DNA of 64,000 nt from Algoriphagus sp. Y33. Its GTDB lineage: Bacteria > Bacteroidota > Bacteroidia > Cytophagales > Cyclobacteriaceae. The notes below the pieces were generated by a model, which did not search any database, was not told the origin of the DNA, and saw only the letters and a program-made list of their open reading frames with translations. How positions within the stretch are numbered: position 1 is the first letter of the stretch; each line of letters begins with the position of its first letter. Shown one piece after another: positions 1 to 64,000 of this stretch. The stretch is taken from assembly GCF_014838715.1 (NCBI RefSeq), contig NZ_CP061947.1, positions 1,488,001 to 1,552,000 of the forward strand. The letters are read 5' to 3'. The translations under genes and the position numbers were made by a program.

Positions 1-70
1 ATTTGGGAATACGTGTTCCCCCCAACAATGATGTGGTTCCTTGATCGCCTGTTTTGGTATAGATTTTCAT
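1..70 (-). CDS. Cob(I)yrinic acid a,c-diamide adenosyltransferase, PduO type, N-terminal fragment cut by window edge
   Basis: The first 23 codons on the minus strand from the ATG at 70 read MKIYTKTGDQGTTSLLGG followed by TRIPK. This is the recognisable N-terminus and phosphate-binding segment (TKTGDxGTT, LLGG) of PduO-family ATP:cob(I)alamin adenosyltransferases. The enzyme makes adenosylcobalamin in the cytoplasm. An in-frame ATG at 85 would add five residues, but the ATG at 70 matches the usual family start. It lies downstream of the ABC ATPase on the same strand, 61 bp after that gene's stop. The rest lies beyond the left edge, so completeness cannot be judged. Confidence 0.8.
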   Translation of the reverse strand, partial: MKIYTKTGDQGTTSLLGGTRIPK

Positions 71-131
71 CTCTTTGCCCTTCATTCTCTTAGGGCAAAA
101 ATAAGAATCTATTTGAAATTATAAGGTGTGA

Positions 132-848
132 TTAAGCATGCATTGTAATCCCACGCGTAGGATTCGGATTTATTGTGTCCGTTTCAACCAATCCGTCGCG
201 TAATCTTACGACTCTGTGGGCATAATGGGCGATGTCATCTTCGTGCGTAACCATGATTATGGTGTTGCCTTTTGAATGCAATTCGTGAAAAAGCTCCATG
301 ATATCATAAGAGGTCTTGGAATCCAAGTTACCTGTAGGTTCATCGGCAAGAATAATACTCGGGGTGTTTACCAACGCTCTGGCTATAGCCACACGCTGTC
401 TCTGACCTCCAGAGAGCTCGTTTGGGCGGTGTTTTGTTCTGTCACCAAGTCCTACGTTTGTCAATGCTTGAAAAGCAATTTCCTCTCTGTCGGACTTGTT
501 CATGCCTGCATACACCAATGGAAGCGCTACGTTTTCCAAGCAACTTGCTCTTGGGAGAAGATTAAAAGTCTGAAAAACGAATCCGATTTCCTTATTTCTG
601 ATTTCCGCCAATTCATTCTCTGTCATGTCGGAAACATCTTTGTTGTTTAATATATAACTTCCTGAAGTAGGGGTGTCCAGACAGCCAATGATATTCATCA
701 AGGTAGATTTACCCGAACCTGATGGCCCCATAAAAGCAACATACTCTCCCTTGTCTACGGAAATGGAAACAGATTTCAGAGCTTGAATAATTTCAGAGCC
801 CATTCTGTAGGTTTTGTTGATCTCGTGGGTTTCTATAATTTTCGTCAT
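132..848 (-). CDS. ABC transporter ATP-binding protein, MacB/LolD type
   Basis: A single ATP-binding domain of about 238 residues. Walker A is GPSGSGKST, the Q-loop region is [13 protein letters not shown], the signature is [15 protein letters not shown], Walker B is [14 protein letters not shown] and the switch histidine is in IIMVTHEDD. The LPR-x-S region after the Q-loop and the GNLDSKTS stretch are typical of the MacB/LolD/FtsE group, which powers lipoprotein or efflux permeases at the inner membrane. I start it at the ATG at 848; a longer frame to 908 adds 20 residues ahead of the usual [14 protein letters not shown] start. No permease partner lies next to it, so the substrate is unknown. 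Confidence 0.88.
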
Positions 849-924
849 GGCTGGGGGTTTTGCTAAAGTTACTATTTTGGGGTGGAAAATAAATTTCCGC
901 TTACACAAAAAACGTTAATGTAAT

Positions 925-3708
925 TCAATAGTTTGGGTTTTGAAGGCTTGTAAGTTCTTCTGGACTAATCCATTGCTTTAAAAGTTCCAAGGATTCTGCG
1001 GCATAAGTATCAAGCCCACTTTCTCTTGCTGCTTTGATTTTCTTGATCCATAAGATAGGGTCTTGATTGAATTCAGTAGCAGAATTCAAAATTTCATATT
1101 GATCCAATGGGTCATTTTTCGATTCTATTTCGCTTATAATCAGGGGGCTAAGGTATGGGTTTGCTGTCAGCTCCTCGCTTGCTTTGATCCAAGAAACAAA
1201 GGCGTCTATCGAATTCTTGTTCTTAAAATCCGGGTTGTTTAAAAAGGTTGAAAGCTTTGGGTCGGGCTCGATTTTATCAAAAATAAATTTTCCCAATTCC
1301 TGTAAATCTTCTTTGACCAGACCATGGGACTTGTAAGCAATGAGGCGAATTGCGATGTCCGTTTTCAATGCATTTTCGGGAAATGCCCGCCACTGTGACA
1401 CCAAACTTAGAGGCGAAGTTTGGTGAATTTGACTGATTATTTTCAAATACTCAGATATTGCAGTGTTCTGATCGGAAAGATATTCAGGAAGTTGAACGTG
1501 ATATTTTACCCGGATTTCTACTGCCTTGTCAGGCATTCCGGCAAGTCCAAAAATACTCCAGTGATGTGTGCTAAATCCCTGAAATCCCTTTTCCTCCGCC
1601 GCTATAAATTCGTTGGCTGCTTTTTGGAAATCCAGATTTTGAGCTAAAATACTTCCGGAGAGTTGTAAGTAATAAGCAGCATCATTTGGGTTTCTAAAGG
1701 CCAACCCATTTAGGTTTTTTACTGTCTCAGCTATTCTGCCGGCTGACAAATTTCTTATCACGGCAGTTTCCTGAAGATCCATTAGATACTCTGCCATTTC
1801 GGGGTTTTGCCCCAGGCTATCTAATAATTCCAAGTCTGCATCCGGGATACTTCTGTTGATCTCAGACATCAGATTCCTCCATCCCGCATTGATCAGCATA
1901 GGGGAGTCTTCGGTATGCAATTTTTTCCTTATGGATAGCACCAGTTCTTTTGAAGGGAGATTGCCTAGCGCATTGGATGTAGAAAGCTCGTTGATCTGAG
2001 AGATCAAATCTGAAGGATGTGTTGGTGCGGTTTCAGGTTGGCCTAGTTTGGTTTTTAAAGCGACAAGGTTTGATTTCAAGACCCGACTTGTGCTTTCGGT
2101 AGTTTTTATTAAATCCAATCCCTCAGCCGACCTGTTGACTTTAATATAAAGTAAGCTCAGATTATTGGCCAAATGGGGCTCGTTTGGAAAAAGTGAAAGT
2201 CCGTTTTCCAAATAGTAGATAGCTCCAAAAATGTCATTTTCCACATGCAATCTATCACTTAGGAGTAAGATGTTGTCTACTTGCGGAGCTTCTGTAAAGC
2301 TTTCTTCTAAATGACGCTTAGCCAAGGTAGGCTGCTTGAGATCCAGCAATAGTTTAGCTGTAAGGAATTTGGCTTTGGGATTTTTGCGATAGCGCATCCA
2401 TGCATTTTCATATAGGATGCTAGCTTCCAGCTTCTTGTCAGTTTGGTAGTAATAGTCAGCAAGAATATTACTCGTCATGGCATTTGCCTGTACTCCGACT
2501 ATTCCGCCAGTATAGGTAGTGATGACTAGGATTACAATTAATCCACCCAGTCTAATATGATAATAGACAAGAGAGTATGGTTTGTATAGTATTTTTTCTA
2601 CAGCTTTGCCTGAATTCATGATGGACATGAAATTTGCCAATAGGTAGACGTAGAAAAACAAGGAAAAGCCAAGTTGAGAATAGACAAGGAGATGCTTGAA
2701 AAACTCTTCTGCGGGTTGATTTCCCGATAGCTTCAGTTTCCAGACCAGCCACACTGCCAATCCCCATCCAACTAAATGCAGAGCCTTAATGACTGTAGGA
2801 CTTGAAACTAATTGACCACTTTGCTCTACTTTTTCCCCAATCGAAACCCAACCGAACACCCCAAGAGGCAAAAGTAGGAATAGGGGAGAGAAAATGGGGA
2901 AAGGAATGTTTAACTCTCCCTGCAAATCCAATAAAATGCAGAAAAGCGTAACAAGATAGATCAGGGTTATCAGGCTGATTTGAACAGTGATGTTCAGGTT
3001 GAGGTTTCGGTTGGCTCTGGCAAGTAAAATGTAAATGCCGGAAAGTATTCCGTGCCCATTCCAAAATACCCAGGCTAGTGCAAGTCCGAAACCAATGGTC
3101 AACGAATGTTCGGCAAGATAAATCTCCGGGTCTTGAATTGGGCTGAGTATGATAAGTAGTGCTAAAGCTGTGAATGTGGCAGCAGAGGAAATTAGCCATT
3201 TCATCACTACCTGAATTCGTTGACCCCAGAGATGAAAACAGATCATGGGAAGCAATGTTCCCGCCAATAGGATTATCAAGGGGTAATTGGCACTTGGCCC
3301 CCCTATATTTAGCCCATTGAAATTACTAAACGTGAGAAGAAGAATCCAGGCTATACCTCCAACGATGAAGTACGCTTTCTTGAATTCGGTGAGTAGAGTA
3401 AGAACAGAAACAACTCCTAGCCATACAATAACGGCATAGAGTAGTGATTCCCTTCGATGGAATTCCGTCCCCAGAGCTTTGAATTCCTGAAAAATGAGGT
3501 AATTGTCTATCTGGATAGGAAAAGAAATAGGACCTATCTGAACCCAGTCAAATGGAATCGGTATAGTGTCCAGAAACGATCCTGCCTTTATATTGATATA
3601 GGGCTGAGGGTCAAAAATCAGATAATACAGCGCAAAAAAAACTCCTGAAATAATAAATAGGAGAGCTAAAATTTTAAAGGGTTCTGAGTTGTTCAATGTG
3701 TTTTTCAA
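925..3708 (-). CDS. Large polytopic membrane protein with C-terminal TPR-like repeats
   Basis: A 927-residue protein. The first ~410 residues hold about ten to twelve hydrophobic segments. The remainder is soluble, with helical repeats resembling TPRs at roughly 430-570 (for example the KLEASILYENAWMRYRKNP stretch) and more irregular alpha-helical repeats up to the C-terminus. No catalytic motif is visible. The layout suggests an inner-membrane scaffold with a repeat domain for protein contacts. It starts 5 bp beyond the stop of gatC on the same strand, so the two are probably cotranscribed. I do not recognise a named family and give no function. Confidence 0.7.
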   Translation of the reverse strand: MKNTLNNSEPFKILALLFIISGVFFALYYLIFDPQPYINIKAGSFLDTIPIPFDWVQIGPISFPIQIDNYLIFQEFKALGTEFHRRESLLYAVIVWLGVVSVLTLLTEFKKAYFIVGGIAWILLLTFSNFNGLNIGGPSANYPLIILLAGTLLPMICFHLWGQRIQVVMKWLISSAATFTALALLIILSPIQDPEIYLAEHSLTIGFGLALAWVFWNGHGILSGIYILLARANRNLNLNITVQISLITLIYLVTLFCILLDLQGELNIPFPIFSPLFLLLPLGVFGWVSIGEKVEQSGQLVSSPTVIKALHLVGWGLAVWLVWKLKLSGNQPAEEFFKHLLVYSQLGFSLFFYVYLLANFMSIMNSGKAVEKILYKPYSLVYYHIRLGGLIVILVITTYTGGIVGVQANAMTSNILADYYYQTDKKLEASILYENAWMRYRKNPKAKFLTAKLLLDLKQPTLAKRHLEESFTEAPQVDNILLLSDRLHVENDIFGAIYYLENGLSLFPNEPHLANNLSLLYIKVNRSAEGLDLIKTTESTSRVLKSNLVALKTKLGQPETAPTHPSDLISQINELSTSNALGNLPSKELVLSIRKKLHTEDSPMLINAGWRNLMSEINRSIPDADLELLDSLGQNPEMAEYLMDLQETAVIRNLSAGRIAETVKNLNGLAFRNPNDAAYYLQLSGSILAQNLDFQKAANEFIAAEEKGFQGFSTHHWSIFGLAGMPDKAVEIRVKYHVQLPEYLSDQNTAISEYLKIISQIHQTSPLSLVSQWRAFPENALKTDIAIRLIAYKSHGLVKEDLQELGKFIFDKIEPDPKLSTFLNNPDFKNKNSIDAFVSWIKASEELTANPYLSPLIISEIESKNDPLDQYEILNSATEFNQDPILWIKKIKAARESGLDTYAAESLELLKQWISPEELTSLQNPNY

Positions 3709-3713
3709 CTGCG

Positions 3714-4001
3714 TTACTCCATTACTTTAGGTACGCGGAAATAGTCAAAGTCCTTCTTCGGCGCATTTTTTAGCCCGGAATCATGGTCTAGCTGATGTCC
3801 TATTTTGTCCTCACGCATTACATTCACTTCGGAAGACATGGTAGTAAGTGGAGCTACGTTTTCAGTATCAATAGCATTCAATTGCTCCACCCAGTCTAGG
3901 ATTTGACTCATGTCTTTAGACATTTTCTCAGCACTGCTTTCATCAAATTCCAATCTTGCGAGATGAGCGATCTTTTTGATTGAATTGGTATCTATTTTCA
4001 T
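3714..4001 (-). CDS. gatC: Asp-tRNA(Asn)/Glu-tRNA(Gln) amidotransferase subunit C
   Basis: A 95-residue protein with the whole GatC pattern: the IKKIAHLARLEF start, the DMSQILDWVEQLNAIDTENV middle and the VMREDKIG end. GatC wraps around and stabilises GatA in the GatCAB amidotransferase, which converts misacylated Glu-tRNA(Gln) or Asp-tRNA(Asn). GatA and GatB are not in this window, as is common. Length is normal. The ATG lies exactly four bases after TTATAA, the end of a dispersed intergenic element (see the repeat at 4005-4138), which may therefore supply the 5' untranslated region. The downstream TPR membrane gene follows closely. Confidence 0.93.
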   Translation of the reverse strand: MKIDTNSIKKIAHLARLEFDESSAEKMSKDMSQILDWVEQLNAIDTENVAPLTTMSSEVNVMREDKIGHQLDHDSGLKNAPKKDFDYFRVPKVME

Positions 4002-4004
4002 GTC

Positions 4005-4138
4005 TTTATAATTTGTTTTTTAAAGGCCACATATCCGTCCCGAACTCGATTCGGGAGAATCTCGTAGATTTTATAATCATCCCAGTGTATGTCGTTTTCG
4101 ACATGCCTGTCTGTCTCAGGCAGGCTCGATTTCATGTG
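4005..4138 (-). repeat. Dispersed intergenic element, copy A, abutting the gatC start
   Basis: Read on the minus strand, this begins GAAATCGAGCCTGCCTGAG, goes through GATGATTATAAA and CGAGATTCTCCCGAATC, and ends AAACAAATTATAA four bases before the gatC ATG. The same blocks occur in the same order at 60260-60426 and in shortened form at 40390-40473. The plsC stop codon lies in its first bases. Two internal palindromes (around GCCTGCCTGAGACAGACAGGC and the CCCGAATC/GTTCGGG pair) give it hairpin potential. An open frame of 61 codons through it is not considered a gene. Confidence 0.75.
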
Positions 4139-4863
4139 TTTGAGTTGTCCTGGTCTAGTTGAGACTGAATTACTTGAAAGCATTTTTCTTTCAGTGCATT
4201 TTCAGAGTCCCACTTCCCGGGAAGTAAAGGCTCGTGGAGGGTCATCTTAGCCGGCCTCCAGCGAAGCAATAACTTACCGTCGTCAGGCAAAATTAGATGA
4301 TTATAGGATAAAGTGACAGGGATAATCGGGATTTGTTTGTCCTTGGCCAGCCGAAAAGCCCCGTTTTTAAAGGGAATCATCTCAGGAGGGTTTTTGGTAA
4401 AGATTCCTCCTTCAGGAAAAATGATTACACTACTCCCCGAATTAAGCGCTTCATCTGTGCGTTTCAGCGTTTCTGCACGACTTTTCAATCTGTCCCGATC
4501 CACTGCTATATGAAGATTTTTAAAGTAATAACCGAACAGGGGGGCTTTACGAATGGAGGCTTTGCCTACGAAAAGCACATCACCGGGGATTAATCCCATC
4601 ATTGCGATGTCTAGGTAACTGAAATGATTTGCCAGATAAATATAGGGTTTGTCTTTTTCTATTTTTTCACTTTCCTGAATTTTAACCGGGAGGAAAATAC
4701 AGACGAAATATGCTTTTGCCCAGTATCGATTGATTTTTCGGCCATATTTTTTCCATCCCGGAATCCATATACAAATCCATATGAATGGAAAAATAAGCAG
4801 AAAGCTAATCACAAAGATTAATGAGGCATAGATGGAATATAGCCTTGAAAGAAGCTTACTCAT
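4132..4863 (-). CDS. plsC: 1-acyl-sn-glycerol-3-phosphate acyltransferase
   Basis: A 243-residue membrane-bound acyltransferase that makes phosphatidic acid from lysophosphatidic acid. The N-terminal ~35 residues form a strong hydrophobic anchor. Block I NHFSYLD puts His80 and Asp85 in the NHx4D catalytic arrangement. Further on are the GKASIRKAPLFGYYF stretch, the FPEGG block and the IPVTLSYNHLI block. Its start overlaps the end of the upstream globin gene by 8 bp, implying cotranscription and translational coupling. The stop codon overlaps the first bases of a dispersed intergenic element. Confidence 0.9.
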   Translation of the reverse strand: MSKLLSRLYSIYASLIFVISFLLIFPFIWICIWIPGWKKYGRKINRYWAKAYFVCIFLPVKIQESEKIEKDKPYIYLANHFSYLDIAMMGLIPGDVLFVGKASIRKAPLFGYYFKNLHIAVDRDRLKSRAETLKRTDEALNSGSSVIIFPEGGIFTKNPPEMIPFKNGAFRLAKDKQIPIIPVTLSYNHLILPDDGKLLLRWRPAKMTLHEPLLPGKWDSENALKEKCFQVIQSQLDQDNSNT

Positions 4864-5230
4864 GGTTGATCATGTGGTTTGCCGCTTTGACAAAATAACT
4901 CATCATAGCCCCAGAGATATTGATATCAAGATCAAGCCGGTCCATAGCAGTTAGCATTGTGTTCATCCAGTGGTCACGCATCTCGGAATCTATTTTCCAC
5001 TTGGCATGCCGCATCCTCAATCGTGGATGACCCCGCTGTTCAGAATAGATTTCCGGTCCTCCGAATACCTGTAGCAAAAAAAGAAACAAACGTTCTTCCG
5101 CAGGCTGTAAATCGTCAGGATATAGTTTTTTGAGAGACTCATTTTTTGCCACTTCCTGATAGAAAAATGTAGTGAGTAAGCGGATTCGCTCCTCGCCGAC
5201 CAAGTCGTATATCGTCTGAGGGGTATTCAT
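4856..5230 (-). CDS. Truncated haemoglobin, group II type
   Basis: A 124-residue 2-over-2 globin. The stretch YPDDLQPAEERLFLFLLQVF followed by GGP..Y.E.RGHPRLRMRH is characteristic of group II truncated haemoglobins (YjbI/TrHbO); His75 is the proximal haem ligand. Trp88 in RDHW fits the TrpG8 position conserved in groups II and III. Such proteins bind oxygen or nitric oxide in the cytoplasm; the precise role here is unknown. It overlaps plsC by 8 bp. The ATG at 5230 lies 22 bp downstream of the NfeD-type gene's stop, so the three may share a transcript. Confidence 0.9.
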   Translation of the reverse strand: MNTPQTIYDLVGEERIRLLTTFFYQEVAKNESLKKLYPDDLQPAEERLFLFLLQVFGGPEIYSEQRGHPRLRMRHAKWKIDSEMRDHWMNTMLTAMDRLDLDINISGAMMSYFVKAANHMINHE

Positions 5231-5252
5231 GCCGCAAACTTACCAAATTCTT

Positions 5253-6608
5253 TCAAGCCTCCCACTTTTTCACTTTCAGTGAAGTTCCTTCAGTGGAAAT
5301 GACAATGATTTTTTCTCCCTGATCAATAAATTCACCTCTGGAATAGGCATCATAGATGTCTCCATCTATTTCGATTTTTCCACTTGGCCTGAGTCGTGAA
5401 TGTACCAGTCCGATTTTACCTTTGAGTGAATCTGCATAGAAAGATGAAGTGTAGCCTTCACTTCTTTGCTGAGTTGAAGCTAGTGTGATTGTTTTGAACG
5501 CTCCCCATTCATTGACTTTTGGAGTTAGCCAGAATACTAACCCAACAGAGGCGATTGCAGCCAATATCACAGTCAACAACGCAGTAAAGAGATCCGCGGC
5601 AGGCACAAAGTCAAAGTTGAAATTTTGATTTGGGATCATGCCTAGAACTAAGCCCGTGAGAATTCCTATGATCCCCAGAACTCCAAATATCCCAAATCCG
5701 GGTATAACAAATAGCTCTACGGCCAACAAAATCACTCCTATAAAAAAGACTAGGATTTCCCAGTTAGCAGCAAGCCCGCTAAGATAGTATGGGATAAAAT
5801 AAAGCAGCGTAGCGATTAGTGAAGCGAGAATAGGGAATCCTACCCCGGGAGTTTGTAATTCAAAATACAAACCTCCTATAATGATCAATATCAAAAAACC
5901 ACTTACCGCAGGATTTAAGAAGAATGCGATTATCTGTTCTACTTGATCCGGTTCATATGCAATAATCTCGGCATCTTTAAGGTTTTGCGCAATTAGAATA
6001 GCTTGAATGGAATCATACTGTCCATTGCAAAACCCATATTTTACAGCTTCTGAAACAGAAAATGTGATCACAGAACCGGCTTCAGATATACCCTCAATCT
6101 CTATTTTTTCATCCACCATTGCTTCAGCTATTTTAGGATCCCTTCCTTTGGCTTCGGCTGTACTTCTCATCATCGAGCGCATGTACGATTGATACTTGTC
6201 AGGAGCGGCGGCTCCATCAGCACCATTGACTACCGTCGCTGCACCTATACTAGCCCCCGGAGCCATATAAATGCTGTCTGTTGCAATGGAAATCAGTGCG
6301 CCGGCAGATGCTGCATCTTTATTTATAAAGACGTATATAGGAGTAGTAGAATTGAGAATTATCGTCCTGATTTCATCGGCGTCATTTACAGCTCCCCCAT
6401 AGGTGTCCATTTCAATAATAATCAGATCAACTTCATCTTGTTCGGCTTTTTCCAATGCCAGTTTTACCCGGCGGGTCATCGCAGGATCTATATCTTTATC
6501 GATTTTGAAAGTGAAAACTTTCTTCGTAGCCACGGTATCAGTTTGTGCCAGAACAAGTTGACCGGAAAATAACAGGAAGATGAATAATGTGCTGAAATAG
6601 ATTTTCAT
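5253..6608 (-). CDS. NfeD-family membrane-bound serine protease (ClpP class)
   Basis: A 451-residue protein with a signal peptide at 1-21 ending VLAQ. A ClpP/SppA-like protease domain follows, with the nucleophile region DAASAGALISIATDSIYMAP near residue 100. The middle has four to five membrane segments at about 230-360, including the FELQTPGVGFPILAS loop of long NfeD proteins, and the C-terminal ~70 residues form the OB-fold NfeD domain. These proteins are thought to work with stomatin/flotillin partners in membrane quality control. No flotillin gene is adjacent. Length is typical of the long NfeD form. Confidence 0.88.
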   Translation of the reverse strand: MKIYFSTLFIFLLFSGQLVLAQTDTVATKKVFTFKIDKDIDPAMTRRVKLALEKAEQDEVDLIIIEMDTYGGAVNDADEIRTIILNSTTPIYVFINKDAASAGALISIATDSIYMAPGASIGAATVVNGADGAAAPDKYQSYMRSMMRSTAEAKGRDPKIAEAMVDEKIEIEGISEAGSVITFSVSEAVKYGFCNGQYDSIQAILIAQNLKDAEIIAYEPDQVEQIIAFFLNPAVSGFLILIIIGGLYFELQTPGVGFPILASLIATLLYFIPYYLSGLAANWEILVFFIGVILLAVELFVIPGFGIFGVLGIIGILTGLVLGMIPNQNFNFDFVPAADLFTALLTVILAAIASVGLVFWLTPKVNEWGAFKTITLASTQQRSEGYTSSFYADSLKGKIGLVHSRLRPSGKIEIDGDIYDAYSRGEFIDQGEKIIVISTEGTSLKVKKWEA

Positions 6609-6725
6609 TTGGGATAGCAGGTTCGAATGATAAAAGATACGAAATACATGTAAAAACTGATTCTTTTCTTTAGATAGCCGGGGTTAGCCTATGTATTTTT
6701 GCTGCTCAAACTCGGGTTCGGGAAT

Positions 6726-6787
6726 TTATGCTAGAATCTTCCCATGGAATAAAAGATCTCTGTAACTTCCTTTCTTTTCTAGCATAA
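6726..6787. repeat. 11-bp inverted repeat with 40-bp spacer in a divergent intergenic region
   Basis: TTATGCTAGAA at 6726-6736 is exactly inverted as TTCTAGCATAA at 6777-6787. It lies between the starts of the NfeD protease (6608, minus) and the LysM protein (6859, plus). It may be an operator, a cruciform or an insertion relic; the sequence does not decide which. Confidence 0.45.
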
Positions 6788-6858
6788 TTCTTGTGCCTCT
6801 TGACTATGGAAATTAATCTTGTATTTCTAATTCGTTTACTCCCAACTCAGTACATTCT

Positions 6859-8028
6859 ATGAACAACAGCTCACAGTTTTTCTGGTTCTTCCTTGTTTTC
6901 TTTCTTTCTTCCTCATTGACAATGGCTTCCGGGCTTGTTTCTATCGATTCAGTTGGAGTCCAGCGCGTAGGAGAGCAGTCTTTTATTTTACATGAAGTTG
7001 ATCCCAAAGAGACTCTTTTCGGTATTTCACGCAGGTATAAGTCTCCTGTGAGTGACATTATAGAAGCAAATCCTGTGTTAAAACAAGGGTTGAAAATCGG
7101 TCAGACTATCAAAGTTCCTTATGTGTCGATAGCGGAGCTGCCTGCGGGTTCTGTATTGCATAATGTAGTTCCGGGAGAAACGCTTTTTTCTATTTCCAAA
7201 AAATACGGAGTATCAGTAGAAAGTGTGATGAAGGGCAATGGTCTGAAAGGCAATGATCTAAGTGTTGGGCAGTCCTTGATTATTGAGCCAGCTGTTCCGG
7301 TCGCTGTAGCGAAAGAACCTGAGCCGGTAATAGCTGTAGCTACACATACATCAGGCGGTAAATCAGGGAATAAAGAAAAGGAAAAGCCAGCCAAAAGAGC
7401 TGAGGAGGCTCCAAAAGCAAAAGAGAGCACAGAGCCGGTTTCAAAAGCTGAATCTGCTAAGCAGTCAAATTCAAAGGCAGCTGCGGAAACGAGTAAGCCA
7501 ATGGTGCCGGGTGAATGGAGATCACATATTGTTCAGAGCGGAGAGACACTTTTTTCCATTGCAAGTCAATATTCAGCACGTGTGGAAGATTTGATTACAT
7601 GGAATGCCTTGACATCCAATAATCTTCGACAAGGCCAAACTCTCAAAGTAGGACGTGGTGCCATGGAGGAATCTACAGTTCCCGTAATAGGAGCTCCAAA
7701 AATCGTTTCGAGTGCAGATGAAATGATGGTGGAGCCTGCAGACACAAATAAATCGGGGAGCTTTAAGAATATTAAAGAAACAGGCCAAGCTGAACTGATC
7801 GAAGGTACCGGTGGGCACAAAAAATACTTGGTACTACATAGAACTGCGCCTGTAGGTACAATCATGCGCGTGAAAAATGAAGAAAATGATGTGACGATTT
7901 TCGCTAGAGTAGTGGGTACGCTTCCGGAAACAGGGGATAACGGCAAACTGGTAATCAAGCTTTCTCAAGCTGCTTTTGATCAATTGAAAGCTGTGAATGG
8001 TAGATTTCCTGTGGAGGTCATGTATTGA
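6859..8028 (+). CDS. Secreted protein with three LysM domains and C-terminal beta-barrel-like domain
   Basis: A 389-residue protein with a signal peptide ending near residue 24 (SSSLTMASG). LysM domains occur at about 40-88 (VDPKETLFGISRRY), 95-140 (VVPGETLFSISKKYGVSVES) and 220-268 (VQSGETLFSIASQYSARVED). A low-complexity Lys/Ala/Pro/Glu linker runs at about 155-215. The C-terminal ~75 residues (TAPVGTIMRVKNEENDVTIF, then VVG.LPETGDNGKLVIKLS) resemble a double-psi beta-barrel as in RlpA-like proteins. It probably binds peptidoglycan in the periplasm. The catalytic residues of a lytic enzyme are not evident, so I call it a binding protein only. A terminator follows. Confidence 0.8.
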   Translation: MNNSSQFFWFFLVFFLSSSLTMASGLVSIDSVGVQRVGEQSFILHEVDPKETLFGISRRYKSPVSDIIEANPVLKQGLKIGQTIKVPYVSIAELPAGSVLHNVVPGETLFSISKKYGVSVESVMKGNGLKGNDLSVGQSLIIEPAVPVAVAKEPEPVIAVATHTSGGKSGNKEKEKPAKRAEEAPKAKESTEPVSKAESAKQSNSKAAAETSKPMVPGEWRSHIVQSGETLFSIASQYSARVEDLITWNALTSNNLRQGQTLKVGRGAMEESTVPVIGAPKIVSSADEMMVEPADTNKSGSFKNIKETGQAELIEGTGGHKKYLVLHRTAPVGTIMRVKNEENDVTIFARVVGTLPETGDNGKLVIKLSQAAFDQLKAVNGRFPVEVMY

Positions 8029-8050
8029 TATTAGTTCCTTGAACATATTG

Positions 8051-8080
8051 AAAGACTGTCAGATATGGCGGTCTTTTTTT
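8051..8080 (+). terminator. Rho-independent terminator after the LysM gene
   Basis: AAAGAC at 8051 pairs with GTCTTT ending at 8076, with a partly paired loop, followed by a run of T residues. It lies 22 bp past the LysM-protein stop codon. Confidence 0.65.
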
Positions 8081-8163
8081 GTTATGAACCTATATGTTGA
8101 TCTTGAGGTTTTAGAAGCGAATTTTGGTTTCCGCTGAGCCACTGCTAATTTTGCATTCGAGCT

Positions 8164-8718
8164 ATGAATAAAGTCCAACTCATATTCCACCACATTTTCC
8201 GGTTCATTTGGAATCTGATTTTTATTGTTTCTTACCCGATTTTGGCAAGTTTTGGTCTGCTGTTTATCGGTATCACCTACGTGTTTTCTTTGCTGTCCAG
8301 GTTTCTGAACAGACTTCGCCCTGAAGGCAAAAAGGTCATTTTGAAAGAATCGGTATGGGAAGATTTACCTTATTCGGGAGATTTGCTGGAAGCCAAATTG
8401 ATCAAACATATTGTTTTTGGGCCGTCTGGCTTTAAATTTAGGAGGAAAGATGGTGTGCCATCTGTACTCTCTGATTACGTTTTCGGCAAAAAAGTAAGAG
8501 TGCTTGAGGAGGGCTTTATTCTGGAAAAATGGAATGCCACTGAATCTAAAGATTTGCCGGATTTTGATATTTGTCTCTATAACCCCGATGAAGATTCACT
8601 TCGCACACTCACCACTATCAAATGCTTTGACTGGCATGTGTCGGAGATAGTTGACAATGAGCTTTGCTTCAAATGGTTTGACGGTACGCAGGGTGGGGAA
8701 GTTAAAGTTGCGCTTTGA
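8164..8718 (+). CDS. Conserved hypothetical membrane-anchored protein
   Basis: A 184-residue protein. Residues 10-45 form one long or two short hydrophobic segments (FRFIWNLIFIVSYPILASFG onwards). The rest is soluble, with many aromatic and acidic residues and no motif I recognise. Its stop overlaps the start of the TIGR02757 gene by four bases (ATGA), so the two are translationally coupled. No function assigned. Confidence 0.65.
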   Translation: MNKVQLIFHHIFRFIWNLIFIVSYPILASFGLLFIGITYVFSLLSRFLNRLRPEGKKVILKESVWEDLPYSGDLLEAKLIKHIVFGPSGFKFRRKDGVPSVLSDYVFGKKVRVLEEGFILEKWNATESKDLPDFDICLYNPDEDSLRTLTTIKCFDWHVSEIVDNELCFKWFDGTQGGEVKVAL

Positions 8719-9485
8719 TGCAAAATCTTAAGAACTTTTTAGACGATAAGGTTGATCAGTATAACCGTCCCGGCTTTATTACATTTGATCCCATATCTAT
8801 TCCGCATCGGTTTGCAAAAAAAGAAGATATAGAGATTTCGGGGTTCTTTGCTGCTATTTTGGCATGGGGACAGCGTAAGACTATTATTAATAAATGCGTT
8901 GAATTATTTCAAATGATGGATAATTCGCCGCACGACTTTTTGCTGAATCATCAAGAGGATGATTTGAAACCTTTCCTGAACTTCAAGCACAGAACCTTCA
9001 ATGAGGTGGATACACTATATTTTGTACATTTTTTAAGTTGGTTTTACAAAAAGCACAGTTCCCTTGAGGAGGCATTTCTCATCGGGCAAACGGGGAAAGT
9101 GGGGGCGATGGAATCTATTTTGACGAAGTTTCAGGAGTTCTTCTTTTCTTTACCGGATTCTCCACCCCGTACACGGAAGCATATCGCCACACCCATCCGA
9201 AAGGCTGCTTGCAAGCGCATCAACATGTATTTACGATGGATGGTTAGAGAAGATGATAAGGGCGTTGATTTTGGACTGTGGAAGAACATCTCACCTTCAC
9301 AGCTGATATGTCCCTGTGACCTGCATGTGGATCGGGTAGGAAGAAAGTTGGGACTGATTACCAGAAAACAGACTGATTGGCTTGCAGCTGTGGAATTGAC
9401 CCAAAAGCTCAGAGAATTCGATGCTGATGATCCAGTCAAGTATGACTTTGCATTATTCGGTTTGGGAGTAGAAGAGAAGTTCTGA
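8715..9485 (+). CDS. TIGR02757 / DUF2400 family protein
   Basis: A 256-residue protein that follows the TIGR02757 family from end to end. Its conserved blocks include YNRPGFITFDPISIPHRFAK, GFFAAILAWGQRKTIINKC, FKHRTFNEVD, KACKR-type basic residues before MYLRWMVR, and the C-terminal CDLHVDRVGRKLGLITRKQ stretch. The last resembles helix-hairpin-helix folds of DNA glycosylases, so a nucleic-acid role is possible but unproven. It is widespread in Bacteroidota. It overlaps the preceding membrane gene by 4 bp and converges on aceK with a 10-bp gap. Confidence 0.85.
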   Translation: MMQNLKNFLDDKVDQYNRPGFITFDPISIPHRFAKKEDIEISGFFAAILAWGQRKTIINKCVELFQMMDNSPHDFLLNHQEDDLKPFLNFKHRTFNEVDTLYFVHFLSWFYKKHSSLEEAFLIGQTGKVGAMESILTKFQEFFFSLPDSPPRTRKHIATPIRKAACKRINMYLRWMVREDDKGVDFGLWKNISPSQLICPCDLHVDRVGRKLGLITRKQTDWLAAVELTQKLREFDADDPVKYDFALFGLGVEEKF

Positions 9486-9495
9486 TTAATTCTCC

Positions 9496-11223
9496 TTAAA
9501 TTTTTTCATGAGGCCGAAACCTGATCTCATCGGGATAGGGGAAAGCGTGGATTAGCTCGCCGGATGTAATTCTTCGCTGGATTCCCTGCCAACAAACCGG
9601 ATCAAAAAGATCTTGGTGATAAGAAAGAAAATGATCCTTGAGATCCTTTCTGCCTATCATCCATCGCTTGAAATCTTCCGGGAAAACATCGTTTTTGGCA
9701 ATAGAATACCATGGTTCAGGGGCATAAATCTGCTCGTACGTTTCCGCTTTTGGTTTGATGCGGAAATTCATATCTGTCAAAAATTCAATTTCATCATAAT
9801 CGTAAAAAATCACCCGTTTTTGCCGTGTAAGACCAAAGTTCTTGGTCATCATATCGCCCGGAAATATATTCGCCTGCGCCAGCTGGAGAATTGCTCTTCC
9901 ATAATCTTCTGTAGCCCTCCTTCCTTCTTCTGTACTACAGTGTTCCAGAAACAGATTTAAAGGCTCCATTCTCCTTTCTGTATATAGATGTTTGATAATT
10001 AGGTGAGAATCGGTGATGTTCAAAAGGGAATTGACTGTTTTCCTCAGTTCTATCATCAAGGACGGGCTGATTCGCTCAATCGGAATTTTGAAGTATTCAA
10101 ATTCATGAGTATCGGCCATTCTACCCACACGGTCATGAAGAGACACAAGTTTATATTTCCCTCTTACTTCTTGTCTAGTCATGGTTTTTGGCGGCTCAAA
10201 GTGATCCTTGATCATCTTGAACACAATGTTCAAAGACGGCAAAGTGAATACAGTCATGACCATCCCTTTTATTCCTGCGGCCACTTCGAATTGATCTTCA
10301 CTGGCATCCAAGTGATAAAGAAAATCTCTGTAAAAAAGCGTCTTTCCATGTTTATTAAATCCTATGGCGTTGTAGAGTTCATGGATTTTCTTGTGAGGTA
10401 TGACCGAGTTGAGAAAGCCGACTACTTGTGAGGGGACTTCTGCTTCGACCATAAAATAGGATCGCGTAAAACTGAACATACTGCTCATCAGATTGGGATC
10501 GAAAATCAGGGTATCTACAAATACTCCTTTTTCTCCGTGCAGGACAGGGATGATAAAAGGCATCCACTTATGTCCTAAAAATGTCCTTCCGATCAAATAT
10601 GCCGCTTTATTCCTATAGAAAACTGATTTTAAGATCTGGGTTTTCGTGTCTGGACCGACTCGGTATCTTGTCAAAATCACCTTTCGGACGCCTGCTATCA
10701 GAAATTTGATATCTTGTTCTTTGTCCATAAAAGGAGCACCGAAATCATAATCATCGAGGATTTGCCTGATATTTTTTTCCAGACCAAAGAATGAGGGATA
10801 GGTTCTTAAAAGTTCATCCGACTCTCTGACAGCGCATGAGTCGAACCCTTCCATGACAAACATCAATTCTTCATTGATGGTCAATTTTGGATAGCTTTTC
10901 CGGATCACCGAGTTGAAAAATGTTTCTGCCAATTCTATATCAGGCCTGCCTGCAATCAGCGATTGGTACACTGATTTTATTTCTTTCCAATTTGAGAAGT
11001 CAGTTGATTTATCTCCTAGCATTTCTGAACATTCTGTTGCCAGTGGAAACAGTAGATCCTTGTATAGACGTAGGCGCTGCTTACTGTTCAGATGTGTGGC
11101 ATGCCAAGCTTTCTCACTGAAATACTTTGGAGCCAATCTGGTGTAGGTGTTGAAAAGCTCCATGTAAGTGATGAAGCCTGTTTCTATTTTACGTGCAAGT
11201 TGAGCTGTGAGAGTTGAAGCCAT
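9496..11223 (-). CDS. aceK: Isocitrate dehydrogenase kinase/phosphatase
   Basis: A 575-residue protein, close to the ~578 of E. coli AceK, matching it along its length. Recognisable parts are the FNSVIRKSYPKLTINEELMF stretch, ATP-site region around VFKMIKDHFEPPKTMTR, FEYFKIPIERISPSL, and the GDMMTKNFGLTRQKRVIFYD region followed by YDEIE, which holds the catalytic Asp and metal site. AceK phosphorylates and dephosphorylates isocitrate dehydrogenase to divert isocitrate into the glyoxylate bypass. No aceA, aceB or icd lies in the window. The protein is best known from Proteobacteria, so its presence here is of interest. Confidence 0.9.
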   Translation of the reverse strand: MASTLTAQLARKIETGFITYMELFNTYTRLAPKYFSEKAWHATHLNSKQRLRLYKDLLFPLATECSEMLGDKSTDFSNWKEIKSVYQSLIAGRPDIELAETFFNSVIRKSYPKLTINEELMFVMEGFDSCAVRESDELLRTYPSFFGLEKNIRQILDDYDFGAPFMDKEQDIKFLIAGVRKVILTRYRVGPDTKTQILKSVFYRNKAAYLIGRTFLGHKWMPFIIPVLHGEKGVFVDTLIFDPNLMSSMFSFTRSYFMVEAEVPSQVVGFLNSVIPHKKIHELYNAIGFNKHGKTLFYRDFLYHLDASEDQFEVAAGIKGMVMTVFTLPSLNIVFKMIKDHFEPPKTMTRQEVRGKYKLVSLHDRVGRMADTHEFEYFKIPIERISPSLMIELRKTVNSLLNITDSHLIIKHLYTERRMEPLNLFLEHCSTEEGRRATEDYGRAILQLAQANIFPGDMMTKNFGLTRQKRVIFYDYDEIEFLTDMNFRIKPKAETYEQIYAPEPWYSIAKNDVFPEDFKRWMIGRKDLKDHFLSYHQDLFDPVCWQGIQRRITSGELIHAFPYPDEIRFRPHEKI

Positions 11224-11540
11224 AGAAGTTTATTCATTCAAACTTAATGAAAAGCTAAAGTTAGACCCTATTTTTTTCAGGTCTTAGGTAAGATATAATT
11301 TCATTGATTTTTAAGGGTTTATAGTAAAAAAGTATAAAGGAAAATAAAATTTTGAAAATCTTTCGCAATCGATTGTTTGGAGTATATGAAAACATTTTCT
11401 AATTTTCGAAGGTATTCATAAAACGAATATCTACAATAGGTTTAATAGGTTTGAGAGCAGGAAAAGGTTGGGTCAATGTCCCAACCTTTTTTGTTTTTTG
11501 GTCGTCCTGACTTAGCTTAACCTTATCAATTAAAACTTTC
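11224..11540. other. 317-bp AT-rich intergenic region between aceK and a divergent lipoprotein gene
   Basis: This region must hold the promoters of the two divergent genes. I see no gene in it. Its only clear structure is the terminator-like stem-loop at 11462-11492 on the plus strand. Confidence 0.6.
11462..11492 (+). terminator. Terminator-like stem-loop without an upstream gene
   Basis: A perfect 11-bp stem AAAAGGTTGGG / CCCAACCTTTT with a TCAATGT loop, followed by TT-G-TTTTTT. No plus-strand gene ends before it: aceK points the other way. It may end a short RNA arising in 11300-11460 or act as a leader structure for the lipoprotein gene starting at 11541. Confidence 0.65.
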
Positions 11541-12224
11541 ATGAGGAGCCCGAAAATCACATTCGTTTATCTTGCCATTTTTGGCTTAGCTTTTTTGTCT
11601 TTTTTTGCCTGCGACAGCAAAAATGAACAAGCTGACGTAAGCGCAGACAATTTTTCTGTAGATGAAGAAGAGCTAGAACGAAATCGATCCCAGATAGATG
11701 TGGCATTAGCCCAAAATGAGCTTTGGCATTCTCACTGGGAAAATGAAATTGGAATGTTTGAAGCTTCTCAATTCCAATTGACCATGACTGATTCCATAGA
11801 TCCTATGGAGATGCCTGAGAAAAATCCTATTCTCAAAGGAGATCCTCTATTTCCCTATCAATTTCCCCATCCATCAGGAGATGGCACTATGGATATTTAC
11901 AGTTATAAGGTGGAAGCGCACGAAAGTATTGATTCGCCTTTCTTGAATCCGGACTCGGAGGTAGTGTGGTATAGACAAGACGGAATGAGGGAACGTTTAC
12001 TTTTTATGGGGCCTTCAGGAATGTTTGAGGATGGAATGTGGCTGAATGAAAGCGAATTTTTGGTGTTAGGTTATTTTCAGGGAATGAATGGATTTAGACC
12101 GATGGTCTGGCTTATAAATGTAGAAACCCACATCCTGAAGCAGTTTCAATTGGAAAAAGCCTCTGAGTCTTATGTCCCGCAATCCTACATCAGTAATAAA
12201 ATCAAACAGCTAGATTTGGTTTAA
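11541..12224 (+). CDS. Hypothetical lipoprotein
   Basis: A 227-residue protein with a lipoprotein signal: a hydrophobic stretch at 8-23 and the lipobox LSFFAC, with Cys24 as the lipidated residue followed by an acidic, Bacteroidota-style DSKNEQAD segment. The mature part is rich in Trp, Met and acidic residues (QNELWHSHWENEIGMF, MEMPEKNPILKGDPLFPY) and shows no family I know. It ends one base before the Nudix gene starts, implying an operon. Confidence 0.65.
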   Translation: MRSPKITFVYLAIFGLAFLSFFACDSKNEQADVSADNFSVDEEELERNRSQIDVALAQNELWHSHWENEIGMFEASQFQLTMTDSIDPMEMPEKNPILKGDPLFPYQFPHPSGDGTMDIYSYKVEAHESIDSPFLNPDSEVVWYRQDGMRERLLFMGPSGMFEDGMWLNESEFLVLGYFQGMNGFRPMVWLINVETHILKQFQLEKASESYVPQSYISNKIKQLDLV

Positions 12225-12225
12225 T

Positions 12226-12864
12226 ATGGATTTCGGGAGTGTTTTGAATTTGTTGGAAAAAGGAATGGAGCATCCACTTCCCGGAAAAGAAGCGCAGCTT
12301 TTCATGTCGCCAAATCCTGTGGATATGAGAAGGTTTGATACAAAACTTCCTGATAATCATCGCAGAGGTGCTGTGTTGATACTCCTTTATCCCAATGAAA
12401 AAAAGGCGTTTTTTCCTCTGATCAAGAGACCTGATTATGAAGGAGTACACAGTGGACAGATTGCTTTTCCAGGCGGAAAAATGGAGAAAGAGGATGGGGA
12501 CGAAATAGAAACGGCCCTTCGCGAAGCTTGGGAAGAAGTAGGTGTACATCCTGAGCAAGTTAACCTGATTGGAAGGATGAGTACATTGTTCATTCCTGCG
12601 AGTAATTTTTTGGTAACACCCGTTTTGGGCTACTCTGAAGCTATACCGGACTTTGTGCCGGAAGAAAGAGAAGTATCTAAAATCATCCAAACTGCGGTCA
12701 GCACACTCTATGAGCCTAGTTTTCGTAAGCAAAAGATTTTGGAATTCAGTGATAATTTCCGTCTGGACACGCCATATTTTGAGGTAGATAAGGAGATGGT
12801 TTGGGGAGCGACGGCGATGATTCTCAGTGAGCTGCTGCAGATTCTCGAAAATGGAAAGAGGTAG
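12226..12864 (+). CDS. Nudix hydrolase, CoA pyrophosphatase (NudL/YeaB) type
   Basis: A 212-residue protein. The Nudix box Gx5Ex7REUxEExGU is complete, from GGKMEKEDGDE to ALREAWEEVGV. Just before it is PLIKRPDYEGVHSGQIAFPG, the extra motif (hydrophobic-R-x6-H-x-GQ-x2-FPG) that marks the coenzyme-A pyrophosphatase subgroup. These enzymes cleave CoA or acyl-CoA to 3',5'-ADP and phosphopantetheine in the cytoplasm. Substrate assignment rests on the family motif. It sits one base after the lipoprotein gene. Confidence 0.85.
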   Translation: MDFGSVLNLLEKGMEHPLPGKEAQLFMSPNPVDMRRFDTKLPDNHRRGAVLILLYPNEKKAFFPLIKRPDYEGVHSGQIAFPGGKMEKEDGDEIETALREAWEEVGVHPEQVNLIGRMSTLFIPASNFLVTPVLGYSEAIPDFVPEEREVSKIIQTAVSTLYEPSFRKQKILEFSDNFRLDTPYFEVDKEMVWGATAMILSELLQILENGKR

Positions 12865-12920
12865 ACTTTGGGCTTTTTGGCCAATTGTTGGTATTGTTGC
12901 AGTTGATTAGCCCGGATATA

Positions 12921-14174
12921 ATGGAAGAAAATACCCCCTTGCTTACAAATGATGCAGTAGTTTTTGGATTGCTTATGGCTATTCTGGCACTTGTTTTTGT
13001 TACCTCAGCCAGTGATAAACCGTTTTGGAAGAAATTCTACCGTGTCGTTCCTACAGTTTTACTATGTTATTTTATTCCTGCGCTGGCCAATTCTTTTGGA
13101 ATCATCTCAGGGGAAACCTCCCAACTGTACGGAGTAGCCAGCAGGTATCTTCTTCCTGCTTCTTTAGTTCTTTTTACTGTAAGTATTGACATCAAAGGGA
13201 TATCGAAGCTAGGACCAAAGGCTGTTGTCATGTTTTTGTCCGGAACGGTTGGTATTATGCTCGGAGGACCCTTGGCCTTGCTGACTGTTGGCTTTTTCTT
13301 TCCGGATTTATTGGGAGGGAACGGACCCGATGAGATCTGGCGGGGACTGTCCACTATTGCCGGTTCTTGGATCGGTGGCGGTGCCAACCAGACAGCGATG
13401 CTACGAGTATTTGAACCAAGCCCGGTTCTTTTCAGTCAGATGATCGCTGTGGATGTGCTGGTTGCCAATCTCTGGATGGCCATACTTCTATATTGGGCTG
13501 CTAAACCGGATAAGATCGATAAGTTATTTAAAGCTGATAGTAGTGCTATTTATGAACTGAGGGACAAAATTGAAAAATTCAGGGAGGGAATTATGCGGAT
13601 TCCGAGTTTGAAAGACACGATGGCTATTCTAGGTATAGGATTTGGAGTTACCGGGGTTGCTCACTTGATTGCTGATTTTGTGGCACCTTACATCGGTGAA
13701 AATTATCCTGAATTGGAACAGTACTCACTTAACTCAACTTTTTTCTGGATAGTGGTAGTCGCTACTACCCTAGGATTGCTTTTATCTTTTACCAAAGCGC
13801 GAAATCTTGAAGGGGCAGGTGCTTCTCGTATGGGCAGTGTTTTGCTGTATGTCTTGGTAGCTACTGTAGGTATGCAGATGGATTTGGGAGCTGTGTTGGA
13901 TAATCCTGTGTTTTTTCTGATAGGTATTGTGTGGATGTTCTTCCATATTCTAATTATGCTCATTGTAGCCTATTTTATCAAAGCTCCGTTCTTCTATGTA
14001 GCGGTAGGGTCGCAGGCCAATGTGGGAGGAGCAGCATCGGCTCCGATTGTCGCTGCAGCTTTCGATGCGTCGCTGGCGCCTGTTGGCGTACTTTTGGCTG
14101 TGTTGGGTTATGCTGCAGGTACGTATGGTGCGTACCTTTGTGGATTGATGATGCAGGCTATTTCGGTAGGGTAA
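12921..14174 (+). CDS. DUF819 family integral membrane protein
   Basis: A protein of 417 residues from the ATG at 12921; the frame opens earlier at a TTG (12885), adding 12 residues that I do not favour. It has about ten to twelve membrane segments and the DUF819 (YjcL-like) hallmarks: GSWIGGGANQTAMLRVFEPS in the first half and VGSQANVGGAASAPIVAAAF in the second, a pseudo-repeat reminiscent of ion/solute carriers. Substrate unknown. The stop codon overlaps the ATG of the ferredoxin gene (TAATG), indicating coupling. Confidence 0.83.
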   Translation: MEENTPLLTNDAVVFGLLMAILALVFVTSASDKPFWKKFYRVVPTVLLCYFIPALANSFGIISGETSQLYGVASRYLLPASLVLFTVSIDIKGISKLGPKAVVMFLSGTVGIMLGGPLALLTVGFFFPDLLGGNGPDEIWRGLSTIAGSWIGGGANQTAMLRVFEPSPVLFSQMIAVDVLVANLWMAILLYWAAKPDKIDKLFKADSSAIYELRDKIEKFREGIMRIPSLKDTMAILGIGFGVTGVAHLIADFVAPYIGENYPELEQYSLNSTFFWIVVVATTLGLLLSFTKARNLEGAGASRMGSVLLYVLVATVGMQMDLGAVLDNPVFFLIGIVWMFFHILIMLIVAYFIKAPFFYVAVGSQANVGGAASAPIVAAAFDASLAPVGVLLAVLGYAAGTYGAYLCGLMMQAISVG

Positions 14175-14416
14175 TGAAACATTCAAGAAAACTAATCTTT
14201 ATATGTAACGGATCCGATTGTAAAAAAGAGGGGGCCAAAAAATTATATAAAGGACTAAAAGAGGCCACTGATGAAGCTCCACTGAGAGGTACTTGCAAAT
14301 TCATCAAAACTAAGTGTATAGATATGTGCAAAACAGCTCCAAATGTAATAGTGGGAGATCATTTTTGTAAAAAAACTACAGTGGAAAAGGTCTTGGTGCA
14401 ACTAAAAAAGTCCTGA
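14174..14416 (+). CDS. Small thioredoxin-like [2Fe-2S] ferredoxin
   Basis: An 80-residue protein starting at the ATG fused to the stop of the DUF819 gene (TAATG). The spacing CNGSDC (Cx4C) near the N-terminus and CIDMC (Cx3C) near residue 50 is that of the thioredoxin-like [2Fe-2S] ferredoxin fold, as in the NuoE C-terminal domain. It probably transfers electrons in the cytoplasm; the partner is unknown. A longer open frame reading back into the DUF819 gene is not real. The stop lies inside the following stem-loop. Confidence 0.82.
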   Translation: MKHSRKLIFICNGSDCKKEGAKKLYKGLKEATDEAPLRGTCKFIKTKCIDMCKTAPNVIVGDHFCKKTTVEKVLVQLKKS

Positions 14417-14430
14417 ATTTTCAGGACTTT
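14407..14430. terminator. Bidirectional terminator between convergent genes
   Basis: An 11-bp stem AAAGTCCTGAA / TTCAGGACTTT with a minimal loop, A-rich on the left and T-rich on the right. It lies between the ferredoxin and the convergent YbjQ gene and covers the ferredoxin stop codon. Confidence 0.75.
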
Positions 14431-14433
14431 GCT

Positions 14434-14754
14434 TTAATTCTTTAGCACTTTCACCGCTGTGCCGCTGGCTGTGACCATTAGCATTCCATCTCGGATGGTT
14501 TCATAGTCTAAGTCAATTCCAAGTATTGCATTTGCGCCGAAAGCCCGAGCCTGCATTTCCATTTCGGTCATAGCAGTGGCTTTTGCTTCTCTGAGAACAC
14601 GCTCATAGGCAGAAGATCGTCCTCCGACTATGTCAGTGATGCTTGCGAAAAAATCCTTGAATACATTGGCTCCTATAATGGTCTCTCCTGAAACAATTCC
14701 TAAGTATTGTTCCACGCTGTAGCCATCCAGTGAGTTAGTGGTTGTTACGATCAT
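14434..14754 (-). CDS. YbjQ / UPF0145 family protein
   Basis: A 106-residue protein matching the whole UPF0145 family: [20 protein letters not shown] at the start, [19 protein letters not shown] in the middle and the [16 protein letters not shown] block before the conserved MVTASGTAV end. The family forms a pentameric beta-fold and has been annotated as putative heavy-metal binding, but no biochemical role is established. It is a single-gene unit closed by the bidirectional terminator. Confidence 0.88.
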
Positions 14755-14897
14755 TGTGATATGCTGCTTATATTTTTAAAATGTGTTTTACTGTCGGAGT
14801 TCACGAATATATGAGGGAAAAGGTTTGCAGAAAATTTGGTGTTATTTCTTTTGATCTATCAAGATGCTATTTGGAATTTGCTCCCCTAAGGATTTAA

Positions 14898-15032
14898 TGT
14901 CTGGGATTAAGAGGAAGTGGACTTGGATTAGCTATTGTGAAAAGATTGAGTGAACTTCAAGCTTCAAAAATCCAAGAGTTATCAATGAGCAGTGTTGAGG
15001 CTATTTTCAATCTTATATTGAAATTCATTTAG
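14898..15032 (+). pseudogene. Histidine kinase remnant (end of the HATPase domain)
   Basis: One frame reads LGLRGSGLGLAIVKRLSELQ, an unmistakable G2 box of a sensor histidine kinase ATPase domain, then a degraded C-terminal strand ending FNLILKFI and a stop at 15030. The preceding codon run is blocked by a TAA at 14895, and no dimerisation domain, N box or G1 box can be read upstream. It is therefore a truncated relic. The receiver domain that starts two bases later in another frame was probably the C-terminal part of the same hybrid kinase. Confidence 0.75.
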
Positions 15033-15033
15033 A

Positions 15034-15480
15034 GTGGAAGAAGACAAGTATACCCAAACAAGTGATTTAGAGTCCAGAAAGAATTACTTGCACTATTCGT
15101 CTATATTGGTGGCCGAAGACAATATGGTCAATCAGCTATTGATTAGGAAATTCTTGAAGAAATGGCATATGGGCAAACTAGTGATTGCTTCGGATGGACA
15201 GGAGGCGATTGACGAGTTTGAACAGGGGGAGTTTGATGTCGTACTCATAGATATACAAATGCCGGTAGTGGATGGTTTTGCAGTGGCAAAACGGATACGG
15301 GAAAACAAGGATTTGCTCAAAAGTAAAATCCCCATTTTAGTTCTAACGGCTAGTTCTTATCATGAGATCAAGGCTGAGATGGAGCAGATTGGTATTAATG
15401 ATTATGTGGAAAAACCATTCACTCCTGAGGAACTGTATGGGAAATTAACTGAATATCTTAATTCGAAAGATATCGGTTAA
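15034..15480 (+). CDS. Stand-alone response regulator receiver domain, probably remnant of a hybrid kinase
   Basis: A 148-residue frame starting at GTG. After a ~25-residue linker it carries one complete REC domain: ILVAEDNMVNQ (acidic pocket), VVLIDIQMPVVDG with the phosphoacceptor Asp, LVLTAS and YVEKPF with the conserved Lys. The sequence VAEDNxxNQ is typical of receiver domains at the C-terminus of hybrid histidine kinases. A kinase G2-box relic lies immediately upstream in a different frame, so this is probably a leftover, although the REC itself has all key residues and could still be used in trans. Confidence 0.7.
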   Translation: MEEDKYTQTSDLESRKNYLHYSSILVAEDNMVNQLLIRKFLKKWHMGKLVIASDGQEAIDEFEQGEFDVVLIDIQMPVVDGFAVAKRIRENKDLLKSKIPILVLTASSYHEIKAEMEQIGINDYVEKPFTPEELYGKLTEYLNSKDIG

Positions 15481-15548
15481 TACAGGTTTAGCATTAATTT
15501 TGCCTGACAGGTTTGAATCTGCCCAGCTTTACACAAATCCACTATTCA

Positions 15549-16865
15549 ATGCCCCTTTTTAATAGATTCATATTATTGCTTTTTGTTTTTTTTGGTGTTG
15601 TTGATACTCAGGCACAACAATTAATAACAAAACGCTCCACTTTCTATGCCTTAGCGGGTACTTCAGGAGCCCGTCTTAATCAGTTTGACAACATACTGGC
15701 AGACCGTGGCTTATCCGGTTTGAGAAATAGGTATCAGACAATAGGATTAGGCTATCAGGCAAGAATCAATGATTTTGTGCTTGGAATGGATGTATTGCAC
15801 AATAGAGGGGGAGTAAGTGAGCTCGATGATTTTTCTATGAACTACAGGACTTCCAGGGCATTGCTAAATGTAGGCTATGCATTTACCGAAGAATCACGAT
15901 TTCAGCTAATCCACTATATGTCCATCGGAGTTGGATTCCTTAACTTTCAAATGCTACCCACCGAGCGCACAAGAGATCTTGATGCTTTTTTGGCAAAACC
16001 GGAGCAGGGATTTGTGCTTAGGGAAAAAGATATACAAAAAGGGACGTTGAATTATGGGAATTTCCTGACTGAAATCGGTTTTCAACTTAGCTATGATTTT
16101 GACTTGCCCGGTAGAAGAGAAGCACTACAGATTATAACCAAGATGGGGTATTCATTCAGTCCTCTGGAAGGGAAATGGAATATGAATGGAATCAACTTTG
16201 ACAACGCCCAGAGTGGAGCATTTATAAGATTAGGTGCCGGTATCACATTACCCGATAGGAATTTCTTCTATAAAGATGCAAGCATAGGTGTCTCACTGAT
16301 AAGAGGAGTTCACTTCACCATCCCGAAGAGATTTAATGCCAGGTTGAAAGAAGCAGGTCTGAATCCATTGAATACTACGCCTTCCAACTGGGGGTTAAGG
16401 ATTTTGGGTGATACAGAGCGTCTCCTTTACGGTGCAGAACTTTATAATCTCGCATTGGATGGAAAGGCAAACGACGAAAAAAGACATTCTCTAAACAGCT
16501 TGAGAGTCTATGGAAATATAGGATATAATTTGATTGAATATAGAAATTTTGGTTTGGGGACATTAGTGGGTCTTGGATATGGCAATATACGCTATACACT
16601 TTTGACTAACGATAAGCCTGATTTTCCGGAACTATTTGAGCAGAGAGATTTTGATGGGTATTTGAGGAATAGCGGGCTGATGCTGAAGCCAGAAGTCTTT
16701 GCAGAATACGGGATTCCTATGACCAGACGAAAACTTTTTGACTTGGTGCTCACCGTAGCAGCGGGATACGAGATTCCTTTAGCAAATTATAAGCTAGGCG
16801 ATTTGAGTATGTCGGGTTATATGGCAGGACCTTATTTGAGTTTCGGGGTAGGGGTAAGACCCTGA
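15549..16865 (+). CDS. Outer membrane beta-barrel-like protein, unknown
   Basis: A 438-residue protein from the ATG at 15549 (the frame opens at a TTG, 15513). A signal peptide ends VDTQAQQ near residue 23. The rest alternates polar and hydrophobic residues with many Gly and aromatic turns (YQTIGLGYQARINDFVLGMD, GFQLSYDFDLPGRRE, YGNIGYNLIEYRNFGLGT) and ends FGVGVRP, as in outer membrane barrels. I cannot name the family. It stands alone between the receiver gene and the SAM riboswitch. Confidence 0.65.
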   Translation: MPLFNRFILLLFVFFGVVDTQAQQLITKRSTFYALAGTSGARLNQFDNILADRGLSGLRNRYQTIGLGYQARINDFVLGMDVLHNRGGVSELDDFSMNYRTSRALLNVGYAFTEESRFQLIHYMSIGVGFLNFQMLPTERTRDLDAFLAKPEQGFVLREKDIQKGTLNYGNFLTEIGFQLSYDFDLPGRREALQIITKMGYSFSPLEGKWNMNGINFDNAQSGAFIRLGAGITLPDRNFFYKDASIGVSLIRGVHFTIPKRFNARLKEAGLNPLNTTPSNWGLRILGDTERLLYGAELYNLALDGKANDEKRHSLNSLRVYGNIGYNLIEYRNFGLGTLVGLGYGNIRYTLLTNDKPDFPELFEQRDFDGYLRNSGLMLKPEVFAEYGIPMTRRKLFDLVLTVAAGYEIPLANYKLGDLSMSGYMAGPYLSFGVGVRP

Positions 16866-16956
16866 TTTATTCATTTGACAATGTAATTCATCTTTTAGTA
16901 AATCCTTTTAGGAGATTCTCCTGTTTTATTATCAAAATGCTATTAACTTTGGGTTG

Positions 16957-17051
16957 CTTATCGAGAAAGACCGAGGGAAGGGCCCAACGACGTCTTAGCA
17001 ACCTAGAAATAAGGTGCTAACTCCCATCCCGATATATCGGGAACAGATGAG
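16957..17051 (+). ncRNA. SAM-I (S-box) riboswitch
   Basis: The aptamer starts with CTTATC, continues with GAGGGA..GGGCCC, GCAACC and GGTGCTAA, and closes with ACAGATGAG; the first and last strands pair as P1 (CTTATC with GATGAG, one G-U pair). The P4 arm contains the palindrome TCCCGATATATCGGGA. This is the S-box consensus order, and it lies 66 bp ahead of the methionine synthase operon, as expected for S-adenosylmethionine feedback. I see no clear intrinsic terminator between it and the ATG, so control may be at translation initiation. Confidence 0.93.
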
Positions 17052-17117
17052 CGGACTAGTACATCGTACTTCTCTCCGGTTTTGCTCGACAAGCTTTTTG
17101 ATTAACAAAAAATCAGT

Positions 17118-18167
17118 ATGCAAAACAGAACGGAATCCCTGCTTCAAGAACTTTCTAAGCGAATTTTAATCCTCGATGGAGCCATGGGAACCATGATTCA
17201 ACGATATACCCTGACCGAGGAGGATTTTCGAACTCCTGAGCTAGCCGAACATCCCAAATCCCTGAAGGGGAATAATGATTTATTGTCTCTGAGTAAGCCC
17301 CAAATAATCAGGGAGATCCATGCTGAGTATTTCAGGGTGGGAGCAGATATTATTGAGACCAATACTTTCTCTGCCACCACAATTGCACAGGCAGATTATG
17401 ATCTTTCGCATTTAGCATATACTATTAATGTGGAGTCTGCAAAGCTAGCAAGGGAGGTAGCTGACGAATTCACTGCAAAGAATCCGGATAAACCCCGCTT
17501 TGTGGCGGGGGCGATAGGGCCGACCAACAGAACGGCTTCGCTTTCGCCGGATGTGAATGACCCCGGCTATCGTGCAATCACTTTTGATCAGTTGGCAGAA
17601 GCCTATGCAGAGCAGGTTCGCGGGTTGTTGGATGGTGGAGCAGATATCCTATTGGTAGAGACGATTTTTGATACATTAAACGCCAAAGCTGCTCTGTATG
17701 CTATCCAGGATGTGTTTGAAGAAAGAAATATTCCGTTGGATCCTAAAGAAGGAGGTATCCCGATCATGATCTCCGGTACAATCACCGATGCTTCCGGGCG
17801 TACACTTTCGGGTCAGACTACTGAAGCATTTTTGATCTCCATATCGCATGTTCCCTTACTGTCAGTTGGATTGAACTGTGCTTTGGGGGCCAAAGAATTA
17901 AGACCCTATTTAAAAGTGTTGGCGCTGGAATCACCGTTCTATGTGAGTGCTTATCCGAATGCAGGCTTGCCGAATGAATTTGGACAATATGATCAGGGGG
18001 CAGATGAAATGGCGGATCAGATAAGGGACTTTTTGAAAGAAGGAATGCTGAATATTTTGGGGGGCTGTTGCGGCAGCACACCTGAGCATATTTCAGCTTT
18101 GGTAAAGATGGCTGCTGATTTTCAGCCGAGAAAATTACAAGTGGAACTAGAGGAAACGTTGGACTGA
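17118..18167 (+). CDS. metH: Methionine synthase, homocysteine-binding subunit of split MetH
   Basis: A 349-residue protein covering only the N-terminal homocysteine S-methyltransferase module. It has the DGAMGTMIQ start, [24 protein letters not shown], the [16 protein letters not shown] block, and the zinc ligands GLNCALGA and [11 protein letters not shown] at the end. It binds homocysteine and accepts the methyl group carried by the cobalamin subunit. The remainder of MetH is the separate gene 4 bp downstream, an arrangement common in Bacteroidota. The operon is under the SAM-I riboswitch. Confidence 0.93.
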
Positions 18168-18171
18168 GAAG

Positions 18172-20868
18172 ATGGCTAGAAATAATTACATGAAACTATC
18201 CGGCTTAGAGCCATTGGTTTTTACACCCGAAATTAATTTTGTCAATATAGGCGAACGGACGAATATTACCGGTTCGAAGAAATTTGCCCGATTGATTTTG
18301 AATGGAAATTATGACGAGGCACTTGAAGTGGCCTTGGATCAGGTACGTGGAGGAGCTCAAGTACTGGATGTCTGCATGGATGAAGGCATGTTGGATGGGG
18401 AGTTTGCCATGGTCAAATTCCTGAATCTGATCGCTTCTGAACCGGAGATCTCAAGAATCCCCATCATGATCGATAGTTCCAAATGGAAAATTATCGTGGC
18501 GGGATTGAAGTGTGTTCAGGGAAAAGGCATTGTCAATTCTATTTCCCTGAAAAATGGGGAAGAAGAATTTATCCAACAAGCCAAAACGGTAAAAAAATTC
18601 GGTGCGGCAGTGGTGGTGATGGCTTTCGATGAGTATGGACAGGCTGATACCTATGATAGAAGAGTGGAAATCTGTGAGAGGAGCTATAGGATCCTAGTGG
18701 ATCAAGTGAAGTTTAATCCCCAAGACATCATTTTTGACCCTAATATTTTCCCGGTTGCGACTGGCATGGATGAGCACCGTAAGAATGCATTGGACTTCTT
18801 TAATGCGACCAAATGGATTAAAGAGAATCTTCCCGGAGCCAAAGTAAGTGGCGGAGTCAGTAACGTAAGTTTTTCTTTCAGGGGAAACAATCCTGTGAGA
18901 GAAGCTATGCATGCGGCATTCTTATATCATGCCATCAAGAGTGGGATGGATATGGGGATCGTGAATCCAACCATGTTGGAAATCTATGATGACATTCCTA
19001 AGGACTTACTTGAACGGGTTGAAGATGTACTTTTCGACCGTAGAGAAGATGCTACCGAGCGTATGCTTGATTTCGCAGAAACAGTAAAGTCAGCGGATAA
19101 AAAGGAAGTAGTAAATGAGGCATGGCGCTCAGACCCTGTTTCCAAACGAATGGAACATGCGCTGGTGAAAGGTATTTTGGATTTTATAATAGAAGATACA
19201 GAGGAAGCTAGAATTGAGCTTAAAAGCCCCCTGAAGGTGATAGAAGGGCCATTGATGGATGGTATGAATGTGGTGGGAGATCTCTTTGGAGAGGGGAAAA
19301 TGTTCCTTCCCCAAGTAGTGAAATCTGCCCGTGTGATGAAGAAAGCGGTGGCCTATTTAGAGCCGTTTATGCCGCTGCCGGAAGAAGGGCAGGAAGAATC
19401 TTCCCTGAAAAAGATTCTTTTGGCAACTGTAAAAGGAGACGTGCACGATATAGGCAAGAATATAGTAGGAGTGGTACTGGCATGCAATAGCTACCAAATC
19501 ATCGATTTGGGAGTGATGGTGGATGCCCAGAAAATCATAGATGAAGCTGTCAAGAATAAAGTAGATATCATTGGCTTGAGCGGTCTTATTACTCCTTCTT
19601 TGGATGAGATGGTCAATGTGGCATCGGAGATGGAGCGTCAGGGAATCAAAATCCCGCTTCTGATCGGGGGTGCGACTACTTCCAGAATCCACACTGCAGT
19701 GAAGATCGATCCGGTGTATAGTGGAACTGTAATCCATGTGATGGATGCTAGTAAGTCTGTGCCTATCGCAGGTGAGGCTATTTCTGAGGAGACCAAAGAT
19801 GCTTACCGGATAAAATACAAGGAAATATATCAACAGCTCAGAGTAGAGCATGAAGCCAAGCAGTCTGTGAAGCAATTGATTTCTTACGAGGAGGCGAAAG
19901 CCAATCCTGTAGAGATTGATTGGGATTCATTTGAGCCTGTAGTACCCAATAAACTTGGTAGAACCGTCCTTAAAGATTTGGATCTGAATATTGTCCGCAA
20001 GTATATTGACTGGACACCTTTCTTTAGTACCTGGATGCTCAGCGGGAAATTCCCTAAGATATTTTCAGACCCCGTAGTTGGGGCTGAGGCAAAAAAAGTC
20101 TATGATGAAGCGAATGAAATGCTGGATAAAGCAATAGCTGAAAAGTGGCTATCTGCAAATGCGGTATTTGGTCTGTATCCGGTGCAGCGAAAAGATGATG
20201 ATGCAATTGTCTTTGGTGTAGATGGTATTCAGGCCGCATCCTTTCATTTTTTGCGCCAGCAAGGGAAAAAGGGCAAAGGCATTCCAAACCGTTCTTTAGC
20301 GGACTATTTACATCCTACCCAAACAGATTATATCGGATGCTTTGCAGTGACCTCAGGTATCGGTATGGAGACCAAGTTGGCTGAATTCCAAAAAGCCGGT
20401 GATGATTACAATGATATCTTGTTTAAATCTATCGCAGACAGGCTTGCAGAAGCTGCTGCCGAATATATCCATGAACTCGTTCGAAAGGATTATTGGGGCT
20501 ATTCCCAGAATGAAAACTTGGAGAATGACTCCTTGATACGTGAAGAATATCCGGGTATCAGACCTGCTCCCGGGTATCCGGCTTGTCCTGAGCATTCGGA
20601 GAAGGTCACAATTTCGCAACTATTGGATATGGAAAATGAGATTGGGATCGAGCTGACTTCAAGTTTTGCGATGTATCCCACTTCCTCAGTCTCGGGGTAT
20701 TTCTTTGCGAATCCCGAAAGTAAATATTTTGGTCTTGGAAAAATAGGAGAGGATCAAGTGGCTAGCTACGCAGAACGCAAAGGGATTTCTCTTAAGGATG
20801 CGGAGCGATTGCTTTCTCCAAACCTAGCTTATCAACCTAATTTAACCCTAGTAGAACCTACTTCATGA
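18172..20868 (+). CDS. metH: Methionine synthase, pterin-, cobalamin- and activation-domain subunit of split MetH
   Basis: An 898-residue protein with the other three MetH modules in order. The pterin-binding barrel ([31 protein letters not shown]) spans about 15-300. The cobalamin cap and Rossmann domain follow at about 330-560, with [11 protein letters not shown] giving the DxHxxG histidine that ligates cobalt. The AdoMet-binding reactivation domain lies at about 570-898 ([15 protein letters not shown]). Together with the preceding subunit it forms B12-dependent methionine synthase. Its stop overlaps metF by four bases. Confidence 0.94.
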
Positions 20869-21818
20869 AAATAACCGAACACTTGGGGAACGCTAAAAGC
20901 TCCCTGTTTTCCTTTGAAATACTGCCTCCGCTGAAAGGCCAAAGTCTTAAAGAATTGCTTGAAGGTATAGCACCTTTAATGGATTTTAATCCTCCGTTTG
21001 TAGATGTGACTTATCATAGAGAAGAATATATTTATAAGAAACACCCAAATGGATTGCTAGAGAAGATCAGTACAAAAAAACGTCCGGGAACTGTAGGGAT
21101 TTGCGCAGCGATCATGAATCGTTTTCAGATTGATGCAGTTCCGCATTTGCTTTGTGGCGGATTTACCAAGGAAGAGACAGAAAATGCATTGATCGATTTG
21201 AATTTCATCGGAGTAGAAAATGTGCTTGCTCTTCGCGGAGATGCTCCTAAGAGTGAGGGAAAGTTTATACCTGAAGCTGATGGCCATGGCTATGCCAGTG
21301 AATTGGTAGAGCAGATTATGAGAATGAACCAAGGACGCTATTTGCATGAGGAAACTGAAATTGGTTTTCAGACAGATTTTTGCGTGGGGGTGGCGGGATA
21401 TCCGGAGAAGCATTTTGAAGCTCCTTCCATGAAGTTTGATCTTAAATATCTACAGGAAAAGGTTAAAAAAGGTGCTGAGTACATTGTGACGCAGATGTTT
21501 TTCAATAACGATAAATACTTCGAATTTGTAGATCAGGTACGGGCGGCAGGAATCACTGTTCCTATTATTCCAGGAATCAAACCAATTACTACCATGGGCC
21601 AAATCACCATGCTCCCGCGTACTTTCTTTTTGGACTTGCCGGATGCTTTAATGGATGAGTTGGAGAAATGCAAAACCAACGCAGAAGTCAAAGAAGTGGG
21701 GATAGCATGGGCTATTCAGCAGTGTAAAGAACTGGTGAAAAAGAATGTCCCTTCCTTACATTTTTATACCATGAGTAAAGCAGATACAACATATAAAATT
21801 GCCAAGGAAATTTTTTAG
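20865..21818 (+). CDS. metF: 5,10-methylenetetrahydrofolate reductase
   Basis: A 317-residue flavoprotein reducing methylene-THF to methyl-THF, the methyl donor for the MetH pair encoded just upstream. Motifs include [11 protein letters not shown] with the catalytic Glu, [19 protein letters not shown], the [15 protein letters not shown] block, and [18 protein letters not shown]. The ATG overlaps the metH stop (ATGA), so metH1-metH2-metF is one riboswitch-controlled operon. A strong terminator follows. Confidence 0.95.
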
Positions 21819-21835
21819 TTTTTCTTACTTATTAT

Positions 21836-21875
21836 AAAAGCCCCGAAAGACCGTTTTTCTTTTGGGGCTTTTTTC
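21836..21875 (+). terminator. Rho-independent terminator of the metH-metF operon
   Basis: AAAAGCCCC pairs with GGGGCTTTT, extended by the GAAAGA / TCTTT pair, followed by a run of T. It lies about 18 bp after the metF stop. Confidence 0.85.
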
Positions 21876-21945
21876 TTTTGGAAAATTCTTAAGGATGATC
21901 TTTAACCTCCTTCTTTTATGAAGTAGCCGGTGATCTATTAGGTGA

Positions 21946-23142
21946 TTAGAAAGATTCGTTTATATTTAGATAAAATCCTGAATTCCCTTTTTGTCCAAAA
22001 GCATAGTCTGCAGTAATAGTAGTTCTGTTTGCTTTGTTAATCATCACTCGAAGCCCTAGACCATAGCCGGGGTTGATTTTTTTAAATAGGTTTTCATTAG
22101 TGAATTTACTTGCGAAACTGGCTGCATTCAAGAAAATTGTCCCACCAAAAGTTTCCTTTTTTTTCTGTAATGGAAACCGATACTCTGCTTCTGAATACAC
22201 CATGCTTTCTCCCCTGAAGCGACCTTGCGAATATCCTCTACCTGAACGCCCAAACATGTCATAGCCAATCGAAGGTAAGGCCATATATGGTAGATCGCCC
22301 GATACAAGGAAATTGACATAACTCCATAAGGCCAATAAATGACGTTTCCGTTTTTCACTTAAAGGGAAGTAATGGCGATAGTCGAGTAGGAGGGTGGAAG
22401 AAGATTGATTCGAGCCTAAAAACTCCGGATTGATTTTGTAAGAAACTAAGGCAAAGTTGGTCTCATAGGGCGATACTGCCAAATCCCGGTTTTCCATTAC
22501 TGCATTCAATGTAATCCCTGAAAGTGTGTTTTTATCTAACTTGAACCCTTTGGTATGATTGTAGAAATCATTGGAGAAAGTAAGCTCTTGGGTGATCCCA
22601 TCCTTCATAAAATTATCAATTTTCGAGTAGATATCAAGATGATAGCCTACGCCTAAATAAAACTTGGAAGTAGATATTCGCTTTAGCACTGTCTCGTACA
22701 ATCGTACCCAGTTGTAATCCATTTGCTGTTCTCCCCACCAGACATCTGCTTGTTTTGGGTTTTCGGTAGGTTCGTTTGGGCTAGAACTTCCCAATCCGAA
22801 GGTAGGCTGGGATGTAATGAAAAAGCGCCAGTCACCTAAAAGAATCCAGCTATCCTCAGCAAGGAAAATAGTACTCCTAGAGCTGATCAGCCATTGTTTT
22901 TTGGTCGTGTACATTAGATTTCCCACGAGATTAGACAGATGGGCGCTTTTAGGATCTCCCATCCTCCATGTAGCTGATGGGGCAATGCCAAATAACCAGC
23001 CATTGGCAGGGTTTGAAGCAATTGCAGGCAAAGGGACCAGCTTAAAATCCCGAATCTGATTTGGTCTATAGACTATTGAATCTTGTGCAAGCATGGGCAG
23101 GCTGGTCCAAAATAGCAGAGCAAAAATCAGGATCCGTGTCAT
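21946..23142 (-). CDS. Omp85/BamA-superfamily outer membrane protein without POTRA domains
   Basis: A 398-residue protein with a signal peptide (LLFWTSLPMLAQ). It continues as a 16-strand-like barrel of the surface antigen D15 type: FGRSGRGYSQGRFRGESMVY, YRFPL, the GTIFLNAASFAS strand and the C-terminal NPGYGLGLRVMINKANRTT with a terminal Phe. There is no POTRA region, as in other small Bacteroidota members. Its first 122 codons are duplicated at 30704-31069, and a fragment of the porin gene lies upstream, so it was once the downstream partner of that porin. It now follows the terminator of susCD. Confidence 0.8.
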   Translation of the reverse strand: MTRILIFALLFWTSLPMLAQDSIVYRPNQIRDFKLVPLPAIASNPANGWLFGIAPSATWRMGDPKSAHLSNLVGNLMYTTKKQWLISSRSTIFLAEDSWILLGDWRFFITSQPTFGLGSSSPNEPTENPKQADVWWGEQQMDYNWVRLYETVLKRISTSKFYLGVGYHLDIYSKIDNFMKDGITQELTFSNDFYNHTKGFKLDKNTLSGITLNAVMENRDLAVSPYETNFALVSYKINPEFLGSNQSSSTLLLDYRHYFPLSEKRKRHLLALWSYVNFLVSGDLPYMALPSIGYDMFGRSGRGYSQGRFRGESMVYSEAEYRFPLQKKKETFGGTIFLNAASFASKFTNENLFKKINPGYGLGLRVMINKANRTTITADYAFGQKGNSGFYLNINESF

Positions 23143-23353
23143 TAATCCGTGTCATTAAAATGAGATGTCTAGTTGTAGTCGGAAACGCAACTCGTTGTCT
23201 TGGGGTAAATCTTTATCTTCAAATGTAAACCGTGTCACTTCAGTTGTCAGTTTATTCTTATGCCCGGCAAAAAACCAATTGAAAGCTAAGGCCAATTCTT
23301 GTTGTTTGTTGCTTTCAATAGCCAAGTCTGGAGGTATGAGGGCATATCTTGTA
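22777..23353. repeat. 577-bp direct repeat, left copy
   Basis: This segment aligns without any gap to 30704-31280 (constant offset of 7927 bp). I count about ten substitutions by eye, so roughly 98 percent identity. It covers the 5' part of the Omp85-type gene, the 13-bp intergenic gap and the 3' end of the porin gene. Similarity stops abruptly at both ends: after GGGCTAGAAC on the left and after CATATCTTGTA on the right. Confidence 0.95.
23156..23353 (-). pseudogene. 3' fragment of porin gene (left copy)
   Basis: About 65 C-terminal codons of the porin intact at 31082-32293, ending with the same stop. The frame loses similarity at 23353 and runs into unrelated sequence. Several of the substitutions between the two repeats fall here. 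It has no start and no promoter of its own and is a by-product of the duplication. Confidence 0.88.
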
Positions 23354-23530
23354 ACCTGAATTCGATTATTAAAATATAGAATTATTGGGGTTGAAAACAG
23401 ATAAAACTAGTGCGCTTTAGTGTGTTTAAGTATCTGATTTTAAGGAGAATGATGGGGGTGATTTTAAAGTTAGATAAAATCACTGAAAATTTCTGTCTAG
23501 TTGGTGAATTTTTCGTTTCTTTGGAAAAAA

Positions 23531-23562
23531 TTCAAGGTTCCCAAATATTCGGGAACCTTGAA
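23531..23562 (-). terminator. Rho-independent terminator of susCD
   Basis: A perfect 12-bp stem TTCAAGGTTCCC / GGGAACCTTGAA with a run of A at 23525-23530, which is the U-tract on the minus strand. It lies 47 bp past the SusD stop and separates susCD from the porin fragment and the Omp85-type gene beyond. Confidence 0.9.
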
Positions 23563-23608
23563 CTAAAATAAACCCAATTTCAACTATTTATAAGCTTTTA
23601 AACATTGA

Positions 23609-25222
23609 TTAATAACCAGGGTTTTGTGTCAAATTACTGTTTTTATTGATTTCTTCCTGGGGAATGGGGTAAAGGATCCTGTAATCTCCATTGGGTTCAT
23701 GAGAAAACCAAGACTTGGTAGTGAACACCCCGAAGCGGATCATATCCTGTCTTCGTCGGCACTCTTCAAAAAACTCATATCCTAACTCATCCATAAACCG
23801 ACCATAGAGGATGTCATCCCCGCCTTCATGGGTAGTAGCATGCACATCCCTACGTCCATAATCATACCTACTACTTCCCATGAGTTCTGCTGCGGTAACA
23901 GGTGCTTCCGCGGGATTATTTCTAAAGCTACGTTCTCTTACCTGTGTCACAATAGCAGCGGCCTCACCGCCATTTCCGGTACGCAGCAAACTTTCCGCTT
24001 TCATCATCAGAATATCGGCATATCTAAAAAATGTATAGTCATTGTTCGGTATTACACCGGCACCTTGCTCTACTTCAAATTTGCTTAGACGTAAACCATG
24101 AACAGCTTGAGACGTATCAACAGCAGGCAAATCGTTAATCAAAATTAAATCCTCACCTTTTAAAGATCCATTTTGAACCGTTAGCTTATTGCCGTTTCTA
24201 TCATACAGTTGTCCCTTTAGCCAGTTTTCAGTATACCTCTCATCCAATGGGTTAAAGGTGTCAATAAATTGTGGAATGGCACATATTCCTCCCCAAGGAG
24301 AAAATCGAAGGCTGTATGTGTCCTGAGCCTCTTGAGGAAGTGTCTGCATATGATGGTCAAATACATTCCAACCAGCTGTATAGTTTTCATCAAAAATCAA
24401 TGACCAGATGATCTCTTGTGAATTCTCGTTGTAAACAACAAAATTATTCTTTTGATTGCTTTCCAACTCATATTTGCTGGATGCTATTACAATATCACAT
24501 TGTTCTATACATTTATCCCACATGGCTTCACCGGTATACACTTCCGCATTCAGATAAAGTTTGGCTAATAAAGTATGTGCCACCCATTTATTAACTCTAC
24601 CATATGAAGCATTGCCTGTTTCCTCAACTAGCAAATCGATATTGTCAGTAATATCTTTTACCAGAAAGTCAAACACTTCTTTTCGCGTGTTCTGTTCAGG
24701 AAGAAATCCCTCGGGAACATCGAATTTTGTAACAATCGGTATGTTTCCATACATATCCAAGAGGACATAATAATAGGTGGCCCTTAGCACCTTAAGTTCA
24801 GCCAATGCACTTTCTTTGAACTCTCCCAAAGGAACAAGATCATTATCTATTTGATAAATTATCCTGTTTGTGGTTGTAATCCCTCTATAAGCTCTCCTCC
24901 AACACTCAACAATTACCAGATCATCTGCAGTCCACTTATGCTCATGGAGTCTTCTGTAATCACCGGCATCTACCCAGCCCCATGGTCTTTTTGGGATAAC
25001 CAATGCATCAGAGCTGACATCTTGTGCCCAAAAGTAGCTCCCCCATCCTCCGAAAAGGTCTTTCCAGGGAACGTATGCGGATGCAATTATGGAACCTACT
25101 TCACTTTCTGTAACCTCAAAGTCTTTAGCGATCAGTGTGCTGTAACTTTCATCTGTCAGTTCTGTGCAACCGATGCTATTCAGTAGAATAGCTGATAAGA
25201 GAAATATTTTTATTGCTTTCAT
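23609..25222 (-). CDS. SusD/RagB-family nutrient-binding outer membrane lipoprotein
   Basis: A 537-residue protein with a lipoprotein signal (AILLNSIGC, Cys19). The SusD fold shows in the N-terminal helices, the LAELKVLRATYYYVLLDMYG block, VAHTLLAKLYLNAEVYTG (TPR), and the C-terminal segment YADILMMKAESLLRTGNG followed by GYEFFEECRRRQDMIRFG. SusD proteins cap the SusC transporter and bind glycans or other large nutrients. It is 11 bp downstream of susC. No glycoside hydrolase or other enzyme is encoded with it, so the ligand cannot be inferred. Confidence 0.93.
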   Translation of the reverse strand: MKAIKIFLLSAILLNSIGCTELTDESYSTLIAKDFEVTESEVGSIIASAYVPWKDLFGGWGSYFWAQDVSSDALVIPKRPWGWVDAGDYRRLHEHKWTADDLVIVECWRRAYRGITTTNRIIYQIDNDLVPLGEFKESALAELKVLRATYYYVLLDMYGNIPIVTKFDVPEGFLPEQNTRKEVFDFLVKDITDNIDLLVEETGNASYGRVNKWVAHTLLAKLYLNAEVYTGEAMWDKCIEQCDIVIASSKYELESNQKNNFVVYNENSQEIIWSLIFDENYTAGWNVFDHHMQTLPQEAQDTYSLRFSPWGGICAIPQFIDTFNPLDERYTENWLKGQLYDRNGNKLTVQNGSLKGEDLILINDLPAVDTSQAVHGLRLSKFEVEQGAGVIPNNDYTFFRYADILMMKAESLLRTGNGGEAAAIVTQVRERSFRNNPAEAPVTAAELMGSSRYDYGRRDVHATTHEGGDDILYGRFMDELGYEFFEECRRRQDMIRFGVFTTKSWFSHEPNGDYRILYPIPQEEINKNSNLTQNPGY

Positions 25223-25232
25223 TTTTCTGAAT

Positions 25233-28200
25233 TTAGAATTTTATACTAGCTCCAATTGTAAATGTCCGGGTAGTTGGATACTTATCCCTATCATCAATGC
25301 CTGGAGACAAACCGTTCCAATTTACCTCAGGGTCTATACCTTTGTATTTGGTGATAATGAAGGTGTTAAGTGTAGAAACATGAAATCTTATGGAGTGGAT
25401 ATGCTTCGATTTGAGCTGGTTGACATTATACCCCAAAGTAATATTATCGATCTTTACGAAGTCCCCATCCTCCACATAGTAATCGTTATATTCCAGAGGG
25501 ACATTTTCATTTAATATCGTCTTTCCAAAAACAGGTTCATATGCTGATTTCAGACGGTTGTACCGCTCATCTCCCGGGTTCTCATAATACATCCTTTGAA
25601 AGTTGATAATTTGGAACTTAAAGGAACCTCGCATGGTCACGCCAAAATCAAAATTCTTATAGTGAACGGTGTTGTTCCAGCCGGCATGGAAATCAGGAAT
25701 ACCATTTCCTATTATTTGCTTTTCATCGAAACTTCTGTTAAAATCGCCATACGCCACCTCTTCTCCTACACTGTTTTCGTAAATCCAATAGCCATCATCC
25801 GATATGTCTGCTACGTTGTAACCGTGAAAATTACCTATTTCACCTCCTATTTCTACAAGGTGTGTATGTGTTTGGATAGGTACTCCGGTATGTCCCGTCG
25901 GAAAATAATTCGTCTCTAATTTGTACAAATCATTCGATAAGCTTACAAGCTTGTTGGTATTGGTGGAGTATAACAACTGTGTAGTCCAATTTACATTCTT
26001 TGTTTTTACCGGTTCTATTGACAGACTGACTTCAAGCCCCTTATTTTCCATCATACCAACATTCGCTCTTGTAGACGGATAAATATTGGGAGGACTAGGT
26101 ACCTGGTAGTCGTACAACAATCCATCAATTCGTCTTACGTAATAATCCACCGTGCCATATACCCTATTATTAAACAATTCAAAATCAACACCTACGTTAA
26201 ATTCCTTCTTTTCCTCCCATTTCAAATATGGATTTGGGTTCCTTGTAGGAACCAAAGAGCGTACCCAGGCACCATTGACCAAGTAATAGTCTGAGAAACC
26301 TAGTGTAGCAACACCTAAAAAAAGATCGGCCGGAGCGTTTCCGGTGACACCGTACCCAGCTCTTAGCTTCAGGTTATTGACAACACTGATATTATCCATA
26401 AAGCCTTCTTCATGTATTCTCCACCCTAATGATAAAGCAGGGAAAGTTCCCCATGGTTTTTCGGCACCATACAGTTGGCTTGCTGCTTCACGACGTACGC
26501 TGGCCAAAAGCAAATATTTATCTTTGTAGGTGTAATTGACTCTACCGAAAAAACTGATCAGGTTGGTTTTTCCTCTGGAGCTGCTCTGGCTGGCTAACCC
26601 ATCTGCAAGGGCTTTTCCTGCCCCAATATCTGCATATCCAACTTGATCGGTTGGAAAGTCAAAGTTACTCATCGACATATCAAACCACTCGTTTTCTTGA
26701 TAACCATATCCTCCGAGTACCGAAAATTCATGTCCACCGAATACTTTTGAATAATTGGCAGTAAGCTCTGAATACTTATTTGAGGCATCTCTGTTACCTA
26801 TTGAAGCATAACCGTTACGGCCGTCCCGTATATTGCTGATATGGTTCTTGGTCTCAGAGTAACCCCGGGCATCATTGAACTTATCATAGGCAAACATCGC
26901 TTTTAGGCTTAGTCCTTCTAAAGGCATATATTCTATAGTACTATTATACCTGGTAAATTGGCTTCTCTTACGACCATCGCTTTCGTATAATCTGGACAAG
27001 GGGTTTTCATAGTCAAAGATCCCTTCCTGAAACCATCTGCCATCCTCCGTTTTGATTGGAGAAGTGGGGTTCTGAATAGTCATTTGACGGTAGGTCCAAC
27101 CACTAAAACTGGTATTATCTCCTGTGGTAGTGAATGAATTTTGTCTTCCCAGTATACCTATATTAAATACCAGTTTATCATTAAGCATTTTGTGCTTGAT
27201 ATCAACACGGCCACTAAAGGTTTTGTTGTCAGATTTAAGCATGATGCCTTCCATATCGCGATAGTTGAGATTAATGAGGTAACTGGTTTGCGCTTTGCCT
27301 CCACGATAGGTCAGGTTATGAATTTGTGAAAAGGGGCTCCTTGTTCCTTCTTTAAACCAGTCGGTATCAGAACCGTTATCCCAACTCGCATCCCGAGTCC
27401 CATCTGCTATTTGCTTTCTATAATCAGCTGCCGTAAGCATATCCAGTTGTCGGTAAACCTGATCTGTGCTCATTTGTACACTGTATTCAACAGAATTGAT
27501 TTGATTCTTATCAAAACCTTTGGTGGTGATCAATATCACCCCGTTGTTTCCGCGTACACCATAAATCGCCGCTGCGGAACCATCTTTAAGTACATCAATA
27601 GATTCTATATCCTCGGGAGCAACTGTCCGGAAGTCACCGGGAATCCCATCTATTAAAATCAAAGGAGACGAACTGGCACCTAAAATAGTTGTATTGCCCC
27701 TAAGCGATACCTGCACCCCGCTGGTAGGGTCCCCACTGGTGGATCCAATAGTCAATCCTGCCACTTTACCTTGAATCAATTGCCCCACATCCTTAACCGG
27801 TGCCCTGACAAAATCTTCCGCTTTTACAGAAGCTACTGAACCGGTTACATCTCCCTTCTTTTGGGTGCCATATCCAATTACCACTACTTCTTCCAATGCT
27901 AAAAGATTTTCATCCAATTGGACATCAATGACAGTTTGGTTGCCCACTGTCACAGTGGTGGTTTCATATCCTATAAATGAAAATACCAAGGTGGCCCCTT
28001 CGGCTACTTCTATGGAATAATTACCGTCAATATCAGTTACAGTGCCTGAGGAAATTCCCTGAATGCTCACGACGACTCCTGGAATGGGTTCACCCTCGGA
28101 ATCCGTAACTTTTCCTGTTATTATTACTGCTTCAGAGATCACCACCTGTTGTTGCGTTTTTGAAGGTGATTGGCTGATGTCTATATTATGATTGACCTGT

Positions 28201-28526
28201 TTGAAGCTAAGGTTTGACTGATAGACAATTTCCCTTAAATGGTCCTCAATGGTGTTTTGAGAAGACGAGAAGCGGTAAACCTCATTGCGGTCTACATGCC
28301 TTTTGTCATAAGAAAAGTTAAAATCAGTTAGTTTTTCCACCGTGGAAATGAAATGTTTCAGAGTCATTTCCTTGCTGCCCAGATCGATGGACACCTCATC
28401 GATGGACTTCAACTGCGCATTTACCTCTCCGGCGGTTACCAATGAGATAAATATCATTTGGATAAATATTCCATATAGGAAATACTTCGACAACATATAG
28501 ATTGTCCTTTGTAATTTTAAATTCAT
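25233..28526 (-). CDS. SusC/RagA-family TonB-dependent transporter with N-terminal STN signalling domain
   Basis: A 1097-residue outer membrane transporter. After a signal peptide (to about residue 38) comes an STN domain at about 50-120 (SKEMTLKHFISTVEKLTDFN). Next is a carboxypeptidase-D-like regulatory domain at about 135-210 (VTDSEGEPIPGVVVSIQG, DGNYSIEV), a TonB box region EEVVVIGYGTQKKGDVTGSV, the plug (LILIDGIPGD, NGVILITTKG) and the barrel. The STN domain normally contacts the periplasmic end of FecR; a FecR and an ECF sigma gene lie immediately upstream, so transport and signalling are probably linked. Confidence 0.95.
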   Translation of the reverse strand: MNLKLQRTIYMLSKYFLYGIFIQMIFISLVTAGEVNAQLKSIDEVSIDLGSKEMTLKHFISTVEKLTDFNFSYDKRHVDRNEVYRFSSSQNTIEDHLREIVYQSNLSFKQVNHNIDISQSPSKTQQQVVISEAVIITGKVTDSEGEPIPGVVVSIQGISSGTVTDIDGNYSIEVAEGATLVFSFIGYETTTVTVGNQTVIDVQLDENLLALEEVVVIGYGTQKKGDVTGSVASVKAEDFVRAPVKDVGQLIQGKVAGLTIGSTSGDPTSGVQVSLRGNTTILGASSSPLILIDGIPGDFRTVAPEDIESIDVLKDGSAAAIYGVRGNNGVILITTKGFDKNQINSVEYSVQMSTDQVYRQLDMLTAADYRKQIADGTRDASWDNGSDTDWFKEGTRSPFSQIHNLTYRGGKAQTSYLINLNYRDMEGIMLKSDNKTFSGRVDIKHKMLNDKLVFNIGILGRQNSFTTTGDNTSFSGWTYRQMTIQNPTSPIKTEDGRWFQEGIFDYENPLSRLYESDGRKRSQFTRYNSTIEYMPLEGLSLKAMFAYDKFNDARGYSETKNHISNIRDGRNGYASIGNRDASNKYSELTANYSKVFGGHEFSVLGGYGYQENEWFDMSMSNFDFPTDQVGYADIGAGKALADGLASQSSSRGKTNLISFFGRVNYTYKDKYLLLASVRREAASQLYGAEKPWGTFPALSLGWRIHEEGFMDNISVVNNLKLRAGYGVTGNAPADLFLGVATLGFSDYYLVNGAWVRSLVPTRNPNPYLKWEEKKEFNVGVDFELFNNRVYGTVDYYVRRIDGLLYDYQVPSPPNIYPSTRANVGMMENKGLEVSLSIEPVKTKNVNWTTQLLYSTNTNKLVSLSNDLYKLETNYFPTGHTGVPIQTHTHLVEIGGEIGNFHGYNVADISDDGYWIYENSVGEEVAYGDFNRSFDEKQIIGNGIPDFHAGWNNTVHYKNFDFGVTMRGSFKFQIINFQRMYYENPGDERYNRLKSAYEPVFGKTILNENVPLEYNDYYVEDGDFVKIDNITLGYNVNQLKSKHIHSIRFHVSTLNTFIITKYKGIDPEVNWNGLSPGIDDRDKYPTTRTFTIGASIKF

Positions 28527-28616
28527 AATTTTGAGTTTAGTAAAGTTCAGAAAACAGGGTAGAGGATGCGTCCATTCCCCAATGTACTTGCATTCATACT
28601 ACCCCTTTTGACTTGG

Positions 28617-28643
28617 CCATCCGCCTCGGCGGATGGTTTTTTT
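28617..28643 (+). other. 9-bp GC-rich stem-loop followed by T-run, between fecR and susC
   Basis: CCATCCGCC / GGCGGATGG with a TC loop and seven T residues on the plus strand. It has the look of a terminator but the orientation is opposite to the genes on both sides. It may act on antisense transcription or be a structured spacer between fecR and susC. Confidence 0.5.
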
Positions 28644-28673
28644 ATGAGCTGTTAATTTTCATGGTTATTTGGG

Positions 28674-29717
28674 TTAAAATTTGATCTGTATTTTTTTTTC
28701 ATTAATCTCATATTCAAACCTTTCTACATAAGACATGCGATCAAGCACCATTTTCAAACTCTCATTATTATACCTTCCGGTGAGATGCCAGGATTGTGTT
28801 GGACTTCCTGTTGTTTGGATATTCACGCCATACCACCTTTCCAGTTCTTCGATGACTTCTAAATAAGGAGTTTCCTTAAAGTGTAGAATTCCATCTTTCC
28901 AACCGGTTACCCAATCTCCTTTAAATTCGTCTACCAGAGTTTTCTGTTCAGTTTTGATGTATTGGAGTCTTTGTCCGGGGGAAAGCAGGATCTTTTCCTG
29001 TGTGTCTTTGTTTTCCACTTTTACTTTACCGTGTACAAGTGCCACATTTAACCGGTCTTTGTGGAAGGTATTGATGTTAAAAGCGGTTCCTAATGCAGTA
29101 GTCGATAGGCTACCTGTGACTACCTGAAAAGGACGTTCGGGGTCTTTGGCTACGTCAAAATAAGCCTCGCCTATAAGATGTACACTTCTCAGTGAATCGG
29201 GAAAGTTTGAAGTGAATTCCAGTTTGCTGTCTGAATTGAGCCAAACCAAGGTGCCGTCTGGAAGTTTAAATTTACTTTTTTGACCTCTCAGGGTCTGTTT
29301 TTGAATGGTAGTAATAGGTGATTCTTCCTTAGTGCTTTTTTCCGGTGAAAAAGGAGGTTGAGGCAATCCAAGAAACAAAAAAAATGCAAGTAAAAAGACA
29401 GCAGCTACCTTTGCCCCCAAAGCAAGATGATTGCTCCACGGAGGTAATGTGGAAGCCTGTTTGCTTTTTTCTTTATCAGTGGGTTGGCTTTCTTTTCGAA
29501 AAATCTCTAAAAGTATTTTCTCTTTTTCCAGGTCAGGGAGTTCATTACGGGTAATTTGGATACCCAGCACCATTTCCCTTGCGGCGAAAAAATCCTCACG
29601 CTTCTCAGGGTGCACATCCAACCATTTTTGCCAGTAACGGTCCGTATGTTCATCAGGCTTTTTGACCCAACGTACAAATTCTTTATTCTTTAAAAGTTCA
29701 CTAACTTGGTCTTTCAT
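28674..29717 (-). CDS. FecR-family anti-sigma factor
   Basis: A 347-residue single-pass inner membrane protein. The cytoplasmic N-terminus (residues 1-90) includes DRYWQKWLDVHPEKREDF, typical of DUF4880/FecR N-termini. The membrane segment is near 98-116 (AAVFLLAFFLFLGLP). The periplasmic FecR domain holds LPDGTLVWLNSDSKLEF and GEAYFDVAKDPERPFQV, and a C-terminal DUF4974-like STN-contact domain ends the protein. It receives the signal from SusC and controls the ECF sigma encoded upstream. Confidence 0.92.
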   Translation of the reverse strand: MKDQVSELLKNKEFVRWVKKPDEHTDRYWQKWLDVHPEKREDFFAAREMVLGIQITRNELPDLEKEKILLEIFRKESQPTDKEKSKQASTLPPWSNHLALGAKVAAVFLLAFFLFLGLPQPPFSPEKSTKEESPITTIQKQTLRGQKSKFKLPDGTLVWLNSDSKLEFTSNFPDSLRSVHLIGEAYFDVAKDPERPFQVVTGSLSTTALGTAFNINTFHKDRLNVALVHGKVKVENKDTQEKILLSPGQRLQYIKTEQKTLVDEFKGDWVTGWKDGILHFKETPYLEVIEELERWYGVNIQTTGSPTQSWHLTGRYNNESLKMVLDRMSYVERFEYEINEKKIQIKF

Positions 29718-29794
29718 GGATTTTTTTGTGCTCCTCCGTATATAACAGGAAGAAACCTCAAGAAAACCATCACGAAAATCCGAAAATTTTTAAA

Positions 29795-30409
29795 TTATTT
29801 TTTGATGAGCGTAGATTTTAAAAAATCAATGGTGCGGTACAATAGGGTTCTGGTAGCTTTTAGACTGGAAAATCCCATAATTTCTTTGATCTGCTCATAG
29901 CTCAAATCCTCAAAAAAATAATAATAGACCATTTCTCTTTGCCGTGTTGTCATTTTTTTGAGCGCGGTATTTAGTTGTTTAACCTGTTCTTCTTGGATCT
30001 GTTGATTGATCAAAATTTGTTCGTGGGAAAAAGTTAACTCAAAATGGGTGATTTGATCTAACGGGATTACTTTGTGAAGCAAGGTGTTCTTTTCACGGAC
30101 TACTTTTCTTCTCAAGGCTTTAAACAAATAGAATTTTATAGAGCCTGTTTTGCCTAATTTTTGACGGTTGGTCCGGATTTCTACGAATAGGTCTTGAATG
30201 GCATCCTTTACCAATTCCTCATCATCGGAAAACTTGCACCCGTAATCAAATAAGTCAGATACATAAATTTCATATATGCGGATGAAGCTGGATTCACAGC
30301 CAGACCTGAATGCATCCCAAAGGCACTCCTGATGGGGGATGTCATAGTCTTTTAGGGTAGATAAGTTCCTTTGGTCAGGAACCTCCACCAAGCGGTTTAC
30401 TTCGGTCAT
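29795..30409 (-). CDS. RNA polymerase ECF sigma factor
   Basis: A 204-residue sigma-70 family protein of the Bacteroidota ECF group associated with FecR. Region 2 includes YEIYVSDLFDYGCKFSDDEE and LVKDAIQDLFVEIRTNRQKLG. Region 4 includes MTTRQREMVYYYFFEDLSYEQIKEIMGFSS followed by a basic helix (given here only by its key parts: the YEQI helix and the MGFSSLKATR turn). It directs polymerase to its own target promoters, most likely susCD. It ends 77 bp ahead of fecR on the same strand. Confidence 0.92.
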   Translation of the reverse strand: MTEVNRLVEVPDQRNLSTLKDYDIPHQECLWDAFRSGCESSFIRIYEIYVSDLFDYGCKFSDDEELVKDAIQDLFVEIRTNRQKLGKTGSIKFYLFKALRRKVVREKNTLLHKVIPLDQITHFELTFSHEQILINQQIQEEQVKQLNTALKKMTTRQREMVYYYFFEDLSYEQIKEIMGFSSLKATRTLLYRTIDFLKSTLIKK

Positions 30410-30703
30410 TTGGGCAGGGTTTATTAGTGTGATTTGTTAAAACACTCAGTAAGCTAATAAAAAAATGTATAAATGACATAAATAAAACATTGCTTTCAGT
30501 GAATTAAAGCCATAGTGTGTTTGATGTATATCTTTTTTACAAGAGGTTATAGTAATGCAGGAAACAGGGAAATAGCTTTTAAAAATCTATGATATAAGAT
30601 AGTAACAAAGAGGACAATTATTCAATCCCCATTGTCATCAATGGCTTAGAAGACTAAGTCCATATTCTTTGCGTGATGTCTAAAAATATAGCGCTGCTAA
30701 AGC

Positions 30704-31069
30704 TGGGCTAGAACTTCCCAATCCGAAGGTAGGCTGGGATGTAATGAAAAAGCGCCAGTCACCTAAAAGAATCCAGCTATCCTCAGCAAGGAAAATAGTA
30801 CTCCTAGAGCTGATCAGCCATTGTTTTTTGGTCGTGTACATTAGATTTCCCACGAGATTAGACAGATGGGTGCTTTTAGGATCTCCCATCCTCCATGTAG
30901 CTGATGGGGCAATGCCAAATAACCAGCCATTGGCAGGGTTTGAAGCAATTGCAGGCAAGGGGACCAGCTTAAAATCCCGAATCTGATTTGGTCTATAGAC
31001 TATTGAATCTTGTGCAAGCAAGGGCAGGCTGGTCCAAAATAGCAGAGCAAAAATCAGGATCCGTGTCAT
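30704..31069 (-). pseudogene. 5' fragment of Omp85-type gene (right copy)
   Basis: The first 122 codons match the intact gene at 21946-23142, including signal peptide and start codon. At 30704 the similarity ends, and eight or so foreign codons (ALAALYF) lead to a stop at 30680. The fragment keeps its position 12 bp after the intact porin gene, showing the ancestral order porin then Omp85-type protein. The product would be a truncated, exported peptide unable to form a barrel. Confidence 0.9.
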
Positions 31070-31280
31070 TAATCCGGGTCATTAAAATGAGATGTCTAGT
31101 TGTAGTCGGAAACGCAACTCGTTGTCTTGGGGTAAATCTTTATCTTCAAATGTAAACCGTGTCACTTCAGTTGTCAATTTATTCTTATGCCCCGCAAAAA
31201 ACCAATTGAAAGCTAAGGCCAACTCTTGTTGTTTGTTGCTTTCAATAGCCAAGTCTGGACGTATGACAGCATATCTTGTA
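30704..31280. repeat. 577-bp direct repeat, right copy
   Basis: Gap-free partner of 22777-23353. The intervening segment 23354-30703 is 7350 bp and holds susD, susC, fecR and the sigma gene. Differences I see include c/t at 22944, a/g in the GGCAAAGGG run, t/a and t/g near the Omp85 start, and six in the porin part. Together the two copies make the geometry A-B-X-B-C. Confidence 0.95.
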
Positions 31281-32293
31281 GCAATTTCCAAAGGGTCAGG
31301 CCAAAAATTAAATAGTTGTGAAGGGAAATATCCTGCTGCCAAGTAGAATCCGCCCAAATCAGTATTGATTTCATCAAAGTTATCATAGATGTTTTTGCGA
31401 TGGAATTCACTAGCCCAAGAGAAGCCTTTGTAGTTAAAAGCTGTCTCAATTTGATATTGTTTTACTACATATTGAGCGTCGTTGGTCCCTTCAAATCCTG
31501 AGAGATTTCCTCCTCCGGAGGTAGAAAAACGAGTGTAGGGGCTGGTATTGGTGATAGCCGCAATGGCTACAAGCCCCGCCGGCTTTTGTGAGATTTTCAG
31601 ATCACCTCCGGAGAAAGGCACTTCCCTGCCAAGGAAATTCCATTGGAATCTACCAAAATACATCATTTTGGAATCGTCATTTTGAGTGGCTGCACGCCCC
31701 ATGCCTGTAAATACAGCTGCCCAATAGTTGAAATTTGCTATTCCACCCCCATCAAGATTCCCATAAACCTCTACACCTTGCTGTCTATCTACGGTGAATT
31801 TTCTGTTCAACAGTGATCTATCTACCATTTGCTGATCACCACTACTTATGAACCGCTCTCTGGTAAATTCTACTTTCCATTGACCTGCTTTAAAGTTTAG
31901 CCAAGGCCATTTTTCGATCATGACCCGGTAGTCAAGCAATAAGCTTCTCGATAGCTCATATTCAAAGTAGTATTTAATCCAAGGCTGGTAGGCATGCCCG
32001 CCGACTTTTAATCGTGCTCTGTTTATTTTAAAAACCCGTTGATCCTGATTACGAAAGTCAGCAAACGTAATCGGATCTTGATCATCCGGCAAGGCAAATC
32101 TTAGCTGGAGTCTGGCTCCTATCTGCATTTCATATTTTCCATCTTCACTTTTAAGAACAAACCCCTTTGAAGTGTGATTCAGAAAAGACTCTTTTTTCAT
32201 TTGGGATGCTTGAATACTGTCACTCTCTTGGGCAAAACCACATACTATGAATGTGAAAAAACTAATGAACAGGAGAAAATAAAATAATTTCAT
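31082..32293 (-). CDS. Porin of the phosphate-selective porin O/P type
   Basis: A 403-residue protein from the ATG at 32293, where MKLFYFLLFISFF begins a clear signal peptide ending GFAQ. An open frame continues 39 codons further upstream but would bury the signal. The mature part starts with the KGFVLKSEDGKYEMQIGARL strand and contains FKINRARLKVGGHAYQPWIK and KAGQWKVEFTRERF, typical of OprO/OprP-like 16-strand porins, ending LRFRLQLDISF. It is the upstream partner of the now-broken Omp85-type gene. Confidence 0.87.
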   Translation of the reverse strand: MKLFYFLLFISFFTFIVCGFAQESDSIQASQMKKESFLNHTSKGFVLKSEDGKYEMQIGARLQLRFALPDDQDPITFADFRNQDQRVFKINRARLKVGGHAYQPWIKYYFEYELSRSLLLDYRVMIEKWPWLNFKAGQWKVEFTRERFISSGDQQMVDRSLLNRKFTVDRQQGVEVYGNLDGGGIANFNYWAAVFTGMGRAATQNDDSKMMYFGRFQWNFLGREVPFSGGDLKISQKPAGLVAIAAITNTSPYTRFSTSGGGNLSGFEGTNDAQYVVKQYQIETAFNYKGFSWASEFHRKNIYDNFDEINTDLGGFYLAAGYFPSQLFNFWPDPLEIATRYAVIRPDLAIESNKQQELALAFNWFFAGHKNKLTTEVTRFTFEDKDLPQDNELRFRLQLDISF

Positions 32294-32832
32294 GTGCAAG
32301 ATTATTCGCTTAATCTCATTTTGAGAGGATGGACGTTTTTTCGCAGGCACAAATAACGTGAATAGCACCGAGAATATTCTCAATAGCCCCATGGAAATCG
32401 CCTTTAACAATCCTGAAATGGGTAACCCTTCCCTGAGTTGACTTTTTTAAGAAAGTGATCATATTTGAGTATATGAATCTTGTTTCGAACACTCGAAGGG
32501 ATTTTTGGAGTAAAATAGGTGTTTTTGCAAACGCTTCAATATACAGTTGGTGCAAATACAATGGATATGTAATTGCAGGCATATGCCTCTGGAATCTCTG
32601 AAGTTCCTTCCTGTCGAATTCCATCAGGATTAAGCAATAATTGCTCTCTGAACAAATCCAATATCTTTACGTGCAGTCTTGGAAGTATTTCCTGATACGC
32701 TGAGCCGGTCCCAAAGACAGTTCGGAACTACTGTCTTTGGGAATATGTAGAAAAACCCATGATAAGCAAAGGCAAAAAAAACTTAATTCCGTTCAGGTAG
32801 CCATTTATAAGGCCTACATTTTCCATCAAGTA
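32294..32832. other. 539-bp intergenic region upstream of the porin gene
   Basis: Two overlapping minus-strand frames (32316-32624 and the porin upstream extension) show no recognisable protein, no clear start region and biased residues; I do not call them. The region must contain the porin promoter and the 3' end of the PAP2 transcript. It also holds the long stem-loop at 32709-32742. Confidence 0.5.
32709..32742. repeat. 13-bp perfect inverted repeat (stem-loop)
   Basis: TCCCAAAGACAGT / ACTGTCTTTGGGA with an 8-base loop that can itself pair partly. There is no T-run, so it is not a standard terminator on either strand. It lies 91 bp past the PAP2 stop and about 415 bp upstream of the porin start. 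Confidence 0.6.
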
Positions 32833-33408
32833 CTATTTCAGTAGTATTTTAAGAATCTCTCTTTTGATAAAAACCACTAAAATCCAAGATAAAAGTGCTG
32901 CAAGGAGCCCTACCACTGCCCCCACCAATACATCAGCGGGATAGTGTACTCCTAGATAAATTCTGGTGTAGGATATTACTGCGGCCCATAAAAACAGCCA
33001 TGGAAGAAACTGGAGCTTGCCTCTCATTTTAAGGTTTAGGAAAAGCGCCAACCCAAAGGTATTGGCAGCATGGGAGGAAGCAAAACCAAATAAGCCTCCA
33101 CATCTGCCATAATTGTGAATCACTTCATCCCATCGCTCATCATGGCAGGGTCTTAGCCTTTCGAAAAAAGGTTTCATAAAAGCTGAAGTCACTTGATCGG
33201 AAATCAGAATGGTCAACGCTATCCCTCCAAATACCCACCAGCTGGCCTTGGGTTCTACTCTATAGATGAAGTAAATCAAGACAGCATAAAACGGAACCCA
33301 AACAAGTGTTTGGGATAGTTGAAAAGCGACCGCATCCAGCGAGTCTGTATGAAAGGAATTTAGCCAAAGGAACAATTCCTCATCCCAAGTTTTGATTTGC
33401 TCGATCAT
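32833..33408 (-). CDS. PAP2-family membrane phosphatase
   Basis: A 191-residue inner membrane protein with five to six membrane segments. The three phosphatase signatures are visible: KPFFERLRP (KX6RP), SSHAAN (the PSGH block, with Ser in place of Pro) and TRIYLGVHYPADV (SRX5HX3D, with Thr for Ser). Family members dephosphorylate lipid phosphates such as undecaprenyl diphosphate. It overlaps the hemF stop by four bases and so is the last gene of tamL-hemF-PAP2. Confidence 0.87.
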   Translation of the reverse strand: MIEQIKTWDEELFLWLNSFHTDSLDAVAFQLSQTLVWVPFYAVLIYFIYRVEPKASWWVFGGIALTILISDQVTSAFMKPFFERLRPCHDERWDEVIHNYGRCGGLFGFASSHAANTFGLALFLNLKMRGKLQFLPWLFLWAAVISYTRIYLGVHYPADVLVGAVVGLLAALLSWILVVFIKREILKILLK

Positions 33409-34316
33409 TTTACATAAGATAACCAGTCAATTCTTTTTTTGAGGTGGTTTTGGGTGTATTCTTCCTTGGTTCCTACTTTAGGCTCATGCATGTATTCCCA
33501 CTCAGCTATAGGAGGCATACTCATCAAAATACTCTCAGTACGTCCATTGGTGTCCAGTCCGAATTTGGTGCCCGCATCCCATACCAAGTTGAATTCCACG
33601 TATCTGCCCCTTCTAAGGTTTTGCCAAGATTTCTCGTTTTCTCCGTAGTTTATTTGGGAATTTTTCTTCATAAAATATCCATATACTTTCGGAAACAAGC
33701 GTCCTAATGACAAACTGAATTGAAGTATGTTTTCAAATTCGTTGTCATCTTTTGCTTTCAATCTGTCGTAGAAAATCCCTCCAATTCCCCGGGTTTCATC
33801 TCTATGCTTGATGTAGAAATAGTCGTCCGCCCAGTCTTTAAATCTAGGATAGTAAGTAGAATTATATTGGTCACAGACATTCTTTACTTCCTGATGAAAA
33901 TATTTTGCGTCATTTCCATCGATATAATGAGGAGTTAAATCTATTCCTCCTCCAAACCAATGCTCTCCATTATCCATCTCAAAGTATCGGATGTTCATGT
34001 GGATAATCGGTACCATCGGGCTTTTGGGATGCAAGACAATAGATACACCGGTTGCGAAAAAATCAGCTTTTTTCAGATTTAATTTTTTCAGAATTTTATC
34101 GGGAGTAGGGCCATGTACTGCTGAAAAAGCAACCCCTCCTTTTTCAATAATGTTTCCATCCTTGAAAATCCTGGTTCTGCCGCCACCTCCCGCAGATCTT
34201 AGCCACTTATCTTCTATGAATTTTCCGCCACTATCAGCCAATTCCAGTTCTTTGCAGATATAATCCTGCATCTGACGGTAAATTTCAGCTATTTCTTCTT
34301 TACTTTTTCGCGACAT
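33405..34316 (-). CDS. hemF: Oxygen-dependent coproporphyrinogen III oxidase
   Basis: A 303-residue enzyme that converts coproporphyrinogen III to protoporphyrinogen IX with O2. Conserved blocks are GGGGRTRIF, GVAFSAVHG, MVPIIHMNIRYFEM, WFGGGIDLTPHY, GIGGIFYDRL, and the C-terminal RGRYVEFNLVWDAGTKFGL with GRTESILMSMPP. Full family length. It implies aerobic growth. It begins 17 bp after the tamL stop, and the next gene overlaps it by 4 bp. Confidence 0.95.
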   Translation of the reverse strand: MSRKSKEEIAEIYRQMQDYICKELELADSGGKFIEDKWLRSAGGGGRTRIFKDGNIIEKGGVAFSAVHGPTPDKILKKLNLKKADFFATGVSIVLHPKSPMVPIIHMNIRYFEMDNGEHWFGGGIDLTPHYIDGNDAKYFHQEVKNVCDQYNSTYYPRFKDWADDYFYIKHRDETRGIGGIFYDRLKAKDDNEFENILQFSLSLGRLFPKVYGYFMKKNSQINYGENEKSWQNLRRGRYVEFNLVWDAGTKFGLDTNGRTESILMSMPPIAEWEYMHEPKVGTKEEYTQNHLKKRIDWLSYVK

Positions 34317-34333
34317 AGTTGATTGTTTTTTCC

Positions 34334-36757
34334 TTAGAATGGATAACCTATACCAAAGTTAAGAACAGTTTGGCCTTTTAGACCAAAAAGTCGGTTGAAT
34401 GATATATTGTCCAGCACCCATCGTTCGCCTTCCGGCATAGACGGGTCTACAGCTTTGGTGGCCAAATCGAGACGAACCACCAAGAAGTTAAAATCCATTC
34501 GCAAGCCCAATCCTGTTCCGATAGCTATTTCTTTATAAAATCGATCAAACCTGAAATCAGCACCCGGCCGGGAATTGTCTGCACCAATTACCCACGCATT
34601 TCCCGCATCCACAAAAACAGCCATATCGAAATAGCCTACTAAATTTCTCCGATATTCCAGCATGGTCTCCATGATCATTTCTGCCGGTTGCTCAAAGGCA
34701 TAATCATATCTTCCTCTATCCCCGATGGGCGGTGTATAACTGCCGGGTCCAAGTCTTCTGGCTTGCCAAGCTCTGATGCTTGTGCCCCCACCGGCAAAGA
34801 AATATTTCTCATATGGCAAGATCCCATTACTTACACCGTAGGGATTTGCAATTCCGAAGTTGGCTCTGTATGCCAGGGTTGTTTTTTGGTCTAGGGGATA
34901 ATATCTTCTGAAATCTGCCTGAAGCTTAAGCCATTGAAATCTGGCGAAATCAGTAGTTTCGCTATTGCTGGGAGGTCTTCCAAAATTCAATGTAGTTCCA
35001 CCGCTTTCTACAAATAATTTGAGCAAAGAGGCTTTGTTAGATGAATTATAATTGCCGTAGTTGTTGAAATTGATAATCGATTGAGCTGAAATGCTACTTA
35101 TAAAAGAGGGTAAGAAAGACCAGATTAAATTATTCCCCTGACTTTCGAGATCCTGTAGAACTTGGGCAAATTCATTTGAAATGTTTGGAGTACGTATGTA
35201 ATTGATATCTGCCGCATTTACCGTGAATTGCTGCCTATTTCCTCTAGTTACCCAGGTATATGCAAGAAGGGCATTCAATCCGGATCGGGTGTATTCGGGG
35301 CGATTAGTGTAATTATAGCCGATCTGGGCACGCGTATTAGGGTTGTATCTTCCGAATTTCCGTAAGCTTTCCCCGTAAAATGGAATTAGAAACCTTGGGA
35401 AAATCACGGAAGCTGAAGTACCGAATTCCTTGCTTTGATAGACTCCTTGATCAGTGGCTGAAGCAACACCTTCGTACCCTATCCTTGTATTGAACTCCAA
35501 TATTTCTCCAGCTCTGAAGAAGTTTCTGTTTCTCAAAACTATGCTAAAAAAAGGTCCCGGTAATTGTTCGGTAATACTCAATCCCAGCTGGTTGGTAAGC
35601 TGATATTTTTGGTTGGGTTGTGTCGAAATCCTAGCGGTAAGACTGGTTCCTACCGTGTCAAATGAAATATTGATGTATCTAAAAAGGTCAAGGTTACTGA
35701 GCTGTTTTTGGGTTTCTACTATGTCTAATCTCTTATATTCTTGTCCTTCATCGAACAAAATCCTAGAACTGAGCAATTTGGCGGAAAAACGATCTCTGTA
35801 AAATGTGAAATCAATGTTGCGGTAATTTCTTTGCTCCTTTTCATCCACGAAAGCATCACTGGGAGGACTGATTTTGAAGGTGATAGAATCTACCCTATAA
35901 ACCTCATGTTTTTCTGCGAAGGAAGGCTTGAGGATTCGCTGCTCTACGTTGATTTTCTTCGAAGTGGTATCATAGTAGAGATTGTAATCGATAAAACTCT
36001 TTGTGAACATGAAGTATCCATTATTCTTGAGAAGTTCTTCCAAGCGATTCCTTTCCTTTGTGAAATTACCCTGGTCGTAATTGTCTCTTTTTCTTATATA
36101 AGACTCACTTTTGGAGATATCGATCAGACTTAATATTCCTTCATTATCAGAACTGGTATAGATGGAATCAAGCAAATAGGGTTCTTTTTCTTGAATGGTG
36201 TAGATTACTTCGGCCTTTTTTTTCTTCACATTTACTTCATAGGCGACTTGAGCATCCAAAAAACCTTTGTTGTACAGGTAATTGTCTATTTCTGTGACCG
36301 TTTTTTCAGTAAGTGCACTGTCGAGAATGGTAACGGGATTTCCTGTCCTCATCAGAAAATTTCCGTACTCCGCCATTTTTTCTAAGTCTTGTGTTTTTGT
36401 CTGGAGCTTGTCCCGTTTTTTGAGGAGTTTTCGTTCCTCCGGATTTTCGTTAAGACTATCTTTGGCTTCTTGAAGCTCAGAATTAGTTAAGATTAGTTTC
36501 TCGCTTACTTTTGTGCTGTCATAAAACACCTTACCCAACCGATAAATACTTACACCGAGAGATGAATTTGTAAGAGGGATTGTAGTATTGGGTTCTTGAA
36601 AAAACAATCCTTGAATCTCTAAGTGATTTGCTTTTTCTACACCTTTCAGCTTGTTGCTTCTTAGGACGTATTTTCCTTCAGGTAAGTTTTTGCTCAATGA
36701 GCAAGCATACATGCCCCAGAGGACACAGATAAAAAGTATATATTTGGAGAATTTCAA
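34334..36757 (-). CDS. TamL: lipoprotein-type TamA/BamA-superfamily outer membrane protein
   Basis: I choose a TTG start at 36757, giving MKFSKYILFICVLWGMYAC, an ideal lipoprotein signal with the lipid Cys at residue 19; the frame opens at another TTG (36787), and no in-frame ATG precedes the lipobox usefully. The mature ~790 residues start with SLSKNLPEGKYVLRSNKLKG, have POTRA-like segments, and end in a D15-type barrel with KYFFAGGGTSIRAWQARRLG and the GTGLGLRMDFNFLVVRLDLA strand. TamL is the Bacteroidota lipidated TamA homologue that works in outer membrane assembly with TamB. No tamB lies here. Confidence 0.85.
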   Translation of the reverse strand: MKFSKYILFICVLWGMYACSLSKNLPEGKYVLRSNKLKGVEKANHLEIQGLFFQEPNTTIPLTNSSLGVSIYRLGKVFYDSTKVSEKLILTNSELQEAKDSLNENPEERKLLKKRDKLQTKTQDLEKMAEYGNFLMRTGNPVTILDSALTEKTVTEIDNYLYNKGFLDAQVAYEVNVKKKKAEVIYTIQEKEPYLLDSIYTSSDNEGILSLIDISKSESYIRKRDNYDQGNFTKERNRLEELLKNNGYFMFTKSFIDYNLYYDTTSKKINVEQRILKPSFAEKHEVYRVDSITFKISPPSDAFVDEKEQRNYRNIDFTFYRDRFSAKLLSSRILFDEGQEYKRLDIVETQKQLSNLDLFRYINISFDTVGTSLTARISTQPNQKYQLTNQLGLSITEQLPGPFFSIVLRNRNFFRAGEILEFNTRIGYEGVASATDQGVYQSKEFGTSASVIFPRFLIPFYGESLRKFGRYNPNTRAQIGYNYTNRPEYTRSGLNALLAYTWVTRGNRQQFTVNAADINYIRTPNISNEFAQVLQDLESQGNNLIWSFLPSFISSISAQSIINFNNYGNYNSSNKASLLKLFVESGGTTLNFGRPPSNSETTDFARFQWLKLQADFRRYYPLDQKTTLAYRANFGIANPYGVSNGILPYEKYFFAGGGTSIRAWQARRLGPGSYTPPIGDRGRYDYAFEQPAEMIMETMLEYRRNLVGYFDMAVFVDAGNAWVIGADNSRPGADFRFDRFYKEIAIGTGLGLRMDFNFLVVRLDLATKAVDPSMPEGERWVLDNISFNRLFGLKGQTVLNFGIGYPF

Positions 36758-36776
36758 AATGGCAGAGTCAATCCGA

Positions 36777-37529
36777 ATGCTTAGCAAAAATACAGTTAAG
36801 TTTATTAAATCCTTACATCAAAAGAAAATCCGAAATCAGGAGCAAAAGTTCTTTGTGGAAGGCGAAAAGAGTGTTTTAGAAGTACTTAGCTCCAGTTTTG
36901 GAGTAGAGTTACTTATTGCAACAGAATCTTTTTTCGAAAGGAATAGAATCCTAATTGAGAACTCGTGCCCCCAAGTGATTTTGGCTACGCAAAACCAACT
37001 GGAAAACCTTGGTCAATATCAAAGCAATGATAGTGCCTTAGCTGTTGTACACATGAAGTCTAACAGTCCTTTTGATTTTCCGGGAAATGAATTTGTAATT
37101 GGGCTTGATGATGTACGCGATCCCGGCAATCTTGGGACAATTATTAGAATTGCGGATTGGTATGGCATCAAAAATCTTGTGTTTTCACCGCAAACTGCAG
37201 ATTTTTATAATCCTAAGGTGATTCAATCCAGCATGGGGTCATTTACAAGGGTTAATTTTTTCTATGCAGATCTGGATAAAGTTTTTCGCCAATGGAATGT
37301 TCCCATCTATGGCGCATTTCTCCACGGTAAGAATGTCCATCAATTGCCGCAAATCTCTGCCGGAGTTATTCTAATGGGGAATGAGTCAAATGGCATTTCG
37401 GAGGAGTTGGGTGAACTTGTGACTGATAAAGTGACGATTCCGGGATTTGGCCAAGCGGAGTCTTTAAATGTGGCTATTGCAACTGCTATTCTTTGTGACA
37501 ATTTCAAACGATTAGCAATAAACAGTTAA
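36777..37529 (+). CDS. SpoU/TrmH-family RNA 2'-O-methyltransferase
   Basis: A 250-residue protein from the ATG at 36777 (MLSKNTVKFIKSLHQKK, the usual family start); an ATG at 36759 would add six residues. The N-terminal substrate-binding domain has the QKFFVEGEKSVLEVL pattern. The knotted SPOUT domain has motif 1 DDVRDPGNLGTIIRIADW, motif 2 ILMGNESNGIS and motif 3 VTIPGFGQAESLNVAIATAI. It transfers a methyl group from AdoMet to a ribose in tRNA or 23S rRNA; the target is not deducible. It is divergent from tamL with start codons only about 19 bp apart, then followed 7 bp later by the transporter gene. Confidence 0.9.
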   Translation: MLSKNTVKFIKSLHQKKIRNQEQKFFVEGEKSVLEVLSSSFGVELLIATESFFERNRILIENSCPQVILATQNQLENLGQYQSNDSALAVVHMKSNSPFDFPGNEFVIGLDDVRDPGNLGTIIRIADWYGIKNLVFSPQTADFYNPKVIQSSMGSFTRVNFFYADLDKVFRQWNVPIYGAFLHGKNVHQLPQISAGVILMGNESNGISEELGELVTDKVTIPGFGQAESLNVAIATAILCDNFKRLAINS

Positions 37530-37536
37530 CACTCGG

Positions 37537-38523
37537 ATGGTTCAAAAATTAGCGAAAACGCTGAATAAAGTAGGTATTAACGGTTTTTTGTTAGGTTTAT
37601 TTGCGGCGATTTTACTGGCCTGGATATTTCCTTTTGTAGGTTCTAATCAATCTCCCGTACCCTGGAAGCCTATTATCAATGTAGGGATTGGGTTAGTATT
37701 CTTTCTGTATGGTGTGAAACTTGATCCTGTTCAGCTGAAAGCAGGTTTGAGAAATTGGAAGCTGCATGTACTTATTCAGCTGACTACCTTTGTGATATTT
37801 CCACTGCTTGTGCTTGCGATCGTACCTTTTATGAGCTGGATCGACAAGGATTTCCAGTTGGGGATCACTTACCTTTCAGTACTTCCGTCTACGGTGAGCG
37901 CATCTGTGGTTATGGTTTCCATTGCTCATGGGAATATTCCAGGAGCTATATTCAATGCAAGTATTTCCAGCCTGCTCGGTGTGGTGATTACTCCCGCTTG
38001 GATGGGGATTTTGGCAGATTCTGCTGATATTGAGATGGATTTTATTCCTACTTTAGGGGAATTGTCGGTCAAGGTATTGCTTCCTGTGGTATTTGGGATT
38101 GTATCTCATAAGTGGCTTTTTCCGAAAATCAAAAAGCATCTCCCGGCACTCAAATACATAGATCAGACCGTGATTATGATCATCGTATTTACATCTTTTG
38201 CAGAATCCTTTTCCCGGCAGATTTTCTCTCCTTATAAGATGAGTGTCTTATTGGAAGTGGGAGCTACCATGTTGGGACTCTTTGTTCTGGTTTGGTTAGT
38301 TATCGAGGGATTATGCAGATTGTTGGGCTTCAGCTGGGAAGACCGTGTGACTGCGTTGTTTTGCGGTTCTAAAAAATCTTTAGTCCAAGGAGTGGTGATA
38401 GGAAAAGTGGTTTTCCCGGACCCAGCCATCTTGGGATTGGTTTTGCTTCCTGTGATGCTTTACCATATTCAGCAGCTTATCCTAGGCAGTTTTATTGCCT
38501 CCAGGTTTGCAAGAAGGGTTTGA
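37537..38523 (+). CDS. Bile acid:sodium symporter (BASS) family transporter
   Basis: A 328-residue membrane protein with nine to ten membrane segments. Family features are VGIGLVFFLYGVKLDPVQLK in the first half, the crossover segment LPSTVSASVVMVSIAHGN and the FCGSKKSLVQGVVIGKVVFP segment near the C-terminus. In this YfeH/SBF-like subgroup the substrate is usually an organic anion cotransported with sodium; which one is unknown. It lies 7 bp after the methyltransferase stop. Confidence 0.87.
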   Translation: MVQKLAKTLNKVGINGFLLGLFAAILLAWIFPFVGSNQSPVPWKPIINVGIGLVFFLYGVKLDPVQLKAGLRNWKLHVLIQLTTFVIFPLLVLAIVPFMSWIDKDFQLGITYLSVLPSTVSASVVMVSIAHGNIPGAIFNASISSLLGVVITPAWMGILADSADIEMDFIPTLGELSVKVLLPVVFGIVSHKWLFPKIKKHLPALKYIDQTVIMIIVFTSFAESFSRQIFSPYKMSVLLEVGATMLGLFVLVWLVIEGLCRLLGFSWEDRVTALFCGSKKSLVQGVVIGKVVFPDPAILGLVLLPVMLYHIQQLILGSFIASRFARRV

Positions 38524-38594
38524 GATTGACCTAGGTTTAGTATAGCGCACGTTTCCGGTTAATCAAAATTCAAAAGTCCTTGGAATAGGGTTTT

Positions 38595-39272
38595 TTAGTT
38601 AGACGGTCGTGTAATTTGGCTAAGCGTGACTTCTGGGCTAAATACTTCATTACTTTTGTTTAGAGCCCTGTCTTGAATTTCCACAGCAATTTGTAGCGTA
38701 TCATTTCTAAATATAGACTCCCAACCGGAAGAAAGCATTCCATATTTTATATTCCCCTCTACGGCTTGACCTTCTTCAGTGGTGAGTATTCTGGGAAAAC
38801 GTCCATTAAATGTAGTGTAAAAAGGGGGGTCTTGCCATCTGAACTCTGTAAATTGTCCGTTTCTCTTAATAAAGAACTTTATGAAAATGTTGAATTGGTT
38901 AGGGTTTTGCTTTACCCAAATAGTGTCATTTACTTTGACATTTCCTACCAAAGGGTTTACCAACCAATCCAGCTGGTTGTAAGATGGAGCATCGGGAGGC
39001 CTCGTGCTATAAGTGATCAATTCTCCTGCTGAAGTTCGCTGGAAATCAAATTCATGAAAGGGAGGGGCATTATCTGTACCCGATAAACCCAAATCTCCCT
39101 CTGCATCTTCGAAATCAATTCCAATAATCAATGAATCAGAACCTGAAGTAGGTGCGTATTCGATTGATTCAAAGGTGATTTTAGGGACTGAGGGAAAATT
39201 GTCCGGAGGATTGATACAGGCAGCTGCAAGAATCAGCAAAAAGAATATTCCTAAATAGCTTTTTAAACGCAT
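38595..39272 (-). CDS. Hypothetical lipoprotein
   Basis: A 225-residue protein with a lipoprotein signal (LLILAAAC, Cys19) followed by INPPDNFP. The mature part holds an acidic DFEDAEGDLGLSGTDNAPPF segment resembling Bacteroidota secreted proteins with calcium-like loops, and ends in beta-rich sequence. No family recognised. Probably exposed at the outer membrane. It is transcribed away from the LuxE-like gene. Confidence 0.65.
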   Translation of the reverse strand: MRLKSYLGIFFLLILAAACINPPDNFPSVPKITFESIEYAPTSGSDSLIIGIDFEDAEGDLGLSGTDNAPPFHEFDFQRTSAGELITYSTRPPDAPSYNQLDWLVNPLVGNVKVNDTIWVKQNPNQFNIFIKFFIKRNGQFTEFRWQDPPFYTTFNGRFPRILTTEEGQAVEGNIKYGMLSSGWESIFRNDTLQIAVEIQDRALNKSNEVFSPEVTLSQITRPSN

Positions 39273-39339
39273 AGGGCGAAAGTAAATTTACCACCAAATT
39301 AAACCAATACTTTGGTTGGTTGTTGCAAAATATAAAACG

Positions 39340-40335
39340 ATGCAGGATTTTAAAAGTTTTTCGGATAAGCTAAGTAAGTTGAAATCGGATGAATTCGAAA
39401 ATCTTGCGCTTGAACTTTTTCAATACCAGTCACAAGCTAATCCAATTTACAAGAAATATATTAAGGCCAGGCGAATAGATACGGAGTCTGTGAAAACTTT
39501 GGATCAAATCCCTTTCTTACCCATTCGGTTTTTTAAAGATCATAAAGTTGTATCTGGAAATGAAGAAGGTTATACTGATTTTTTCTCCAGCAGCGGAACT
39601 ACAGGTATGATCACCAGCCGTCATTATATCTGGTCAGAGGAGTGGTATTTGGCTCATGCCCAGCACATATTTGAAAGCAATTTCGGGAAGTTGAAAGAGT
39701 TTCATGTATTGGCACTTTTGCCTGCATATCTGGAAAGAAAAGGCAGTAGCCTAGTCAGTATGTCAGATCATTTTATTCGGGAAAGCAATTCTGGGCATTC
39801 TGGGTTTTATCTCTACAATCAGGATGAATTGCTGAATAAAATGCAAATGCTGGCAAAAGATGATCGAAAAATTCTATTGCTCGGTGTGACTTTTGCCCTG
39901 TTGGATTTAGCCGAATCGGGAAAGGATTTTACTTCACCACCAAATCTTATTGTCATGGAAACAGGTGGAATGAAGGGAAGGAGAAAGGAAATGATCCGGG
40001 AGGAGGTACACGATATTCTGAGGCCTTTTTTCGGTGTAGATGTCATACATTCTGAATACGGAATGACGGAATTGATGTCGCAGGCCTATTCTAAGGGCCA
40101 AGGAAAATATATACTTCCTAATTCTATGCGTATTATGCTTAGGGATGTGAATGATCCACTTTCCATTTCGCAGCGATCTCAGGGAGGAATCAATGTGATC
40201 GACTTGGCAAATTTCCATTCCTGTGCATTTCTGGAAACCCAGGATTTGGGAAGATTTGACGAAAATGGAATGCTGGAAGTTTTGGGGAGGTTTGACAACA
40301 GTGAAATAAGAGGGTGTAACCTCTTGGTGCAATAA
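39340..40335 (+). CDS. LuxE-like acyl-protein synthetase / adenylate-forming enzyme
   Basis: A 331-residue protein from the ATG at 39340 (the frame opens eight codons earlier). It resembles LuxE and phenylacetate-CoA ligase. FFSSSGTTGMITSRHYIWSE is the phosphate-binding SSGTTG loop, VIHSEYGMTELMSQAY is the adenylate-forming A5-like YGxTE motif, and DLGRFDENGMLEVLGRFDN is the hinge. Such enzymes activate a carboxylate as an adenylate. No lux or CoA-pathway genes are adjacent, so the substrate is unknown. Confidence 0.82.
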   Translation: MQDFKSFSDKLSKLKSDEFENLALELFQYQSQANPIYKKYIKARRIDTESVKTLDQIPFLPIRFFKDHKVVSGNEEGYTDFFSSSGTTGMITSRHYIWSEEWYLAHAQHIFESNFGKLKEFHVLALLPAYLERKGSSLVSMSDHFIRESNSGHSGFYLYNQDELLNKMQMLAKDDRKILLLGVTFALLDLAESGKDFTSPPNLIVMETGGMKGRRKEMIREEVHDILRPFFGVDVIHSEYGMTELMSQAYSKGQGKYILPNSMRIMLRDVNDPLSISQRSQGGINVIDLANFHSCAFLETQDLGRFDENGMLEVLGRFDNSEIRGCNLLVQ

Positions 40336-40389
40336 TTGCTATCTAAGGATTAATTGAACATATTTGAACTGCATATCTTAAATAACCAT

Positions 40390-40473
40390 GAAATCGAGCA
40401 TGTCGAAAGCGACACAGATGGATGATTATCCAGCTTGCAAGATTACTGTGACCTAAAAACAAATTATAAGCAC
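40390..40473 (+). repeat. Dispersed intergenic element, copy B, abutting a small lipoprotein start
   Basis: A shortened copy starting GAAATCGAGC and continuing CATGTCGAAAGCGACACA. It lacks the inner CTGCCTGAGGCAGACGG hairpin found in copies A and C and most of the CCCGAATC block. It ends AAACAAATTATAA exactly four bases before the ATG at 40474, the same spacing as in the other copies. Confidence 0.7.
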
Positions 40474-40593
40474 ATGAAAAAACTAGCCACTGCAGCATTG
40501 TTAATTGGGGTTTTAGCTTTAGGGGCTTGCGCTTCCAGCAAACCCTGCCCTGCATATGCGAAGGCACCCACATCTCAGGATGCCAATAGCTGA
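40474..40593 (+). CDS. 39-residue lipoprotein
   Basis: The sequence MKKLATAALLIGVLALGAC starts a textbook lipoprotein signal with Cys19 as the lipidation site. The mature peptide is only about 21 residues, with the pattern CASSKPCPAYAKAP. Small lipoproteins of this kind with a CPAY segment are familiar in Bacteroidota; no role is known. The ATG follows a dispersed element by four bases, and the stop runs directly into a terminator, so it is probably a monocistronic gene. Confidence 0.75.
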   Translation: MKKLATAALLIGVLALGACASSKPCPAYAKAPTSQDANS

Positions 40594-40595
40594 AA

Positions 40596-40630
40596 AAATA
40601 CGCTGACTTAATAGTCAGCGTATTTTTTTA
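40596..40630. terminator. Bidirectional terminator between the small lipoprotein and the NtrC-like gene
   Basis: A perfect 12-bp stem AAATACGCTGAC / GTCAGCGTATTT with a TTAATA loop and a T-run on the right and A-run on the left. The stop codon of the convergent regulator gene is in the loop. Confidence 0.9.
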
Positions 40631-41765
40631 TATCCTCTAAGCTGATCTCGGGCTCTCCCAAAATCACCAGTCTTTCTACTACGTTTCGAAGTTCACGGAT
40701 ATTTCCAGTCCAGGGATACTCTTGCAATTTTGCCAGTGCAGCTTTGCTTATGCTTTTTTTAGCATCTCCATTCTCTTGGGATATGTCGTCCAAAAATTTA
40801 TTTACTAGCAAAGGAATATCATCTTTTCGATCTTTCAACGCGGGAACTTGTATCAAAATTACACTTAGTCTATGGTACAAATCCTCACGGAATCTGTTCT
40901 CCTCAATCTCTTTTTTTAAGTCCTTATTGGTCGCTGCCAACACACGAACATCTACTTTGATATCTTTATCTGAACCTACGCGATTGATCAGGTTTTCCTG
41001 AAGTGCGCGAAGTACTTTAGATTGGGCGGAAAGGGACATATCACCGATTTCGTCTAGAAACAGCGTGCCTCCCTGTGCCTGTTCAAATTTTCCCTGACGC
41101 AGCTTATGAGCTGAGGTAAAAGCTCCTTTTTCATGTCCAAAAAGTTCACTTTCAATTAGTTCTGAAGGGATAGCTGCACAGTTCACGGCTACAAAGGGCT
41201 CAGAGGATCTATTGCTTTTCGCATGCACCCAGTGAGCTACAAGTTCCTTGCCTGTACCATTTGGACCGGTGATTAGAACTCTGGCATCCGTAGGAGCTAC
41301 TTTCTCGATGGTTTCTTTGACTTGATGTATGGCGGCAGATTCTCCTACCATATCCAGCTTCTTGGAAAGCTTCTTTTTCAATACTTTTGTTTCTGTAACG
41401 AGATTTTTCTTGTCCAGCGCATTACGGACAGTCAATAGAAGACGGTTAAGATCCGGTGGTTTGGGTATGAAGTCAAATGCGCCTTTTTTGGTAGCTTCTA
41501 CAGCAGTTTCTATACTTCCATGTGCCGAGATCATAATGAATTGCGGCGATTTCTCCAGTGCTTTGGCCTTTTCCAATACTTCTATGCCGTCCATTTTGGG
41601 CATTTTTACATCACAGAGTACCAGATCAAAGTCTTCTTCCTGCAATTTGGCTAAGCCTTCTTCGCCATCTTGGGCTTCGGTAACACTGTATTTCTCGTAT
41701 TCTAGAATTTCACGTAATGTAGCGCGGATGACTTTCTCGTCATCAATGATCAGTATTTTTGACAT
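40608..41765 (-). CDS. NtrC-family response regulator with receiver and AAA+ domains but no DNA-binding domain
   Basis: A 385-residue protein from the ATG at 41765. The REC domain (1-120) has the phosphoacceptor Asp52 in VLCDVKMP, and ISAHG and KPPD supply the Thr/Ser and Lys positions. The AAA+ domain has Walker A GPNGTGKELV, the sigma-54 contact loop as GAFTSA rather than GAFTGA, Walker B GGTLFLDEIGDM and the sensor region WTGNIRELRNVVERL. The protein then stops at DIKKYADY, about 15 residues after the AAA+ lid, so the usual Fis-type HTH is absent. No partner kinase is adjacent. Confidence 0.9.
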   Translation of the reverse strand: MSKILIIDDEKVIRATLREILEYEKYSVTEAQDGEEGLAKLQEEDFDLVLCDVKMPKMDGIEVLEKAKALEKSPQFIMISAHGSIETAVEATKKGAFDFIPKPPDLNRLLLTVRNALDKKNLVTETKVLKKKLSKKLDMVGESAAIHQVKETIEKVAPTDARVLITGPNGTGKELVAHWVHAKSNRSSEPFVAVNCAAIPSELIESELFGHEKGAFTSAHKLRQGKFEQAQGGTLFLDEIGDMSLSAQSKVLRALQENLINRVGSDKDIKVDVRVLAATNKDLKKEIEENRFREDLYHRLSVILIQVPALKDRKDDIPLLVNKFLDDISQENGDAKKSISKAALAKLQEYPWTGNIRELRNVVERLVILGEPEISLEDIKKYADY

Positions 41766-41786
41766 AGTTCTAATATAAAACAAAAA

Positions 41787-42202
41787 AGTGCAAGTCTATA
41801 AGCCGGGTTCTGTTTCCTCTTCCGTTTCCGGGATTGGTTTCCTGTCATTTATCTAGCCCCGACTTTGCAATCGGGATCCATCGATCTACCCATTCCGCAT
41901 AAAAGCGAGCAACTTTTCCCGGAACTAAATCCGGCGCGGAACCTATTTGATCTTTCAACCCATAAGGTTTGCCTTGCTCCCGATGTCACCATCGGGACGG
42001 TGGGCTCTTACCCCACCATTTCACCCTTACCTTCGACAAGATCAGGGCAAGCCCCGAAGCCGAATGGCGGTATATTTTCTGTGGCACTGGCTGTAAACTG
42101 ACCGTCACCGATCAGCCCCCTTCCCGTTAGGAAGTATGGTGCTCTATGTAGCCCGGACTTTCCTCTCTCCTATAAATGGGACAGCGACAAGACGACTTGC
42201 AC
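41787..42202 (-). ncRNA. rnpB: RNase P RNA
   Basis: Read on the minus strand, the 5' part contains the P4-proximal AGAGAGGAAAGTCCGGGC, the universally conserved CR-I region. The 3' end is ACAGAACCCGGCTTATAGAC followed by TTGC, the conserved 3' strand pairing with the GCAAGTCGTC 5' end. Between are GC-rich arms such as CCCGA..TCGGG. Length of about 415 nt fits bacterial type A. This is the catalytic subunit that matures tRNA 5' ends. The NtrC-like gene starts 21 bp after its 3' end on the same strand. Confidence 0.95.
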
Positions 42203-42369
42203 GTTGCAAAGTACGGTAAATTCCGGTTATCGGTTTTGATAAATATCCTTAAAGATAGCAAAGCAAGACAGGTGATTATTTAAGTACTTCTTTTTCTGTG
42301 TCATTTCGTCCATCTTTTTCCAATGACTAGGGTTTGATTGCTTAACTTTGCAGGCTAAAAAAGAAAACC

Positions 42370-42933
42370 ATGATAATAGTAGGGGATACTGTGCTTTCGG
42401 ACGATATTAAAGAGAATTTTTTCGTCTGTGATCTAGAGGCTTGCAAGGGCGCTTGCTGTGTGGAAGGCGATGCAGGAGCTCCTTTGGAAGATGAGGAAAC
42501 TAAGATCATCGAGGATATTTACCCGATTGTCAAAGATTACATTACAGAAGAAGGTCGACAGGCAATTGCTAAGCAAGGAACGTGGGTGATTGACAAGGAC
42601 GGTGATAAAGGTACACCCACCATAGGAGACAATCGGGAATGTGCTTACGCCCTTTATGATGATCGTGGGATTCTGAAATGTGGCATAGAGCAGGCTTATC
42701 TGGATGGAAAAATCTCTTGGAAAAAACCAATTAGCTGCCACATGTACCCAATCCGTGTCACCAAATATGATCAGTTTGAAGCGCTGAATTATGATCGCTG
42801 GCATATTTGTGATCCAGCATGCCAGCTCGGTTCCAGCCTGAAAATCCCGATCTACAAATTCTTGAAAGATGCTCTGACCAGAAAATATGGCGAGGCTTGG
42901 TATGCGGAATTGCTTCAGGAGATTGAAGGGTAA
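42370..42933 (+). CDS. DUF3109 family cysteine-rich protein
   Basis: A 187-residue protein matching DUF3109 throughout. It has the [20 protein letters not shown] cluster at about 20-40, [31 protein letters not shown] and the closing HICDPAC motif. The eight or so conserved cysteines recall YkgJ-type CxxxCC proteins, which probably bind zinc or an iron-sulfur cluster. Function unknown. It stands alone, 167 bp beyond the 5' end of rnpB and divergent from it. Confidence 0.85.
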
Positions 42934-43077
42934 TATGATGTGAATTTTGGAATTTTAGTAGTGCTCATACGGTAAGGGATTGAAAGGTAAAGCTGTGGGT
43001 GGTATAGATTGGAGTATTTTCTAACCATTCGAGTTACTTCTCTTAAGAAGAAAGGATTTCTATTTCCCTACGCCTAA

Positions 43078-43107
43078 AAAACCTGTGAAGAAATTTCCCC
43101 AGGTTTT
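43078..43107. terminator. Probable terminator between DUF3109 and acyltransferase genes
   Basis: AAAACCTG / CAGGTTTT, an 8-bp stem with an A-run before and T residues after. It lies between two convergent genes and could serve both. Confidence 0.55.
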
Positions 43108-43126
43108 ACTTTTGTCAATTCATAAT

Positions 43127-44209
43127 TTATCTTTTATGAGGGATGGAATAGTACTTTATTCCAAATAGAGGCCTGATAAAAGGTATCCTTCGTATCAATT
43201 CGAATGCGCCAAAACTACCTGCAAACGTCACCAATAAAACCAATCCAACCTGTAATTGAACAGGAATTACCAACGGAAATACCCAAAGGGATCCCAAATA
43301 CAAGAACAGCATATGCAGTATATATATGGGATAGGCAGCTTCACTCAGATAGGACAGGGTCTTGCTTGGTCCTTTAAGGTAGAGACTACCAAAGGCGAAA
43401 ACAGTTAAAATCCAAAAAAATGATTCAATCGACAATAAATAGGCAGGAGGGAAGCTGGTAATGAGGGGGATTATTCTGGCTACAAACAACAGCAATCCAG
43501 CTAGTAGGAATACCCATCGATACGTTTGGATCATTTTCCAAAAACCGTCTCCACTGAGGACAAAGCAAAAACCAAAAAAGAATGCGAGAAGCCCCAAAAC
43601 AAATCCGTGCAAGGTCATCGCATAGAGTTCGAAAGGAAAGGGATTGATCAAAACTGATTCTGCCACGAAAGCAGCTAACACAGGCACAAGTCCCCAAGGT
43701 TTGCTAAGAGCTTTTTTGAGCCAAGATATTAGCTTACCTGATTCATTTTTTTTGATCAGGTAGAAGACCGGAGATAAAAGAATCACATAGCTAAAGATGT
43801 TTCCCAAAAACCAAAGGTGCCCCGGATTCCATGAATACTTTAGATCCATCCCATAGTACAAACGCCAAACAAGTAGGTGTAGAGGGACAATTGCGAACAT
43901 GCCAAACACATAGGGTAATAGAATTCTTCTGGTTCGTTCCCATATCAGCTGGCTCCAATTGCGGGACTGCATGGCAAAATATAGCCCCATTCCTGAAACG
44001 AAAAACAGGAGTGGGATTCTCCAGATGTTCAGAAGAGCCATGGGCCACCACAAGGCAGCCCAAGGTTCTTTTGAAGTAATGAAGCCGATCATTCTGCCCC
44101 AGGACTGAAATCCTATGGAAACATGATAGATCAGGAGCAGGCCGATTGCTATCACCCTCAACCAATCAATATCGTATCGTCTACCACTATTTTGCGTTGG
44201 GTTTTCCAT
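43127..44209 (-). CDS. Acyltransferase 3 family membrane protein
   Basis: A 360-residue inner membrane protein with ten or so membrane segments. The N-terminus RRYDIDWLRVIAIGLLLIYH gives the conserved RxxxxDxLR and catalytic His of the acyltransferase-3 family, and LLFFVSGMGLYFA follows. The NPGHLWFLGNIFSYV segment is also typical. These enzymes O-acylate sugars or lipids. The acceptor is unknown. It starts 4 bp after the ankyrin lipoprotein's stop, so the two are cotranscribed. Confidence 0.85.
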   Translation of the reverse strand: MENPTQNSGRRYDIDWLRVIAIGLLLIYHVSIGFQSWGRMIGFITSKEPWAALWWPMALLNIWRIPLLFFVSGMGLYFAMQSRNWSQLIWERTRRILLPYVFGMFAIVPLHLLVWRLYYGMDLKYSWNPGHLWFLGNIFSYVILLSPVFYLIKKNESGKLISWLKKALSKPWGLVPVLAAFVAESVLINPFPFELYAMTLHGFVLGLLAFFFGFCFVLSGDGFWKMIQTYRWVFLLAGLLLFVARIIPLITSFPPAYLLSIESFFWILTVFAFGSLYLKGPSKTLSYLSEAAYPIYILHMLFLYLGSLWVFPLVIPVQLQVGLVLLVTFAGSFGAFELIRRIPFIRPLFGIKYYSIPHKR

Positions 44210-44213
44210 GAGA

Positions 44214-44765
44214 TCAGCTCAGCATTTTTGCGATTTCCGGTCTGATTTTCTCAAGATAGGCATAGTCCAGTTTGAGACCCATGGGTTCCAACATTCCGCC
44301 CATGACGTCATAGACTTCTTTTACATCGGCAAATGGCGACGCTACATTATCATAAGCTGTGGTACCGTATTTATTTTTGATTGTTTTGTCCGCATTCTTA
44401 TCCAACAACAGCCGGACTATCTCAGGACGTCCAAAAAAAGCCGCGGAAATTAATGCGGTGGAGCCGTCATTGTTTTGGAAGTTAATGTCTGCTCCTGCAT
44501 CCAAAAGCAAGACGGCCATATCTTTTTTTCCAAAGATGGCTGCCGTGATTAATGGGCTTGAGCCCCCAAAAGGATCTTTTTCATTAAGGTTGCTTCCGGC
44601 TGCGATATGCTGTTTTACAGCTTCCGTATTATCGGTAACTACTGCTGTGTGCAAGTCTATGTCGGGAGCGCCTTCTTTTTTTGAAGATGTACCACAGGAG
44701 GCTAACAGGAGCATTGCCATGATAAACGTGGTGAAAATCTGGGATTGAAATACAAGTTTTTGCAT
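44214..44765 (-). CDS. Ankyrin-repeat lipoprotein
   Basis: A 183-residue protein from the ATG at 44765. MLLLASCGTSSKKEG supplies a lipobox with Cys near residue 22. Three ankyrin repeats follow at about 35-140: DIDLHTAVVTDNTEAVKQHI, GGSSPLITAAIFGKKDMAVL and DGSTALISAAFFGRPEIVRL, plus a partial fourth KYGTTAYDNVASPF. It is probably a periplasm-facing protein-binding lipoprotein. It forms an operon with the acyltransferase gene 4 bp downstream. Confidence 0.85.
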   Translation of the reverse strand: MQKLVFQSQIFTTFIMAMLLLASCGTSSKKEGAPDIDLHTAVVTDNTEAVKQHIAAGSNLNEKDPFGGSSPLITAAIFGKKDMAVLLLDAGADINFQNNDGSTALISAAFFGRPEIVRLLLDKNADKTIKNKYGTTAYDNVASPFADVKEVYDVMGGMLEPMGLKLDYAYLEKIRPEIAKMLS

Positions 44766-44980
44766 AGGAATTTTGTTTTGTATGAATAGCACAAAGTAAA
44801 ACAACCGGTCATGGCCGGACTAAACAGCCATGCTTCCAAAAGCATAAGCATTTACCGTTTGAATATCAATTATGGCGCAGCGATATAAAAAATGATGCAA
44901 AAAGCCTAAATTCAGCACTTAGATAGGGGTTTTAACGTGGTTGGCTAAATTTTTATAGCGATTTATAATTAAAGAATAGT

Positions 44981-47044
44981 ATGTCCGAATCACCTCCTCG
45001 GGAAAAAGAATTTCTGGATCAGTTAATAGCAAAGATAACTTTGCATATCGCCGAAGAGGAATTTGGTGTGGCCGAGTTGGCCGAGGAGATGCATATGAGC
45101 AGATCCAATCTGCTGAGGAAGGTTAAGAAAACAACAAATCTTTCCGTCAGTCAATTTATTAATCAGGTTCGTCTTGAGCAGGCGATGGAGCTCCTTCGCC
45201 GCAGTTCCTGGAATGTTTCTGAGGTCTCCCATCAAGTAGGATTCAACAGTCCCTCTTATTTTATTAAGTGCTTTCGGGAGTTTTATGGTTATCCGCCGGG
45301 GGAGGTGGGCAAGCATTCCGGTATTGTTGTTGAGAAAAGTTCGGACCAACCGGCTTCTACGTTAAGAAACCGAAAATGGATACTGGCAGCGCCGGGAATT
45401 ATCCTGTTATTTGTAATGGTAGGGATTTGGATGGGTCAAGACTTTTTTGAAGAAAAACTCAGTGGGGAAAAATCCATCATCGTACTGCCCTTTAAAAATG
45501 ACAGTGCTGATTCCACGAATGTTTACCTCATTAACGGACTGATGGAGGCCACGCTGAATAATCTACAGAAAATAAAAGACCTGAGGGTGCTTAGTAGGAC
45601 TTCCGCTGAAAAATACAGAGAGAGCGATAAATCCATTCCGGAAATGGCCGATGAGCTGAACGTAAATTATTTTGTGGAAGGCAGTGGTCAAAAAGTTGGA
45701 GACAAAATAGTGCTGAATATACAGCTTATTGATGGAGCTAGAGATCGCCATTTATGGAGTAAGCAGTATAGGAGAGAGGTCAATGATATTTTTACCCTTC
45801 AACAGGAAATTTCCAAAGACATAGCTAAGGAAATACAGGCAGTTATTACTCCTGAAGAAAAATCCAGAATAGAAAAAGAGCCCACAGAGAACCTGAAAGC
45901 TTACGACTCTTTTATGAAGGGATTAGATCTATTGAATATAGGCGGGGATGATAACTTGCTGGAATCCGTCCGCTTCTTTGAAGAAGCAATTCGGGAGGAT
46001 GAACATTTTGCGTTGGCTTATGCCTGTGCCGGAATGGCTTTTTACTATTATGATTTATTCAAAGCAGAGAAGGTCCATCTGGATCAGTTGGGAGCTTATG
46101 CAGACAAAGCCATGCTTTATGATCCATCCTTGGGCGAAAGCCTGATTGCTAAAGCCATGTACTACCTTCTCAAAAAAGAATATAGTCAAGCTTTACCATT
46201 TCTTGAAAAAGGATTGGAATACAGACCCAATTCTTCGCTGCTCATCGGACTGCTTGCCGACTTTTATGCCAATCACCTTCCTGATACTGAAAAGTACCTT
46301 GAGTATGCACTCAGAGGAGTGCAATTGGATGCAGGATCAAGTGATTCTGTGGCTGCCAGTTACTTTTATTTAAGATTGGGAAATGCCTTGATCCAAACAG
46401 GATTTGTAGATGAGTCCAGTGATTACCTGGACAAATCTTTAAACTATTTCCCAGGCAATATGTATTCCCGTTATGTCAAGGCATTTGTGAGCTATGCACA
46501 GGATTATGATCTGGGTCACACGCGGCGATTGTTGAAAATCGAATTTGACAAAGATACCTCCCGCTTTGATATTCTGCAGGATCTGGGGAAAGTCAGTTAT
46601 TATCTCAGAGATTATGATTCGGCCTATTACTACTATGAGCGTTTCAATCGGTTCAGGGAGAACAATAACCTGAATGTATACGTCCACGAAAATATGCTTA
46701 TTGGAGTGGTATATGAAAAAATGGGAAAAAAGGAGGAAGGACGAGGATTCATAGAGAGCTATCGAAACTATCTGGATAATGACCAAACTGCCTATAAAAA
46801 CTTGGGCTTAACCATGTATTATGTGCATGAAGGAGATTTTGAAAAAGCATTGTCCCATTTTCGACTCTTTTCTGAGGAGGATCATATCCAGTATTGGGTG
46901 ATTTTATTTTTGAATCAGGATCCTATTGCAGATGAAATCAAAAATCACCCGGAATTCAAAAAAATCTGGGAGGGAGTAGAGAAGAAATTTTGGGCAGATA
47001 ATGCCGAAACCAGGACACGTCTGGAAGAGCAAGGACTATTGTAA
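44981..47044 (+). CDS. Membrane-spanning regulator: AraC-type HTH, TolB-like domain and TPR repeats
   Basis: A 687-residue protein. Residues 10-110 are an AraC/XylS DNA-binding domain: FGVAELAEEMHMSRSNLLRK is helix-turn-helix one and WNVSEVSHQVGFNSPSYFIK is the second, followed by CFREFYGYPPGE. One membrane segment lies at about 130-148 (ILAAPGIILLFVMVGIW). Next is a TolB/FlgO-like domain (SIIVLPFKNDSADSTNVYLI, NYFVEGSGQKVGDKIVLNIQ), then TPRs from about 300 to 670. The layout mirrors CadC/ToxR-type one-component sensors with an extracytoplasmic ligand-binding part. The small secreted protein downstream may be a target. Confidence 0.87.
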   Translation: MSESPPREKEFLDQLIAKITLHIAEEEFGVAELAEEMHMSRSNLLRKVKKTTNLSVSQFINQVRLEQAMELLRRSSWNVSEVSHQVGFNSPSYFIKCFREFYGYPPGEVGKHSGIVVEKSSDQPASTLRNRKWILAAPGIILLFVMVGIWMGQDFFEEKLSGEKSIIVLPFKNDSADSTNVYLINGLMEATLNNLQKIKDLRVLSRTSAEKYRESDKSIPEMADELNVNYFVEGSGQKVGDKIVLNIQLIDGARDRHLWSKQYRREVNDIFTLQQEISKDIAKEIQAVITPEEKSRIEKEPTENLKAYDSFMKGLDLLNIGGDDNLLESVRFFEEAIREDEHFALAYACAGMAFYYYDLFKAEKVHLDQLGAYADKAMLYDPSLGESLIAKAMYYLLKKEYSQALPFLEKGLEYRPNSSLLIGLLADFYANHLPDTEKYLEYALRGVQLDAGSSDSVAASYFYLRLGNALIQTGFVDESSDYLDKSLNYFPGNMYSRYVKAFVSYAQDYDLGHTRRLLKIEFDKDTSRFDILQDLGKVSYYLRDYDSAYYYYERFNRFRENNNLNVYVHENMLIGVVYEKMGKKEEGRGFIESYRNYLDNDQTAYKNLGLTMYYVHEGDFEKALSHFRLFSEEDHIQYWVILFLNQDPIADEIKNHPEFKKIWEGVEKKFWADNAETRTRLEEQGLL

Positions 47045-47144
47045 AGTGGGGTTTAAAGATTAAGGGCTGTTACAACTTTGTTGTTACAAAAAAATAACTT
47101 AGTTTAAGCATGTATTTTTAATTCAAACGTAAACTTTATTTTCC

Positions 47145-47495
47145 ATGAAAAACTTTAAAATGTTATTCGCACTAATTGTTTCAGTGTTATGTTTTCAGCC
47201 CACGGTGGGAAGTAGTGTGCCGGAAAGATCCGTTGATGCGTGTCAGATGGTTACACCCTTCTATGAAACTTTCACCTCATATGAAGACGGTAATGTGACG
47301 GTGACCATTGAAGGAACCTATGATGCCTCTACGGAAACTGTAACCGTTGAATACCTGTTTCTATATGTAAATGGAGCGGCTGTCGCTTATTCTTCCAGGT
47401 CCATATATGCGGAGTTTCCCGGAGGGAATCTACTACTTGGAGCCTCGGTCTGCGATTATCAAAATTGCTATAGTTTTGGAATAGCCGCATCTTAA
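47145..47495 (+). CDS. Small secreted protein of unknown function
   Basis: A 116-residue protein with a signal peptide (MLFALIVSVLCFQPTVGSS). The mature part is Thr/Val/Tyr-rich and beta-like (DGNVTVTIEGTYDASTETVT) with three cysteines, two near the end in the CDYQNC motif. No family recognised. It begins 100 bp after the AraC-type membrane regulator, same strand, which hints at a regulatory link but proves none. Confidence 0.6.
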   Translation: MKNFKMLFALIVSVLCFQPTVGSSVPERSVDACQMVTPFYETFTSYEDGNVTVTIEGTYDASTETVTVEYLFLYVNGAAVAYSSRSIYAEFPGGNLLLGASVCDYQNCYSFGIAAS

Positions 47496-47549
47496 AGCAA
47501 GCCTGAAGCTCCTGATCCTCTACAGAGAAGTCTTCCCTAATGAAGTTTT

Positions 47550-47996
47550 TTGTGGAGGTATCTTTTGTTTGTTATTTTGAAAGTGTTAAAAGGGTTTATA
47601 GCGAGGGATTTTATCAAAGAAGAACTTACTGAAACTTGCCATGAAAATATAGCTTACTATAGCGACAAACATGGCTGGGTGTCGGAAACAAGGGAGCTAG
47701 TTGTAGACAGGGATTTTGAGTTGATAAATAGCAAGCTTTTGTACTTAATGAGCGACAACGCCGATTATAGCATTTTTGTCGATGGATTGAACCCTTATAT
47801 CTATCAAAGCGATGCGTTTGAGCTCTATTTTAATAACTGTGGTGGAGCAAAAGAAATACAATACCCAGTGATGAACGTGGTGATAAGTGCAAAAAATGCT
47901 TCAGGTGAATTAGTCCAAGATCATTTCAACTTTTTAAAAACAGAAGATGGATATCGGTTGATAGGTATCTCGCTGCGGACAGGGGAATTAGACTGA
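47550..47996 (+). CDS. Hypothetical protein with uncertain start
   Basis: A frame of 148 codons with no ATG at its beginning; possible starts are TTG at 47550, 47565 or 47577 or GTG at 47583. The N-terminal part is hydrophobic (LLFVILKVL), then the sequence is acidic and aromatic (DFELINSKLLYLMSDNADYS, DGLNPYIYQSDAFELYFNNC) and looks like a genuine folded protein, possibly of the SnoaL/NTF2 type, though I cannot show that. An ATG at 47540 lies in another frame and stops after 30 codons, so the 5' end may be frameshifted. Confidence 0.45.
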   Translation: MWRYLLFVILKVLKGFIARDFIKEELTETCHENIAYYSDKHGWVSETRELVVDRDFELINSKLLYLMSDNADYSIFVDGLNPYIYQSDAFELYFNNCGGAKEIQYPVMNVVISAKNASGELVQDHFNFLKTEDGYRLIGISLRTGELD

Positions 47997-48282
47997 CATC
48001 CTAGGCTCAAATATGTATTGGTATTATAAGTTAAAAACTTTTTTGTCTGAGTAAATGTGGGATTTATGTAAGCCTCTTGGTGTTTTATGTAACGGAACAC
48101 CTAAGTGACTTTTATACCTTTATTGCCCGTCAATTCATCAGTTGATTGAAATAGGGAGTACATGACATTTTTTTTCTCCGCCATCAAACACGGTGAAAAT
48201 CGATTTTATATCAGACTCAAACACAGCATAGTCAGCTCGAAATACAATTTGGAATTTCGTACTAGTGCTTTAACAAATTAAA

Positions 48283-50559
48283 ATGAAACTAGCTTACATA
48301 GGTACTTATCCTCCACGGGAATGTGGAATAGGCACATTTACCCAAAACCTGACAAAATCCATGTTGGGTGTTGATAAATTTGGGGGGCGAAACAACGAGG
48401 TAGTAGTTGTGGCAATGAATGACAGTGGCCAAAATTACGTCTATCCAACGGAGGTGAAACTTCAAATTCAGCAGGAGCAGCAGAGTGATTACTTGGAAGC
48501 GGCAAATTTTATCAATTTAAGCGGTTCGGATGTTTGTATTTTAGAGCATGAGTTTGGGATTTTTGGGGGATTAAGTGGAGTTTATATTTTGCCGCTTTTG
48601 CATCGCTTGGATATACCCTGCATTGTAACGCTTCATACAATTTTGGAAACACCCTCTTATAACGAGAAAGCAATCCTTAAGGAAATCTGCAAAATGGCTG
48701 ATAAAGTGGTTGTGATGAGCCATAAAGCCATACTTTTTTTAACAACAATCTATGATGTGGCTCAGGAGAAAATTGTTTTGATAGAGCACGGCGTTCCGGA
48801 TATACATTTTGACAGGGCTGAGTCAAAAAGAGATTTTAAACTGACCAAGAAAAAAGTAATTCTCACATTTGGTTTTATCGGCCGCAACAAAGGGATTGAA
48901 ACTGTCATTCAGGCCTTGCCCGAAGTTATTAACAGTCATCCGGATGCACTTTACATCGTGCTGGGCAAAACCCATCCTAACGTATTGAGACATGCAGGTG
49001 AAGAGTACCGCACCTACTTGCAGTTACTTATCAAAAACCTCAATCTTCAGTCTCATGTGCTGATGCTTAATGAGTTTATCGGTGAGATTGAGCTATTTAA
49101 GTATTTGAGTGCCTGTGATATTTACATCACCCCTTATCTCAATGAAGCCCAAATTACCAGCGGAACTCTTTCTTATGCCATGGGAGCCGGATGCGCTGTG
49201 GTTTCCACGCCTTATTGGCATGCTGCAGAATTACTTACGGAAGATAGGGGAAGACTTTTTGATTTTGGCGATATAGCGGGACTGGCCTCGACATTAAATC
49301 ACTTATTTGATCATCCCGAAACGTTACGGCAGATTCAGTCCAATGCCTATGAACATGGGAAAAATGTTACTTGGCCAAAAGTCGGTAAAAAGTACCTACA
49401 CCTTTGCAACAGTTTGCTTTCCTTTCCAAAGCAGCCGGTGGACAAAAAGGAAACTGTGATCGATTTGCTTTTGCTTCCCGCTTTTTCACTTACGCATATC
49501 AAAAGACTGACGGATGATACCGGGATTATCCAACATGCAAAATTCGGGATCCCCAATCTAAAAGAGGGCTATTGCCTGGATGATAATGCACGTGCGCTAT
49601 TGATGGTTTCGATGACCTATAAGCAGAAAAAAGATGAGCAGGCATTAGAGTTTATGCCTGTGTACCTTAGTTACATCCACTACATGCAAAACAAAGATGG
49701 GAGCTTTAGAAATTTCCTGAGTTTCAACCGCAATTTTCTGGATGAAGTAGGGTCTGAAGATTCTTTTGGAAGAACGATTTGGTCCTTGGGATATCTGATA
49801 GGCAATGCTCCCAACGATGCCTATTATCAAACCGGTAAACTTGTGTTTTTTGATGCATTGCCTAACTTCGACAAACTTAAATCCATACGAAGTATCGCCA
49901 ATACAATTATTGGGATATGTTATTACTTAAAAACGAATTCTTCTGACGAGCCGATGATGGGGGTATTGAAGAACTTGACCGATAAACTAATAGCCCAATA
50001 TAACCTGAACCATTCGGAGAACTGGAAGTGGTTTGAGTTGTTGCTTGCTTATGACAACGGGATATTACCTCTGGCACTGTTGCATTCCGCTCAAATAATA
50101 CCGGATCGGGAGGTGATTAAAGTTGCTATGGCTTCCATGGAGTTCCTCGAAGAACACACCTTGAAAGACGGTACACTGTCAGTGATAGGAAATGATAAGT
50201 GGTTTGCCAAAGACGGGGAGCGATCCTTCTTTGCCCAACAGCCCATTGATGCCATGGCAATGGTATTAATGTTCCATCAGGCCTTTTTACTTACCGGCAC
50301 GAAGGAATACCTGAACAAACTCTTTGATTCTTTTATGTGGTTTTTGGGTGAAAATGATTTGCGTATGAGTCTCTATGATTTTGAGACTAAGGGCTGTTGT
50401 GATGGTTTTGAGAATTACGGAATCAATCGTAATCAAGGGGCGGAGAGCTCACTGGCCTATCTTATATCTCATTTGACAGTACTTCAGGCCTATGAGGAAT
50501 TTTATCAGGCCGATTTATTAAAGACCTGGGAGAAAGAGCCCTCATTCCAAGAGCTATGA
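48283..50559 (+). CDS. Two-domain protein: GT4 glycosyltransferase plus alpha-helical barrel-like domain
   Basis: A 758-residue protein. Residues 1-380 are a GT-B glycosyltransferase of family 4: TYPPRECGIGTFTQNLTKSM with the glycine-rich donor loop, FGFIGRNKGIETVIQALPEV, and the EAQITSGTLSYAMGAGCAVV nucleotide-sugar motif. Residues 390-750 are helical, with LKEGYCLDDNARALLMVSMT and CDGFENYGINRNQGAESSLA reminiscent of (alpha/alpha)6 barrels of glycoside-active enzymes. The next gene, another GT4, overlaps by four bases, and a GH130 gene converges on the pair. The product is probably a mannose-containing glycan or glycoside, but this is inference. Confidence 0.83.
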   Translation: MKLAYIGTYPPRECGIGTFTQNLTKSMLGVDKFGGRNNEVVVVAMNDSGQNYVYPTEVKLQIQQEQQSDYLEAANFINLSGSDVCILEHEFGIFGGLSGVYILPLLHRLDIPCIVTLHTILETPSYNEKAILKEICKMADKVVVMSHKAILFLTTIYDVAQEKIVLIEHGVPDIHFDRAESKRDFKLTKKKVILTFGFIGRNKGIETVIQALPEVINSHPDALYIVLGKTHPNVLRHAGEEYRTYLQLLIKNLNLQSHVLMLNEFIGEIELFKYLSACDIYITPYLNEAQITSGTLSYAMGAGCAVVSTPYWHAAELLTEDRGRLFDFGDIAGLASTLNHLFDHPETLRQIQSNAYEHGKNVTWPKVGKKYLHLCNSLLSFPKQPVDKKETVIDLLLLPAFSLTHIKRLTDDTGIIQHAKFGIPNLKEGYCLDDNARALLMVSMTYKQKKDEQALEFMPVYLSYIHYMQNKDGSFRNFLSFNRNFLDEVGSEDSFGRTIWSLGYLIGNAPNDAYYQTGKLVFFDALPNFDKLKSIRSIANTIIGICYYLKTNSSDEPMMGVLKNLTDKLIAQYNLNHSENWKWFELLLAYDNGILPLALLHSAQIIPDREVIKVAMASMEFLEEHTLKDGTLSVIGNDKWFAKDGERSFFAQQPIDAMAMVLMFHQAFLLTGTKEYLNKLFDSFMWFLGENDLRMSLYDFETKGCCDGFENYGINRNQGAESSLAYLISHLTVLQAYEEFYQADLLKTWEKEPSFQEL

Positions 50560-51572
50560 GAATTGCTGTTTTATCTCCAATAGCTTGGAGAACACCCCCC
50601 GAAAGCTACGGACCTTGGGAACAGGTAGCATCTACGATAACTGAAGCCTTGGTGAAAAAGGGGCACGAAGTGAGTCTTTTTGCGAGTGGGGATTCAATTA
50701 CTGCTGCAAAGTTGGAAGCAGTCTGTAAATTGCCTTATGAAATGGATCGCTCCTGCGATCCTAAAGTTATGGAGTGCCTGCACATCAGTAGCTTGATGGA
50801 GCAGGCAGATGATTTTGACATCATCCATAATCATTTTGATTTTCTTCCGCTTACCTATTCCAAGTTGATCAAAACGCCTATGATTACGACCATTCACGGC
50901 TTCTCTTCTCCTAAAATCATCCCGGTATACAAAAAATACAATGCTTCATCAGCCTATATTTCAATTTCAAATACTGATAGAAGTAGTGAATTAACCTATT
51001 TGGATACCATTTATCATGGCGTAGATCCGTCACTATTTACCTTCCAAAAGACCAAGGAAGGATATTTATTGTATTTTGGCAGAATACATCCGGAGAAAGG
51101 CTTGGATAAAGCGATCACGATAGCTGAAAAAGCCAACATGCCCCTAAAAATTGCGGGTCTCATTCAGGATGAACATTATTTTAAAACACAGATCGAAGCT
51201 CATATAAATGGAGTTTCCATCCAGTATTTGGGTAATCTGGGCAAGGAAGACAGGGATTTGGTCTTACGAGGCGCCAAGGCATTACTTCATCCTATCTCAT
51301 TTGAAGAGCCCTTCGGATTAAGCGTTCTCGAGGCGATGATGTGTGGCACCCCTGTTATTGCATTTTCACGGGGCAGCATGCCGGAGTTAATAGCTGACGG
51401 TGTTTCCGGCTATTTGGTTCACTCTGTGGCAGAAGCGGCAGAAGCCGTGAACAACCTTGACCAACTTAGTCCTGAAATGTGCAGAACTCACGCAGTGAAG
51501 AATTTCAGCAGGGATTGTATGATACAATCCTACGAAAAGGCTTATGAAAGAGTAGTGGAAGGAAGATCGTAA
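50556..51572 (+). CDS. Glycosyltransferase family 4
   Basis: A 338-residue GT-B enzyme. The N-terminus IAVLSPIAWRTPPESYGPWE binds the acceptor side. LLYFGRIHPEKGLDKAITIA begins the C-terminal donor domain, and HPISFEEPFGLSVLEAMMCG has the EX7E motif of retaining GT4 enzymes, followed by TPVIAFSRGSMPELI. The family includes many alpha-mannosyl and glucosyltransferases. Its ATG overlaps the stop of the two-domain GT4 gene, so the two are made together. It ends 1 bp before the stop of the convergent GH130 gene. Confidence 0.9.
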   Translation: MRIAVLSPIAWRTPPESYGPWEQVASTITEALVKKGHEVSLFASGDSITAAKLEAVCKLPYEMDRSCDPKVMECLHISSLMEQADDFDIIHNHFDFLPLTYSKLIKTPMITTIHGFSSPKIIPVYKKYNASSAYISISNTDRSSELTYLDTIYHGVDPSLFTFQKTKEGYLLYFGRIHPEKGLDKAITIAEKANMPLKIAGLIQDEHYFKTQIEAHINGVSIQYLGNLGKEDRDLVLRGAKALLHPISFEEPFGLSVLEAMMCGTPVIAFSRGSMPELIADGVSGYLVHSVAEAAEAVNNLDQLSPEMCRTHAVKNFSRDCMIQSYEKAYERVVEGRS

Positions 51573-51573
51573 A

Positions 51574-53034
51574 TTAGTTCATCAATGCGGCAAAAAGCTC
51601 TTCCATCGCCACTACGGCATAGGTGGAGGAGTAATCCGAAACAGCATACGGAAGGATAAGGCTATTATTATGGATTATAGATCCGCAGGAATAGACGACA
51701 TTGGGGACGTAGCCATTTCGCTCTTCTTCCAGGGGCATCAGCAGGGGTTCTTCTAATCTACCGATTTCCTTGGAAGGATCTTCCAAATCAAAAAGAGAAG
51801 CTCCAATGCAATAGCGGCGCATCGGTCCGACTCCGTGCGTGATGATCAGCCACCCTTTTTCAGTCCATAGCGGTGATCCACAATTACCTATTTGGGTAAA
51901 TTCCCAAGTGAATTTGGGTTCCTGTATAAGTTGGGGATTGTTCCAAAGAGTGGGTCGATCTGAGTACATAAGGTAGTTGTTTACCCCATCAACTCTGGAA
52001 AGCATGGCATATTTTCCATTTATTTTCTTGGGGAAAAGTGCTAAATTTTTCCCCTGAGCACCATTCCCATGTAGGGGCATGATGCGAAATGTGTAGAAAT
52101 CCTCCGTAGAGATCAATTTGGGTAAAATGGTATGCCCGTTATATGCGGTGTATGTAGCATAAACTTTGGTTGATCCATCGTCTTCAACAAATCTCACAAA
52201 GCGTGCATCTTCAATCCCGTTACTTTCAGATTCGGAAATAGGAAATATCACTCGTTCGGTAAGGTCGGAGTCTTTATGAAACTGGACGTCATAAAAAGAA
52301 TCCACCAGCCAGGTAATCTCTTCGAAAGCTACACGTTGGCTAGCCGATAGTTCTTGGTCTTGAAGCAAGTTGCTGATTGTGCTTTTCAGCACATAGTACT
52401 CAAACCGGTCGGGAAGACTGTTCATGATACTCTTGGTGTACTGTTCTTCAATATGCATTTCCTTAAGTCTCTTAATAAACCGCTTCTTATCGTAGAGTTG
52501 TTTATGAGAAATCTCTGCCTTGTCTATATAATCTCCGATTTTATATAAATGAAGGTTGTTATTCGCATCCAGGATAGCTCTTCTAAATACTAGGGAAGAA
52601 ATATGTCCTTCACCTGTTGCGCGAAAGGAGATGATGACCCGTGTCTCCCCTTGTTCCAGATAGGACTGATCAAAATCCGCAATTATAGAAGGGTTGAAAA
52701 ATGCAGCCGACTCCAAGGAAAACTCCATGGTACAATAGGAGCCGATAAGCATTCTTTGTTCATTGGAGAGGGAATTATAGGTGATTCCCATACTTTCAAT
52801 AATCCCACGGATATTTTCACAATGCTTATAAAAGAGACGGGAAATATTCCTGTGTCGGCTGGCAAATTCCCGCAAGGTCTGTTCCAAGGCTTGATTCACC
52901 TGAGTCTCCGTCAACAGGAATATGCGGCTTAGTAAATTACGGGTCCGCAGATCTCCGTTTATAAAATAACGTGCGACTACCCGGCTGGAGTCGGGTAGGA
53001 AGTTTACGCTTTTTCGTTGGACTGAAACTCTCAT
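51574..53034 (-). CDS. GH130-family mannoside phosphorylase or hydrolase
   Basis: A 486-residue protein. The first ~160 residues are helical. The five-bladed propeller of GH130 follows, with SNGIEDARFVRFVEDDGSTK carrying the conserved Asp, AYNGHTILPKLI, NLALFPKKINGKYAMLSRVD, and CGSPLWTEKGWLIITHGVG. GH130 enzymes act on beta-mannosides by phosphorolysis or, in some subfamilies, hydrolysis; which applies here cannot be told by eye. It faces the two GT4 genes tail to tail with one base between the stop codons. Confidence 0.87.
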   Translation of the reverse strand: MRVSVQRKSVNFLPDSSRVVARYFINGDLRTRNLLSRIFLLTETQVNQALEQTLREFASRHRNISRLFYKHCENIRGIIESMGITYNSLSNEQRMLIGSYCTMEFSLESAAFFNPSIIADFDQSYLEQGETRVIISFRATGEGHISSLVFRRAILDANNNLHLYKIGDYIDKAEISHKQLYDKKRFIKRLKEMHIEEQYTKSIMNSLPDRFEYYVLKSTISNLLQDQELSASQRVAFEEITWLVDSFYDVQFHKDSDLTERVIFPISESESNGIEDARFVRFVEDDGSTKVYATYTAYNGHTILPKLISTEDFYTFRIMPLHGNGAQGKNLALFPKKINGKYAMLSRVDGVNNYLMYSDRPTLWNNPQLIQEPKFTWEFTQIGNCGSPLWTEKGWLIITHGVGPMRRYCIGASLFDLEDPSKEIGRLEEPLLMPLEEERNGYVPNVVYSCGSIIHNNSLILPYAVSDYSSTYAVVAMEELFAALMN

Positions 53035-53604
53035 AAGATTGGATTTGCTACTCTAGTATAAGCTTCGAGTGCTATTGGAATTTCACCACTAGACGGGGAT
53101 AGTAGTATGTGTAGTTATAGGTGTCATTCTTAGAGTGATATGGAAAAACTCAAAATTAATTGGACTGGGTGTGTCAAAACAGTTTTTCACAACAGCATCT
53201 TTTTGAAATGAGATTAAATGCAAAGTTCCAAAAAGCAGGATGGGACTTGTTGTACTATCTTGACTATATCTTACATATTTCACACATTCAGAAAATTGTT
53301 GTGAAACTGGTCTCAATGGCCCAGTGTGTCCAGAGATGGGATTCTTCCGTCCTGTAACAGCATTTTAGTGTATGCCAGCTAGAGGGTTCAATCCCTAGCT
53401 TAAGTAATCCTGAAGTTTGCTAAATCTATGGACAGGTTTGAACTATTACTTCAAATAAAGGCGAAACTTGTGCTGAATTTGAAGTGTCGTATCAAAAGTT
53501 TATGACAAGAAAAAGCAATTAAAAATGTGTCAACTTCAAGTGGGAACTATACAGAGAATTTGATTAACGACAGTGCGGACAGCGGGATTCTAATTAAGAG
53601 AAAA
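53035..53604. other. 570-bp intergenic region with no recognisable gene
   Basis: It separates the GH130 gene start from the end of the sugar-transferase gene. Short frames on either strand have no coding character. An inverted repeat AGCTA..GGG / CCCTAGCT occurs near 53375-53402; it looks briefly like a tRNA T-arm but no tRNA can be built around it. Confidence 0.6.
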
Positions 53605-54294
53605 TTAGTATGCGTTTTTATTGTTGAAAAAAATACACTTAAATGTTGTCAGGATTATTATGAAATCTAAAGTCAAACTCCATTTTTTAATGTAAAAAAA
53701 GTCATAAGCTAGCCGATGATTCATATCTGATTCATCCTTTATTTCTCCTCTGAATCCGTTTGCCTGCGCAAGTCCCGTAAGCCCTGGTTTCACCATATGA
53801 CGGAACATGAAATCATTTATTTTATAGGAATAATCCCTGTTCATTGATAGTGCGTGAGGCCTTGGCCCCACTATGGACATTTCACCGATCAGAATATTGA
53901 ATAACTGTGGTAGTTCATCTAAGCTGGTTCGACGAAGAATTGATCCTACGCGGGTAATTCTTGGGTCGTTTTTTTGCGCCTGAAGAAATTCACTACTGAC
54001 CTTATGCTTCATCGTTCTGAATTTATAGCAGTAAAAAGGTCTGTTGTTTTTTCCGTGCCTAAGCTGTTTGAAAATAACCGGTCCTTTGGATTCCAAGGAA
54101 ATGCATAATGCGATAATGACAAAAAGCCACCAGCCAACAAAAACAAAAAACAAAGTAAAGATAGAAAGGTCAACGAATCTTTTTAGTGCAACTTGGAATG
54201 AGTCCAGATGATTGATCGAATAGGACTTATAGATGAAATCTTTGTTCCAGCTTAAATCTTTGACGGCGATGAAATTATCTATCGTGAGCGACAT
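53605..54294 (-). CDS. Polysaccharide-initiating sugar-phosphate transferase
   Basis: A 229-residue enzyme of the bacterial sugar transferase (WcaJ/PssZ C-terminal) type, transferring a sugar-1-phosphate to undecaprenyl phosphate at the inner membrane. There is one membrane segment near 43-63. The motifs are [57 protein letters not shown] and [16 protein letters not shown]. Only the catalytic C-terminal half of long transferases is present, a common short form. It ends the two-gene minus-strand unit with the WecG/TagA transferase, 4 bp apart. Confidence 0.92.
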
Positions 54295-54298
54295 TTTA

Positions 54299-55036
54299 TT
54301 AAAACCGTAATTTGTGGGTTAGCTTTGAAAAGACGATGTATTTTACATAAATGCCTCCATAGAGAAGATATCTTCTCCAAAGCCTTTTAGGCTCTTTTAT
54401 AAATCTACCAAACCATTCTAGTCCATTTCTGACCCAGAAATCGGAGGGTCTGTCTATCGTTTCTGAGTAAAAATCGAATACCGCCCCGATCGTACAAATG
54501 TAGGTAGCCTGAATTTTATCCCTGTTGGCGTGAACCCATTTCTCTTGCTTTGGCGCAGTCATTCCCACAAATAATACGTCTGGGCAAAATTCATTTATAC
54601 GGGCAATCATTTCTTCGTTCTCTTCTTCAGAAAACTCGTCTCTGAATGGGGGAGAATAGCTCGCATGTGAAATATTAGGATATGATCTGCCCAACTTCTG
54701 TTGGATAGCATCCAAGGTTTCTTGCTTAGAACCAAGGTAGAAACAGCTCCCATACACATTGTTTAGGTACTTTAATACAAAGTCATGAAGATCTGCTCCT
54801 GCTATTTTTTCAAGCTGATTTCCATTTAGAAATTTAGCTGATAGTACTATCGAAATTCCATCTGGCAATAGGACATCAGAGCTCATCAACGCACTCTTAA
54901 ACGCTTTGTCTTCCTCTGCGATGCAAAAGCTGTATTGGTTTAGTGTATTGATAATCGTTTTCCCTTTTTGAAAGAGATCGCCCAATTGACCGTTGAACAT
55001 TGGGTAGCCTAAAAATTCCGATCCTGTCGTATTCAT
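54299..55036 (-). CDS. WecG/TagA/CpsF-family glycosyltransferase
   Basis: A 245-residue GT26 protein. Characteristic blocks are LLPDGISIVLSAKFLNG, KIAGADLHDFVLKYL, CFYLGSKQETLDAIQQKLG, PDVLFVGMTAPKQEKWV and the AVFDFYSETIDRPSDFWVRN stretch ending with GLEW. These enzymes add the second sugar to the lipid-linked primer, consistent with the priming transferase encoded 4 bp downstream. A promoter-like TATATTTG lies on the same strand at 55101-55108. Confidence 0.92.
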   Translation of the reverse strand: MNTTGSEFLGYPMFNGQLGDLFQKGKTIINTLNQYSFCIAEEDKAFKSALMSSDVLLPDGISIVLSAKFLNGNQLEKIAGADLHDFVLKYLNNVYGSCFYLGSKQETLDAIQQKLGRSYPNISHASYSPPFRDEFSEEENEEMIARINEFCPDVLFVGMTAPKQEKWVHANRDKIQATYICTIGAVFDFYSETIDRPSDFWVRNGLEWFGRFIKEPKRLWRRYLLYGGIYVKYIVFSKLTHKLRF

Positions 55037-55100
55037 ATTCGTGAGATGTTTGGAAATAATCCTGTGAGAGCCATTTGGTCTTCAAAATTTTAACAAATAA

Positions 55101-55108
55101 CAAATATA
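55101..55108 (-). promoter_or_regulatory. Promoter-like TATATTTG box, minus strand
   Basis: It fits the Bacteroidota TAnnTTTG -7 consensus and lies 65 bp upstream of the WecG/TagA-type gene start. I see no good TTG -33 box at normal spacing. A TTGAAATGC motif lies next to it at 55114-55122. Confidence 0.4.
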
Positions 55109-55202
55109 TTTATTTGAAATGCAATTAAGTTGTTATAAAAAAAATATTCGTATTTCTGTAAAATTAAATTTATGACGTAATATTTTGAATTAATTTTATA
55201 TT

Positions 55203-55235
55203 GTATTTCAATATTTTTATTAAATATTGAAATAC
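55203..55235. promoter_or_regulatory. 14-bp perfect inverted repeat, possible operator
   Basis: GTATTTCAATATTT (55203-55216) and AAATATTGAAATAC (55222-55235) are exact reverse complements with a TTATT spacer. It lies one base upstream of a plus-strand TATATTTG box. The TTGAAATA core recurs at 56793-56808. Confidence 0.55.
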
Positions 55236-55236
55236 T

Positions 55237-55244
55237 TATATTTG
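55237..55244 (+). promoter_or_regulatory. Promoter-like TATATTTG box, plus strand
   Basis: A match to the TAnnTTTG -7 consensus directly after the inverted repeat at 55203-55235, which would cover the -33 region. The transcript would enter the group II intron relic and could reach fcl and gmd. Confidence 0.4.
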
Positions 55245-55699
55245 CTGTTTTGTCGAAACATGAGTTTCCTCTGGTTTACTGATAATCTATAGGTTGATTA
55301 AAATGATCGTTGATTAATTCAAGGCCGGCATGCAGAGAATTTGTTTATGAAAGGTTGGTTTTTTGCCTGCGGACTGGGGGCACTGAGGTGTATTTTTTGT
55401 ATAAGTTGTATTGGTATAAAAACCATCTGCTTACAGCTGATTGATCTGCTGCTATCTGTGAGATTCGACAGCAAGTCAATTTATCTTCAACTTGAACATT
55501 GGATTAAGCCTTTTCTTAGGGATAAAACCCGGATTATGCATTAGGCTGCGTTATAGCCTGTCCCGATTTTAAGCGGGAAGGACATTAATTTCAAGAAAAT
55601 CAGCCTGCTTGGAGAGCGAGTCCGCCGCGAAGGATATGGTGAACTCGAAAACAGCAATGTAATGGCTGATTTTGAAGCAATTAATGGCTGCAATAACTT

Positions 55700-56232
55700 G
55701 TGCGCCTTGGCTTGTGCAGTGAAGTTGCAGCCGTCTGGATTGGCTGTAACATGCGGTATTTGAGATGATACATGCCGTTTTCCAAAGGGTCGGAGTATCG
55801 GTAACGCTGTTCAGGCGGGGTTATCAAACCAACCAGAGTTGCAAAAGCTGTAAAACTGCTGTGGTGAACGTACCGGGAGAAGGCGGTACAACTGTTACGT
55901 GTGGGATTATGAGATGAATGCAAATGAATTGTTGACGAAGTGACGAAACCACTGAGCCGCAGGGCAAAATCACATCCTGCCGGGGATGTATAGACAAGCG
56001 AAGCGGTTACCTGACTACTGGCACATGCCCGCCGTCATACAGGATTCTGGGTTCAGGTACGGAACCGGGGATCTCCGTCCTGTGGAGTTACATCACAGAG
56101 GTGGAGGGGACAGAAGTCGACCGACCATAGTAGTATAGTAGTGAAGACGCTTTCTGAAAGGAGAGAATAGCGAAGGGTTCGGGTTATTCAGATGGATATT
56201 CATACTGACAACCTGTGCAATTGGGTATCGAA
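55700..56232 (+). ncRNA. Group II intron RNA remnant, 5' domains
   Basis: The sequence opens with GTGCGCCTTGG, the conserved GUGYG 5' end of bacterial group II introns, and continues with GTGCAGTGAAGTTGCAGCCG. It then has typical domain I-III stretches such as GACGAAACCACTGAGCCGCA, GAAGCGGTTACCTGACTACT, GGGTTCAGGTACGGAACCGG and GGAGGGGACAGAAGTCGACC. A reverse transcriptase fragment follows. I find no domain V or VI before 57082, so the 3' end is lost and the intron cannot splice. Confidence 0.78.
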
Positions 56233-56598
56233 ATGGATGTACACGTAAAGAAGACAGCACCTATAGTGTACTACGAAGTAGCAAAGACTTACAGCAAGGT
56301 GAGACAGGGCGGTAACAGCCGGCATCGATGAAGAGAGCTGGACTGACTTTGAAAAAGATTCGGAGCGGAACATATGAAGTCAGCCGTTATTGCCAGGCTT
56401 GCGGAAGCCAAGCTTAGAGTAAATGAGGGGGAGATACATATAGCCTACTGCAAAGACTACATCCGTAAGGGTAATCACTGTACTGTATTCCCGGTTCAGT
56501 TTTCAACCCGGAGCGGGAAAGAGCGAATAGGGCAGCAAGTGTTATCTTCTGAGCGCATTCCACATTTGGTACTCATGCTATTTGATAGGTATAGATGA
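56233..56598 (+). pseudogene. Group II intron reverse transcriptase remnant
   Basis: From the ATG at 56233 the frame reads into VYYEVAKTYSKVRQGGNS, the RT-0 region; a one-base shift then gives IDEESWTDFEKDSERNI, the expected continuation. The next frame, from 56374, reads VIARLAEAKLRVNEG and IAYCKDYIRKG, which belongs to the RT-6/7 region. The catalytic YADD core between them is deleted, as are the end of RT-7, the X domain and any endonuclease. Sequence after VQF is unrecognisable. Confidence 0.8.
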
Positions 56599-56792
56599 CA
56601 CCTACCTTGGGTAGTGTCTAAAAGTCACTGAGTAGGTGCAATAAGTCGCAATTGTGCGGAAAACAGTAATGGAATATATGGTTGTTTTATTTTTTAAGCA
56701 TTTAAGAAAATTTAAAATTTTGATTTTTATAAATATTCAATTTTTTAAGTCTATTAATTCAGTTTTTTAGGAATATTGTATGGTTAAGTTTC

Positions 56793-56808
56793 TTGAAATA
56801 TATTTCAA
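56793..56808. promoter_or_regulatory. 16-bp palindrome sharing the TTGAAATA core
   Basis: TTGAAATATATTTCAA is perfectly palindromic. A further half-site, GCATTTCAAG, occurs at 56821-56830, matching the inverse of TTGAAATGC at 55114-55122. A TATATTTG box follows 68 bp later. Confidence 0.5.
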
Positions 56809-56876
56809 ACTATAAAAAAAGCATTTCAAGTTATTAAAAATGTATTTTAAAATTTTTTACTTCAACATCCAAGTTT

Positions 56877-56884
56877 TATATTTG
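56877..56884 (+). promoter_or_regulatory. Promoter-like TATATTTG box upstream of fcl
   Basis: It matches TAnnTTTG and lies about 200 bp upstream of the fcl ATG, leaving a long leader. No -33 TTG box is clear at standard spacing. Confidence 0.4.
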
Positions 56885-57082
56885 ACGCAATTAGCAGAGG
56901 CACAAAAGCCGATGTTCACTGTGATGAGGGTTCTAGAGTTGGATTAAGTATCTGTTTTCCAGTTCGAAATGGGTAAAAATTCAACAGAAGAAGATTTTAG
57001 GATTTTGTATGAAGCGAATGGAAGATTTTAGGCAAAACGGCGAACCGTTTATTTAAGTAATTGAATTAATAATTGGGTTTTT

Positions 57083-58042
57083 ATGGATTTCTTGAAAAAG
57101 AGAATTTACGTAGCGGGACATAGTGGGATGGTTGGGTCTGCTATATGGAGGCTTTTGCAAGCCCGGGGCGCAGAGCATCTTATAGGTGTGTCCAGTAGGG
57201 ATTTGGATTTGAGAAATCAGTATGAAGTGTCCGCATTTTTTAAAGAGGAGAAACCTGATATCGTCATTGACGCTGCTGCCAAAGTCGGGGGTATTTTGGC
57301 AAATGACAGCTATCCATATGAATTTTTGGTTGAAAACCTACAGATTCAAAACAATCTGATCAGTAGCTCTCTGGAAGAAAACGTGAAACGTTTCCTCTTC
57401 CTCGGTAGCTCATGTGTATATCCCAAGAAAGCTCCCCAACCCATAAAGGAAGAGTATCTTCTTTCGGGGCCGCTGGAGTCTACTAATGAAAGTTATGCCA
57501 TAGCCAAAATTGCCGGTATTAAGGCCTGTGAGGCAATCTTTCGGAAGAAGAATAGAATGTTCACTTCTATTATGCCGTCAAATCTCTATGGGGCATTTGA
57601 CAATTTTGATCTAAACAGCTCGCATGTCCTGCCTGCTATGATCAGAAAATTTCATGAATCTAAAATCAATGGCAATCAGCCTGTAAAGCTTTGGGGTACG
57701 GGTAGGCCGTTACGTGAATTTCTTTACGTAGATGATCTTGCTGATGCGGTTATTTTTTTGCTGGATAATGATACGCCATATCCTGTCCTAAATGTGGGGA
57801 CTGGCTATGATATTGAAATTAAAAGCCTTGCATTAAGAATTCAAAGCGTAGTAGGCCATGAGGGAGAGATATTTTGGGATATGGATAAACCGGATGGTAC
57901 CCTACGTAAAGTCATGGATATCAGTAAAATAAGAGGGATGGGCTGGGAACCGCGCGTATCCTTAACAGAAGGGATTACAAAAACATACAACTGGTACTTG
58001 CAGAACACAAGCAATTTGAAGATGGTGGATATGCATATCTGA
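57083..58042 (+). CDS. fcl: GDP-L-fucose synthase
   Basis: A 319-residue short-chain dehydrogenase/reductase. The NADP-binding loop is VAGHSGMVGSAIWRLLQARG, followed by the AAKVGGILAND motif specific to Fcl/WcaG. The catalytic Ser is in LGSSCVYPKKAPQPI, the Tyr and Lys in ESYAIAKIAGIKACEA, and GTGRPLREFLYVDDLADA is also typical. It epimerises and reduces GDP-4-keto-6-deoxymannose to GDP-L-fucose, the second step after Gmd, encoded 26 bp downstream. Confidence 0.95.
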   Translation: MDFLKKRIYVAGHSGMVGSAIWRLLQARGAEHLIGVSSRDLDLRNQYEVSAFFKEEKPDIVIDAAAKVGGILANDSYPYEFLVENLQIQNNLISSSLEENVKRFLFLGSSCVYPKKAPQPIKEEYLLSGPLESTNESYAIAKIAGIKACEAIFRKKNRMFTSIMPSNLYGAFDNFDLNSSHVLPAMIRKFHESKINGNQPVKLWGTGRPLREFLYVDDLADAVIFLLDNDTPYPVLNVGTGYDIEIKSLALRIQSVVGHEGEIFWDMDKPDGTLRKVMDISKIRGMGWEPRVSLTEGITKTYNWYLQNTSNLKMVDMHI

Positions 58043-58068
58043 TTTTATTAATTAAATAACTATACTTT

Positions 58069-59214
58069 ATGAAAACCGCATTAATAACGGGGGTTACGGG
58101 CCAAGATGGTGCTTATTTAGCAGAACTGTTACTGAGCAAGGGTTACACTGTACATGGTATTAAGAGAAGAGCGTCTTCTTTTAATACCCAGCGAATTGAT
58201 CACTTGTATCAGGATCCACATGAGTCGAATCCTAAGTTTATTCTCCACTATGGAGACTTGACTGATTCGATGGGAATTACACGTATTATCAAAGAGTGTG
58301 AGCCTGATGAGATTTATAATCTTGGTGCGATGAGCCATGTGAAAGTCAGCTTCGATACTCCTGAGTATACAGCAAATGCAGATGGGCTGGGAATCCTTAG
58401 GATTTTAGAAGCAGTTAGGCTGCTTGGTATGGAAAAGAAAACCAGAATTTATCAGGCAAGTACCTCTGAGCTTTATGGCTTGGTACAGGAAGTTCCACAG
58501 AAAGAAGAGACTCCTTTCTACCCTAGATCTCCATATGCGGCGGCTAAACTGTATGGCTTTTGGATTGTAAAGAATTACCGGGAGGCTTATAATATGTTTG
58601 CGTGTAATGGTATTCTTTTTAATCATGAATCGCCTTTGCGTGGAGAGACTTTTGTGACTAGAAAAATCACCCGTGCTGTAAGCAGAATCGGGATGGGGAT
58701 GGAAAGTGTGCTTTATCTTGGGAATTTGGATGCATTGAGAGATTGGGGGCATGCCAAGGATTATGTTGAGGCGATGTGGAGAATGCTACAAGTAGACGAA
58801 CCCGAAGATTTTGTGGTAGCGACCGGGGTTACAATCAGCGTTAGGGATTTTTTGCACCTTGCTTTTGGACAAATAGGATTTAAACTGGACTTCATTGGTA
58901 AAGGAGTCAGTGAAATGGGCGTCTTAGGTGGTATCGATTACGAAGTTGCGCTAGAGAAACTAGGCAAGTCTAAAGAAGAATTGCCTAATCTGGGAGAGGT
59001 TATGGTGAAAGTGGATCCTGAGTATTTCAGACCCACTGAAGTAGAGCTGCTTATCGGTGATCCCGCAAAAGCATTCAAAAAACTAGGTTGGAAGCCGAAG
59101 TATGATCTTAAAGCCTTGGTCGAAGATATGGTTACCTCGGATTTACAGCTTTTGAGGAGAGATATTTGTCTTATACAAGGTGGCTTCAGCGTGATTTCTA
59201 ATTCTGAGTATTAA
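58069..59214 (+). CDS. gmd: GDP-mannose 4,6-dehydratase
   Basis: A 381-residue SDR enzyme that makes GDP-4-keto-6-deoxy-D-mannose. Key parts are [20 protein letters not shown], the [20 protein letters not shown] loop that holds [33 protein letters not shown], the YAAAK catalytic motif, [20 protein letters not shown] and the [20 protein letters not shown] block. Full length. It lies 26 bp after fcl; a long hairpin follows. The product supplies fucose to the GT11 enzyme encoded 2 kb downstream. Confidence 0.95.
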
Positions 59215-59580
59215 AATGAATTTCTGTCAAAAACAGCTAATAGACCAAAGCCTTTTGGCTTGGGCTATTAGCATGTTTTTGACCTGCTTATTGAAATTTT
59301 TAATTCAGGGGGCTCTTGACTAAAAAAAAACATTACAGTCCGATTTTCACACAGTCTTACTTATTGGGTGGGTCGCAGGTTTTGGTGATAGGGTTGTCAG
59401 GAGCAGTGGTTGATATTCTGGTTTTTCTTACATCGCTGATTGAGTAAGTGTGTAGTGAATTTCCTGAATGTGTCTATCATTCTTTTTTCGGTTTGTTAAA
59501 CCGGATCAGAAAAGACTTTGTAAGGAATGGATTAAAAATTTTTCACTTAAAAATGAATTTTCTACAAAAAACGCCAAAAT
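59215..59580. other. 366-bp intergenic region after gmd
   Basis: It contains the long stem-loop at 59226-59283 and then AT-rich sequence with no coding character up to the condensation-domain fragment. A promoter for that gene would have to lie here, but I cannot point to one. Confidence 0.5.
59226..59283. terminator. 58-nt near-perfect hairpin after gmd
   Basis: GTCAAAAAC-A-GCTAATAG-AC-CAAAGCC on one arm faces GGCTTGG-G-CTATTAGC-AT-GTTTTTGAC on the other. It starts 12 bp after the gmd stop. There is no long T-run afterwards, so it is an unusual terminator, an RNA-protecting 3' hairpin or a small mobile-element relic. Confidence 0.55.
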
Positions 59581-60165
59581 ATGTCTAGCACAAACAAAGT
59601 TCCGATAACGGTATTTCCTACGATAGAAAAGAAATTGCCTACTACTTCTGTTCAGAAAGAAGTCTTGTTTGCCGGTCAAATAGCAGATGAAGCAGCAAAT
59701 AGATCAAGTAATAAGTTGGTACACTTAAGCCTGCAAGGTGATTTGTCTGTTAAAATCCTTCAAGATGCTTTCGTAAAGCTGATTGAAAAACATGAGGAGA
59801 TGCGCTCTTTAGTGAGTTCGGAAGGCGACTACCTTATTGTCTTTAGCGACTATACAGTCCCTATTAGGATGAGAGATATTAGAGAGATGGCAATCAATCA
59901 AAAAGACGCATTTCTCAAGAGGCATTTGCAGCAAAATAGACCTTATCAGTTTAATTTGATTCAGGGGCCACTATATGTTCTCGATTTGATCCAAACGGAG
60001 GATAGAGGCTATTTATTGACTTTAACCGGGCATGAATTGATTTTTAGTGAGGAGTCACTGCAACTTATGCTAGGTGAATTGGTGACTATGTACTCAAGTC
60101 TTACTTCTGAAGAGTATCCTTGGCTGTCCAAGGAGGTTGCTGTTTGTGAAGGTGTCCATAATTAG
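59581..60165 (+). CDS. Truncated NRPS-type condensation domain protein
   Basis: A 194-residue protein resembling the N-terminal half of nonribosomal peptide synthetase condensation domains (normally about 430 residues). PTTSVQKEVLFAGQIAD matches the C1 motif, the region LQDAFVKLIEKHEEMRSLVS matches the C2 motif (LxxRHexLRt), and TLTGHELIFSEESLQLMLGE sits where HHxxxDGxS should be, with only one His and the Asp/Gly replaced. It therefore lacks the catalytic motif and the C-terminal half. No adenylation or carrier domain is present, but a phosphopantetheinyl transferase follows. Confidence 0.72.
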   Translation: MSSTNKVPITVFPTIEKKLPTTSVQKEVLFAGQIADEAANRSSNKLVHLSLQGDLSVKILQDAFVKLIEKHEEMRSLVSSEGDYLIVFSDYTVPIRMRDIREMAINQKDAFLKRHLQQNRPYQFNLIQGPLYVLDLIQTEDRGYLLTLTGHELIFSEESLQLMLGELVTMYSSLTSEEYPWLSKEVAVCEGVHN

Positions 60166-60259
60166 GAGGTGCATTTATGCCATGAAGACGTTGTTCTGTG
60201 TACTTCAATAATTGCTTGGTTCATAACATTCAAGAAAAATGGATATAGCCTACCACATG

Positions 60260-60426
60260 GGATATATAAAATCGAGCCTGCCTGAGGCAGACGGGCATGG
60301 CGCAAGCGACACACAACTTGTCCCCAACTTGCTTTTCGGGAGAGGTATGATTATAAATCCTGCGAGATTCTCCCGAATCAACTTCGGAGAGCAGGTATTG
60401 ACTACTGAAAAGAACATTATAATCAT
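60260..60426 (+). repeat. Dispersed intergenic element, copy C
   Basis: It starts AAATCGAGCCTGCCTGAGG, continues GGCATGGCGCAAGCGACACA, then ATGATTATAAAT and CGAGATTCTCCCGAATC (identical to copy A over 17 bases), and ends GAACATTATAA, four bases before the ATG at 60427. That ATG opens only a five-codon frame; the phosphopantetheinyl transferase ATG is 8 bp further on in another frame. Confidence 0.72.
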
Positions 60427-60434
60427 ATGAAAAG

Positions 60435-61175
60435 ATGGTATTAGGAAGAGCTTATTGCTCTCAGATTAATGTGTTGGAATGGAGAAATGAGTGTGATTTT
60501 AATCTTCAGAAGAATCTCGATATCTGGCGGATTTACATTCCCGATTTTATAGATAAAATAGAGCAAAACAGATGGTTGTTAACTGCTGCTGAACTTAGTA
60601 AAAGTGAAGCGTTTTTACATGAAGAGGATAGAAATCGGTTCTTGCTGGGGAAAATATTTCTCCGGAAGATAATAGCCAAGTATTTGAAAATTGCAGATCA
60701 AGAGGTGGGTTTTGATTACTTGGAGTTTAAAAAGCCAGTTTTGCCGACAGGTTATAGTTTGAATTTCAATATTTCGCACTCAGGTGATTATATAGTGTTT
60801 GGGTTCGCAAACCGGCACCCTGTGGGTGTAGATGTAGAGTTAATGGATTCCAAGGTTGATTTGTACAATCTGATTTATACTTCTATGTCAAGTGTAGAGA
60901 TAAGCTCGATTTTGAATAGTGAATTTCCGAGAGATATCTTTTATAAACATTGGACACGAAAAGAAGCCCTTTTAAAAGGGGTAGGGATTGGATTGACTGA
61001 TCGATTGATGGATATAAACGTTTGCGATGGGTTGAATTTTGTGCCTTCTGAGATATCGGGATTTACGTCGACCTGGAGTATTAGAAATTTTATAATGGAT
61101 GACGTGTATTCAGTGAGTTTGGCTTGTGATTCTGCTGTACGGGTGGTGAGATTTTATGAATTGACAGATAGGTGA
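60435..61175 (+). CDS. 4'-phosphopantetheinyl transferase, Sfp type
   Basis: A 246-residue enzyme that transfers phosphopantetheine from CoA to a carrier-protein serine. The three family motifs are NFNISHSGDYIVFGFA, HPVGVDVELMD with the Mg-binding Asp/Glu pair, and FYKHWTRKEALLKGVGIGL with the WxxKEA motif. Sfp-type enzymes often serve NRPS or PKS carriers; none is encoded in this window except the truncated condensation fragment just upstream. The first ~30 residues lie outside the family core, so the true start may differ. Confidence 0.9.
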   Translation: MVLGRAYCSQINVLEWRNECDFNLQKNLDIWRIYIPDFIDKIEQNRWLLTAAELSKSEAFLHEEDRNRFLLGKIFLRKIIAKYLKIADQEVGFDYLEFKKPVLPTGYSLNFNISHSGDYIVFGFANRHPVGVDVELMDSKVDLYNLIYTSMSSVEISSILNSEFPRDIFYKHWTRKEALLKGVGIGLTDRLMDINVCDGLNFVPSEISGFTSTWSIRNFIMDDVYSVSLACDSAVRVVRFYELTDR

Positions 61176-61225
61176 TCCTATCTCGGAATGGCTTAGATCA
61201 AGCGGTTAAAAGTAAATTACATAAT

Positions 61226-62137
61226 ATGAATCGTGTAGCAATATTCGGCGGGCTGGGGAATCAGATGTTTCAGTATGCATTGGCTATTGCAATGGATGCA
61301 GGCGGAATTCCTACCAAGATTTCGGTAAGTGACTATTTGCTGAATAGGCATTACCAAGGGTTTGAGCTGCTCAAAGCTTTCAATGTTCCAATCCCAATTG
61401 AAGATAGGGTGAGGGTGTTTGCCATAAATCAAGTTCGCCCGATGCTGCTTGATGTCAATATGTCTGCCGTTCGGGCTCTAGTGAAGAAGATGCTCGTCAA
61501 AAAGAAGAATCTATACAAAGAAAAAGAAGAGTATGGCTATGATGAAGGTGTTTTTGAGCAGAATTCAGCTTTTTTGGTAGGGACATGGCAATCGTTTAAA
61601 TATTTTGAATCACAAAATGAGCTTATCAGGGAGGTCTTTAACTTTAATAAGCCAATAGATACGGTAAACTTAACTATTGCCGGTGAAATACTTAAGAAAA
61701 ATGCTGTAGCTGTTCATGTGAGAAGAGGCGACTACATGAAGCCTGAGCTCGCAGAAAGTAGGATGGTAATTGATTTATTGGACTATTACGATAAAGCGTT
61801 TAAGTTGATGCGTGAATATGTTGAGAATCCGGTTTTTTATGTTTTTTCAGATGATATAAAATGGGCTAGAGAAAATTTCAAAGGTTCAAATTTTGTTTTC
61901 CTGTCACACAATACTGGAGCAAATAGTTATTTAGATATGTATTTGATGACTTTGTGCAAGCATTTTATCATTGCAAACAGCTCCTTCGGCTGGTGGGGTG
62001 CATGGCTTGCAGAAAATAGGCAGAAGAAAGTAATTATGCCTTTCCCTTGGGTTAGGAATTCAAGTAGTGAAGGAATTTATCCTGAAGGTTGGACTGTCTT
62101 GGGGGTAAACTCGAACAAGACAGAACTGGTATATTAA
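61226..62137 (+). CDS. GT11-family fucosyltransferase
   Basis: A 303-residue enzyme from the ATG at 61226 (the frame opens at a GTG overlapping the previous stop). The start RVAIFGGLGNQMFQYALAIA and the AVAVHVRRGDYMKPE motif, with the HxRRxD nucleotide-sugar signature, define family GT11. YVFSDDIKWARENF and the C-terminal HFIIANSSFGWWGAWLAE agree. GT11 enzymes usually form alpha-1,2-fucosyl linkages using GDP-L-fucose, the product of Fcl and Gmd encoded upstream. A surface polysaccharide is the likely acceptor. Confidence 0.93.
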   Translation: MNRVAIFGGLGNQMFQYALAIAMDAGGIPTKISVSDYLLNRHYQGFELLKAFNVPIPIEDRVRVFAINQVRPMLLDVNMSAVRALVKKMLVKKKNLYKEKEEYGYDEGVFEQNSAFLVGTWQSFKYFESQNELIREVFNFNKPIDTVNLTIAGEILKKNAVAVHVRRGDYMKPELAESRMVIDLLDYYDKAFKLMREYVENPVFYVFSDDIKWARENFKGSNFVFLSHNTGANSYLDMYLMTLCKHFIIANSSFGWWGAWLAENRQKKVIMPFPWVRNSSSEGIYPEGWTVLGVNSNKTELVY

Positions 62138-62314
62138 TAGTGGGAGTACTTACATCTGGCAACATGATTATCATGTTTTTTGCGGGTAAGGAGAATGGTT
62201 TTAATTTATTTCCAGTTTTAAGGTATTGGTGGGAGATTTGTTTATAAGGAGATTAACTCCATCAAGTTACTGTTTAGACAACTAGTTCATTTACTTAGTT
62301 TTTAATTGTCTTAT

Positions 62315-64000
62315 TTAGTATACATAAATCATAGTTTGCTCCTGTGTCCACTGGGGAGTTCCGGCAGCACTATTGAATTTTGCGACAGGTACAATCGGAA
62401 AAGCATTCGAAAATCCAATAGCTAGATCCTGAGCTCTTCTGTAACTTTTGGACATACCCGTATGAGCAACATCAGCCCAATTGATGGAAGTGGATACTGC
62501 CACTGTACTTGGATTTTTGACGGCAATTTTGATTTGGGCTTCCAGGTAACCTGACACGAAATCATCGCCCAGATTCATTGCGATAGGAAGATAGTTCGTG
62601 CTGTCTATTTGAAGAGATATCGTAAACGTCTTGTTGGAATTTCCTTGGTAAAGAAATCCTGTAAAATAGATATGTGCCGCATTTCTTCGGGCATAGTATG
62701 CTTCCAGCCATTTAAACGGCTTTTCCCACAGGGCAAATTCCTGTTCCGCACTGGGCTCTTGCAAATAGGTGCTTACAGCTGTTCTTACCTCTTTGGCAAT
62801 AAAGAGATCATCAAACGCATTGATCACTTTGCTGTCCTGAAGAACGGCAAACTCAAAAGGCTGTAGAATAAAGCGATTACCTATTTGATCGGTCTCTACA
62901 TTTCTTTTGTAGTTTTGTCCGAAATAAAAGGTTTTTGGACGTGCCTCTTCATTATAAATTACAGCAGTGTTGGGCTTGAAATCAAACTCTACTTCACTAA
63001 GCGAAATGCTGTCGATATCAATGGTTTCAAAATCTTCCTCAACCAACCAAATTAATTGGTTTATGTTGGCTCCCTCATAAATTTCATAACCACGCAATAC
63101 AAATTCATAATCGGTAAATTCATCATGGGTGTAGATTTGTTTGCTGCTTATTAATGAAAAAGGGCCATAACTAAAATTTGGCAGCTCGATTTGCATACTG
63201 AATTTTTGAACAACACCTCGAACCCTCAGTTTTATCAAGTATTTTTGTGTAAGATCAAGTGTACCAATGCCAAAAAAAACACTTTTTTTTCCAGGAACTT
63301 CCTTTGTTAATGTGACATAACCGGAAGGGTTCCATTCTCTATCAAGACCATCCATCCAGTTAAATCCGCCTACAGGCCAAAGTGTCACAGAGTTTTCATC
63401 CGGAAAATCATTTGAAAACAACAAAGTTTCCTGATAGTTGTCCGGTAGATAATTTTGATATGGCTCGAGTGTGGAGTTGGCATCTCCTCCAATAAACTGC
63501 TTCCATTCCTCAAAATTGATGGCAAAAGTCCAGGGGAGAGGTGGTGGAGCGGTTGCTCTAAATAAATCGATCAGATCCTTGACGTATCTATAGGTATTGT
63601 TGTCAATAACCCCAAAATCAACTGTTCCACTAGTGTAAAAGGCCTCCATCAACGTTTGATTCAGACCACCGTTTGTGTAAATAATATTGTCTGTGACAAT
63701 ACAGTCCTCGATTACATGACCGAAATCCTGTATAAAGCCAATTCCCCGACGATTTCCAAAAAGAATGTTGTTTCTGACAATAATACTGATACAGTTGTGA
63801 AGATGTACACCACTGTCGCTGGCATAAGCACATAGATTTTTCTCTATGGTTACCAGATTTTGCGTATCATCCATATAGATTCCAAGAGCCAATCCCTTAT
63901 GTATTTCGGGAGATCCCTGCCAATACCCTTTGGCGTTTAGTACTATATTTCTCCTGATACTTCCAGGAATGGACAACTGGTAGCTTGTGCCTCCGAGACT
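62315..64000 (-). CDS. Large beta-helix protein, C-terminal part (5' end outside window)
   Basis: The frame is open from the right edge to the stop at 62315, about 561 codons; the first visible codons read SLGGTSYQLSIPGSIRRN, so no start is within the window. Repeated short strands with Asn turns (VHLHNCISIIVRNNILFGNR, IGFIQDFGHVIEDCIVTDNI) fit a right-handed parallel beta-helix. The later half is a jelly-roll-like, aromatic-rich region (KYLIKLRVRGVVQKFSMQIE). Such proteins are often secreted polysaccharide lyases or adhesins; no catalytic residues can be assigned. Its place beside a glycosyltransferase locus suggests a carbohydrate link. Confidence 0.7.
   Translation of the reverse strand, partial: SLGGTSYQLSIPGSIRRNIVLNAKGYWQGSPEIHKGLALGIYMDDTQNLVTIEKNLCAYASDSGVHLHNCISIIVRNNILFGNRRGIGFIQDFGHVIEDCIVTDNIIYTNGGLNQTLMEAFYTSGTVDFGVIDNNTYRYVKDLIDLFRATAPPPLPWTFAINFEEWKQFIGGDANSTLEPYQNYLPDNYQETLLFSNDFPDENSVTLWPVGGFNWMDGLDREWNPSGYVTLTKEVPGKKSVFFGIGTLDLTQKYLIKLRVRGVVQKFSMQIELPNFSYGPFSLISSKQIYTHDEFTDYEFVLRGYEIYEGANINQLIWLVEEDFETIDIDSISLSEVEFDFKPNTAVIYNEEARPKTFYFGQNYKRNVETDQIGNRFILQPFEFAVLQDSKVINAFDDLFIAKEVRTAVSTYLQEPSAEQEFALWEKPFKWLEAYYARRNAAHIYFTGFLYQGNSNKTFTISLQIDSTNYLPIAMNLGDDFVSGYLEAQIKIAVKNPSTVAVSTSINWADVAHTGMSKSYRRAQDLAIGFSNAFPIVPVAKFNSAAGTPQWTQEQTMIYVY

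Follow-up and report, generated by a model that had tools for sequence, protein, structure and literature searches.

Merodiploids made by transformation are reportedly known in Streptococcus pneumoniae (PMC3784515). In conjugation of Escherichia coli, linear DNA that enters the cell is ligated into a circle and inserted through a single crossing-over; of 60 clones examined there for one-sided recombination, most had a stretch of the anchor gene duplicated, not deleted (PMC3240628). Homology-facilitated illegitimate recombination (HFIR) has been proposed for the T6SS immunity arrays of Vibrio cholerae (PMC5361080). Elements of the IS982 family encode a DDE transposase of their own type, carry a second inverted end and, when a direct repeat is present, it measures 2-10 bp (PMC7335449).

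The locus described here lies in a window of 64,000 nucleotides, the whole stretch of Algoriphagus sp. Y33 DNA that was analysed. Positions 22777-23353 and 30704-31280 of this window form a direct repeat with 567 of 577 bases identical (98.27%), without gaps and at a constant offset of 7927, and identity drops to background directly beyond both ends. The original prediction of a gap-free 577-bp repeat with about ten substitutions was borne out, exact alignment giving 10. It was the sole direct repeat reported within the window (minimum length 60, 14-base seed), and across the complete genome, a single contig of 6,378,979 bp, a search found it at these two places only. The left copy consists of omp85 codons 1-122, a spacer and the 3' end of a porin gene. 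At the start of omp85, 13 bp are duplicated in tandem in both copies and in none of six relatives.

The flanks also have the predicted content. On the left, an intact omp85-type gene (21946-23142, minus strand; 398 aa, Pfam Omp85) is followed by a 199-bp porin 3' stub (23155-23353, minus strand), which stops at an IS end and holds 6 of the 10 repeat substitutions; at 4 substitutions in this stub the left-copy base was found in none of six relatives. On the right, the porin gene (31082-32410, minus strand; Porin_O_P) is intact and omp85 is truncated (30680-31069, minus strand) to codons 1-122 plus 7 codons read into the insert, here called X. The proposed A-B-X-B-C geometry is therefore right, a homologous segment B being duplicated in direct orientation around X. 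Omp85 itself was matched in 39 of 59 same-genus genomes, our own counted.

As had been predicted, X contains genes for an ECF sigma factor (29795-30409, 204 aa), a FecR-type anti-sigma factor (28674-29717, 347 aa), a SusC/RagA TonB-linked outer-membrane protein (25233-28526, 1097 aa; TIGR04056, 2.1e-219) and a SusD-type lipoprotein (23609-25222, 537 aa; SusD_RagB, 2.2e-23), all on the minus strand. A hairpin at 23531-23562 (minus strand), read from the letters as a self-inverse match, is the probable terminator of the SusCD operon. Four long ORFs among those of at least 80 aa in X were identified by the family scan, the smaller ones being mostly overlapping, and no integrase, relaxase, replication, mobility or structural gene was recognised among the long ORFs apart from the IS relic described below. 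The SusC/SusD pair of a polysaccharide utilisation locus is present, and the genes scanned, metF through pap2 (20865-33408), showed no carbohydrate-active enzyme. The 294 bp upstream of the sigma gene (30410-30703), up to the putative illegitimate joint, showed no recognisable IS end; this segment gave matches in 33 of 344 family genomes, our own included (E <= 0.01, best two candidates per genome), which outside its own locus were at most 47 bp long among the matches listed. A genome of another genus (G324) has the same sigma-FecR-SusC-SusD order at 46-59% amino acid identity. That X was copied from another place in the Y33 genome was rejected, as only one match spanned X; a paralogous SusC at C1:2677660 was 46% identical. 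Derivation of X from a detached GH127 gene beside an IS982 relic was likewise rejected, since the single weak GH127 match in this genome (25.9 bits against a cut-off of 24.9) lay far from both IS982 relics.

The left repeat copy stops exactly where an IS982 terminal inverted repeat starts (23354), which the original prediction had not noticed, and a 159-bp segment consisting of this repeat and the start of a transposase gene (23354-23512, plus strand) stands between the repeat copy and the SusD terminator. Bases 1-159 of X aligned with an intact element of genome G031 at its transposase-5' end, the alignment opening with base 1 of that element's 21-bp terminal inverted repeat. The local score was 66, whereas the highest among 200 shuffles of X, made in 20-base blocks, was 19; the transposase of that element matched NF033520 transpos_IS982 at 7.5e-81. 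The segment starts ACCTGAATT and fits AC(N)6T, with just one T of the final TT in AC(N)6T(N)5TT, and its first 14 bases differ by one substitution from the end of the G031 element. Only the first codons of the transposase remain, and the segment is a relic, not an element. The right edge of X is a bare joint within omp85. All alignment scores over 30410-30760 were below the 95% shuffle level, and a scan for the IS-end motif that tolerated 4 mismatches found 23354 and otherwise only matches with all 4 of them, none at 30703. Using a Bacteroidota-type promoter pattern, a simple scan of the minus strand from 21500 to 33500 gave four distinct matches, all outside the relic, so that none able to drive omp85 was found within it. 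One match (31147-31177) falls within the right-hand repeat copy, on the upstream side of the omp85 stub; its left-copy counterpart was not among the matches listed.

The uninterrupted porin-omp85 locus that had been looked for in relatives does exist. Among 29 relatives' omp85 loci (most about 4.2 kb), a porin match lay within 100 bp of omp85 in 12, one had a porin fragment only and 16 had no porin match. Sigma, FecR, SusC and SusD genes were near omp85 in none of the 29 loci within the stretch examined, and 19 wider loci contained only two distant SusC proteins (38-39% identity), 8-10 kb away. As for the SusCD segment, which was also to be sought elsewhere, with the best four candidates per genome scored, a match spanning X occurred in one of 72 same-genus genomes, our own, and in none of the other 71. 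Matches to X in named organisms came from 16 loci, none in Algoriphagus, in a scan from which near records were possibly omitted. X is thus patchy within the genus, being present in our own genome and, for SusD, in Algoriphagus sp. 4150.

In sp. 4150, a sister species under whose name no literature was found, the Omp85 (J2X69_000144) and SusD (J2X69_000145) orthologues are each 93% identical in amino acids and belong to a genome record with the same longest contig (785,728 bp), adjacency being read from the consecutive locus tags and this equal contig figure. Because consecutive tags belong to 93% orthologues, the omp85-SusCD linkage apparently predates the split from sp. 4150, and the SusCD segment would therefore be no recent arrival here. 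The original prediction held that the same arrangement in relatives, with strongly diverged repeats, would speak against recent integration; by locus tags, one half of the arrangement, the left junction, is shared with sp. 4150. A stub-length protein search (three matches, no sp. 4150 stub) was dropped as proof of absence and carries no weight, because the window's own stub was also unlisted although its own Omp85 was listed in the Omp85 search.

The two repeat copies themselves appeared younger. Over Omp85 residues 1-122 they formed one group (100/99), separate from sp. 4150 and from seven further relatives, and T13, R26, M77 and L102 were common to both copies and found in none of these eight. 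Their DNA identity is 98.3%, compared with 81-86% for four same-genus Omp85 pairs at 92-94% amino acid identity. Judged from these sequences, the left junction is apparently old, and the second flank copy is apparently younger or has been homogenised; gene conversion between the two repeats would likewise make the copies sisters. Under strict polarity, 4 of the 6 differences in the porin part were left-derived, against 0 right-derived in the omp85 part (Fisher P = 0.015; P = 0.19 if two polarity-less omp85 sites are counted as right-derived). In this small test over 10 sites, 23150 was right-derived, four sites had no polarity, and one left-derived change, T67A, fell in the intact omp85, outside the stub. 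By polarity the porin stub would be older, which we count in favour of the two-step rearrangement proposed below.

The locus looks like the outcome of ordinary stepwise genome rearrangement, not like a freshly integrated element. We tentatively favour, at a little less than an even chance, a two-step rearrangement in which an IS insertion together with SusCD was followed by exchange with conspecific DNA. In an ancestor common to Y33 and sp. 4150, the porin gene would have been hit by an IS982-family element at a point 199 bp short of its 3' end; the sigma/FecR/SusC/SusD operon, probably from outside the genus, would have come to lie beyond that element, and a deletion would have taken most of the element, so that omp85, porin stub, IS end and SusD were left in this order. 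Later, in the Y33 lineage, X-bearing and X-free DNA of one species would have recombined, once by homologous exchange within the omp85/porin junction and once by an illegitimate joint at codon 122 of omp85. Either end-joining would have closed an X-bearing chromosomal fragment into a circle that entered an X-free locus by a single crossover, or an X-free fragment with an intact porin would have been joined in through homology at just one of its sides; both routes would yield A-B-IS-X-B-C with one complete copy of each gene. From such a product, RecA recombination could loop X out again as a 7927-bp circle.

A close rival, somewhat less probable in our judgement, is that the whole A-B-IS-X-B-C arrangement is ancestral to the sp. 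4150 split and that gene conversion keeps the repeats alike, less effectively near the IS-side edge. It accommodates the omp85-susD linkage shared with sp. 4150 and is simpler, needing one event and ordinary conversion. The differences do gather at the IS edge, a clustering that the original prediction had not noticed either, with 6 of 10 in the last 104 bp beside the IS982 end (binomial P = 0.004) and 3 within the last 21 bp (P = 0.005); however, the opposite edge has 0 differences over 167 bp, and nearly the whole repeat would have to convert after the split. A related idea, to which we give little credence, is that the repeats bound a reversible cassette. RecA-dependent loop-out and return (or conversion) of the 7927-bp sigma/FecR/SusCD unit since before the sp. 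4150 split would have kept the repeats alike; if so, a population could switch between a porin-omp85 operon without interruption and a cassette for glycan uptake lying upstream of omp85.

Another route, a tandem duplication with one end inside omp85 and the other at the right end of a nearby X, then insertion of IS982 into the redundant porin, a deletion next to the IS and disappearance of the second X, seems unlikely. The IS end does lie exactly at the duplicated, redundant porin, and IS-adjacent deletions are a usual outcome, but this route takes more steps and needs a vanished second X, of which the single match in our own genome and the 71 other same-genus genomes gave no sign among the best four candidates each. 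The version originally predicted, recent integration by single crossover of a circle carrying B and SusCD, fits the geometry, the 98.3% identity and the uninterrupted loci in relatives. Homologous exchange with one illegitimate joint indeed remains a good route to the second copy; however, on its left X is bounded by an IS982 end where a circle would have left an arbitrary joint, X has no recognised gene for replication, mobility or an integrase, and the linkage already present by locus tags in sp. 4150, at 93% amino acid identity, disfavours a recent arrival, which makes this version improbable. Long direct repeats can mislead assemblers, but an assembly artefact is very improbable given the single 6.38-Mb contig, the 10 differences by which both copies were resolved and the recurrence by locus tags of the left junction's gene order in sp. 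4150.

If the two-step explanation is right, the locus is a readable case of how Bacteroidota may gain orphan SusCD transporters, in which an IS breaks a neighbouring gene and same-species recombination restores an intact copy, leaving a duplicated flank. An old junction beside young repeats offers a clean discriminator between gene conversion and a second transfer, and near-identical flanking repeats alone are no proof of recent insertion. Judged by title, the papers found on SusC together with insertion sequences, direct repeats and integration in Bacteroidetes held nothing on such a case.

Like the S. pneumoniae merodiploids, the arrangement would be a partial chromosome duplication produced through genetic exchange, although nothing ties the event here to competence. 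X shares with the ECF sigma/FecR/SusCD operons of Bacteroidota the order sigma-FecR-SusC-SusD, all genes being open; in G324 and G290, however, a GH127 beta-L-arabinofuranosidase gene adjoins susD, whereas no enzyme gene was recognised here. As orthologues have GH127 and alpha-L-arabinofuranosidase genes for neighbours, the substrate may, as a guess, be glycans of the arabinan type. The relic resembles the IS982 family (PMC7335449) in a terminal repeat that starts with AC and fits AC(N)6T, with an intact relative of about 1 kb in G031, but only 159 bp are left and the far end is gone, which makes the target duplication unreadable. HFIR as proposed (PMC5361080) likewise combines one homologous anchor, one illegitimate joint and remnants of displaced genes; it usually comes with deletion (PMC3240628), whereas the anchor is duplicated here. 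Although the circularised linear DNA in E. coli (PMC3240628) was laboratory plasmid DNA and ours is a natural locus with an IS end, the likeness extends to an anchor duplicated on both sides, with one joint homologous and the other, as would be the case here, ligated.

Exact alignment gave two direct repeat copies of 577 bp (22777-23353 and 30704-31280), gap-free, at a constant offset of 7927 and with 10 substitutions (98.27% identity), as originally predicted, and identity was at background level immediately beyond both borders. No other direct repeat was reported in the window (minimum length 60, 14-base seed), and a search of the genome's one contig (6,378,979 bp; window at 1488001-1552000) placed the repeat at two places only. 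The gene content agreed with the predicted layout: the left flank contained complete omp85 and the final 199 bp of the porin gene, the right flank complete porin and omp85 codons 1-122. Genes for SusD, SusC, FecR and an ECF sigma factor, each with an open frame, lay on the minus strand of the intervening segment X (23354-30703). The omp85 gene is no longer directly behind a whole porin gene, being located behind the SusD terminator, an IS relic and the porin stub.

In the protein search, the closest named Omp85 matches were from Algoriphagus, and an omp85 match was obtained in 39 of 59 genomes of the genus, including our own. When 29 omp85 loci of relatives (most of about 4.2 kb) were analyzed, a porin match was located within 100 bp of omp85 in 12, providing the uninterrupted locus for which a search of relatives had been proposed, while 16 had no porin match and one had a porin fragment only. 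The latter, from G028 (probably A. aquimarinus), has the porin cut down to a C-terminal fragment adjoining an OmpA-domain fragment (L055:10051-10627), an independent case of decay of this porin. Sigma, FecR, SusC and SusD were found in none of these 29 loci, and the only X-gene matches in 19 wider loci of relatives were two SusC proteins, distantly related (38-39%) and at a distance of 8-10 kb. The uninterrupted porin-omp85 pair is thus a common arrangement, to which X is an addition. At the DNA level, with the best four candidates per genome scored, 67 of 72 same-genus genomes matched X to some extent (E 0.001 or better); apart from our genome these matches were short (at most 430 bp among the matches listed) and diverged, and among the matches listed only our genome had one spanning X.

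The gap between porin and pap2 was about 0.4 kb (32410-32836), while close relatives have several genes there, for example an OmpA-type protein of 788 aa and proteins of 388, 482 and 221 aa in L053; the intervening genes of the relatives are therefore not present here. On the other side, omp85 is followed by metF (20865-21946), whereas four close relatives have a GFO/IDH/MocA-type oxidoreductase (L054, L055 and L056) or small envelope genes (L053) at this place, which makes the left flank a rearrangement point as well.

X bases 1-84 and 122-159 matched the stretch directly upstream of an intact IS982-family transposase gene in the genome G031 (L038:579-1475; NF033520, 7.5e-81; Pfam DDE_Tnp_1_3), which belongs to an element of 1021 bp whose inverted ends, each 21 bp long, are 86% complementary. 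The alignment began at terminal repeat base 1, the first base past the left repeat copy, ran to 23512 and scored 66, compared to 19 for the best of 200 block shuffles. The same 14-base end was found in a relative in genome G058 and in a decayed copy elsewhere in our genome. Compared with the IS982 end pattern AC(N)6T(N)5TT, described in PMC7335449 together with direct repeats, when present, of 2-10 bp, the relic matched AC(N)6T and only one of the last two T bases. Neither motif scan nor alignment recognised an IS end at the right edge of X. With an end at the left edge and none recognised at the right, the IS was most likely once inside the porin gene, the left border of the repeat being its insertion point; the rest, as far as the sequence flanking the SusD terminator, would have been lost later. 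The two other IS982 places in our genome (E 1e-20 or better) were both decayed. Judged by eye, one (L133:2269-3043) precedes a sigma/FecR/SusC-like run and the other (L134:2478-2983) a TonB-receptor-like gene, and the G058 copy (L135:1324-2353) is located between a receptor-like and a sulfatase-like gene. By this inspection IS982 repeatedly adjoins outer-membrane uptake genes, through either chance or target bias.

By family, the products of X would form a surface-signalled glycan importer. Orthologues in the same gene order were found in another genus (G324, probably Echinicola jeungdonensis; sigma 56%, FecR 46%, SusC 59%, SusD 58%), with a GH127 beta-L-arabinofuranosidase gene after susD; in the genome G290, GH127 also follows susD and an alpha-L-arabinofuranosidase gene precedes sigma. 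No such enzyme was recognised adjoining the SusC/SusD pair in two further genomes (G291 and G279), nor was any enzyme recognised beside X, the one weak GH127 match of our genome being elsewhere. Given these neighbors of the orthologues and none beside X, our guess is that X may be an orphan importer of arabinose-containing glycans.

Over Omp85 residues 1-122 the two copies differed at 2 positions, and the left copy differed from Algoriphagus sp. 4150, a separate taxon entry, at 10. In a tree of these residues the copies grouped with each other at a support of 100/99, separate from sp. 4150 and from seven further relatives; T13, R26, M77 and L102 were common to both copies and absent from all eight comparison sequences. 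Both copies had a tandem duplication of 13 bp where omp85 starts (23132-23157 and 31059-31084), which was absent from all six relatives compared. The DNA identity of the copies was 98.3%, compared to 81-86% for same-genus Omp85 pairs at 92-94% amino acid identity (n = 4); 97% was reached only by the two same-genus pairs at 98%. The repeats thus appear to be young or rejuvenated.

When the polarity of the differences was read against six relatives, five sites were left-derived (22944, 23266, 23333, 23340 and 23341), the left copy having a base that no relative has and the right copy one that occurs among them; by the converse rule one was right-derived (23150), and four gave no call. The last 104 bp of the repeat contained 6 of the 10 differences (P = 0.004). 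Four of the five left-derived sites were in the porin stub, and the fifth alters residue 67 of intact omp85 from T to A; 2 of the 6 porin-part differences change an amino acid. The omp85 part had no strictly right-derived site (4/199 vs 0/366, Fisher P = 0.015; P = 0.19 with two omp85 sites lacking a polarity call counted as right-derived). The pattern leans towards longer-lasting decay in the porin stub than in that of omp85, or towards weak conversion at the IS edge.

The protein search also identified SusD (J2X69_000145, 93%) and Omp85 (J2X69_000144, 93%) of sp. 4150, the longest contig being 785,728 bp for both. Since the locus tags are consecutive on what must be one contig, the two genes are adjacent in sp. 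4150 as in our genome, and the omp85-susD linkage, as read from these tags, is old and common to both. An old junction with a young second copy is most simply explained by two events. In an ancestor, the IS would have inserted with X beyond it; later, DNA with X would have recombined with conspecific DNA lacking X, through one homologous and one illegitimate joint. Ancestral duplication with gene conversion between the repeats, which would leave rejuvenated copies, is nearly as good an explanation. The original prediction of integration by a single crossover was partly supported overall, while a recent mobile circle as the source of X is disfavoured. We regard the rearrangement at this locus as ordinary but well resolved. 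A study in E. coli describes linear incoming DNA that is ligated to circles and integrates via single crossing-over, and one-sided recombination in which most of 60 clones screened had part of the anchor gene duplicated rather than the expected deletion (PMC3240628). For V. cholerae T6SS clusters, HFIR has been put forward to explain displaced genes left behind (PMC5361080).
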